A stretch of DNA of 39,547 nucleotides. It comes from Candidatus Poribacteria bacterium (GTDB lineage Bacteria; Poribacteria; WGA-4E; WGA-3G). Below the pieces are notes generated by a model, which was not told the origin of the DNA, made no database searches, and saw only the letters and a program-made list of their open reading frames with translations. How positions within the stretch are numbered: the first letter of the stretch is position 1; every line of letters starts with the position of its first letter. Made by a program: the position numbers and the translations under genes. Below, one piece after another: positions 1-39,547 of the stretch. The stretch lies in contig JAAXHI010000125.1 of the NCBI GenBank assembly GCA_012270875.1, positions 1 through 39,547 of the forward strand, in the 5' to 3' direction.

Positions 1-19
1 ACTTATTTTCGGGATCTAC

Positions 20-355
20 TATATAACCCAAGTTGCCACTTTTTTATTTACATAGCACCCCTACGGGGTGCAGTGCCTTGAATGTCCAATTTTCTATAGA
101 CATAATACCCCTACGGGGTATAAAGAGAGAATTTTCCTTGAAAAATCTATGTTTAAACGTCCAAGACCTATTGGGTAGCAACTTGGGTTATTATAACCCA
201 AGTTGCTACTAACGATTTTTGGAGGTTCTAACACCGTTTTGCTGTCCCTTTCTTCACCCCGTAGGGGTGCTATATCTATAGAAGAGGGTATATTCAGGCG
301 ACTGCACCCCGTAGGGGTGCTATGTGTATAAATAAGTGGCAACTTGCGTTATTAT
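20..355. repeat. Nested palindromic intergenic repeat (MITE/REP-like)
   Basis: Outer arms taacccaagttgccac (24-39) vs gtggcaacttgcgtta (336-351); gcacccctacggggtgc (55-71) vs gcaccccgtaggggtgc (304-320); ttctatagacataatacccctacggggta (91-120) vs caccccgtaggggtgctatatctatagaa (255-283); perfect 16-bp central hairpin gtagcaacttgggtta/taacccaagttgctac (175-190/194-209). Confidence 0.85.
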
Positions 356-419
356 AATGGGGTGAGGATTTGTACCTCACCCATAGGTTCAATTTTAGAA
401 AAAACGGCATTGTGGTATC

Positions 420-545
420 GTAGGTTGGGTTGAACGAATTCCGCCAAACGCCTGAAAAGCCATAGAAAAATAAGGTTTTCCATAGATGTTACGTCAAACA
501 GAAATCGAGTGAAACCCAACGCCTTTGCGGTTCAACCCAACCTAC
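420..545. repeat. Long inverted repeat with 16-bp perfect ends
   Basis: gtaggttgggttgaac (420-435) and its exact reverse complement gttcaacccaacctac (530-545), with internal gaaacccaacg; resembles GTAGGTTGGGTT-type dispersed palindromes. Confidence 0.75.
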
Positions 546-606
546 TGAAGTTGTAAATTGACACTTATGGTGAGGTTTTGTGCTTGACTTTTCTTATCTT
601 GGTCTC

Positions 607-1641
607 ATGAAAAATTTGTTTATCTCTTTTCTGTTTAATTTGTTATTATGTTTATCAGTTCAAGGCGCGACATTAGAACTCGCTTTTCAACTCGGCGAGA
701 CGCAGCCGCCACGATTGGACAAATTACTCCCAGATGTTGCGCGGCAAATGGTTTTTAATAACGATAGCACGAAGTTAATAGCAAAAGGGATGGGTGGCAC
801 CGTAGTGGAATGGGATCTCCAAACCCGACAGAAACGCGAGATCGGCGACATCCACGAGAAGCGGTGGTTTGCTTATTCCACTGGAACCGACCAGTTGTTA
901 GTCCGAAAAGCGGATGACAATATTACGCTCCTTTCGCTGAAAAATGACCGTGAAACATTGTTGACGCATGGGCAATATGAAAGCGGGAGTCTGTCTGCCG
1001 ATGGCACACTCGCTGTGTTGTCGAAAGGTGATAGTGAAGTTGAGGTTTGGCGACTTGACAAGCAAGGTCCAAAAACTGTAGAAACTGAGAGATCCGCCCA
1101 AAAATTGAAAACGTTTCTGACAGATCTCCCCGTTAGGAACGGTCTTACGCTTTCTAATGACGGTCAATTTATAGCGGCAGCCGAGGGAAGTTACAGAGAC
1201 GGAGAGGGGCATCGGACTGTCATTGAGATTTGGGACACAACGGTTGAAAATCCTATCCAAGTCCTCAATACTGGTGAGATTTTGGGGGTCTGGAACGTGC
1301 TGTTTTCACCCGATGCAACGATGTTGGCTGTTGACACGCAGCAGAACGCGCAATCCGGCATTCGCGTCTGGGAAATTAAAACCGGTAGAAAACTTCTCAC
1401 CAAATCCGGGTTTGAAGCGTACTGGACACGCGCACTCGCCTTTTCACCGAGCAGTAAACACCTTGTATCAGGCGATGAAGCGAGTCATCTTCGGGTCTGG
1501 GACATTTCCGAAGGCGGATCGGTAATTTGGGAGACCTATCCGACAGGCATTCAAGCGTTAGCCTTCTCGCCGAGCGGCGACTATTTGGCAGTGGCATTGT
1601 GGGACGCAACAATTCAGGTGCTATATTGGAGGGAAGAATGA
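607..1641 (+). CDS. Secreted WD40-repeat protein
   Basis: Signal peptide MKNLFISFLFNLLLCLSVQG; WD40 blades such as LAFSPSSKHLVSGDEASHLRVWDIS and LAFSPSGDYLAVALWDATIQVL. Start moved from 580 to 607. Confidence 0.8.
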   Translation: MKNLFISFLFNLLLCLSVQGATLELAFQLGETQPPRLDKLLPDVARQMVFNNDSTKLIAKGMGGTVVEWDLQTRQKREIGDIHEKRWFAYSTGTDQLLVRKADDNITLLSLKNDRETLLTHGQYESGSLSADGTLAVLSKGDSEVEVWRLDKQGPKTVETERSAQKLKTFLTDLPVRNGLTLSNDGQFIAAAEGSYRDGEGHRTVIEIWDTTVENPIQVLNTGEILGVWNVLFSPDATMLAVDTQQNAQSGIRVWEIKTGRKLLTKSGFEAYWTRALAFSPSSKHLVSGDEASHLRVWDISEGGSVIWETYPTGIQALAFSPSGDYLAVALWDATIQVLYWREE

Positions 1642-2159
1642 TGAGTGATGAGAAAAATTTAGAAGAAGGATCTTATATTGATGCAAAAGGACGCACGCGT
1701 TGGCATGAAAACGATAGGCTTTCACTAAAACTCTTGGAGCTCCATACTTTCCTGATTATTGACGACTATCCGGAGGACCACGCAACGCGCTATCCGTGGT
1801 TGGCGCATTATATCTCTCGGTTTCCTGAACCGATGTCAGATTTAATTGCCCAAGGTCGATTGATAGAGGAGCTTCCGGGTGCTGGTGAAGTCATGGCGAA
1901 AATCATTGAGGATTTACTGGAGACTGGCACTACCGAGAAACTGGAGGAGTTCGCCGGTGATACGCCACGGACCGTTGTAGAACTCGTGCCTATCCCTGGG
2001 ATGGGTGCCAAAACAATTAAACGGTTGTATCAAGAGGTCGGTGTGGATAGCCTCGTCTCGCTCCGTGCAGCGATTGATGAAGGGAGACTTAAGGGTTTCA
2101 AAGGCATTGGTAAAAAGACTTTGGAGAAAATTGAGGCATATCTTGATGAATGGCTCTAA
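1638..2159 (+). CDS. Stand-alone PolX-N-terminal-like helix-hairpin-helix protein (copy 1)
   Basis: ELPGAGEVMAKIIEDLLETG, VPIPGMGAKTIKRLYQEVGVDSLVSLRAAIDEGRLKGFKGIGKKTLEKI resembles the HhH/8-kDa region of bacterial PolX. No palm or PHP domain. ATGA overlap with the WD40 gene. Confidence 0.8.
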   Translation: MMSDEKNLEEGSYIDAKGRTRWHENDRLSLKLLELHTFLIIDDYPEDHATRYPWLAHYISRFPEPMSDLIAQGRLIEELPGAGEVMAKIIEDLLETGTTEKLEEFAGDTPRTVVELVPIPGMGAKTIKRLYQEVGVDSLVSLRAAIDEGRLKGFKGIGKKTLEKIEAYLDEWL

Positions 2160-2168
2160 GTTGATTTT

Positions 2169-2197
2169 TTGACGGCTTTTGAGATGTATGATATGCT
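2169..2197 (+). promoter_or_regulatory. Putative sigma70 promoter of the DUF3419 operon
   Basis: TTGACG (2169-2174), 17 bp, TATGCT (2192-2197). Confidence 0.5.
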
Positions 2198-2205
2198 TTT
2201 AAAAG

Positions 2206-3249
2206 TTGATGGGGCGCGCCTTACTCATAACAATGCCCCAAAAAAAATACACACAACGGGTATCTGTGGAGTTGACGGATATGCGGGATAATAAGGTACA
2301 GTTTGCGGTCGTCAGAGAAGACCCGATGGTAGAGGCGGAGTTGGTTCGGTTGACAAAAGCCAACAACGTCCTATTGATTGCTTCTGGTGGGTGTACTGCC
2401 TTAACACTACAGGCACTGTTTCCAGACTTGCATATCACTTTAGTCGACTTTAATCCGGCGCAGTTAGAACGGGTCCGAGAAAAAATGCGCGCCTTGCGAG
2501 AGACCGATACTGCAACACGACATCGGAAATTTAATATTGGCACCAGCGATCCAAGCGGACTCAATCAGAGCGGTAACTTTGAGTCGCTGTTCCGGGGTCT
2601 ACGAGCGTTCATCTTTGATCTGGTCGCTGACGAAACGGAAATCCGCAGGTTGTTTGAAGAGAAAGGGCGGCTTGCGCGTGTTTCAGAGATCCTCTTCTCA
2701 AGCAAGTATTGGTCAGTGGCGTTTGATCTCTACTTTAGCGACTCCCTTCTCAATGCGATGTTTGGTCCAGATGCCACACAGCACGCTGAAACTGGGAGTT
2801 ATCCGCGTTACTTTCAGCGGTTATTTGAAAAAGGGTTGACATCCGCGGAGGCGTTTGATAATTATTTTCTCCACCACGTATTTCTGGGATACTATCTCCA
2901 ACGTCCTGCAAGTCTACCTTACTATCTCTTAGCACCGCCTGCCGATTATCGTTTTCAGATGGTCGAAGGTACGCTGGATCAAGTGCCGGAGCTGCAACGT
3001 TTCGATCTAATATCTCTCTCCAACATCATGGATTGGATGCCGTTAACTGAGATTACCTCGCTGATGCGTCATCTTCAAAATGAGATGAAGCCTGATGCTA
3101 CTGTTCTGTATCGCCAACTCAATAATTACACCGACCTTTCAACGGACTTCGGTGATTCATTCGAGTTCAATCAGGCATTGGGGGTCCGGTTCCAAGAAAT
3201 TGAGCGTAGTCTGTTTTATTCCAGCGTTTATGTCGGAAAAAGGAGATGA
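2206..3249 (+). CDS. DUF3419/BtaA-like S-adenosylmethionine 3-amino-3-carboxypropyl transferase family protein
   Basis: REDPMVEAELVRLTKANNVLLIASGGCTALTLQALFPDLHITLVDFNPAQLERV and LISLSNIMDWM are DUF3419-like. The true start could be 2209 or 2233. Confidence 0.8.
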   Translation: MMGRALLITMPQKKYTQRVSVELTDMRDNKVQFAVVREDPMVEAELVRLTKANNVLLIASGGCTALTLQALFPDLHITLVDFNPAQLERVREKMRALRETDTATRHRKFNIGTSDPSGLNQSGNFESLFRGLRAFIFDLVADETEIRRLFEEKGRLARVSEILFSSKYWSVAFDLYFSDSLLNAMFGPDATQHAETGSYPRYFQRLFEKGLTSAEAFDNYFLHHVFLGYYLQRPASLPYYLLAPPADYRFQMVEGTLDQVPELQRFDLISLSNIMDWMPLTEITSLMRHLQNEMKPDATVLYRQLNNYTDLSTDFGDSFEFNQALGVRFQEIERSLFYSSVYVGKRR

Positions 3250-3255
3250 GCGCCA

Positions 3256-3969
3256 GTGAACGCAAGCATTGACAACATCCTGAAAGAGACGAATGTCCGG
3301 ACGAATCCATATTTTGCATCTTTGCGCGACGGTGCTTTTGCGTTCGATGATTTTGTCGAAACACAAATCCAATTCTATTTTGCCGTCGTGTTCTTCAATC
3401 GTCCGATGGCAGCCCTCGCCGCCAAGATCCCGACATCAGAATTGCGCTTAGAAGTCATTCGCAATGTTTGGGAGGAACACGGTGAAGGCAATACGTCGCT
3501 GATGCATGAGAAAACGTTTCTTGCGTTTCTCGACCGGTTAGCTGACATTAAACCCGAAGATATTGAAGAACGGGCAATGTGGCCCGAAGTCCGCGCCTTT
3601 AATACCGTGCTTGTCGGTGCTTGTGTGATGGATGAATACTTGATCGGTGCGGGTGTTATGGGAATCATTGAGCGGATGTTTTCAGACATCGCAAGTTGGA
3701 TCGGTGAAGAGGTCGTGCGTCACGGCTGGATCCCTGTGGAGAAACTGATTCACTATAATCTCCATGAAGACCTGGATATTAAACATGCGGACGATTTTTT
3801 TGATGTGCTCCGTCCGGCGTGGGAGGCGGATGTCGAAAACAGGTACTATATTGAACAAGGATTGCGTCTCGGTGCGTGCGTCTTCAGTTCGCTGTATGAA
3901 GGACTTTACAAGGCACGAAAACGTCGCATCTATCGCGAGGTACGCGGACCGCATACACGGGCATCGTAG
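3256..3969 (+). CDS. Heme-oxygenase-like iron-containing redox enzyme (HDO/TenA-PqqC fold)
   Basis: FVETQIQFYFAVVFFNRPMAALAAKIP, RNVWEEHGEGNTSLMHEKTFLAFL and HYNLHEDLDIKHADDFFDVL carry the E/H/D pattern of diiron heme-oxygenase-like proteins. GTG start. Confidence 0.75.
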   Translation: MNASIDNILKETNVRTNPYFASLRDGAFAFDDFVETQIQFYFAVVFFNRPMAALAAKIPTSELRLEVIRNVWEEHGEGNTSLMHEKTFLAFLDRLADIKPEDIEERAMWPEVRAFNTVLVGACVMDEYLIGAGVMGIIERMFSDIASWIGEEVVRHGWIPVEKLIHYNLHEDLDIKHADDFFDVLRPAWEADVENRYYIEQGLRLGACVFSSLYEGLYKARKRRIYREVRGPHTRAS

Positions 3970-3986
3970 CAGCATTGAGGAGTCAA

Positions 3987-4808
3987 ATGCGGATAAACCG
4001 TTCTTTGAATATCCGAGAATTACATTGTGAAGAGTGGCAAGTTTTCCAATCACGGGTCGCGGACTTGGAAAAAGGAACAAGCTATCCGTTGGGTGAAGAC
4101 CGGTTTGAGATTGATCACGGTGCGGATTATTTTGCTTTCTTTACGCGTCTGGGGCAGCTCCACTACTACGTGGTACTCGACGGAGAACGGGTGGTAGCGG
4201 TAGCCGCTGCGATCTTGCGTAGTGTGCCACCAGCGAGTCGTGAAAAGCCAAAATCGGTCTGGTATCTGTGTGACTTAAAAGTCCACCCCGAATACCGCGG
4301 ACGCTATCTGCCAGCCTCAATATTCACGCGTGCCTTTCCGAAACTCTATCCTCGCTGCGCTCGCGGATATGCCGTCTCTATGGATGCAGACACGGAACGT
4401 CCGAACCGCGTTGCGCTCATGCTAAAGCGTTTTCGACTCGCGCCGATGTCGATCGCAACACAGTTAGGGATTGTTTCTTTGGATGCTAAACAGATGCAAG
4501 AAACCGAACCTGTTTTACGAGAACATTTTGGGCCCGTCTCTTACTTGTCGTTGGCAGGGAAAAAAGACATCATTCTGCAAAGCACCGGTACCCCGATGCC
4601 GCTGTTGCACGTTCAGTTCGGTCCGTGTGCGGCGCAAGGGTTCCCCGAGCCGCTTGAGGGTTATATCCACATGTTCTGTGTTTCGGTAGACCATCCACTG
4701 CTTGAAGTGCTGAGGCATCAAAGGATTTATCCGTCAGCCACAGCCACAGTTATCCATCATCGTATGGAGAAGTGGGACTGGAGTTTCATCCTCACCAGCG
4801 ACATCTAA
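3987..4808 (+). CDS. GNAT-like N-acetyltransferase
   Basis: YYVVLDGERVVAVAAAILR...SVWYLCDLKVHPEYRGRYLPASIFTRAF is a GNAT core; 17 bp after the HDO gene. ORF track starts at TTG 3975; ATG 3987 preferred. Confidence 0.7.
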   Translation: MRINRSLNIRELHCEEWQVFQSRVADLEKGTSYPLGEDRFEIDHGADYFAFFTRLGQLHYYVVLDGERVVAVAAAILRSVPPASREKPKSVWYLCDLKVHPEYRGRYLPASIFTRAFPKLYPRCARGYAVSMDADTERPNRVALMLKRFRLAPMSIATQLGIVSLDAKQMQETEPVLREHFGPVSYLSLAGKKDIILQSTGTPMPLLHVQFGPCAAQGFPEPLEGYIHMFCVSVDHPLLEVLRHQRIYPSATATVIHHRMEKWDWSFILTSDI

Positions 4809-5023
4809 CGTTGTTTAACCGCAAGGAAAATTTATAGTAAAATCCGAAAATAAGTTTACACTTGCCATATCAACTTTAAGAAAACCCGGCTCGTAGTTGC
4901 GCAATTCTGCGGCGTACTCGCCCAAATGCGAGGTGCATTATTGCGCTCTTATAGGTTCACAGTTTGCACTACCATACGAGTGTATAGGTTTACGGAATCT
5001 ACTAAAAAAGGAAAAGTAAAAAA

Positions 5024-5491
5024 ATGGCAAGAAGATCACTCACTGATGGTGAAATGGTTGATGGCAAAAAGCACGGATATTGGATTACCTATTACGCGAA
5101 TGGCAATAAGCGGAGCGAAGGTAACTACATTCAGGGTAAGAAGGACGGTCCTTGGATCACTTACCACAAAAATGGAAACAAGGCAGGTGAAGCCTCCTTC
5201 CGCGACGACAAATACGAAGGTCCCTGCATAACCTACCATGAAAACGGGAACCTCAGATCCACGGGGTCTTATCCGAAACATGTGGGTAAATCCTACGACG
5301 GGAAAAAGGAAGGTCCGTTTTACGGGTACGAAGAGGATGGCAAAACGGTGTGGCACATCGTAACCTACAAAAAGGGCGGTGCTCGTGCGAAACCGGATGA
5401 ATATCCGCAGGGTGTCTGCGGCGTTTGCGGCGAAGGGAGACGTTTGGCGTGGGGTGATACCTGTCCGAAATGCGGCGCAGAGTTGGATTAG
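5024..5491 (+). CDS. MORN-variant repeat protein with C-terminal zinc ribbon (copy 1)
   Basis: Repeats of the type GYWITYYANGNKRSEGNYIQGKKDGPWITYHKNGNK; C-terminal CGVCGEGRRLAWGDTCPKCGAELD. Confidence 0.8.
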   Translation: MARRSLTDGEMVDGKKHGYWITYYANGNKRSEGNYIQGKKDGPWITYHKNGNKAGEASFRDDKYEGPCITYHENGNLRSTGSYPKHVGKSYDGKKEGPFYGYEEDGKTVWHIVTYKKGGARAKPDEYPQGVCGVCGEGRRLAWGDTCPKCGAELD

Positions 5492-5508
5492 CATAGGATG
5501 GAGGTAAT

Positions 5509-6030
5509 ATGAAAAGTAAAAATGCATTAGGTGAAGGCTTAATTGAAGCAGCAGACCGTAGTGATACTTTCGCACTGACCAACGATGAAATTGCGAAGAA
5601 ACTAATGGAACTCCACACGATTCTGATTGTCGCCGACTACCCAGAAGACCACGCAGCGCGCTACCCTCGCTTAGCATATACAATTTCTCGCATGGAGGCA
5701 TCTGTAGCGGAACTGGTCGCTCAAGGACGGTTGAAAGAGGAGATTCCAGGTGTTGGAGACATAGTTGCTACGATTATCACTGAATACGTTGAAAGCGGAA
5801 CGTGCTCGAAATTACAGGAATACGCAAGTGATGTCCCACAGACAATTGTTGAACTTATACCTATCCCCGGACTTGGTCCTAAAACAATTAAACTTCTGTA
5901 TCAGGCGGTAGGTGTTGACAGTCTCCTATCACTCCGAACGGCAATCGATGCGGGTAAGTTGAAAGGTGTCAAAGGCATCGGTAAGAAAACGATAGAGAAT
6001 TTCGAGAAATACCTTGATGCGAATTTGTAG
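5509..6030 (+). CDS. Stand-alone PolX-N-terminal-like helix-hairpin-helix protein (copy 2)
   Basis: IPGVGDIVATIITEYVESG, IPIPGLGPKTIKLLYQAVGVDSLLSLRTAIDAGKLKGVKGIGKKTIENF; paralogue of 1638-2159. Confidence 0.8.
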   Translation: MKSKNALGEGLIEAADRSDTFALTNDEIAKKLMELHTILIVADYPEDHAARYPRLAYTISRMEASVAELVAQGRLKEEIPGVGDIVATIITEYVESGTCSKLQEYASDVPQTIVELIPIPGLGPKTIKLLYQAVGVDSLLSLRTAIDAGKLKGVKGIGKKTIENFEKYLDANL

Positions 6031-6240
6031 CAGATATTCCTAACAAGCGGACAGGCATTCCTATTCTATGCGAGAGGTGAATAGTTCTGTGGGATTATAC
6101 AATTTTCATAGCATACAATTGCACAATGTGGTATAATTGAAGTGTCCAGTTGTGGGTGGCACTGCTACGAGCAGCACACGCTGTTTCTGCCACCCTCTCA
6201 CCATTGCAGGGGGATAAAACAAACTGGCACTGGAAACCTC

Positions 6241-6582
6241 ATGAAAACGATACTCGCCCTCTCGATACTCTTTTCTGCGATCGCTTTGCCAACTCTTGGT
6301 GAGTTGACCGTCGATGACATCGAGAAAATTGACGAAAAGATCCGAGCGTCCGAAGACCGTACACAAAAGCACGTCACGCAACAAATAGAGAGCCTAAAAA
6401 CACCCGTGGCGTGGCTTATAGGCATCCTTGTCGCGCTGATAGCACTCATAGGCGTGCCATTAGTTGCCTTGACAATCATGATCGGCTGGCGAAGCATAAA
6501 AGACAACTCACAAGAAAAAATCAATCAAGAACTCCGAGAAGAAATCGAAGCACTGAAGCAACAGCAGATTGTCCGACCCTAA
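6241..6582 (+). CDS. Small membrane protein with signal peptide, TM segment and coiled-coil
   Basis: MKTILALSILFSAIALPTLG signal; VAWLIGILVALIALIGVPLVALTIMIGW TM; EKINQELREEIEALKQQQ tail. No family recognised. Confidence 0.6.
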   Translation: MKTILALSILFSAIALPTLGELTVDDIEKIDEKIRASEDRTQKHVTQQIESLKTPVAWLIGILVALIALIGVPLVALTIMIGWRSIKDNSQEKINQELREEIEALKQQQIVRP

Positions 6583-6608
6583 CGAACGTCAGACAGTGAT
6601 ATTTTTTT

Positions 6609-7196
6609 ATGAAATGGTATCAAATGCAGTGGGCGCAGAAGTATTGGCGGAAAGCAGCGAGGGAACGTTATCGTCTGTATCTGAAATCCGATGCGTGGAA
6701 AACAAAGCGAAAAGCCGTTCTACAAGCGGCTTGATTCCGATGCCGTCGGTGTGGTGCGCCTGCGACAGAAGTACATCACGAGACATACAAACGCATCTAC
6801 AACGAACGGATGTCAGATCTAACGGCACTATGTAACAAATGCCATGAGGCAGCGCATTCAACGAGAATCCGAATCCCTGACCAAGACCCACCCCCAAAAA
6901 ACGAACAACGCAAGGATTATCGCAGACGCACGGCGAAAACAAAAAACAGGTTGCACGCCGCGGATACAGCCTTATTCACCAAAAGCGAAGGAGCAGAACA
7001 ACTATGGAAAAGTTCAATTTATTATTTAACAGCCCAAGCGATTGGACAATGTTTGGAGATCGTATCTCACAGGTGCGCGCGCAAGAGATGTTCCCAATGC
7101 TTGTCGCGCGCACCAAAGAGAGAAAACCTATGTCCTATGGCGAGCTTGCAGCACATTTCGATCTCGCATGGGCAATGCCAATCATGCGCGCTGTAA
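6609..7196 (+). pseudogene. HNH endonuclease interrupted by in-frame TGA at 6732-6734
   Basis: Reading from ATG 6609: MKWYQMQWAQKYWRKAARERYRLYLKSDAWKTKRKAVLQAA*FRCRRCGAPATEVHHETYKRIYNERMSDLTALCNKCHEAAH, an HNH core CxxC...HH...CxxCH. The 3' end is uncertain because it overlaps 7004-7444. Confidence 0.7.
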
Positions 7197-7444
7197 TATG
7201 CACCACAGGCACGCTATATCGCTTAGAGCGTAACCAACTGCCACAAGCACAATTTGCATGGAATCACGGAAAAATTCCACGAATCGCAAATATGGTGACG
7301 AAGTCAAACGACGCACCTGCCGGTTTCGTTGCCGAGCAGTTGCCACATCAAAATCCCGCTATAGATTTTGATACACTCTTGAAGAAGATTTGGGATTATG
7401 ATAAGTGGGACGAAGTTCAAAAAGCGTTGGGGTTATCGGGTTAG
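7004..7444 (+). CDS. Hypothetical protein following the HNH gene
   Basis: 146-aa ORF EMFPMLVARTKERKPMSYGELAAHFDLAW...KIPRIANMVTKSNDAPAGF...DKWDEVQKALG. The layout recalls a small family found beside HNH/restriction genes (weak recognition). Confidence 0.55.
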   Translation: MEKFNLLFNSPSDWTMFGDRISQVRAQEMFPMLVARTKERKPMSYGELAAHFDLAWAMPIMRAVICTTGTLYRLERNQLPQAQFAWNHGKIPRIANMVTKSNDAPAGFVAEQLPHQNPAIDFDTLLKKIWDYDKWDEVQKALGLSG

Positions 7445-7660
7445 GCAAGAACCGGGGATTGACATGTTTCAATAGGACATCTGACTTATGTACCTCGGAC
7501 GCAATTCAATCACTTCACCAAGCGTTTCTTATCGTTTTGAAATTGAGAATATAGCAGATTACCTCGGCAGGGTCATTCAATTGTCCGTTTTTGGTGTCGC
7601 CCTTTTCGCAGGTGTCAATACTTAATGTATGTTATGTTTTTAAAAAACTGCGGAAAAATT

Positions 7661-7686
7661 CGCAGCCTGTCGCAGCCTGTCGCAGC
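7661..7686. repeat. Short tandem repeat (cgcagcctgt)x2.6
   Basis: cgcagcctgtcgcagcctgtcgcagc. Confidence 0.8.
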
Positions 7687-7760
7687 GGATCCTAAAAAAA
7701 AGACATCCAATTCAATAATTTCTTAAAATTGAATGGTTCTGATTACCTCGGAAGAAAGTA

Positions 7761-7789
7761 TTGCCTTGTAGATAATTTTACGGTATAAT
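7761..7789 (+). promoter_or_regulatory. Putative sigma70 promoter for the LamG gene
   Basis: TTGCCT, 17 bp, TATAAT (7784-7789). Confidence 0.55.
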
Positions 7790-7854
7790 CTTGACAACGG
7801 AAAAGGTGGCAACTTGAACTGAATGCATGGTTTGAAACAGGAGGTTAAAAAACG

Positions 7855-8628
7855 ATGAGAGTTATAAGTGCTTTAATCGCTATGACAGTTCTCTTTATTT
7901 CAGGGATATGGGTTCAGGAAAGTATATCGGAAATTGACCCAGAATCTCTGATGGGAATGTGGCATTTTGATCAAGGGAAAGGTGGGACGGTTAAAGATTC
8001 CTCGCCAAACGGTAATGATGGCAAAATCGTTGATGCCAAACGGGTCGAAGGCAAGGAAGGCATGGGCATCGAATTTGATGGGAGCAACCATGTCGTTATC
8101 CCGGCGAGCAAAACTGTGGACGACTTCCTCGACGGGTTTACGTATCTGCTCTGGGTGAAACCGCTTGGCAATCCTTCGGGTCCGCACGTCCGACTCATAG
8201 AACGGGATTGGCACAACCCAAATATCCTTATCGGCCCAACCGATTTCTACGGCAGTTTTCTGTTTAACGGTGGGATAGATAACAGCCAAGTCCGGGGCGG
8301 GGAATGGGAGATGGAAGAGTGGAATTTTGTCGCTTTAACCCACGACGGTAAGACACTTGCGCTCTATGTTAATGGCGAAATCGTCGCGGATTTAGACGTA
8401 GGCGAACCCTCTTTCAGTCAGAAGCACGATGGTGGTTCGATCTGGTTAACCCGCTGGAAAGGTGGCGCGGGATGGGATTTCAGCGGAGTCCTTGACGAAA
8501 TCGCTATCTTTAATGCTGCCCTCAGCGAAGATGACCTAACTACCATCATGGAGGACGGACTTGAAAAAGCACTTGATGTTTCACCCGTTGGTAGATTAAC
8601 GACGACTTGGGGGCACATCAAACGGTAG
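7855..8628 (+). CDS. Secreted LamG (concanavalin A-like) domain protein
   Basis: Signal peptide; MGMWHFDQGKGGTVKDSSPNGNDGKI...GMGIEFDGSNHVVIP...FTYLLWVKP...LDEIAIFNAALSEDDL is LamG_3-like. C-terminal RLTTTWGHIKR. Confidence 0.85.
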   Translation: MRVISALIAMTVLFISGIWVQESISEIDPESLMGMWHFDQGKGGTVKDSSPNGNDGKIVDAKRVEGKEGMGIEFDGSNHVVIPASKTVDDFLDGFTYLLWVKPLGNPSGPHVRLIERDWHNPNILIGPTDFYGSFLFNGGIDNSQVRGGEWEMEEWNFVALTHDGKTLALYVNGEIVADLDVGEPSFSQKHDGGSIWLTRWKGGAGWDFSGVLDEIAIFNAALSEDDLTTIMEDGLEKALDVSPVGRLTTTWGHIKR

Positions 8629-8743
8629 GGATGATCTCGGAATCGCAGCTTACGTTTAAAATCAATAGGAGGGAATAGGGACGCGGCATCGCGGTGTTGC
8701 TTGCAAGTACATACCGAATGTGTCGCGTCCTGCAAATTTAATT

Positions 8744-9211
8744 ATGGCAAAATCGCTTACTGATGGTGAGATGCGCAACGGCAAGAAGCACGGGTATTGG
8801 GTCACCTATTACGCGAACGGCAATAAGCGGAGCGAAGGTGGCTACATTGAAGGGAAAAAAGAGGGATTTTGGGTTCAGTACCACAAAAACGGGAACAAGG
8901 CGAGCGAAGCCTCTTTTCGTGATGGTAAGAACGAAGGCGACTACGTATGCTATTATGAGAACGGAAACCGAAAATGGGGCGGTCCCTACCGGGAACATGA
9001 TGGCGGTTCCGCCGATGGTAGAAAAGAAGGGGTCTGGCTCTGCTACGAAGAAGACGGCGAAACGGTATGGCGTATCATCACCTACAAGAAAGGCGGTGCT
9101 CGCGCGAAACCTGATGAATATCCACTCGGCGAATGCCATGTTTGCGGCGAAGGCAGACGTTCAACGTGGGGTGATACCTGTCCACAATGCGGCGCAGAGA
9201 TTGGTGAATAA
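8744..9211 (+). CDS. MORN-variant repeat protein with C-terminal zinc ribbon (copy 2)
   Basis: MAKSLTDGEMRNGKKHGYWVTYYANGNKRSEGGYIEGKKEGFWVQYHKNGNK...CHVCGEGRRSTWGDTCPQCGAEIGE; close paralogue of 5024-5491. Confidence 0.8.
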   Translation: MAKSLTDGEMRNGKKHGYWVTYYANGNKRSEGGYIEGKKEGFWVQYHKNGNKASEASFRDGKNEGDYVCYYENGNRKWGGPYREHDGGSADGRKEGVWLCYEEDGETVWRIITYKKGGARAKPDEYPLGECHVCGEGRRSTWGDTCPQCGAEIGE

Positions 9212-9214
9212 TCA

Positions 9215-11743
9215 GTGGAAATTTTGAAGTTTTTTATCCGAATTAAGTTTCAATGGGTAAATAAACATACCCATAGAAAACCGAGGATAAAACAATTGGA
9301 AATTAAGTCAAGTGTTTGGGTGTTACTAATAGCGTTTTTTGCTTTACAATTTCCAAGCGTGGTAAAGGCTGAAATCAAAGAAGACGCCGCGCACAGAGTT
9401 GCGACTGCTGTCCGAATCAAAGATGCACCACCGAAGTTAGATGGCGTTTTAGATGACGACATCTGGCAGGCCGCGCCCCTCCATGAAGGCTTCCGTCAAC
9501 GTGATCCCGATGAAGGCGAACCCGCTTCCCAACGCACCACTTTCCAAGTTGCTTACGATGATGAGGCAGTCTATTTCGCTGTCATGTGCTATGACAGTGA
9601 ACCCGATAAGATTGTTTCTCGGCTCGTCAGACGCGACGAGTATGTTGACTCCGATAAAGTTCAGATTATCCTTGATCCGCACTACAACCGACAGCGCGGT
9701 TTCTCATTTACCGTCTATCCTTCGGGTTCTATCATAGATGGTATTGTCGGAGGCGGCGGTCCAGGGGGTTGGAGCAACGCGTGGGACGGCGTATGGGAAG
9801 CAAAGACCCGTATTCACAAAGACGGGTGGGCGGTGGAGTGTAGAATCCCGTTTTATATGTTCCGCTTTTCACCGAAAGACGAATACACATGGGGACTACA
9901 GGTAGAACGCGAGATTAGCCGCAGGAAAGAGCGTGCGCACTGGCGTTTGATTAGAAAAGGTGAACCCGGTTGGATCGCGCGTTTTGGTGATCTGATCGGA
10001 ATAAAAAACATCTACCCGTCTCGCCATTTAGAATTGATACCGTACGCGATGGGCAGGACAACCTTAAACAGCAATACAGATTTGTGGGGGAATGTTGGCG
10101 GTGATGTCCAATACGGTATTACCTCTGGAATCACGCTCAACTCCACAATCAATCCCGATTTCGGACAGGTGGAGGCGGACCCTGCCACTTTGAATCTTTC
10201 TGCTTATGAGGAGTTTTTTGAGGAACGGAGACCCTTTTTCGTCAAAGGTTCATCCGTTTTTAACTTCGGCGCGGGAGAAAGTCAATTCTTTTACTCACGT
10301 CGCATCGGACGACAACCCGGGCATTTTGAGGTTCCGAATGGTGCTATTGAACTGAGCCGTCCGGAAGCGACAACGATTCTGGGGGCTGCCAAAGTCGTCG
10401 GGAGAACCAACAGCAACACCTCCTTCGGTATCATGGAGGCTGTCACGGCACCGGAGTATGCGCAAATTACGAAAAAAGGCGAGAACAGCGATCACTTGAT
10501 TGAACCTTTAACGAACTATTTTGTCGGTCGAGTGACACAAGATGTCTTGGAAGGAAACTCTCGCGTCGGACTGATAACCACGGCGGTCAATCGACAGACT
10601 TCCAACGCCGCTTATGTCGGTGGGCTTGACTGGGATTTGAAACTTGCGAAAGAGCGGTACCAAATAAGTGGGATGCTCGCCGCAAGCCAAGCCGGAGCAT
10701 TGGAGGCACGCAAATCGGGTTATCTCGCAAATATTGAATTTGAAAAACAGGGTGGCTGGTGGCGGCTTGATACCAGTTTTAATGTGCTTTCCCCCGACTT
10801 TGAAATAAATGACATAGGCTATGTTCAACGCGGCGATATGATGCGGTGGTTCTATGACTTGCTCCTCAAGAAAGAGCAGCCGTTTAGCATTTTCCGAGAA
10901 GTCACTGTCGGTCTCTACGGTTGGCGAGAATGGAATTATGATGGCGTTAGCATCGGGCGTTACTCCGAGATATGGACAGATGGCAGACTCAAAAACTATT
11001 GGGAGTATGACCTTTGGGTGGGTCGCAACTTGGAGTCATTTAATGACGAGGATGTCTGGCGGGGTGGGACGCTAATTAAGAACCCTGCGGGTTGGTGGAT
11101 TTTTAGCCGACTTTCTACGGATAGCCGTAAAATGGTGCAGCTTGAACTAAATCCGATCTTCGCATGGGACGATGATACAAATAGTTCTGAAAAAGAGGTA
11201 AGTCTTCGTCTGAAGATTCGTCCGGCGTCAAACATTGAACTGAGTATCGGACCGATGTATCGCTATCGGATTGACGATGCCCAGTGGGTTGAGTTAGTTG
11301 AAGAAAACATCAGTGGGCAGCGCAAAAAACACTACGTCTATGGCGAGTTAACGAGTCAAACATTGGACTTCACCACCCGCGCGAACATCAGTTTTACACC
11401 CACACTGAGCCTCCAATTCTACGTGCAACCCTTCATTACCATCGGCGACTATGCCAACTTCAAAGCGTTAGTCGAGCCGAGGACCTATCAGTTCAAACCC
11501 TATCCACTGAAGCGAAACCCTGATTTCCATCGGCGTTCGTTAAGAGGTAACACTGTCCTTCGCTGGGAATTCCGTCCGGGCAGTACGCTGTTTTTGGTGT
11601 GGTCTCAATCGCGTGCGATGGCGTTAGAAGACATCGGAGCAGACGACTTAGAGTTTCGTCCGTTTCACCGATTGCGAAGCAGTTTTACCGATGAAGGGAC
11701 AAACATTTTCCTGATAAAATGCCGGTATTGGTTTGGGATTTGA
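9215..11743 (+). CDS. DUF5916 outer-membrane beta-barrel protein with N-terminal CBM9-like domain
   Basis: DAPPKLDGVLDDDIWQAAPLHEGFRQRDPDEGEPASQRTTFQVAYDDEAVYFAV and NPDFGQVEADPATLNLSAYEEFFEERRPFFVKG are DUF5916 hallmarks. Start uncertain (GTG 9215). Confidence 0.85.
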   Translation: MEILKFFIRIKFQWVNKHTHRKPRIKQLEIKSSVWVLLIAFFALQFPSVVKAEIKEDAAHRVATAVRIKDAPPKLDGVLDDDIWQAAPLHEGFRQRDPDEGEPASQRTTFQVAYDDEAVYFAVMCYDSEPDKIVSRLVRRDEYVDSDKVQIILDPHYNRQRGFSFTVYPSGSIIDGIVGGGGPGGWSNAWDGVWEAKTRIHKDGWAVECRIPFYMFRFSPKDEYTWGLQVEREISRRKERAHWRLIRKGEPGWIARFGDLIGIKNIYPSRHLELIPYAMGRTTLNSNTDLWGNVGGDVQYGITSGITLNSTINPDFGQVEADPATLNLSAYEEFFEERRPFFVKGSSVFNFGAGESQFFYSRRIGRQPGHFEVPNGAIELSRPEATTILGAAKVVGRTNSNTSFGIMEAVTAPEYAQITKKGENSDHLIEPLTNYFVGRVTQDVLEGNSRVGLITTAVNRQTSNAAYVGGLDWDLKLAKERYQISGMLAASQAGALEARKSGYLANIEFEKQGGWWRLDTSFNVLSPDFEINDIGYVQRGDMMRWFYDLLLKKEQPFSIFREVTVGLYGWREWNYDGVSIGRYSEIWTDGRLKNYWEYDLWVGRNLESFNDEDVWRGGTLIKNPAGWWIFSRLSTDSRKMVQLELNPIFAWDDDTNSSEKEVSLRLKIRPASNIELSIGPMYRYRIDDAQWVELVEENISGQRKKHYVYGELTSQTLDFTTRANISFTPTLSLQFYVQPFITIGDYANFKALVEPRTYQFKPYPLKRNPDFHRRSLRGNTVLRWEFRPGSTLFLVWSQSRAMALEDIGADDLEFRPFHRLRSSFTDEGTNIFLIKCRYWFGI

Positions 11744-11748
11744 CCGCT

Positions 11749-12000
11749 CCCCCGACTGAAGTCAGGGGGTTCTTCTGAATCAGCACCTGACAGGTTTCTC
11801 AATATTTTTAAACAGATGTCAAATCTTTTTTCTCAAACCATTAGCGGCGTCTACATCCCCTGAATGAATTCAGAGGTTTTGACACCGAGGAACCGATAAA
11901 AGTTGAATTTCTCTTGACAAATAATGTAGGAAATGTTCTTATTGGAGATAAAATTAGATTTGACATACTCACCCAGCTAAAGCACGGGGGTTTTAGAACC
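11749..12000. mobile_element. IS200/IS605-family-like end hairpins (relic; no tnpA/tnpB)
   Basis: Three short C-run/stem/G-run hairpins: cccccgactgaagtcaggggg (11749-11769), cccctgaatgaattcagagg (11857-11876), cccagctaaagcacggg (11972-11988), the latter two followed by TTTT, as at IS605/IS1341-type ends. Confidence 0.5.
11914..11942 (+). promoter_or_regulatory. Promoter-like copy A upstream of 12060-12671
   Basis: TTGACA (11914-11919), 17 bp, TCTTAT (11937-11942); homologous to copy B at 12827. Confidence 0.45.
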
Positions 12001-12059
12001 GAAGTTTTGATAACACTACGTTAACGCGCGAACATTTAACCACATAGGAGGTGGGTCTC

Positions 12060-12671
12060 ATGAAATCGCACATGAAATATATGTGGTTGTTATTGATTCA
12101 ATTTGTACTGCTTGTATTGGGATTGGTCGGTTATTGCATTGCTACTGAGATTGGGTTTGAAGCCGAAGACGCAGATGAAATTGTAGAAATCATGGAAATT
12201 TATGAAGATAAGAAAGCTTCAGGCGGTATGTATATATCGGCGGGAAAGGGCGGAGGGGGTCGCCACCCCGGTAAAGCCGATTTCGAGATTAACGTTAGAA
12301 CACCCGGTCAGTACACGATGTGGGGGCGGGTGATTGCCCAAGATACGGCGAAGGACTCTTTCCATGTCACAGTCGATCAGAAGAAAAGTCCACAACCGGG
12401 TGATGCCAACATGATCTGGGATACAGGTCAGCATCAGGAGTGGACGTGGGCAAAAGTAAAATGGCGCGAAAAGAATCCGTTGACCTTTGATCTGAAACCG
12501 GGGAAACATACCGTTACATTTTGGTCTAGGGAAGGCGATACCCGTTTGGATGCCGTTTACATGGCAATAGATCCCAACGCTGTCCCCAAACTACCGAGTG
12601 AAATTGAGGGGTTTGCTGTGCATCCCCGGAATCGCTTAACGACAACTTGGGCGGCGCTAAAAAAACGGTAG
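12060..12671 (+). CDS. Secreted carbohydrate-binding-like (jelly-roll) protein
   Basis: N-terminal TM/signal, then IGFEAEDADEI...GKADFEINVRTPGQYTMWGRVIAQDTAKDSFHVTVD...LDAVYMAID, typical of CBM6/35-like domains. C-terminal RLTTTWAALKKR. Confidence 0.65.
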   Translation: MKSHMKYMWLLLIQFVLLVLGLVGYCIATEIGFEAEDADEIVEIMEIYEDKKASGGMYISAGKGGGGRHPGKADFEINVRTPGQYTMWGRVIAQDTAKDSFHVTVDQKKSPQPGDANMIWDTGQHQEWTWAKVKWREKNPLTFDLKPGKHTVTFWSREGDTRLDAVYMAIDPNAVPKLPSEIEGFAVHPRNRLTTTWAALKKR

Positions 12672-12826
12672 GGCTGGACTCAAGCACTGTGACATCAGAA
12701 CTGTCCAGAAATTAGACAATAGAAACCACTTCGTTCGTCAAAATCGGTGAGAAGCCTCCTTTCAGACGTGATTTCACGCACAAATCGCTATTGGCATGAA
12801 AATTGCTCAATGAAAATAAATTTTTC

Positions 12827-12855
12827 TTGACAAATAATGCAAGAATTGTTAATAT
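12827..12855 (+). promoter_or_regulatory. Putative sigma70 promoter (copy B) upstream of TonB-like/DUF4159 gene
   Basis: TTGACA (12827-12832), 17 bp, TAATAT (12850-12855). Confidence 0.6.
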
Positions 12856-12930
12856 TGTTAGTATCAAGCATAAAATTAGATGTAACAAACGTTAAAGCGC
12901 GGATATTTAACCATAGAGGAGGGGCGTATT

Positions 12931-14505
12931 ATGAAATCGCGCCGGACACATCTCGCGTGGATAGTTTCGCTTGTCGTACACGCCTGCCTTGCAGTCGTTG
13001 TAGGGTATTTTGCTATCTCGTTGAATCAACAGAAAATACAAGATGCCATTGATGTAAGTTTTTTCATTGTTTCACCACCAGACGTCGCACAAAGAGATCC
13101 CGTTTCTAAACCGGTCGTTGTAGCGACCCCAGTCCCTGATTTGCGGGTCGTGCCACAAACCGAGACGACACCCCGCCGTACGACGCTCGCAAGACAGTCG
13201 AAAGCGTCTATGACTGCGGCACCTACTGCACCACTGACAGCAGGTTCGCCAGCTGCACTGAAAACACAACAAGTTAACGTTTCAAATAGTGCTTCTGTGC
13301 TTCAACACACCACGGAATCGTTGTCAACTGCCGCGGCACTGCCCACGACATCGGATGCGCTGCTTACGGCAGGATTGCGTAGCGGTGGCGTAACAACTGG
13401 CGGCGTCGGGACAGGTATCGGTGATAACTTAGGTGCTGGCACCGGACGCGGTGCTTTCGGTTCTGGCAGCGGTGTCACGCAGGGACGCGGGCAGCATCGT
13501 GCTGGATTGGATTCACTCGTTGACGGCGCAGGTGTTGCGAATATCAATGCCTCGTTGTCAGATGTAGAAGAGAATATGGTTCTGGGTAACGGTGTACCGC
13601 TGCTTCCGAAGGGAAGCCCAGGTGCTATTATTCAGGGACGCGGCAAAGAGATTCTTGGAAGACTCCATCTCGTCCGTCTCGATGATCCGTTACACCCGAA
13701 CTTTGATTTCTGAGGCAGCGGCGTCGGACACCTCCGATTCGGGGCAGGTCTGCCCTATTTAGTCGAGTCGCTGAATGCAGAAACAGGCATCCAAACCCAA
13801 ATGGTTGACGCAGTCCAAATTACGGACGCTGCGTTTTTTGAGTCACCGATTATCTTTATGGAACCGATTTCGAGTTCCGCAGTGAACCTCAAGAACGGAT
13901 TGTTGAAAGGTAAGGCTATCTGGCAAACGAAAGGGAGCCGTCCTTCTTTCGGCTATACCGATCGGGAAACACAACGGATTCGCGAATATGTCGTAAACCG
14001 CGGCGGGTTTATCTATATGCCGACGCACGGGAACACGGAAGCGGCGATGCAACCCGCACTTCGCGTCTTACGTCAAATTCTTCCTGAATACCATCTCACC
14101 ACGATCCCTCAGGATCATGAGATTTACAATACCTTCTTTGAGTTGAACGGACCCCTCCGGTTTCCCGTTCGGAAAATGGGGAGCACCATTCTCCATCACG
14201 GTCCCTACAGTCAGTTGAAGGGTGTTTTCATTGACGGCAGACTCGCTGTTCTTGTTGATACGGAAGCAATGATACACGTGATGGACGGTGCAGTACAGAA
14301 ACCGTTCTTCGGTCACTATCAAGACCGGAACAAGATTTTAGATGAATTCGCACCCGCTGCCGCACGCCAACTCATCAATATTGTTATCTATGCGGTAACA
14401 CACGGGAGTATCTCGGATTACAGCAACTATATCCCCGAAGCAGCGCTCGCAGATGGCGAGGCGGATGTCCCACAAAAAGCACCGAAGGCTGCGGATCAAT
14501 TGTAA
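12931..14505 (+). pseudogene. TonB-like N-terminus fused to DUF4159-like domain, split by in-frame TGA at 13711-13713
   Basis: ORFs 12931-13713 and 13801-14505 are in the same frame. Reading through gives ...LHLVRLDDPLHPNFDF*GSGVGHLRFGAGLPYLVESLNAETGIQTQMVDAVQITDAAFFESPIIFMEP..., with no other stop between them. Confidence 0.75.
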
Positions 14506-14584
14506 TGTTGTTGTGTCAAGATTCAAGCGAATTTGGTGTACCCATCATCGGCGAGGTTTCCAACCTCGTCTCACCTAAACCAAG

Positions 14585-14618
14585 ACAGGTGCGGTCCTCA
14601 ACCGCACCTGTTGCTTTT
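14585..14618 (+). terminator. Rho-independent terminator
   Basis: acaggtgcggt-cctca-accgcacctgt (11-bp perfect stem, 14585-14611) followed by tgcttttt. Confidence 0.75.
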
Positions 14619-14816
14619 TAACCTCCATATTCACTGTTTGATTTGAGATTGTTGATGCCGTTTGTTGGTAGTTGGATCCGTTTTATTTTCAGCACACAAA
14701 AATTACGCCGATTTCAATTTTCTGTGAATCTCTGTTTGAGTGATGCACACCGTACTGGAAAAAATTTGACAAATTGCGCAAAAATACGCACGATAGCAGT
14801 AAAATCGTGCCTTTAT

Positions 14817-14845
14817 TTGACAAATTTCCTTTGGAAATGTATAAT
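14817..14845 (+). promoter_or_regulatory. Perfect-consensus sigma70 promoter with palindromic spacer
   Basis: TTGACA (14817-14822), 17 bp, TATAAT (14840-14845); spacer contains atttcc-ttt-ggaaat. Confidence 0.75.
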
Positions 14846-14938
14846 ATAAGAAAGTACTATTTTATTTCTCAATAGGATGTTGCTTGCAAGTTACTTATAT
14901 TGCAAGCCTGAAAAAGAAGAAAGGGGATTAAAGTAAAA

Positions 14939-15787
14939 ATGGCTGATTATGCTAATCCTGATGTTTTGGTAACTACGGAATGGGTAGCCGCACACGGTGG
15001 TGATGCCGGTATCCGGCTCCTTGAAGTTGATGTCGATACCTCAGCTTATGCTGAAGGGCATATCGCTGGCGCGGTCGGACTGAATTGGCAGACGCAACTC
15101 TGTGACCAGATTCGACGTGATATTCTCACAAGAGATCAATTTGAGACACTTTGCAACGACAGCGGTATCGCTAACGATACGACCGTTATCTTCTACGGCG
15201 ATAATAACAACTGGTTCGCGACGTACGCCTTGTGGCAGTTCCGTTATTACGGACACGATGAAAGCCTCTTGAAAGTGATGAACGGGGGCCGCCAAAAATG
15301 GATTGATGAAGGTAGAGACCTTGTTACGGATGTTCCGAGTTATGACAGCACGGGGTATCAGGCGAAATTTCCTGATGATAACGTCCGTGCCACAGCGGAG
15401 ACCGTCCGCGCTACACTCGGACAAGGCGTTGTTAACCTCGTTGATGTCCGTTCACCTGCTGAATTCACCGGAGAAGTCATTGCACCTCCGGGTATGAGCG
15501 AAACCGCGCAACGCGGCGGACATATCCCCGACGCAGCGAACATCCCCTGGGCGACCGCAGTTGCTGAGGACGGCACCTTCAAATCCCACGACGAGCTGCA
15601 AGCGATCTACGGCGGCGAAGGCGTTGACGATAGCAAAGAGACAATCGCCTATTGCCGTATCGGTGAACGTTCATCGCATACGTGGTTTGTGCTGAAGTAT
15701 CTACTCGGTTACGAGAAAGTTCGCAACTATGATGGCAGTTGGACGGAATGGGGCAACCTTGTTGGCGCGCCCATCGCACGCGACTAA
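14939..15787 (+). CDS. sseA: Thiosulfate/3-mercaptopyruvate sulfurtransferase (two rhodanese domains)
   Basis: GHIAGAVGLNWQTQL, VIFYGDNNNWFATYALWQFRYYGH, and active-site loop AYCRIGERSSHTWFVLKYLLGY. Confidence 0.85.
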   Translation: MADYANPDVLVTTEWVAAHGGDAGIRLLEVDVDTSAYAEGHIAGAVGLNWQTQLCDQIRRDILTRDQFETLCNDSGIANDTTVIFYGDNNNWFATYALWQFRYYGHDESLLKVMNGGRQKWIDEGRDLVTDVPSYDSTGYQAKFPDDNVRATAETVRATLGQGVVNLVDVRSPAEFTGEVIAPPGMSETAQRGGHIPDAANIPWATAVAEDGTFKSHDELQAIYGGEGVDDSKETIAYCRIGERSSHTWFVLKYLLGYEKVRNYDGSWTEWGNLVGAPIARD

Positions 15788-15789
15788 GG

Positions 15790-15965
15790 AGTGGCTGTTA
15801 GCCTTCGGCTGTTGGCTTTCAGCAAGATGGCTTTCGGCTGTCAGCCTGTAAAGTCTGTAAAGTGTAGCTAAAGTGAAATAAAGTATTTTTGCTTGGGTGT
15901 TTCCCATCAACTTCTCAACTTTAGAACACTTTGAAACTTTCCGTCACTGCTGAAGGCTGAAGGCT
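15790..15965. repeat. Short irregular repeats of the GGCTNTCGGCTGT type
   Basis: ggctgttagccttcggctgttggctttcagcaagatggctttcggctgtcagcc ... ctgaaggctgaaggctat. Confidence 0.5.
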
Positions 15966-15974
15966 ATTAAAAAT

Positions 15975-16268
15975 ATGCCCAAATTCGTTTCTGCCCATGT
16001 TATTGCTTGCATGACCCGCCAAGATGTGGCGCGACTGCTGAAGCGGTTCAAAGAAGAAGAGAATACCGATGTTCGGAATATCCGAATCTTGTGCGATACG
16101 CTGTCCGGCAGAATGGTCTGCGAGTGGGACGCACGCGACCGCGTCGTTTTAGTCGAGTGGCTGAAGAAATGTAACGTCCAGATACGCGGAACAGGCGAAT
16201 GGCTCATGGCAGTTCAATATGAATCTATAGATGATGAACTCGTGACACCTCAACGAGATAACCTATAG
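15975..16268 (+). CDS. Hypothetical 97-aa protein
   Basis: ORF between sseA and the PTPS gene; MPKFVSAHVIACMTRQDVARLLKRF...; no firm family. Confidence 0.55.
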   Translation: MPKFVSAHVIACMTRQDVARLLKRFKEEENTDVRNIRILCDTLSGRMVCEWDARDRVVLVEWLKKCNVQIRGTGEWLMAVQYESIDDELVTPQRDNL

Positions 16269-16303
16269 ACACTCAGGTATGCAAGATAGCAACGCAAAAA
16301 CCG

Positions 16304-17131
16304 ATGTATTACTTAACCCGGCAGACAGCGTTTGAAGCATCACATTACAATCGTATCCCTGAATTGAGCGATGCCGAGAATCTTGCGTTGTTCGGTGCCG
16401 CTGCAAATCCAAATAGTCATGGACATAACTATGTGCTTGAGGTGATGGTCAAAGGGAGTGTAGATGCGGATGATGGTATGGTCATCAATTTGGTAACACT
16501 GGATGCCTTGTTGAAGGCGGAGGTGCTCGCCAATTACGATCACAAGCATCTGAACCGTCAGCATCCGGTCTTCGCCAAAAACCCGCACCTGCAACCGACA
16601 TCTGAGAACATCGCTATAGAGATTTGGCAACGACTTGTGCCTTCTCTACAAGATGGGATGTTGCACAGGGTCCGGCTCTACGAAAGCACATCGAATTTTG
16701 TCGACTATTATGGGGAAGGGCAGATGGTTTATCTTACCAAGGTTTACGAGTTTAGCGCAGCCCACCGCTTGCACAGCCTCGCGCTGAGTGACGAAGAGAA
16801 CCGAGAAATCTTCGGAAAGTGCAACAATCCGGCGGGACATGGACATAATTATGTCCTTGAAGTTACTGTCAAGGGTGACGTAGATGAGAGAACCGGGTTG
16901 GTTGCGGGTCTGGATTTCCTCGACGAGATCGTTCAAAAGCAGGTTTATACCCGCTTTGATTACAAGCATCTGAATATTGATGCGCCGGAGTTTGAGATGC
17001 TTAACCCGACTTCCGAGAATTTCGTCAAAGTACTATGGGATGTATTGGAACCGAATTTGCGTCCAGTAGTTTTACATCGCCTTCGCTTAAGGGAAACGCC
17101 GAAGAATCACTTTGATTACTACGGCGCGTAA
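16304..17131 (+). CDS. Tandem two-domain 6-pyruvoyl-tetrahydropterin synthase/QueD-family protein
   Basis: Domain 1 [32 protein letters not shown]; domain 2 [30 protein letters not shown]; both have DHKHLN/DYKHLN and PTSEN. Confidence 0.88.
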
Positions 17132-17148
17132 TCTATGTTATCCGAGCA

Positions 17149-17766
17149 GTGCAGCAAAACAGCGCAATGGAGACACACTTTAACACTATGGATCTTAAAC
17201 AGGAGCCTCCGAACCCTGAATTAGAGAATCTCTACACCAAAATTCTTAATAATTTAGGCGAAGACCCAAGTCGTCAAGGCTTGGTGAGAACGCCGCTCCG
17301 TGCCGCTAAGGCGATGGAATTTTTGACGAGTGGCTACCATCAGAATATTGATGAGATTTTAAATGGAGCCATCTTTGATGAAGATTACGACGAAATGGTG
17401 ATTGTGAAGGAGATTGAATTTTATAGCCTTTGTGAGCATCATATTCTTCCGTTTTGGGGTAGATGTCACGTCGGGTATCTTCCGCGAAACCGTATTATCG
17501 GTCTAAGTAAAATCCCGCGTATTGTAGATATGTTTTCTCGGCGGTTGCAAGTTCAGGAACGACTCACGCGTGAGATTGCTGAGGCACTTGAGACTGCCCT
17601 TGATCCCCGCGGTGTCGCGGTCGTAATAGAGGCACAACATTTGTGTATGATGGCGCGCGGCGTGGAAAAGCAGGCACCGAGAATGGCGACGAATGTCATG
17701 CGCGGCGCGTTCCGCGAAGATAGTTCAACACGTGCTGAGTTTTTGAGGTGCGTCCAAATATCTTGA
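17149..17766 (+). CDS. folE: GTP cyclohydrolase I
   Basis: [63 protein letters not shown]. Confidence 0.93.
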
Positions 17767-17899
17767 TACATTTTCTTAGGATTTGCGCACCCGAATCTCC
17801 CATTGGTGCTTTCGATAAACGATGCGGTTTTCGACCGCGCCGACAAACGGAGCAGATGTGCGCGAGTCCTAACTTTTTTGTCATTGTAGATAAATTCAA

Positions 17900-18679
17900 G
17901 TGTCCGAACCGAATGTAGAGGTAAGTATGGTGGTTTCCAACCCTCCTGATACGGTAGAGGAAGGAAAATTTGATGGGCAGGTTGTTGTGATTACCGGCGC
18001 GTCAAAAGGGATCGGTAAAGCAACCGCATCCGCTTTCGCAGCGGCAGGTGCGAAGGTTGTACTCGCTGCCCGAACCCGCGAGACACTTGAACAGGTCGCA
18101 GCGGAGCTCAGGGAAAATGGTGCTGAGGCATTGGCGGTTCCAACGGATGTTACTGACGTAGATGCCGTGCAGCGACTTATTCAAAAAACGCTTGACGCTT
18201 ACCAACGCGTGGATATCCTCGTTAACAACGCAGGTGTCGGCTATTTCGGACCGATTGTCGATTTCGCACCCGATGATTGGGATATGGTGCTTAACTCCAA
18301 TTTAAAGGCGGTTTATCTCTGCGCGAAGCACGCACTTCCGCCTATGTTAGCACAAGGCGGTGGACAGATTATTAATGTGCTTTCAATCGCTGCAAAGGTT
18401 GCGTTTGAAGCCTCTGCCGCTTATTGCGCAGCGAAGGCGGGTGCCTTAGCACTCACAAAGGTGTTAGCGAGTGAAGTCCGTCAGCAGAATATTCGGGTCA
18501 CCGCTGTGCTACCGGGTTCGGTGCATACGCCGTTTTGGGATGGCGTTCCAGAGCCTCCCGACTTTGAACAGATGCTTAAGCCTGAACATGTAGCAGGGTC
18601 GATTATTTCCATCTGTGGGCAACCGTCCGGTATGGTGACGGAAGAGACTGTCGTAATGCCACCACTCGGAATTCTCTGA
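17900..18679 (+). CDS. Short-chain dehydrogenase/reductase (SDR)
   Basis: VVITGASKGIGKATASAFAAAG, NNAG, catalytic S...YCAAK; GTG start. Confidence 0.88.
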   Translation: MSEPNVEVSMVVSNPPDTVEEGKFDGQVVVITGASKGIGKATASAFAAAGAKVVLAARTRETLEQVAAELRENGAEALAVPTDVTDVDAVQRLIQKTLDAYQRVDILVNNAGVGYFGPIVDFAPDDWDMVLNSNLKAVYLCAKHALPPMLAQGGGQIINVLSIAAKVAFEASAAYCAAKAGALALTKVLASEVRQQNIRVTAVLPGSVHTPFWDGVPEPPDFEQMLKPEHVAGSIISICGQPSGMVTEETVVMPPLGIL

Positions 18680-18740
18680 TAGACTTGTTATGTAAACTGG
18701 AGTTGTGGCAGAAATTAGATCGCTATGTCTGCAAGACTGA

Positions 18741-20102
18741 TTAAGAATTGAAACGCGCAAGCTTCCGCCGGATACGAATTTTACGAATAGCACGGACATC
18801 AGCGTCTGTGACTGTGATGATGGCATCGCCTAAACTCAGTTCAGTGCCAGTTTCTGGAATGGTTCCTGTCCGCTCGAGGATATAACCAGCGACCGTCTCA
18901 TAGTCGCCTTCGGGAATTGGGAGTCCATAGTGTTCTTTGAGCAGATCGACTTCGGTTCTCGCGTCGCATTCAAGGATATGAGGTGCAATTAGGCGGGCAA
19001 GGTCGGGTCCATCACGTTCATCAGCGAATTCGCCAACGATTTCTTCAACCAGATCTTCGACAGTAACGAGTCCAACAGTGCCTCCATATTCATCAACAGC
19101 AAATACCATTGTGTGTCGAGTGTGCTGAATTTCTTTCAGGAGCGCGTTAATATTTTTCGATTCAGGTACATGCAACACCGTTCGGATAAACGGTTCGACT
19201 GTTTCGGGCAGGGTGTCCGATTTTTCGTGAGAACTCAAAACGGTTTCTGATTCAACGTCATCATAGATAACATCCAATAGATTGACGATGCCAACGATGT
19301 TATAGATCTGTTCTTCGTAGACGGGGATTCTTGAGAAACCGGAATCCGCAGCGATTTTCAAAAAATCTTCGCATCCCGTGTTTTTTTCAATTGCAACGAT
19401 ATCGACGAGCGGAACCATAACTTGTGCGACTGTCCGATTTTGTAGATTGAGGAGACTATGAATCATCCGCCGCTGGTCGGTGTCCAAGTTACCGGAACGT
19501 TCTCCCATCGTTGCGAGGAGTCGTAACTCTTCACGTTGGGCATCGGGACTGGTTGCACTTGTCCCTCTGTCTATAAGTCTGATGATGAATTTTGTTAGGG
19601 TCTGTACGAGGTAGATTAGGGGTGCTAATACTAATTCAGAGAACCGTAAAGGATAGGCGTAGCGCAAAGCGAGGCTATCTGCCTTGACGCGAAAGATCGT
19701 TTTTGGCAAAATCTCACCGAAGATGAGGAGTAACGTAGTTACCCAAAGGATCGCGATCGGTTCTTGTAGATTTGCTGCGTTGGTAGGTAGGACTTTCTCA
19801 GTCAACCGGTCACCGAATTGTGCAATTAGGATATTCGCCAAATTTGTCCCAACTAACGTAAGCGCGAGCATCCTATCTGGAGATTCAACCAAACGGTGGA
19901 CAATGTTCGCTTTGGCGTCCTTAGATTCGACCAGTTGATTGATTCGGATTTTATTAACGGATACGAGTGCTGTTTCCGAACCGGAGTAGAACGCTGATAG
20001 TACAAGGCAGACAAGTACCGCTACCACGAGTGAACTGAGTATGATAATCTGTCCTGTGCCACTGGCACCAATTAAGAAGAGGGATAATAAAAAGGTTTTC
20101 AA
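18741..20102 (-). CDS. DUF21 (CNNM)-CBS-CorC/HlyC hemolysin-like protein
   Basis: SAFYSGSETALVSVNKIRINQL, MVPLVDIVAIE, FSRIPVYEEQIYNIVGIVNLLDV, FAVDEYGGTVGLVTVEDLVEEIVGE. Confidence 0.9.
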   Translation of the reverse strand: MKTFLLSLFLIGASGTGQIIILSSLVVAVLVCLVLSAFYSGSETALVSVNKIRINQLVESKDAKANIVHRLVESPDRMLALTLVGTNLANILIAQFGDRLTEKVLPTNAANLQEPIAILWVTTLLLIFGEILPKTIFRVKADSLALRYAYPLRFSELVLAPLIYLVQTLTKFIIRLIDRGTSATSPDAQREELRLLATMGERSGNLDTDQRRMIHSLLNLQNRTVAQVMVPLVDIVAIEKNTGCEDFLKIAADSGFSRIPVYEEQIYNIVGIVNLLDVIYDDVESETVLSSHEKSDTLPETVEPFIRTVLHVPESKNINALLKEIQHTRHTMVFAVDEYGGTVGLVTVEDLVEEIVGEFADERDGPDLARLIAPHILECDARTEVDLLKEHYGLPIPEGDYETVAGYILERTGTIPETGTELSLGDAIITVTDADVRAIRKIRIRRKLARFNS

Positions 20103-20123
20103 TTGTTATGTATCCGGTATCGG

Positions 20124-21485
20124 TTATTGTTGCCCTTCCGCTGCGGTTTCGTCGGCAATCGGCACTTTAATAAACAGGTTTGTGATGACGTTCCCTTCTG
20201 TAGCGATGATTTCAAATTTGATACCGTTTTCATCAATATACGATTCACCAACGGACGGAATTCGTCCGAAGAGTCCAAGGGCATAACCACCAATAGTGTC
20301 GGCATCGTCTTCACTGAGTTTTAGTTCAAATTGCTGGTTCAGTTCTCGGAGGCTCATCCGTCCGGAAGTTTCAAGTAGCAACGGTGCTTCGGAGTGTTTG
20401 ACGAAATCGGGGGGTGTATCGTCTCTGTCATGTTCATCAACGATGTCGCCGACGACCTGTTCAACGATGTCTTCGGTCGTGACGATTCCTGAAACACCGC
20501 CATACTCGTCTTGAAGAATCGCCATTTTGGTTTTTTCGCGTGTGAGTTGTAGTAATAACATCCCGATTTTACGGGTCTCAAGGACGAAGATCGGTTCACG
20601 AATAAGGAAAGCCGTGGACGGTACTTCAGAAATACTGTCCCGTTTTTCGAGAAAAGCATCAATCGTCAGTGAATTGACTGCAGCGTGTCGCCACAGCGCG
20701 AAGTCTTTGACATAGAAGATACCACAGATATTGTCAATTTGGTCTTCATAGACGGGGATCCGTGAAAAGCCGTATTCTTTTGCCTGCTTTAATGTTTCTT
20801 GGATCGTGTTTGATGTCGGAACTGCAACGACTTCGGTGCGTGGCACCATAATTTCTTTGGCATCAATGTCCTGCAATTGAAGGATATTGCTCACAATTTC
20901 CCGTTCATCGGGAGGGAGTGCTTCCTCGTGGTAGGTATTGAGAATTTCTTGAAAATCTGTAGCAGTCAGCTGTTCTGCGGGGGGTAGGTGTCCACCAAAT
21001 ATCGGGACGAGCAGATCAATGATTCGGCGCAGCAATCCGCGTAGCGGCGTGATAATTATTGAAAATCCCCAGAGGAGCGGTGACGTTATTTTCGAGAAGG
21101 CTTCTGCGTGCTTGATAGCAAAGGTCTTTGGGGTCATCTCTCCGAAAATGAGCATGAGGAATACATTGAGTGCTAAGGCGATGATAAAACGGATGGATTC
21201 GGAGTATTGTGGAAGTGCTTTCCCGATAAATGAGAGCATGAGGATGGCGAACGCGACGTTGACGAGGTTATTCCCAAACAGAACGGTAATAAACAATCTC
21301 CGCGGGTTGTCAACAAAATTGATAATTGCGGACGCGGCACCCTTTTCAGAACGGAGTCGCTCGATTTGGACTTGGGTAAGTGCACATAAGGCTGTCTCGG
21401 ATCCGGAAAAAAAGCCGGAGAAGACAAGTAAACCTGTCAAGCCAATCAGATAGGGCAGATGGGGGAGTAGTGGAACAACATCCAT
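20124..21485 (-). CDS. DUF21 (CNNM)-CBS-CorC/HlyC hemolysin-like protein (paralogue)
   Basis: SGFFSGSETALCALTQVQIERL, MVPRTEVVAVPTSNTIQETL, FSRIPVYEDQIDNICGIFYVKD, ILQDEYGGVSGIVTTEDIVEQVVGD. Confidence 0.9.
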   Translation of the reverse strand: MDVVPLLPHLPYLIGLTGLLVFSGFFSGSETALCALTQVQIERLRSEKGAASAIINFVDNPRRLFITVLFGNNLVNVAFAILMLSFIGKALPQYSESIRFIIALALNVFLMLIFGEMTPKTFAIKHAEAFSKITSPLLWGFSIIITPLRGLLRRIIDLLVPIFGGHLPPAEQLTATDFQEILNTYHEEALPPDEREIVSNILQLQDIDAKEIMVPRTEVVAVPTSNTIQETLKQAKEYGFSRIPVYEDQIDNICGIFYVKDFALWRHAAVNSLTIDAFLEKRDSISEVPSTAFLIREPIFVLETRKIGMLLLQLTREKTKMAILQDEYGGVSGIVTTEDIVEQVVGDIVDEHDRDDTPPDFVKHSEAPLLLETSGRMSLRELNQQFELKLSEDDADTIGGYALGLFGRIPSVGESYIDENGIKFEIIATEGNVITNLFIKVPIADETAAEGQQ

Positions 21486-21725
21486 TCTTTTTTAAAAAGC
21501 AATCTTCTGGCTCGCTTGCAAACCGAAAATTGCTATAAATTATACTGAATTAGCGATAGTGTATAATCTGTTTCGCCTTATGCCGTGTTTATAATTATAA
21601 CATATTTACGGAAAAATCGCAAGAAAAATATGACCTTTCTTTCAGGAACGATCTGCAAACCGAGTGCTTTTCGCCTCAAGCACTTCAGTGGAGGCTTTAT
21701 AGCGTACTAAATTTTGAGGATGTTC

Positions 21726-22385
21726 ATGACAAAATTAGAACAGATGCAACGAATTGAAGCGTGTGGTATCGTCGCTATCATTCGCGCGAACAGTGCAAAT
21801 GAATTGATTAAGGCGGCGGAAGCGATACATGCGGGTGGCGTTAGCGTGATTGAAGTCACAATGACAACGCCGAACGCGTTACAGGTAATTAGCGATGTTT
21901 CATCGGCGTATGGAGACGCGGTGCTTGTGGGTGCCGGATCGGTGCTGGATGCCGAAACAGCCCGTGCTGTAATGCTCGCAGGTGCCGAGTTCATTGTCAG
22001 CCCGGTTACAAAAGCAGATGTGATTGAAATCTGTAACCGCTACGGCAAAGTTGTTATCCCGGGTGCCTTCACGCCGACAGAGATTTTGGCGGCTTGGGAG
22101 ATGGGCGCGGATTATGTCAAGGTATTTCCGTCAAGCGGTGTCGGTGCCGCCTATATAAAAGACGTGAAGGCGCCACTCCCGCATATTCCGCTTGTTCCGA
22201 CAGGCGGTATTAATGCTGAAAACGCCGCTGAATTTATCACTGCCGGTGCGACTTCTTTGGGGGTTGGCAGCGCGCTTGTTAATAATCAATTGATTGAAGC
22301 TGGCGAATTTGCCCTGCTCACGGAAAGGGCTGAAAAACTTGTTGAGGAGGTGCAACGCGCCCGTTCGGGTATCAATTCGGCTTAA
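21726..22385 (+). CDS. eda: KDPG/KHG aldolase
   Basis: GIVAIIRANSANELIKAAEAIHAGGVSVIEVTMTTP, GAGSVLDAETA, FIVSPV, VIPGAFTPTEI, VKVFPSS, LVPTGGI. Confidence 0.88.
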   Translation: MTKLEQMQRIEACGIVAIIRANSANELIKAAEAIHAGGVSVIEVTMTTPNALQVISDVSSAYGDAVLVGAGSVLDAETARAVMLAGAEFIVSPVTKADVIEICNRYGKVVIPGAFTPTEILAAWEMGADYVKVFPSSGVGAAYIKDVKAPLPHIPLVPTGGINAENAAEFITAGATSLGVGSALVNNQLIEAGEFALLTERAEKLVEEVQRARSGINSA

Positions 22386-22409
22386 ACCCGCTGAAAACGT
22401 GTTTTTGTG

Positions 22410-22438
22410 TTGACAATTAATTTTATTTTTGTTAATCT
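22410..22438 (+). promoter_or_regulatory. Putative sigma70 promoter upstream of Ser/Thr kinase
   Basis: TTGACA, 17 bp, TAATCT. Confidence 0.5.
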
Positions 22439-22479
22439 GATTAGCAAGAGTTGTATACTATTCGCCTAAAGATACTACT

Positions 22480-24414
22480 ATGCAGATAGATCAATTGATC
22501 TTAGGTAAATATAGATTGCTTGAATTTCTTAACTCAGGAGGATTCTCCTCGGTTTTTCGCGCCCGCGAAGAGATGACAAACCGAGAGGTTGCCATTAAAG
22601 CTTTAGCGAAAACGGCTTACCCTGCGAGCAGAATGAAGTTCCTGCTAACAGAATTTCAAGCGATGTCGAAAATTTGGAAGCATCCAAACATCGTCTCTAT
22701 CCATACGGTTGAACCCGGTGAAGATGATTATGTCGCCTGGATCGTCATGGAGTATGTTGAAGGGAAAAGCCTTCACGAGCTCATGCAGGAGGGCGCACTT
22801 GGGTTGGTAGATACACTCAATATCGGTTTAGACATCTGTCGAGGCTTAAAGGAGGCACACGCGCATAAGATCATGCACCGGGACATCAAGCCCCAAAATA
22901 TCTTACTTACCCCCGAAAAAGAGGCGAAGGTTGCTGACTTTAGTATTGCCCGTATCTTTGGTGAGACAACCGAATTCGCTGAAACCATGGCAGGCACCCG
23001 GCGCTATATGGCACCTGAACAATACTATGGATCTTATGATTATCGCGCGGACCTTTACTCCACGGCGCTCATTTTGTATCAGTCCGTAACCGGACGGTTC
23101 CCATTTTCAGGCGAAAATAAGGACATAGATAAAAAGAAGGCTGCTGGCGAGGTAGAGGAGATTGACAGATGCCCGGAAGTCCTTCGCAACTTTGTCCAGA
23201 AAGCACTCCATCGACAACTCTCGAAGCGTCATCAAAGTGCGACCGAGATGTACGAAGAATTGGATCGCATCCGTCAAGATGAGTACGTCAAACGGGTCTC
23301 CGAACTTATTGACGCAAGCGTCAATTCCAGCAGCCCGAAATTGGCTGAAGCACTTGAACGCTACCGCCAAATGTTTCGCCTGTCGCTCGCGGACGCGGAA
23401 CGTATGAATCAAAATCTCTTTTTTCAGCGCCGCCAGAAAGAGGAAAACGTCAAACGCGAAAAACAGTTAGTTCAAGTCGAGAAGCATTATACACTCGCTG
23501 CACGCTACGCGGAGAACCGGGACTACTCGAGGGTGCTTGCTGAACTTCACAAGGCGAGCTGTCTTTGTATCAATGATCACGGCTTAACCAAGGCTGTTGA
23601 CGCACTGTTTCACAAACTCAACCTCATAAATGTACCGCTCTCAGCGAATCCGACTGTGGAAGAGGTCGTCGCGATCATTCAGAAATTGCCGGATGATGAC
23701 AGTACGGACCTGCGCACATGGCTTGATCATCAAAAGTCTGTCCCTGAAGAACCGGCGGATATAACGCCAATACAACCTCGGATTAGAGTATCGAGCAGTT
23801 ATCGACGCGTCATTGAGGAAGCCTCCCCGGAATACCTACTTGATCAGGTTCACAGCGATATCCAATATCCGCATGAGGTGGAAGCACTTCGCATCTTCCA
23901 GCAAATTCAGATTTATGAACAACAGGGACGTACCCAACAGTGGCTCGCGCTCTACAGAAAATTAGGTAAGTTCTATCAGAAGCAGGCTGGCTATTTTGTT
24001 AAGGATGACAATTTAGAACTCACTGCGAACTGCTACACGCGCGCTCGGTTCGCTTACACGGTTGCGGAAAAACAGCGTCTCGCCAGAAGGAATGCGAAAA
24101 AAGGTGCCGTCTACTATACACGCCTTGCACGTCAATTTGAACTCCAGCGTTCGTGGGAAAGTGCAGGGAAATCCTATATCCTTGCCGCCTACAACCACGG
24201 CTATGTAGATACCCCGTCCCTCGTCGAAGAATGTCACCGGATGGCAACTGTTTGCTATTTCAACGCCGCTGAAAGTGCGCACCTCAATAACGAGTTGCAA
24301 ACGGCTTACGACTTTTACGTGTTAATCTTAGCAATCGGTGAAAAGATGTCTAAACCGACGAAGATGGTGAGTGAGGCACAAAAATTAATGTCGGAAATCC
24401 CGGTTGCAAATTGA
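22480..24414 (+). CDS. Hanks-type Ser/Thr protein kinase with long helical C-terminal region
   Basis: LNSGGFSSVFRA, VAIKAL, MHRDIKPQNILL, VADFSIAR, YMAPEQY; TPR-like helices at the C-terminus. Confidence 0.88.
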   Translation: MQIDQLILGKYRLLEFLNSGGFSSVFRAREEMTNREVAIKALAKTAYPASRMKFLLTEFQAMSKIWKHPNIVSIHTVEPGEDDYVAWIVMEYVEGKSLHELMQEGALGLVDTLNIGLDICRGLKEAHAHKIMHRDIKPQNILLTPEKEAKVADFSIARIFGETTEFAETMAGTRRYMAPEQYYGSYDYRADLYSTALILYQSVTGRFPFSGENKDIDKKKAAGEVEEIDRCPEVLRNFVQKALHRQLSKRHQSATEMYEELDRIRQDEYVKRVSELIDASVNSSSPKLAEALERYRQMFRLSLADAERMNQNLFFQRRQKEENVKREKQLVQVEKHYTLAARYAENRDYSRVLAELHKASCLCINDHGLTKAVDALFHKLNLINVPLSANPTVEEVVAIIQKLPDDDSTDLRTWLDHQKSVPEEPADITPIQPRIRVSSSYRRVIEEASPEYLLDQVHSDIQYPHEVEALRIFQQIQIYEQQGRTQQWLALYRKLGKFYQKQAGYFVKDDNLELTANCYTRARFAYTVAEKQRLARRNAKKGAVYYTRLARQFELQRSWESAGKSYILAAYNHGYVDTPSLVEECHRMATVCYFNAAESAHLNNELQTAYDFYVLILAIGEKMSKPTKMVSEAQKLMSEIPVAN

Positions 24415-24428
24415 AGGGACAGTATTAC

Positions 24429-25205
24429 GTGAAAACATCTTTGAAGCGCGGGGAAATACTTATCGGGACTTTCGTACTTGAATTCGGCGGATCCGCGATT
24501 GCAACGCTCCTCGCGAGTGCCGGGGCAGACTTCCTTATCGCGGATTTGGAACATAGTTCCTTTTCTATAGAGACGGTTGGACGGATAATTCGGAACGCGC
24601 GCGGCGCAAATATCCCGTGTATTGTGCGTGTGCCTGCACTTGAACGCCATTTTGTTTCTCGGGTGCTGGACGCGGGCGCTACTGGGGTTATGATCCCACG
24701 GGTCGAATCTCACGAAGATATTGAGAAAATTAAAAGATGGACGAAATACGCACCGGAAGGGGACCGGGGTGTCGCATTCGGGATTGGACACACCGATTAC
24801 GGAGATTTCACAAAACTGGATACCAGAGGATATGTGCGCAACGCAAATCAGGAAATCCTCACCATCGGGCAAATTGAGACCGTCACAGCTGTCGAGAACC
24901 TTGATGACATCCTCGCCACCGGCGAACTGGATGTTGTGTTCGTCGGTCCCTATGATCTGTCTACGTCGATGGGGATCTCTGGTGAACTTGACCATCCGCA
25001 ACTTTTAGAGGCTATCAAAAAAATTATTAGACAGGCTCAGACGCACAATATCCCGCTGGGTTGCTATGTCAATGATTTTGAGAGCGGCGAACAGTGGTTG
25101 AATTCGGGTGTTCAACTCATTGCATGCGGAAATGATGCTTTCCTTTTGACGCGTAAATTTGCTGAGGAGCGTCAGAAATTCAAAAACGCAGCGAATTCAA
25201 AATGA
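24429..25205 (+). CDS. HpcH/HpaI-family aldolase
   Basis: IGTFVLEFGGSAIATLLASAGADFLIADLEHSSFS, VRVPALE, GATGVMIPRVES, VFVGPYDLSTSMG. Confidence 0.85.
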   Translation: MKTSLKRGEILIGTFVLEFGGSAIATLLASAGADFLIADLEHSSFSIETVGRIIRNARGANIPCIVRVPALERHFVSRVLDAGATGVMIPRVESHEDIEKIKRWTKYAPEGDRGVAFGIGHTDYGDFTKLDTRGYVRNANQEILTIGQIETVTAVENLDDILATGELDVVFVGPYDLSTSMGISGELDHPQLLEAIKKIIRQAQTHNIPLGCYVNDFESGEQWLNSGVQLIACGNDAFLLTRKFAEERQKFKNAANSK

Positions 25206-26209
25206 AAAAATACGATATTCTCACAATCGGACGGAGTTCTATAGATCTTTACGCAAATGACATCGGTGCTGCGTTTCCAGACATAAAAAGTTTCGGTGCC
25301 TTCGTCGGCGGGTGTCCTACCAATATTAGCGTCGGTGTCCAGCGACTTGGACTTCGGGCTGCACTGCTTACTGCTGTGGGTGAGGATCCGGTTGGGGAGT
25401 TTCTACTCAAGTTTTTGAGGAATGAAGGTGTTGAAACTCAGTTTATCCCGCACAAGCCTAATCACAGAACGAGTGCTGTGGTCCTTGGTATCGAACCGCC
25501 AGATCGGTTCCCACTCATCTATTATCGTGATAACTGTGCCGATATTGAACTCACTATTGATGATGTGCTCGCTGCACCGATTGCTGAAAGTCGTGCGGTA
25601 TTGATATCCGGCACCGGCTTGAGTAAAGAACCGAGCCGTAGCGCAACGCTCTATGCTGCTGAGAAGGCGCGATCTATTGGTAACCGAGTCTTTTTGGACC
25701 TCGATTTCCGGGCAGATCAGTGGCATGATCCGAGAGCATTCGGTGTTGTTGTCAGGTCTGCCTTACGTTATATTGATATTGCGATCGGGACGGAAGAGGA
25801 AGTCAAAGCTGCCACACTTACAGACCTTTCGCAACTTACAATTGAACACTCCCAAATCTCGAATCCTGAGATTGAGGGGGATATGGCAGATGCGATTCGA
25901 GTGCTTTTAAGTGCTGGTCCAGCGGCATTAATAGTGAAACGTGGTATTGAAGGCGCAGACATCCATCTGGCGAGTGGTGATGTTATTCACGCAGCACCTT
26001 TTCCGGTCGAAGTCTACAATACCCTCGGTGCTGGAGATGCCTTCGCGAGCGGTTTTATTTACGGGAATCTCAGCGGTTGGGGTTGGGAAAAGTCCGCACG
26101 TCTTGGCAATGCAACGGGTGCGATTGTTGTAACACGGCACGGGTGTGCTAACTTTATGCCAACAATGCCCGAAGTTGATGAATTTGTCGCTGAACGCGGC
26201 GGCTGGTAA
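25202..26209 (+). CDS. iolC: 5-dehydro-2-deoxygluconokinase (PfkB family)
   Basis: ILTIGRSSIDLYANDIGAAFPDIKSFGAFVGGCPTNISVGVQRLGL, YNTLGAGDAFASGF; ATGA overlap with the upstream aldolase. Confidence 0.85.
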   Translation: MKKYDILTIGRSSIDLYANDIGAAFPDIKSFGAFVGGCPTNISVGVQRLGLRAALLTAVGEDPVGEFLLKFLRNEGVETQFIPHKPNHRTSAVVLGIEPPDRFPLIYYRDNCADIELTIDDVLAAPIAESRAVLISGTGLSKEPSRSATLYAAEKARSIGNRVFLDLDFRADQWHDPRAFGVVVRSALRYIDIAIGTEEEVKAATLTDLSQLTIEHSQISNPEIEGDMADAIRVLLSAGPAALIVKRGIEGADIHLASGDVIHAAPFPVEVYNTLGAGDAFASGFIYGNLSGWGWEKSARLGNATGAIVVTRHGCANFMPTMPEVDEFVAERGGW

Positions 26210-26267
26210 ACGCGAGGATCCGCTATTCTTAGGATACCGAACCTACGGGACCTGGAGGTTAATTTTT

Positions 26268-28133
26268 ATGGAAATACGAAAACTCACGATGGGACAAGCC
26301 ATCGTTCAATTTCTCCGACAACAATACGTTGAAAGAGACGGCAACGAAATCCAGTTCTTCGCTGGGATGTTCGGCATCTTTGGTCACGGCAATGTTGCCG
26401 GGATTGGGCAGGCGTTGCACCAGTACGCGGATACCTTCCGCTTCTATCAGACCCGGAATGAACAGTCGATGGTGCATACCGCCGCTGCATTTACTAAGAT
26501 GAACAACCGTTTGCGCGCCTTTGCTTGCACATCCTCTATCGGACCGGGCGCGACGAACATGATTACAGGTGCCGCAGGCGCGACAATTAACCGATTACCT
26601 GTGCTTTTGTTACCGGGTGACATCTTTTCGACCCGTTTAGTCGCTCCTGTTTTACAGCAGCTGGAGTCCCCGAATTCACAGGATTATTCGGTGAACGATT
26701 GTTTCAAACCGATTTCACGTTACTGGGACCGCATTAACCGTCCAGAACAGATCATCACAGCGTTACCGGAGGCAATGCGGGTGCTGACATCTCAGGCGGA
26801 AACGGGTGCCGTAACTTTAGCACTCCCGCAAGATGTGCAAGCCGAGGCGTACGATTATCCCTCGCAGCTTTTTGAGAAACGGGTCTATACTATATCGCGG
26901 CCTCGTGCAGACGCAGGTCTATTGAATCGTGCAACGACATGGATTCGTGAGAGTGAACGTCCCTTAATCATCGCCGGTGGTGGCGTGATCTATAGCGAAG
27001 CCACAGCGCAACTCGCTGAATTTGTGGAGCAGACGGGTATCCCTGTCGGTGAAACTTTCGCCGGTAAAGGGTCGCTACCCTATAATCATCCGCAGAATCT
27101 TGGCGCGATCGGCGCGACGGGTACACCCGGGGCGAATATCACTGCACGGGAGGCGGATTTGGTTATTGCGATTGGGACGCGCTTGAGCGATTTCACGACT
27201 GCCTCCAAAACGGCTTTCCAGAACCCCGATGTCCGTTTTATCAATATCAATGTCGCTGAGTTCGATGCCTATAAACATGCTGCGTTACCGCTCGTTGCAG
27301 ACGCACGTGTCACGCTTGCGGAACTCGCTACCGCTGTCGGCGACTATCGCGTCGATACCTCTTATGCTGCGCAGATTGAGAAGTATCGCGACGAATGGGA
27401 GTCAGAGGTAGATCGCCTTTACCACCTCGGTCATAGTCCTTTGCCGAGCCAAAGCGAAGTGATCGGTGTGGTTAATGAATTCTCGCGTCCTGAAGATGTT
27501 ATGGTTTGTGCCGCGGGTAGCCTACCGGGCGACCTACACAAGTTATGGCGAACCCGTAATCCGAAGCAGTACCACTTAGAATACGGCTACTCCTGTATGG
27601 GATATGAAATCGCAGGTGGGTTAGGCATCAAGATGGCAGATCCGAGTCGTGATGTCTATGTTATGGTAGGTGATGGTTCATATCTGATGTTAGCGCAGGA
27701 GATTATTACATCGATCCAGGAAGGCTATAAACTGATTATTGTACTCGTCAATAATGAGGGACATAGTAGCATCGGTGGATTATCTCGTGCAACGGGTGCA
27801 CAAGGGTTTGCGACCCGTTTCCGCTACCGTGAAGAGGAAACCGGCGAACTTTCGGGTGAATTTTTGCCCGTGGACCTTGCAGCGAATGCCGCGAGTCTCG
27901 GTGCTAAAGTGATTGAAGCGACAACGTTGCAAAGTCTGAAAGCTGCTTTACATGAGGCACGCGAAGCGGAACACACGACCGTTGTAAAGATTGATGTAGA
28001 TTACTACGAAGGGGTTCCGCGCTACGAATCTTGGTGGGATGTCCCTATCGCGGAAGTCTCTGAAGTGGACTCCGCACAAGAGGCGTACAAGGAATACGAA
28101 TCAGATAAGCAGAAGGAACGTTATTTCCTCTAA
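26268..28133 (+). CDS. iolD: 3D-(3,5/4)-trihydroxycyclohexane-1,2-dione acylhydrolase (ThDP enzyme)
   Basis: MGQAIVQFLRQQYVERDGNEIQFFAGMFGIFGHGNVAGIGQAL, TSSIGPGATNMITGAAGAT, VGDGSYLMLAQEIITSIQEGYKLIIVLVNNEGHSSIGGLS. Start placed at 26268. Confidence 0.88.
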   Translation: MEIRKLTMGQAIVQFLRQQYVERDGNEIQFFAGMFGIFGHGNVAGIGQALHQYADTFRFYQTRNEQSMVHTAAAFTKMNNRLRAFACTSSIGPGATNMITGAAGATINRLPVLLLPGDIFSTRLVAPVLQQLESPNSQDYSVNDCFKPISRYWDRINRPEQIITALPEAMRVLTSQAETGAVTLALPQDVQAEAYDYPSQLFEKRVYTISRPRADAGLLNRATTWIRESERPLIIAGGGVIYSEATAQLAEFVEQTGIPVGETFAGKGSLPYNHPQNLGAIGATGTPGANITAREADLVIAIGTRLSDFTTASKTAFQNPDVRFININVAEFDAYKHAALPLVADARVTLAELATAVGDYRVDTSYAAQIEKYRDEWESEVDRLYHLGHSPLPSQSEVIGVVNEFSRPEDVMVCAAGSLPGDLHKLWRTRNPKQYHLEYGYSCMGYEIAGGLGIKMADPSRDVYVMVGDGSYLMLAQEIITSIQEGYKLIIVLVNNEGHSSIGGLSRATGAQGFATRFRYREEETGELSGEFLPVDLAANAASLGAKVIEATTLQSLKAALHEAREAEHTTVVKIDVDYYEGVPRYESWWDVPIAEVSEVDSAQEAYKEYESDKQKERYFL

Positions 28134-28165
28134 GCAATTGAGTCGCTCTGAAACGGGAGGAAAAT

Positions 28166-28405
28166 ATGAGGGCTTCAGAACTTTTAGCGCAAGTCAAGTC
28201 GGGGGTAGCAATCCCTTGCGGCGCGTGTGATGGGAAAATCCCGGCGGACGACATTTTGGGATTTGTATTTAAGTTAGGCAAACTCGCGCCACGCATGGAG
28301 AATGTGAACGTCGGTGCTATTATCTGTGTCCCATGCCAAGAGGCAGACGAGGACATAAAGATTACACCGCGTGGACCCGATATTAAATTCGTCCGTGGGG
28401 GTTAA
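28166..28405 (+). CDS. Small CxxC/CxxC protein
   Basis: IPCGACDGKIPADD...IICVPCQEADED; possible zinc-binding protein; RBS-like gggagg upstream. Confidence 0.5.
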   Translation: MRASELLAQVKSGVAIPCGACDGKIPADDILGFVFKLGKLAPRMENVNVGAIICVPCQEADEDIKITPRGPDIKFVRGG

Positions 28406-28410
28406 CTTCA

Positions 28411-28436
28411 AAAGGCGGATATTCTCATCCGCCTTT
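28411..28436 (+). terminator. Stem-loop, probable terminator
   Basis: aaaggcggat-attctc-atccgccttt, 10-bp perfect stem. Confidence 0.6.
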
Positions 28437-28447
28437 CCGTATTTAAC

Positions 28448-29188
28448 ATGTCTGAATACATCGTTGGCAGGAATCCAGTTATAGAACGTCTGCGGCGTGC
28501 GTCTCAAGATGTAGAAAAGGTTTGTATCGCTGAAGGTAACACACACTCGCGTATCCGCCAGATTATCGCGATGGCAGAACGGGCAGGTGTCTCTATAAAA
28601 CACTGCACACGCCGCGAATTAGATAGACTTGAACCCTCCGTGCCACATCAAGGTGTTATTGCCGTCATAAGATCTCCGCACTATACGGACCTGTCGTCAA
28701 TACTCGCGAAAATCCAGCGTAGTGAACACAACGCACTGTTAATCATGTTAGATGGTGTTCAAGACCCCAGAAATCTTGGGGCAATTCTTCGGACTGCCGA
28801 TGCTGCAAATGCCGATGCTGTTATTATTCCGAAGAACAGTGCTGTCGGTATTACCGCCGCTGTTCATAAAGCGTCAGCGGGTGCATCTGCCTATGTGCCT
28901 ATCGTTAAAGTCACAAACCTTGCTCGCACCGTGGACGCACTTAAAAAGGCAGGCATCTGGGTCGCTGGTACTACTGAAGATGCGCCGTGTCTGTACACCG
29001 ATGCGGATTTTAACATCCCGTTGTGTCTCGTATTAGGCGGCGAAGGTGAAGGCATCCGACGGCTTGTCAAAGAGAAATGTGATTATCTCGTGCATCTACC
29101 GATGTTAGGCAACATTGAATCGCTCAACGTTTCAGTTGCAGCCGGTGTCCTGCTATATGAAACACTTCGGCAACGTGATGCAAAGTAA
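28448..29188 (+). CDS. rlmB: 23S rRNA (guanosine-2'-O-)-methyltransferase RlmB/TrmH family
   Basis: IVGRNPVIERLR, LDGVQDPRNLGAILRTADAANADAVIIPK, LVLGGEGEGIRRLVKEKCDYLVHLPMLGNIESLNVSVAAGVLLYE. Confidence 0.9.
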   Translation: MSEYIVGRNPVIERLRRASQDVEKVCIAEGNTHSRIRQIIAMAERAGVSIKHCTRRELDRLEPSVPHQGVIAVIRSPHYTDLSSILAKIQRSEHNALLIMLDGVQDPRNLGAILRTADAANADAVIIPKNSAVGITAAVHKASAGASAYVPIVKVTNLARTVDALKKAGIWVAGTTEDAPCLYTDADFNIPLCLVLGGEGEGIRRLVKEKCDYLVHLPMLGNIESLNVSVAAGVLLYETLRQRDAK

Positions 29189-29192
29189 CCCG

Positions 29193-29936
29193 TCAAATAA
29201 ATCCCTCTTCCTTTAGACTGACGAAGATTCCGTCACCGATAACGATGTGGTCTAATACTTTAATCCCGATTTGGTTGCCAGCCTCAATCAATTGTTTTGT
29301 TGCTCGGATGTCTTCCTGACTCGGTTGCGGGTCGCCGGATGGGTGGTTGTGAACAAGGACGATTGAATTTGCGGATTCTTCGATTGCGAATCGAAAAATT
29401 TCGCGTGGGTGGAAGACGCTGGCGTTGAGGGTGCCTTCAAAGACTGTTGCTTCTGATAGTTTTTTGCCCCAAGTCAAATCATTGCCAAGATCCCCCGCGA
29501 TCCCTTTGGTTGTCACACCGCCTTTGGTATCGAGACATAGGACGCAGACAATTTCCTTCTGTAGATAGCGCATTTTAGACATCATCAGGTCGGCGACATC
29601 GGAGGGTGAGGTAATCTTATCCCGTTCGGCGTGGAAACGTGCAAGTCGTTTTCCGAGTTCAAGTGCTGCAACGATCTGTGCTGCTTTCGCTTCACCGACA
29701 CCTTTAATCTTTTCAAATTGCTTGGATTTGTAATCAGCCATCCGTTTGAGATCACCGTCAAGTGCTGTAAGGATCTGTTCACCGAGTTGAACGGCAGTAG
29801 TCCCTTGAAAACCGCTCTTAAGAATAATGGCTAATAACTCTGAGTCTTTCAGGTGCTCCGGTCCGTATTTGTGAAGTCTTTCACGCGGGCGTTCGCTTTC
29901 GGGAAGGTCCTTAATTCGCGGGGATTGGTAGGTCAT
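29193..29936 (-). CDS. radC: RadC-family JAB-domain protein
   Basis: RIKDLPESERPRERLHKYGPEHLKDSELLAIILKSG, VHNHPSGDPQPSQEDIRATKQL. Confidence 0.92.
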   Translation of the reverse strand: MTYQSPRIKDLPESERPRERLHKYGPEHLKDSELLAIILKSGFQGTTAVQLGEQILTALDGDLKRMADYKSKQFEKIKGVGEAKAAQIVAALELGKRLARFHAERDKITSPSDVADLMMSKMRYLQKEIVCVLCLDTKGGVTTKGIAGDLGNDLTWGKKLSEATVFEGTLNASVFHPREIFRFAIEESANSIVLVHNHPSGDPQPSQEDIRATKQLIEAGNQIGIKVLDHIVIGDGIFVSLKEEGFI

Positions 29937-30258
29937 ACATTACATCCCTTTCAGTTTAATAACGTGAGTTTGAAAAAAGTTTGTATATTACAAAAGTATT
30001 GGTGAATCGTTGCTTCTTTGAAGTGTGAAGAAATTTACAGAAGGTTTAGTTTCCAATAATGATACGCACTAAAAAAGATTTGTCAAGTTAAAACTTTGTT
30101 TTTTTTTTTGATTTAGCGATAATAGATAAAAAAAAGCGAAATCTGATCACTTTTTGGCAAGTTTGGACCCGTAAGCGTATGTGATTTATCTTGCCCTTAA
30201 AAAGGAGGCATTTTTCTATCTAATTTTTTAGTAAAATAGCGAACATCTAAATTGAATG

Positions 30259-30286
30259 TTGACAAATAGTTTGAAAATAGTATAAA
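30259..30286 (+). promoter_or_regulatory. Putative sigma70 promoter of STAS/partner-switch operon
   Basis: TTGACA, 16 bp, TATAAA. Confidence 0.55.
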
Positions 30287-30344
30287 ATTAGGAGAGTGAA
30301 TTGGTTATTCTCAATTTTCTAACGATAAAGTAAGGAGCAAATTC

Positions 30345-30692
30345 ATGGCAACTACGATTCGCCAAAAAGATGGCGTTGCGATTTTGGAACCGAATGGGAA
30401 AATAATGGGGTCTTCCGTGTCAGAATTACGAGACGTTATCACGTCTCAGATTGATGCTTCCGAGGCACCGCGTATCCTCATCAATTTCGAGCGTGTCACG
30501 ATGATGGACAGTTCTGGTCTTGGGACCCTGATGGGTGCGCATGTCGCTGCGACGCGTAAGAACGGTCGTATCGGTGTCATCCATGTTGGAAAAAACATCA
30601 AAAATCTGATTGTTCGGAGCCGACTCGTCAGTATTTTTGAACATTTTGAAAACGAGGACGAGGCGGTTTCTGGGTTATCAAATGAGAGTTGA
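30345..30692 (+). CDS. STAS-domain anti-sigma factor antagonist
   Basis: GVAILEPNGKIMGSSVSELRD...VTMMDSSGLGTLMGAH; conserved phosphoacceptor Ser. Confidence 0.88.
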   Translation: MATTIRQKDGVAILEPNGKIMGSSVSELRDVITSQIDASEAPRILINFERVTMMDSSGLGTLMGAHVAATRKNGRIGVIHVGKNIKNLIVRSRLVSIFEHFENEDEAVSGLSNES

Positions 30693-30757
30693 TCAACAGA
30701 ATTAAGAGAACGCGCCTATGATCGAAGCCGACTGTAGTATTTAGGAGTACATGCATT

Positions 30758-31108
30758 ATGGCAATCACCGTGTCTGAGAGAGAAGGGGTCGTTATTTTTA
30801 GGCTGAGCGGTAGGATTATCTCCCCGGGTATCGAAGAAGTCTCGAAAACCGTGGAGGAGACACTTGCGATGCTTACCTCGCCACCGAGACTGGTGTTTGA
30901 CTTTAAAGGGGTAACCGGAATGGATAGTTCTGGGCTCGGCGCACTCATGAAAGTTTATTCCGAGATTCATCCGCATGGAGGAAAGATTGCGGTGATTAAT
31001 GTGAACAAACATGTCAAAAACTTGATTGTCATGGCGCGATTAATCACCGTCTTCAAAAGTTTTGAGAGCGAAGATGATGCTGTTGTCGCCTTGCTACGCC
31101 ATCCGTAG
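30758..31108 (+). CDS. STAS-domain anti-sigma factor antagonist
   Basis: GVVIFRLSGRIISPGIEEVSK...VTGMDSSGLGALMKVY. Confidence 0.88.
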   Translation: MAITVSEREGVVIFRLSGRIISPGIEEVSKTVEETLAMLTSPPRLVFDFKGVTGMDSSGLGALMKVYSEIHPHGGKIAVINVNKHVKNLIVMARLITVFKSFESEDDAVVALLRHP

Positions 31109-31212
31109 TTTATGATTGTAGCGTGTTCGCGAGGTGCCTTGTGTTATAATGAACCGATGTGGATAACCTGTCAGCACTGTGTGGTTACCTCGCACCTATA
31201 AGGGGATGTCTC

Positions 31213-31974
31213 ATGATTAAAAATATCCTCGTTGCCATTGGCGATACGGATTATGAAAAAAATGCCTTCGAGTACGCTGGTCAATTGGCAGTGCTTTTAG
31301 GGACACATCTATCGTGCGTTTTCTTTCAAGACAGCAGCCATGGTGGGAATGCTGATGTTGCAGCGACTGTGATCCGTCGAACGGAAGCGGAATGCTCGCT
31401 CTACGATTTTCTCGATTACCATGTTGAGGCTGTCGCGGGTAACCCGCGGCAGATGATTTGTGAACAGGCGCACTCCGCTGACCTTGTTGTTGTTGGACTT
31501 CCAGAAGATGTCAGAAAACGCCGACTTAAACTGATTCAGAACCAAATTGACGATGTTCTACAGCATATCACAAGACCTATCATCGTAGTGCATGAACAGT
31601 GCACACTTTTACGTAAAATTCTCGCGGTCCATCACGGAGATACCTACTCTGACCACGCTTTGGGGCTTGTCGCGGAGATTGGAGAATTGACGAAGGCTGG
31701 CATCCTTGGACTCGCACTCTCAAGTACGCAGCCAGAAGCGACGCAGATTAAGCAGCAGATGGAAGCATATTTGAAATACTATGACGTTCAAACCGAATTC
31801 CTGACCGCTCGTGGTTTTACGGTAGCGAATATCTTGGAAAACGCGGAGGAGAATGATTGCGATCTCATCGCGTTAAGTGCAAGCCATCACGGTAGGTTGT
31901 ACGAACTTGTTTTTCAAAGTACGACACAGACTGTTGTCAAGCTCGCGAACCGTGCAGTTTTGGTAACAAGCTAA
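31213..31974 (+). CDS. Universal stress protein family
   Basis: MIKNILVAIGDTDYEKNAFEYAGQLAVLLGTHLSCVFF...IALSASHHGRLYELVFQSTTQTVVKLANRAVLVTS. Confidence 0.75.
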   Translation: MIKNILVAIGDTDYEKNAFEYAGQLAVLLGTHLSCVFFQDSSHGGNADVAATVIRRTEAECSLYDFLDYHVEAVAGNPRQMICEQAHSADLVVVGLPEDVRKRRLKLIQNQIDDVLQHITRPIIVVHEQCTLLRKILAVHHGDTYSDHALGLVAEIGELTKAGILGLALSSTQPEATQIKQQMEAYLKYYDVQTEFLTARGFTVANILENAEENDCDLIALSASHHGRLYELVFQSTTQTVVKLANRAVLVTS

Positions 31975-31979
31975 ATCCC

Positions 31980-34337
31980 GTGCCAGTCGAAAATACGCCT
32001 ACCTCGTCCTTTGTGGAGGCAGATATGAAGCTTAAGGACACAACTCACAAGCACATATTATCAGAGGAATCCATTGATTCTCACTGTTTTCTGGAGATTT
32101 CCACAGATATGTTTGGGTGTATCAGTTGTGACGGTGGCTTCGTCCCCCTCAATACCGCCTGGGAAGATACCGTCGGATTCACCAAGTTGGAACTCCAAAA
32201 TCAGCCGTGGTATACCTTCATACACCCGGATGATAGACAGGATGCACGTGCCAAAATTGAGAGCGTCGAAACTGGCGAAAGCGAGAGTGTCACCTTTGAA
32301 AACCGCTTTCAGGGCAAAAATGAATCCTACAAGTGGTTAAAATGGCGCGCCACAAAGGCACCCCAAAAACAGTTCTGTTACGTCGTTGCAACGGATATTA
32401 ATCGACAAAGGCGGTTGGAAGCGAAGTTGAAAGAGAGTGAAACTCGCTTCCAACAGTTGGCAGCGAAACACGTTCAAGAGGCAGATCTGTTGCATACCCT
32501 CATGGAAAACACCCCCGACCTTATTTATTTTAAGGACACAGAGAGTCGGTTCATCCGAATCAACCGTTCTTTAGCAGACCGGTTCGGATTAAAAAATCCG
32601 GCGGAGGCAGTCCAAAAAACAGATTTTGATTTCTTTACGCGTGAGCATGCACAACAGGCATACCAGGACGAACAGAATCTTATCGTATCCGGGAAACCGA
32701 TTGAAGGGATACAGGAGAAAGAGACGTGGCCCGATGAACAAGATACGTGGGTGTCAACAACGAAAATGCCAGTTCGCGATAGAGAGGGGCGTATTATTGG
32801 AACATGCGGTATTTCAAGGGACATAACCGAGTACTATCGTGCGCAACAAGCGGTTCGGGACTCCGAGGCGAATTGGCGGTCCCTTGTTGAAAGCGTACCT
32901 GATATTATTTCAACGATCAACCTTGATTATTGTATTCAGTTTATTAACAGACTGCCCCCGAATCTCGGATTAAAACCTGAGGATATGGTTGGAAAAAGCG
33001 TTTTTGATTTCCTCCCTGAAGAACATCACGAGCGGCTGAAAGAGGCCTGCGCACAGGTCATTGAAACCGGTGGATTGGCGACTTATGAAGTTCAAGGACT
33101 GATCAGTAGGTTTTGGTATGCTTCCTGCGTCGGTCCAATTCAACAGGACGGTGAACTCGTCGGGTTCGTGATGGCATCAACGAATATCACAGATCGGAAG
33201 CAAGCCGAGATTGAATTACAGCAAAGTGAAGAACGTTTTCGCCGAGCCGTCTTGAACGCGCCACTCCCTATTATGATCCATGCTGAAAACGGGGAAGTCC
33301 TGCAAATCAGCCGAGCATGGACCGAATTAACAGGATACACGCTCGAAGATATGCCTACGATCTCAAAATGGCTCGCGCAATCGGATCGTGAGGAGGCTGA
33401 GGAAATCGAAGCACATCTCGCGCAGCTGTACAGTTCTACGGAACGTGTCGCGGAAGGTGAGTACGTAATTTTTACGAAGTCCGGTAAGGGGAAAATTTGG
33501 GAATTTAGTTCGTCGTTGCTCGGCGCGCTCCCAGATAAGAGACATCTCGGTATTAGCATGGCACTGGACATTACGGAGCGGATCAAAACGCAAAAAGCGA
33601 TGCAGCAAGCCAAGGAGACGGCTGAATACGCGAGTCGTGCGAAAAGCGATTTCCTCGCGAATATGAGTCATGAACTGCGCACACCTTTGAATGCGATCAT
33701 CGGGTTCGCCGAAATCCTGCGGGATGAACTTGTAGGAGAAATCAATGTTGAGCAGCGAGAGTGTATCGAGGACATCCATATTAGTGGTCAACATCTCCTT
33801 GAGATGATTAACGATATTCTTGACCTTTCAAAGATTGAAGCGGGAAAAATGGTGCTACAATTGGAGCAATTCTCCGTTGTGGAAGCTGTGGAAGAAGTGA
33901 ACGCGATTATTACTGCGCTCGCCGTGAAAAAGAATTTGCAGCTCACCTTGGACTACAACCGGAATTGCGTGATTGAAGCGGATCGTGTTAAATTTAAGCA
34001 AATCTTCTACAATTTATTGTCCAATGCGGTGAAGTTTACGCCAGAAGGCGGGAAGGTCGCGACACATCTGGAAATCAGCGATACAGAACTTCGCGCCGAG
34101 GTTATTGATACAGGCATAGGCATTTCCGAGGCAGATCAGGCGAAGCTTTTTGCTCCGTTTACACAGATTGATACGTCGAAATCCCGACGTTATGGAGGAA
34201 CCGGACTCGGTTTGGCATTAACACACAGACTCATCATGTTGCATGGCGGTGAAATTAGCGTCGAAAGCCAAGAGGGAAAAGGCAGCAATTTTACGCTGAG
34301 AATCCCGCTACAACAATTGAAGCGCACCATTGATTGA
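31980..34337 (+). CDS. Multi-PAS sensor histidine kinase
   Basis: Several PAS/PAC blocks; SHELRTPLNAIIGFAEIL; FYNLLSNAVKFTPEGG; DTGIGISEADQAKLFAPFTQIDTSKSRRYGGTGLGLAL. Confidence 0.93.
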   Translation: MPVENTPTSSFVEADMKLKDTTHKHILSEESIDSHCFLEISTDMFGCISCDGGFVPLNTAWEDTVGFTKLELQNQPWYTFIHPDDRQDARAKIESVETGESESVTFENRFQGKNESYKWLKWRATKAPQKQFCYVVATDINRQRRLEAKLKESETRFQQLAAKHVQEADLLHTLMENTPDLIYFKDTESRFIRINRSLADRFGLKNPAEAVQKTDFDFFTREHAQQAYQDEQNLIVSGKPIEGIQEKETWPDEQDTWVSTTKMPVRDREGRIIGTCGISRDITEYYRAQQAVRDSEANWRSLVESVPDIISTINLDYCIQFINRLPPNLGLKPEDMVGKSVFDFLPEEHHERLKEACAQVIETGGLATYEVQGLISRFWYASCVGPIQQDGELVGFVMASTNITDRKQAEIELQQSEERFRRAVLNAPLPIMIHAENGEVLQISRAWTELTGYTLEDMPTISKWLAQSDREEAEEIEAHLAQLYSSTERVAEGEYVIFTKSGKGKIWEFSSSLLGALPDKRHLGISMALDITERIKTQKAMQQAKETAEYASRAKSDFLANMSHELRTPLNAIIGFAEILRDELVGEINVEQRECIEDIHISGQHLLEMINDILDLSKIEAGKMVLQLEQFSVVEAVEEVNAIITALAVKKNLQLTLDYNRNCVIEADRVKFKQIFYNLLSNAVKFTPEGGKVATHLEISDTELRAEVIDTGIGISEADQAKLFAPFTQIDTSKSRRYGGTGLGLALTHRLIMLHGGEISVESQEGKGSNFTLRIPLQQLKRTID

Positions 34338-34423
34338 TAATACTGGATACGATACAGCAGCATAGAGCGGCGAGGGCATGAGGTTTAGCACTGTGCCACT
34401 GCTATTTTGGACGAGGACAACCT

Positions 34424-34843
34424 GTGAAAATTGAAAAACCACTTCCATCCGAAGGACAGGTAGAAACACCAAAGCGGATCTTGGTCATTGAAGACCAAGA
34501 GTTAAACCGAAAAGTTGTGCGGATTGTCCTACAATCAAAAGGCTATACAGTTGTCGAAGCGACTGATGCTGCGGAGGCACTTGCCAGTTTGGAAGACGCA
34601 ATACCACAGTTGATTCTCATGGATATTGCCTTACCCGGACAAAGCGGCGAAGATTTAACGAGGCGGATCAAAGCGAATCTGGCGTGGGTAGATATACCGA
34701 TTATCGCGCTAACCGCCGCAGCGATGTCTGGTGATAGGGAACGTATCCTCAAAGCAGGCTGCGATGATTATCTCAGTAAGCCAATTGACATCAACATACT
34801 GATTGAGCGTGTAGAAACCCATCTCAGAAGGACGGAAACATGA
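34424..34843 (+). CDS. Single-domain response regulator
   Basis: RILVIEDQELNRKVVRIVLQSKGYTVVEA..LILMDIALPGQSGEDLTRRIK...IALTAAAM...DDYLSKPID. Confidence 0.9.
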   Translation: MKIEKPLPSEGQVETPKRILVIEDQELNRKVVRIVLQSKGYTVVEATDAAEALASLEDAIPQLILMDIALPGQSGEDLTRRIKANLAWVDIPIIALTAAAMSGDRERILKAGCDDYLSKPIDINILIERVETHLRRTET

Positions 34844-36033
34844 GCGATGAAGTGACGACTTCTGAACAACAAGAAACGGCGAAAATCCTTGTTGTTGATG
34901 ATGAACCGCGAAATGTCAAGATTCTCCAAATTCATCTCAATGCACGAGGATACACCGTCTACACAGCTGCAGATGGACTTGAGGCACTTGATGTTGTAAA
35001 GAAAGAGATGCCAGATCTCATTTTATTGGACATCAACATGCCGAAGATGGACGGTTTTGAGGTCGTCAAACGCATTCGGACAAATGAAACGACTGAATTT
35101 ATTCCGATTGTAATGATAACCGCACTGCGGGACACCCGCGAAAATCGGATTAAGTCTATTGAGGCAGGCGCGGACGATTTTATTGAGAAGCCTTTTGATA
35201 GTTTGGAAGTACTGGCACGGGTCCGATCTCTTTTGCGGATTAAACAGTACCAAGACACGCTTGCGAAACATAATGCACGCTTGGAAGAAGAACTCCAAAT
35301 GGCACGGAGTATCCAGGAAATACTGATTCCTCAGGATGGAGTGCAGGAGTTATCGGGATTTCGCATCGCTTCCCGCTGCTGTCCTGAAATGGCGGTCGGC
35401 GGAGATTTTTTTGATATCTGGGAAATTGCGCCGAACCGACTCGGCGTTTTTATTTCTGATGTTATGGGACACGGTGTTTCGGCGGCTTTCGTAACGGTTT
35501 TCATCAAAACGATCTTGGCGGAATTCCAGCAACAGATAGAGGATAATCCAGGGGACCTTCTTGAAATACTAAATACGCGTTTCAACGATCTGATTAGTTC
35601 ACGGCTGTTCATGTTTGCAACAGCCTTCTGCGGTATCATTAATCTGAACAAAGGGGAACTCGTTTGCGCAAATGCCGGGCACTCATTCCCGCTTTTGTAT
35701 AGCGCGGACCAACAGACATATCAGACCATTGGCGATAAAAATACGGGAAATGGGTTGGGAATTTGGCAGGAATCGGTTTATGAAACTATGCGCTATCCGT
35801 TTGACCGATCCAGTAGGGTGTTTCTCTATACCGATGGTGTTTATGAAGCGAAAAACCCGCAAGGTGAAGAGTTTACAGTGGAACGGCTCGAAAAATTAGT
35901 GTGCGCTTGCACGAGGCAACCCGCTGCGAAACTTATTGCTAACATCTCAGAGGCTATTGATGTTTTCACTGATACCTGCCCTAAAGAAGACGATCTGACC
36001 CTTATTGCTATTGAAGTTGCAGGGGAAGACTAA
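34840..36033 (+). CDS. Response regulator with SpoIIE/RsbU-type PP2C phosphatase output
   Basis: Receiver ILVVDDEPRNVKILQ..LILLDINMPKMDGFEV; phosphatase MAVGGDFFDIWEI..VFISDVMGHGVSAAFVT..FLYTDGVYEAKN..DDLTLIAIE. Confidence 0.92.
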   Translation: MSDEVTTSEQQETAKILVVDDEPRNVKILQIHLNARGYTVYTAADGLEALDVVKKEMPDLILLDINMPKMDGFEVVKRIRTNETTEFIPIVMITALRDTRENRIKSIEAGADDFIEKPFDSLEVLARVRSLLRIKQYQDTLAKHNARLEEELQMARSIQEILIPQDGVQELSGFRIASRCCPEMAVGGDFFDIWEIAPNRLGVFISDVMGHGVSAAFVTVFIKTILAEFQQQIEDNPGDLLEILNTRFNDLISSRLFMFATAFCGIINLNKGELVCANAGHSFPLLYSADQQTYQTIGDKNTGNGLGIWQESVYETMRYPFDRSSRVFLYTDGVYEAKNPQGEEFTVERLEKLVCACTRQPAAKLIANISEAIDVFTDTCPKEDDLTLIAIEVAGED

Positions 36034-36485
36034 AGTTTAAGATCACTCGGTTTTAGGCGACCGAAAACGACCCGGACATCTGTTCCACCCGCCGCGTTGG
36101 GTTGCATCTCATAAGTATCCGCGAGCGATTTTGCGATAAAAATACCGTGTCCGCTCTCGCTGCTTGGGGAACGATTTGCTTCAATTTCTGAGAGTCTTTC
36201 ATGCGTTAACCAGTTTTTTTCGCCGGTATGCCTTGAGCCAGTATCCCTCACTAAAATTTCGAGCGAATTCGTATCAATCCTGATTCGCAATTTAACGCCG
36301 ACCGTAGCGTCAACTGAGCCGTGATGTACTGCGTTGCTGCAGATTTCATCAAGCACAAGTTGGATGTCTGCCACACGTTTTCTGGAGAATCCGAGGCTTT
36401 GTGCGAGGTTCCCAATAAATGCCCGAGTCGGTTCTATGTAGAAGTCAGTGCTCGGAATTTTAAGTTTGATGGCTGGTTTTTCCAT
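36030..36485 (-). CDS. RsbW/SpoIIAB-like anti-sigma ATPase (serine kinase)
   Basis: IQLVLDEICSNAVHHGS..LEILVRDTG..SGHGIFIAKSLADTYEMQ (HATPase_c_2). Confidence 0.85.
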   Translation of the reverse strand: MEKPAIKLKIPSTDFYIEPTRAFIGNLAQSLGFSRKRVADIQLVLDEICSNAVHHGSVDATVGVKLRIRIDTNSLEILVRDTGSRHTGEKNWLTHERLSEIEANRSPSSESGHGIFIAKSLADTYEMQPNAAGGTDVRVVFGRLKPSDLKL

Positions 36486-36502
36486 GTAAAGTTTGCTTAG
36501 TT

Positions 36503-36847
36503 TTAAAATGCGGCAAGGGCACTGTTTTCTGACTCATAAATTTCGACGACACTCGAAGCACCGATCAGATTAAAGGTGCGCGTCAGGTTGTCCGCAAGCG
36601 CGCAAATCTTAAGATCTCCACCGCTTTGGCGAAGCCGTTTTGCAACACCTACAAGGGCACCAACAGCCGTACTGTTGATATGACTCACCTGACTGAGGTT
36701 GACAACAACTCTCTCCACTTTCTCTGCTAAGAGATCCTCAAGCACCTTCCGTAAATCAGATGCTGCGTAACTACTCAAGTCTGTTTTTATCTCAAGGATT
36801 TTGATCCCAGACTCTTCTCGGAGCTTCATTAATTTTGTCGAATCCAT
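36503..36847 (-). CDS. STAS-domain anti-sigma factor antagonist
   Basis: GIKILEIKTDLSSYAASDLRKVLEDLL..VNLSQVSHINSTAVGALVGVAKRLRQSGGDLKICAL. Confidence 0.85.
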   Translation of the reverse strand: MDSTKLMKLREESGIKILEIKTDLSSYAASDLRKVLEDLLAEKVERVVVNLSQVSHINSTAVGALVGVAKRLRQSGGDLKICALADNLTRTFNLIGASSVVEIYESENSALAAF

Positions 36848-37230
36848 AGGAATTACCTCTCATAGGAAGTTAGTTACGATACTGGGAACCTTCTTAATTT
36901 TATCCCAGATTGGTAAAAAAGTCAAACGAAAATTCTTTGAGGCAGGACTGTTTATTAGGAGCAATGTATTTTGATAATTCTCACTATACCCTAAGTTACC
37001 ACCTCGGCAAAACAACGCCGATACTATCAGCGAGACCGTATAAAGACAATATTGCCTATATTATAACTTTACATTGATTGATATCTTTATATGGTAAAAT
37101 AGCATAGTCTCGGAAATAAATCAAGGTGAAAACAGGCTTTTTAAAGGCGGTAATTCGGGGTTAATTACGGAAATTTTGAACGATGGGAAGCCTATCGAAA
37201 AGTTAAATCATACCCATAGAAAAATTCTTG

Positions 37231-37259
37231 TTGCTTTTCTTGTGCATTTGTGATATACT
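37231..37259 (+). promoter_or_regulatory. Putative rpsA promoter
   Basis: TTGCTT, 17 bp, TATACT (37254-37259). Confidence 0.5.
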
Positions 37260-37262
37260 ATT

Positions 37263-37339
37263 GCGTAACCGATTTGAAAGTGTTCAAAGCACTTTGAATA
37301 TAAGGAGGAACTGGCGGATTAACGCGGTTACGCGTTTTT
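37263..37339 (+). promoter_or_regulatory. Structured rpsA leader with alternative stems
   Basis: gcgtaaccg (37263-37271)/cggttacgc (37325-37333); ttcaaag-ca-ctttgaa (37283-37298); aacgcg-gtta-cgcgtt (37321-37336) followed by TTT. Confidence 0.45.
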
Positions 37340-37358
37340 AAATGGACCAGGTATCTTA

Positions 37359-39547
37359 ATGAACAACGAACAGGCAAATATGAATGCGTCCACTGTTGAT
37401 GTGGAAGAAGAAAAACACACAGCTGAGGGATCGGCTGAGGTGAATCAGGAAGTAGTGAGCGAAACAGAGGCTCCAGAAGCTGCGGAAGCAGCTTCACCAA
37501 CAGACGCAGATGTTGAGGAGCAAGAAGAAGTCACGAATAGTGAAGAGGAAGTGGCTACTGGCGATACGGATCCTGAGCAAGTTGATGAGACGACTCCGGA
37601 AGAGACAGTAGAAGCGGCTGCTAACGACGCTGATTCCGAAGAAGAAGCGGCAGCACCTACCGATGAAACCGCGCCTGAGGAGATGGCAGAAGTTGTTGCT
37701 GAGGCTGAGGCTGAGGAGGCGGCAGCACCTACTGATGAGGTCGCATCTGAAGAGACCGATGCGACAGAAGAACCATCGGAGGCAATGAGTGCGGAATCTC
37801 TTGAGGAGGCGTATGATAATTCAATAAAGGCGTTTACAGACGGAGAGATTGTCAAAGGGGTTGTCGTAGATGTCAATCGTGATGAAGTGATGATTGATAT
37901 CGGCTTTAAGTCGGAAGGCTATATCCCCGCATCCGAATTTGAACCTGGACAGGACGGCTTGCCCGCTGTACAGGCTAGCGATGAAATTGATGTCTATATC
38001 GTACGACGTGAAGACTCCGAAGGACAGATAGTCCTTTCGAAGAAGATCGCCGATCAGACACTCATTTGGGACGAGATAGCGACTGCGCATGAGGCGGGGA
38101 CGCCTGTGCAAGGTCGTATTACTGAACGGATTAAAGGTGGGCTACGGGTAAGCGTCGGATCCCTGCGAGGCTTTTTACCGGCTTCACAAGTTGAGTTGCG
38201 TCCGATCCAGAACCTTGAGCAGTATGTAGGACAGACGCTTGATATGAAAGTTATCAGCCTAAGTAAGCGACGGCATAACATCGTTCTCTCGCGTCGGGCT
38301 TGGTTGGAGGCTGAACTTGTCCAAAAACGATCGGAAATTCTCAACACACTTGAGGTCGGTCAACATATCACAGGTGTGGTGAAGAATATTACCGCTTTTG
38401 GTGCGTTTGTTGACCTTGGCGGTGTTGATGGTCTACTCCATAAAACAGATATGGCATGGAAGCGTATCCATCATCCATCCGAAGTGGTCTCAGTCGGTGA
38501 TGAGGTTGAAGTCCAGGTAATTGGTATCGGTCAGGAAAACGAGAAAATCTCGTTGGGCTTGAAACAGATGACTCCCGATCCATGGGCGAACATTGAGGAT
38601 AAATATCCTGTCGGTTCTACGGTTCGTGGGGTTGTTGTCAACATTGTGAACTACGGTGCGTTCTTACAACTGGAAGAAGGCGTTGAAGGTCTGATTCATG
38701 TCTCTGAGATGGCATGGACACGTCGCAATGTCGCCCCTTCACGCATCGTTAATAAAGGCGATGAGATTGAAGCGATTGTGCTTGAAATCTCAAGAGAAGA
38801 CAAACGGATTTCACTTGGACTCAAGCAGCTGCAGCAGAATCCTTGGGAACTCTTAGAACAGAGATCTCCTGTCGGTAGCAAGATCACCGGACGTATCCGC
38901 AACTTGACCAGTTTTGGTGCGTTTGTTGAAATTGAACCCGGAATTGATGGATTAATTCATACTTCTGACCTCTCGTGGACGAAACGCGGTGCAGCTGCCA
39001 ACGAAGCACTTAAGGAAGGCAGCGAAATTGAGGTAGTCGTCCTACAGATTGACGCGGCTGAACGGCGGGTCTCATTAGGACTCAAACAGACCCAGCCTGA
39101 TCCGTGGGAAGATGTACCCGAGAAGTATAAGGTCGGTTCTGTCGTGCGTGGTACAGTGGTCAATCTCACAAGTTTTGGGGCGTTCACTAAACTTGAAGAG
39201 GGCATTGAGGGCTTAATTCACATCTCTGAACTTGCTGACCGGCGAATTGAAAAGCCGGAGGAGATTGTCTCCGTAGGTGATGAGTTGGACTTAAAAGTGA
39301 TCAACCTATCCCCGAAAGATCGGCGTATCGGACTGAGTTTGAAGGCGCTTCTTGCCGAGCAAGAACGTGCCGCTGCACCTGAAGAAGAGGAAAAGCCGTC
39401 CAAAGCGCGTTCTGAACGTCCATCTCGCTCACGGCGAGAACGGGAGCCGCGACGACAGTCGCAGCCGGAAGAGACTGTCACTACCTTGGGTGCCTTGCTT
39501 AAAGAGGAAATGGGTAAGTCAAACGCCGAGAACGTTGAAAGTGCCGA
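37359..39547 (+). CDS. rpsA: 30S ribosomal protein S1 (runs off window), six S1 domains with acidic N-terminal extension
   Basis: Open frame from ATG 37359 to the window end. S1 motifs include VGQHITGVVKNITAFGAFVDLGGVDGLLHKTDMAW, VGSTVRGVVVNIVNYGAFLQLEEGVEGLIHVSEMAW and VGSVVRGTVVNLTSFGAFTKLEEGIEGLIHISEL. Confidence 0.92.
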   Translation, partial: MNNEQANMNASTVDVEEEKHTAEGSAEVNQEVVSETEAPEAAEAASPTDADVEEQEEVTNSEEEVATGDTDPEQVDETTPEETVEAAANDADSEEEAAAPTDETAPEEMAEVVAEAEAEEAAAPTDEVASEETDATEEPSEAMSAESLEEAYDNSIKAFTDGEIVKGVVVDVNRDEVMIDIGFKSEGYIPASEFEPGQDGLPAVQASDEIDVYIVRREDSEGQIVLSKKIADQTLIWDEIATAHEAGTPVQGRITERIKGGLRVSVGSLRGFLPASQVELRPIQNLEQYVGQTLDMKVISLSKRRHNIVLSRRAWLEAELVQKRSEILNTLEVGQHITGVVKNITAFGAFVDLGGVDGLLHKTDMAWKRIHHPSEVVSVGDEVEVQVIGIGQENEKISLGLKQMTPDPWANIEDKYPVGSTVRGVVVNIVNYGAFLQLEEGVEGLIHVSEMAWTRRNVAPSRIVNKGDEIEAIVLEISREDKRISLGLKQLQQNPWELLEQRSPVGSKITGRIRNLTSFGAFVEIEPGIDGLIHTSDLSWTKRGAAANEALKEGSEIEVVVLQIDAAERRVSLGLKQTQPDPWEDVPEKYKVGSVVRGTVVNLTSFGAFTKLEEGIEGLIHISELADRRIEKPEEIVSVGDELDLKVINLSPKDRRIGLSLKALLAEQERAAAPEEEEKPSKARSERPSRSRREREPRRQSQPEETVTTLGALLKEEMGKSNAENVESA

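Follow-up and report, generated by a model that had tools for sequence, protein, structure and literature searches.

Results

Organization of the locus

The window analysed here, a stretch of 39,547 nucleotides, comes from a draft genome (5.7 Mb; G000) of a Candidatus Poribacteria bacterium, whose phylum is known chiefly through uncultured symbionts of sponges. Near its start lie three co-directional ORFs, at positions 2281 to 4808, with intervening gaps of 6 and 17 bp (Table 1), confirming the tight spacing described in an earlier sequence-only reading of this DNA. The mechanically called ORF of gene 1 opens at 2206; the ATG at 2281 is most likely the true start, because in several relatives either a stop codon or no start codon lies upstream of this ATG, and because the homologous proteins begin at the same residue.

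The sequence-only reading had also given the three genes (hereafter the triad) a promoter-like site of their own. A σ70-like site is present upstream, but our promoter scan found 6 such sites where 4.6 ± 1.8 would be expected. Nor is the DNA ahead of the triad conserved: the gene that precedes it within the genus is either of the HHH or of the LamG kind. As the upstream DNA varies and the number of sites is close to expectation, a dedicated promoter is unsupported. Genes with HHH domains and MORN repeats are paired around the triad in the window and cross-match copies in relatives, suggesting local duplication with relocation of the triad between neighbours.

Table 1. Features at and around the triad (window positions)
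Feature	Position	Strand	Evidence
HHH/MORN gene	1641-2159		Paired around triad
σ70-like site	2169-2197		Promoter scan
Gene 1, DUF3419 (BtaA-related) SAM-dependent transferase (predicted), 322 aa	2281-3249	+	Pfam DUF3419; invariant motifs; start from relatives
Gene 2, haem-oxygenase-like diiron oxidase (HDO), 237 aa	3256-3969	+	Pfam Haem_oxygenas_2; ligands; PDB relatives
Gene 3, GNAT-like protein, 273 aa, atypical CoA loop	3987-4808	+	Weak Acetyltransf_1; Foldseek on low-confidence model; loop
HHH/MORN gene	5024-5491		Paired around triad
HHH/MORN gene	5509-6030		Paired around triad
HHH/MORN gene	8763-9227		Paired around triad

Gene 1 keeps BtaA's SAM-side motifs but not its central region

Gene 1 had been assigned to DUF3419, and the profile match bears this out (Pfam DUF3419, E=2.3e-25; 90 bits vs. 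a cut-off of 28.2). The same family (PF11899) includes BtaA, the diacylglycerol:SAM 3-amino-3-carboxypropyltransferase; BtaA is a known aminocarboxypropyl transferase, and the characterised activity of DUF3419 is lipid head-group synthesis (PMC10491745). Direct alignment with four rhizobial BtaA proteins shows that the triad proteins share E-D-P, S-G-G-C, D-x-N-P, D-W and R-S-x-x-Y with BtaA, and S-G-G-C-T, D-x-N and R-S-x-F-Y are invariant among them, the Mycobacterium protein described below included; the SAM-side motifs of BtaA are therefore kept, a point on which the earlier proposal could have failed. All aligned triad proteins nevertheless differ from BtaA: they lack its central region, with the GRRRI...YRxGLLG and KSSLFGLGIPPQQ stretches; they are shorter, at about 322 residues, and carry GGCT in place of the GGCN of BtaA; and they are partnered by an HDO and a GNAT-like protein rather than by BtaB. 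In a phylogenetic tree the triad proteins, including that of Mycobacterium, form one group apart from BtaA (branch support 100/98), a grouping to be read with caution as regards the Mycobacterium protein, whose branch is very long (3.2 changes per column). A search of solved structures with the DUF3419 protein returned only chance-level matches and no BtaA structure, and searches of Pfam, NCBIfam and PDB showed no resemblance of gene 1 to known SAM cyclases.

One of the rhizobial BtaA genes is followed directly by a BtaB-like methyltransferase gene. No BtaB gene adjoins the triad, and a query with that rhizobial BtaB against five carrier genomes returned only generic partial matches (21-41% identity), none convincing, in agreement with the earlier statement that no BtaB-like N-methyltransferase lies nearby.

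A second, frameshift-broken DUF3419 gene occurs in genome G040 (L084:5882-12752, G040:C403, minus strand). Nearby are ORFs for a GNAT that is related to gene 3, a protein resembling long-chain aldehyde decarbonylase, an MmgE/PrpD protein, a Shikimate_DH-like reductase and an aminotransferase-like protein; the locus is possibly another cluster of a DUF3419 protein with a diiron enzyme and a GNAT.

Gene 2 retains a complete HDO diiron site

Gene 2 exceeds the cut-off for Pfam Haem_oxygenas_2 (E=4.2e-18), and a sequence-profile search of solved structures retrieved HrmI (1.9e-5), CADD (2.2e-5) and BesC (2.6e-4), in line with its earlier identification as an HDO. Alignment with HrmI places the diiron ligands at E74, H84, E139, H170, D174 and H177: a glutamate and a histidine on helix 1, a glutamate on helix 2, and H-x3-D-x2-H on helix 3. 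All six are invariant in 12 of 12 sequences from two phyla, and gene 2 thus has the ligand set of the three-His/three-carboxylate type of the superfamily (HrmI, BesC, CADD/pABA synthase, UndA); it differs from the solved members in its low identity to all of them and in its pairing with DUF3419 and GNAT genes. The sequence-only reading had located a plausible set in EEHGEG...MH and HEDLDIKHADD; it was right as to the kind of set, but the HrmI alignment makes H84 the ligand and not H75 of “EEHGEG”. The AlphaFold model of this protein (mean pLDDT 41) was left unused.

We considered whether gene 2 is a self-sacrificing pABA synthase of the CADD type and rejected this assignment. CADD sacrifices its own Tyr27 and Lys152 (PMC11965152); the corresponding residues in the triad HDO are F20, which adjoins an invariant Y19, and I/L149, the latter position being counted on from the E142/E139 match in the HMMER alignment. 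The score against the NCBIfam CADD family is 28.4 vs. a cut-off of 200.

Gene 3 is a GNAT-like protein with an atypical CoA loop

The match of gene 3 to Pfam Acetyltransf_1 falls just below the cut-off (E=8.2e-4; 20.1 vs. 20.7 bits), and 10 of 12 members match this family. Its AlphaFold model is of low confidence (pLDDT 51.7) and was taken for broad fold only; at that level the secondary structure follows the GNAT order, and the Foldseek matches listed are GNATs or tandem GNATs throughout, histidine acetyltransferase and small-molecule N-acetyltransferases among them. Gene 3 thus resembles the GNAT N-acetyltransferases (AAC(3), AAC(6′), histidine acetyltransferase, tandem GNATs) by a weak profile match and a fold-level match of a low-confidence model, and is possibly a tandem GNAT itself. 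It departs from them in having a C-terminal extension, which is conserved through to its final residue, and in its CoA pyrophosphate loop, where all members have R/Q-G/R-x-[Y/N/L]-x-P in place of R/Q-x-x-G-x-G/A. The earlier assignment to GNAT thus finds support in the broad fold of a low-confidence model, whereas the usual CoA loop is absent; as the loop is atypical in all members, ordinary use of acetyl-CoA is not assured, and acylation by gene 3 appears less certain than that assignment implied.

The triad is inherited as a block in Poribacteria

A contig scan found at least 18 loci, all from Poribacteria and each with all three genes in the same order; the triad is still complete in loci as distant as 65-75% identity. 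Of 85 Poribacteria genomes, an identical set of 22 carries full-length copies of the HDO gene, the GNAT-like gene and the DUF3419 gene of triad type, and no genome has just one or two of them intact (Fisher p about 8e-21, a value that, as the genes are adjacent, describes gain and loss as a block). The co-occurrence on which the earlier proposal depended thus holds in 22/22 Poribacteria carriers and, as shown below, in a second phylum.

Losses tell the same story of block behaviour. Two genomes, G022 and G032, contain only deletion scars of the triad, located between the genes that flank it in the window, and the deletion in each took out gene 2 along with all, or nearly all, of gene 1 and all or most of gene 3: in G022, a single-contig genome, residues 1-32 of gene 1 are fused to residues 62-273 of a decayed gene 3 and gene 2 is absent; in G032 the last 24 residues of gene 3 are the sole remnant. 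The flanks differ between lineages (in L037 and L038 the triad lies between SelO and a PQQ-repeat protein), and the gene order persists despite altered flanks in other Poribacteria families as well as in Mycobacterium. With dN/dS of 0.06-0.13 for each gene, all three are under purifying selection. Comparative genomics thus shows that the three genes form one biosynthetic cassette, and its status as a unit is well supported.

Extra copies were seen in two genomes: G031 has two with the same scores on two contigs (L070 C17 and L071 C61), and the second copy in G006 is cut by a contig end (L069, C172). They represent recent duplication or assembly redundancy.

The triad recurs on a mycobacterial plasmid

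A search of a plasmid collection gave a single match for gene 1 and a single match for gene 3, both on the same linear plasmid of Mycobacterium riyadhense, which extends the sampling of the triad to two phyla. The annotated gene order there is DUF3419, “iron-containing redox enzyme”, GNAT and then an RND transporter. The window and Mycobacterium proteins are 26.6% identical over 335 columns for gene 1, 35.6% over 219 columns for gene 2 and 39.5% over 86 columns for gene 3. Independent tblastn values for this record are 2e-40, 9e-16 and 1e-4; the HMM E-values (A2, A3) are circular, as the record is a row of both, and do not count as evidence. The same gene order in Mycobacterium makes a chance neighbourhood very unlikely.

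An HDO of the triad kind is also encoded on six Streptomyces plasmids. Three of these records were checked: their HDO shares 60% identity with that of Mycobacterium, and none of the three carries a triad-type DUF3419 or GNAT; the HDO can therefore exist apart from its two partners. On the two annotated records, a 558-bp gene for an EF-hand protein precedes the HDO gene (L040:14277-15663 and L041:11277-12675); the third record is unannotated. No homologue of the HDO was found in a phage collection, in viral contigs or in a PHROGs search.

Discussion

Our results suggest a working model for the cassette, which we hold tentatively: its enzymes would attach a SAM-derived aminocarboxypropyl group to an acceptor, then oxidise and acylate the amino acid so formed. 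The DUF3419 enzyme would bind SAM as BtaA does and move the 3-amino-3-carboxypropyl group to an acceptor, as BtaA is the characterised DUF3419 enzyme (PMC10491745); the acceptor is probably not that of BtaA, because the central region of BtaA is missing from the triad protein. The product would have a free α-amino acid end. Characterised HDOs, of which there are about a dozen examples, catalyse unusual oxidations mostly of amino or fatty acids (PMC13108848), and the triad HDO, with its full three-His/three-carboxylate site, may accordingly oxidise this amino acid; desaturation, C-C cleavage, N-oxygenation and ring closure are examples of what the step could be. The GNAT-like protein may then acylate the amine, or act at a different nucleophile, and so complete the product or mask it; this is the weakest step of the model. 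In Mycobacterium the product would leave the cell through the adjoining RND exporter; Poribacteria have no conserved dedicated exporter. Several points weigh against this model: a DUF3419 protein could in principle carry out other SAM chemistry; the Mycobacterium branch of the family is very long; the CoA loop of gene 3 is atypical; the Streptomyces plasmids (three records checked) have the HDO and neither partner; and the sampling of triad carriers covers just two phyla.

A related reading keeps the transferase chemistry and has a lipid as the acceptor, as for BtaA: the DUF3419 protein would use diacylglycerol or a similar lipid to make an ether lipid of the homoserine type, and the HDO and GNAT-like protein would modify the head group with no methylation. 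The characterised lipid head-group synthesis by DUF3419 (PMC10491745), the RND/MmpL-type exporter beside the Mycobacterium copy, and the proximity of a DUF3419 gene to aldehyde-decarbonylase-like and GNAT-like ORFs in G040 are all consistent with it. We consider it rather unlikely, however, given that the triad proteins lack the central stretches of BtaA and that no lipid-metabolism gene is conserved beside the triad in Poribacteria.

The reduced size of the triad DUF3419 protein and its missing central region would also fit an enzyme that acts on SAM alone, cyclising the aminocarboxypropyl arm (to azetidine-2-carboxylate, ACC or homoserine lactone, for example) and leaving the HDO and GNAT-like protein to modify a small amino acid; cyclases with a methyltransferase fold do exist (PMC10491745). 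Such an activity is improbable in our view: the motifs of the triad protein are those of BtaA, and the profile and structure searches described above revealed no kinship with known SAM cyclases.

A reading in which gene 1 serves ordinary synthesis of the betaine lipid DGTS, the N-methyltransferase being encoded elsewhere and the HDO and GNAT being neighbours with separate roles, could draw on the DUF3419 family match of gene 1 and on the abundance of generic methyltransferases in the genome. It is very improbable: the partial matches to rhizobial BtaB are at the level expected of any methyltransferase, and the HDO and GNAT have a carrier set identical to that of DUF3419 and adjoin it again in another phylum. 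The earlier conclusion that ordinary betaine-lipid synthesis does not explain the triad is thus supported. Because co-occurrence is conserved, the SAM motifs and six metal ligands are kept, no BtaB lies nearby and five carrier genomes hold no convincing one elsewhere, a dedicated pathway other than betaine-lipid synthesis is the better reading.

Finally, modification by the triad of a small precursor peptide encoded nearby (a RiPP cassette) can be given hardly any credence: HDOs do include at least one peptide modifier (PMC13108848), but the three genes are separated by 6 and 17 bp and what flanks them on either side varies by lineage, so that no conserved adjacent precursor gene was seen and an adjacent precursor was rejected.

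The enzyme families themselves are known; the combination of DUF3419, HDO and GNAT appears to be new. A partial literature search found no publication linking DUF3419 with HDO (“heme oxygenase-like”) proteins. The text of a 2026 review of HDOs contains no DUF3419/GNAT partnership and mentions neither methyltransferases, acetyltransferases nor homoserine (PMC13108848), and a genome-neighbourhood study of HDOs examined ATP-grasp partners (PMC13185094). The triad is thus apparently an undescribed, small three-enzyme pathway common to sponge-dwelling bacteria and one mycobacterium. It might, with less than even confidence on our part, represent an undescribed class of small natural-product cassette that re-purposes a SAM aminocarboxypropyl transferase of the BtaA type to make a non-proteinogenic amino acid, which a diiron HDO then oxidises, in sponge symbionts and an actinobacterium. 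As a compact set of three genes it is a directly expressible target, and could reveal both a new aminocarboxypropyl acceptor and a new HDO reaction.

Judged by titles, the papers in the literature searched that mention DUF3419 concern algae, plants and a fungus. A plasmid of Roseinatronobacter sp. S2 (L072:287-8271) encodes a full-length DUF3419 protein within a gene run that also comprises a UbiA prenyltransferase, an AMP-binding protein, a PPDK-like protein and two products with no Pfam match, a context that does not look like betaine-lipid synthesis.
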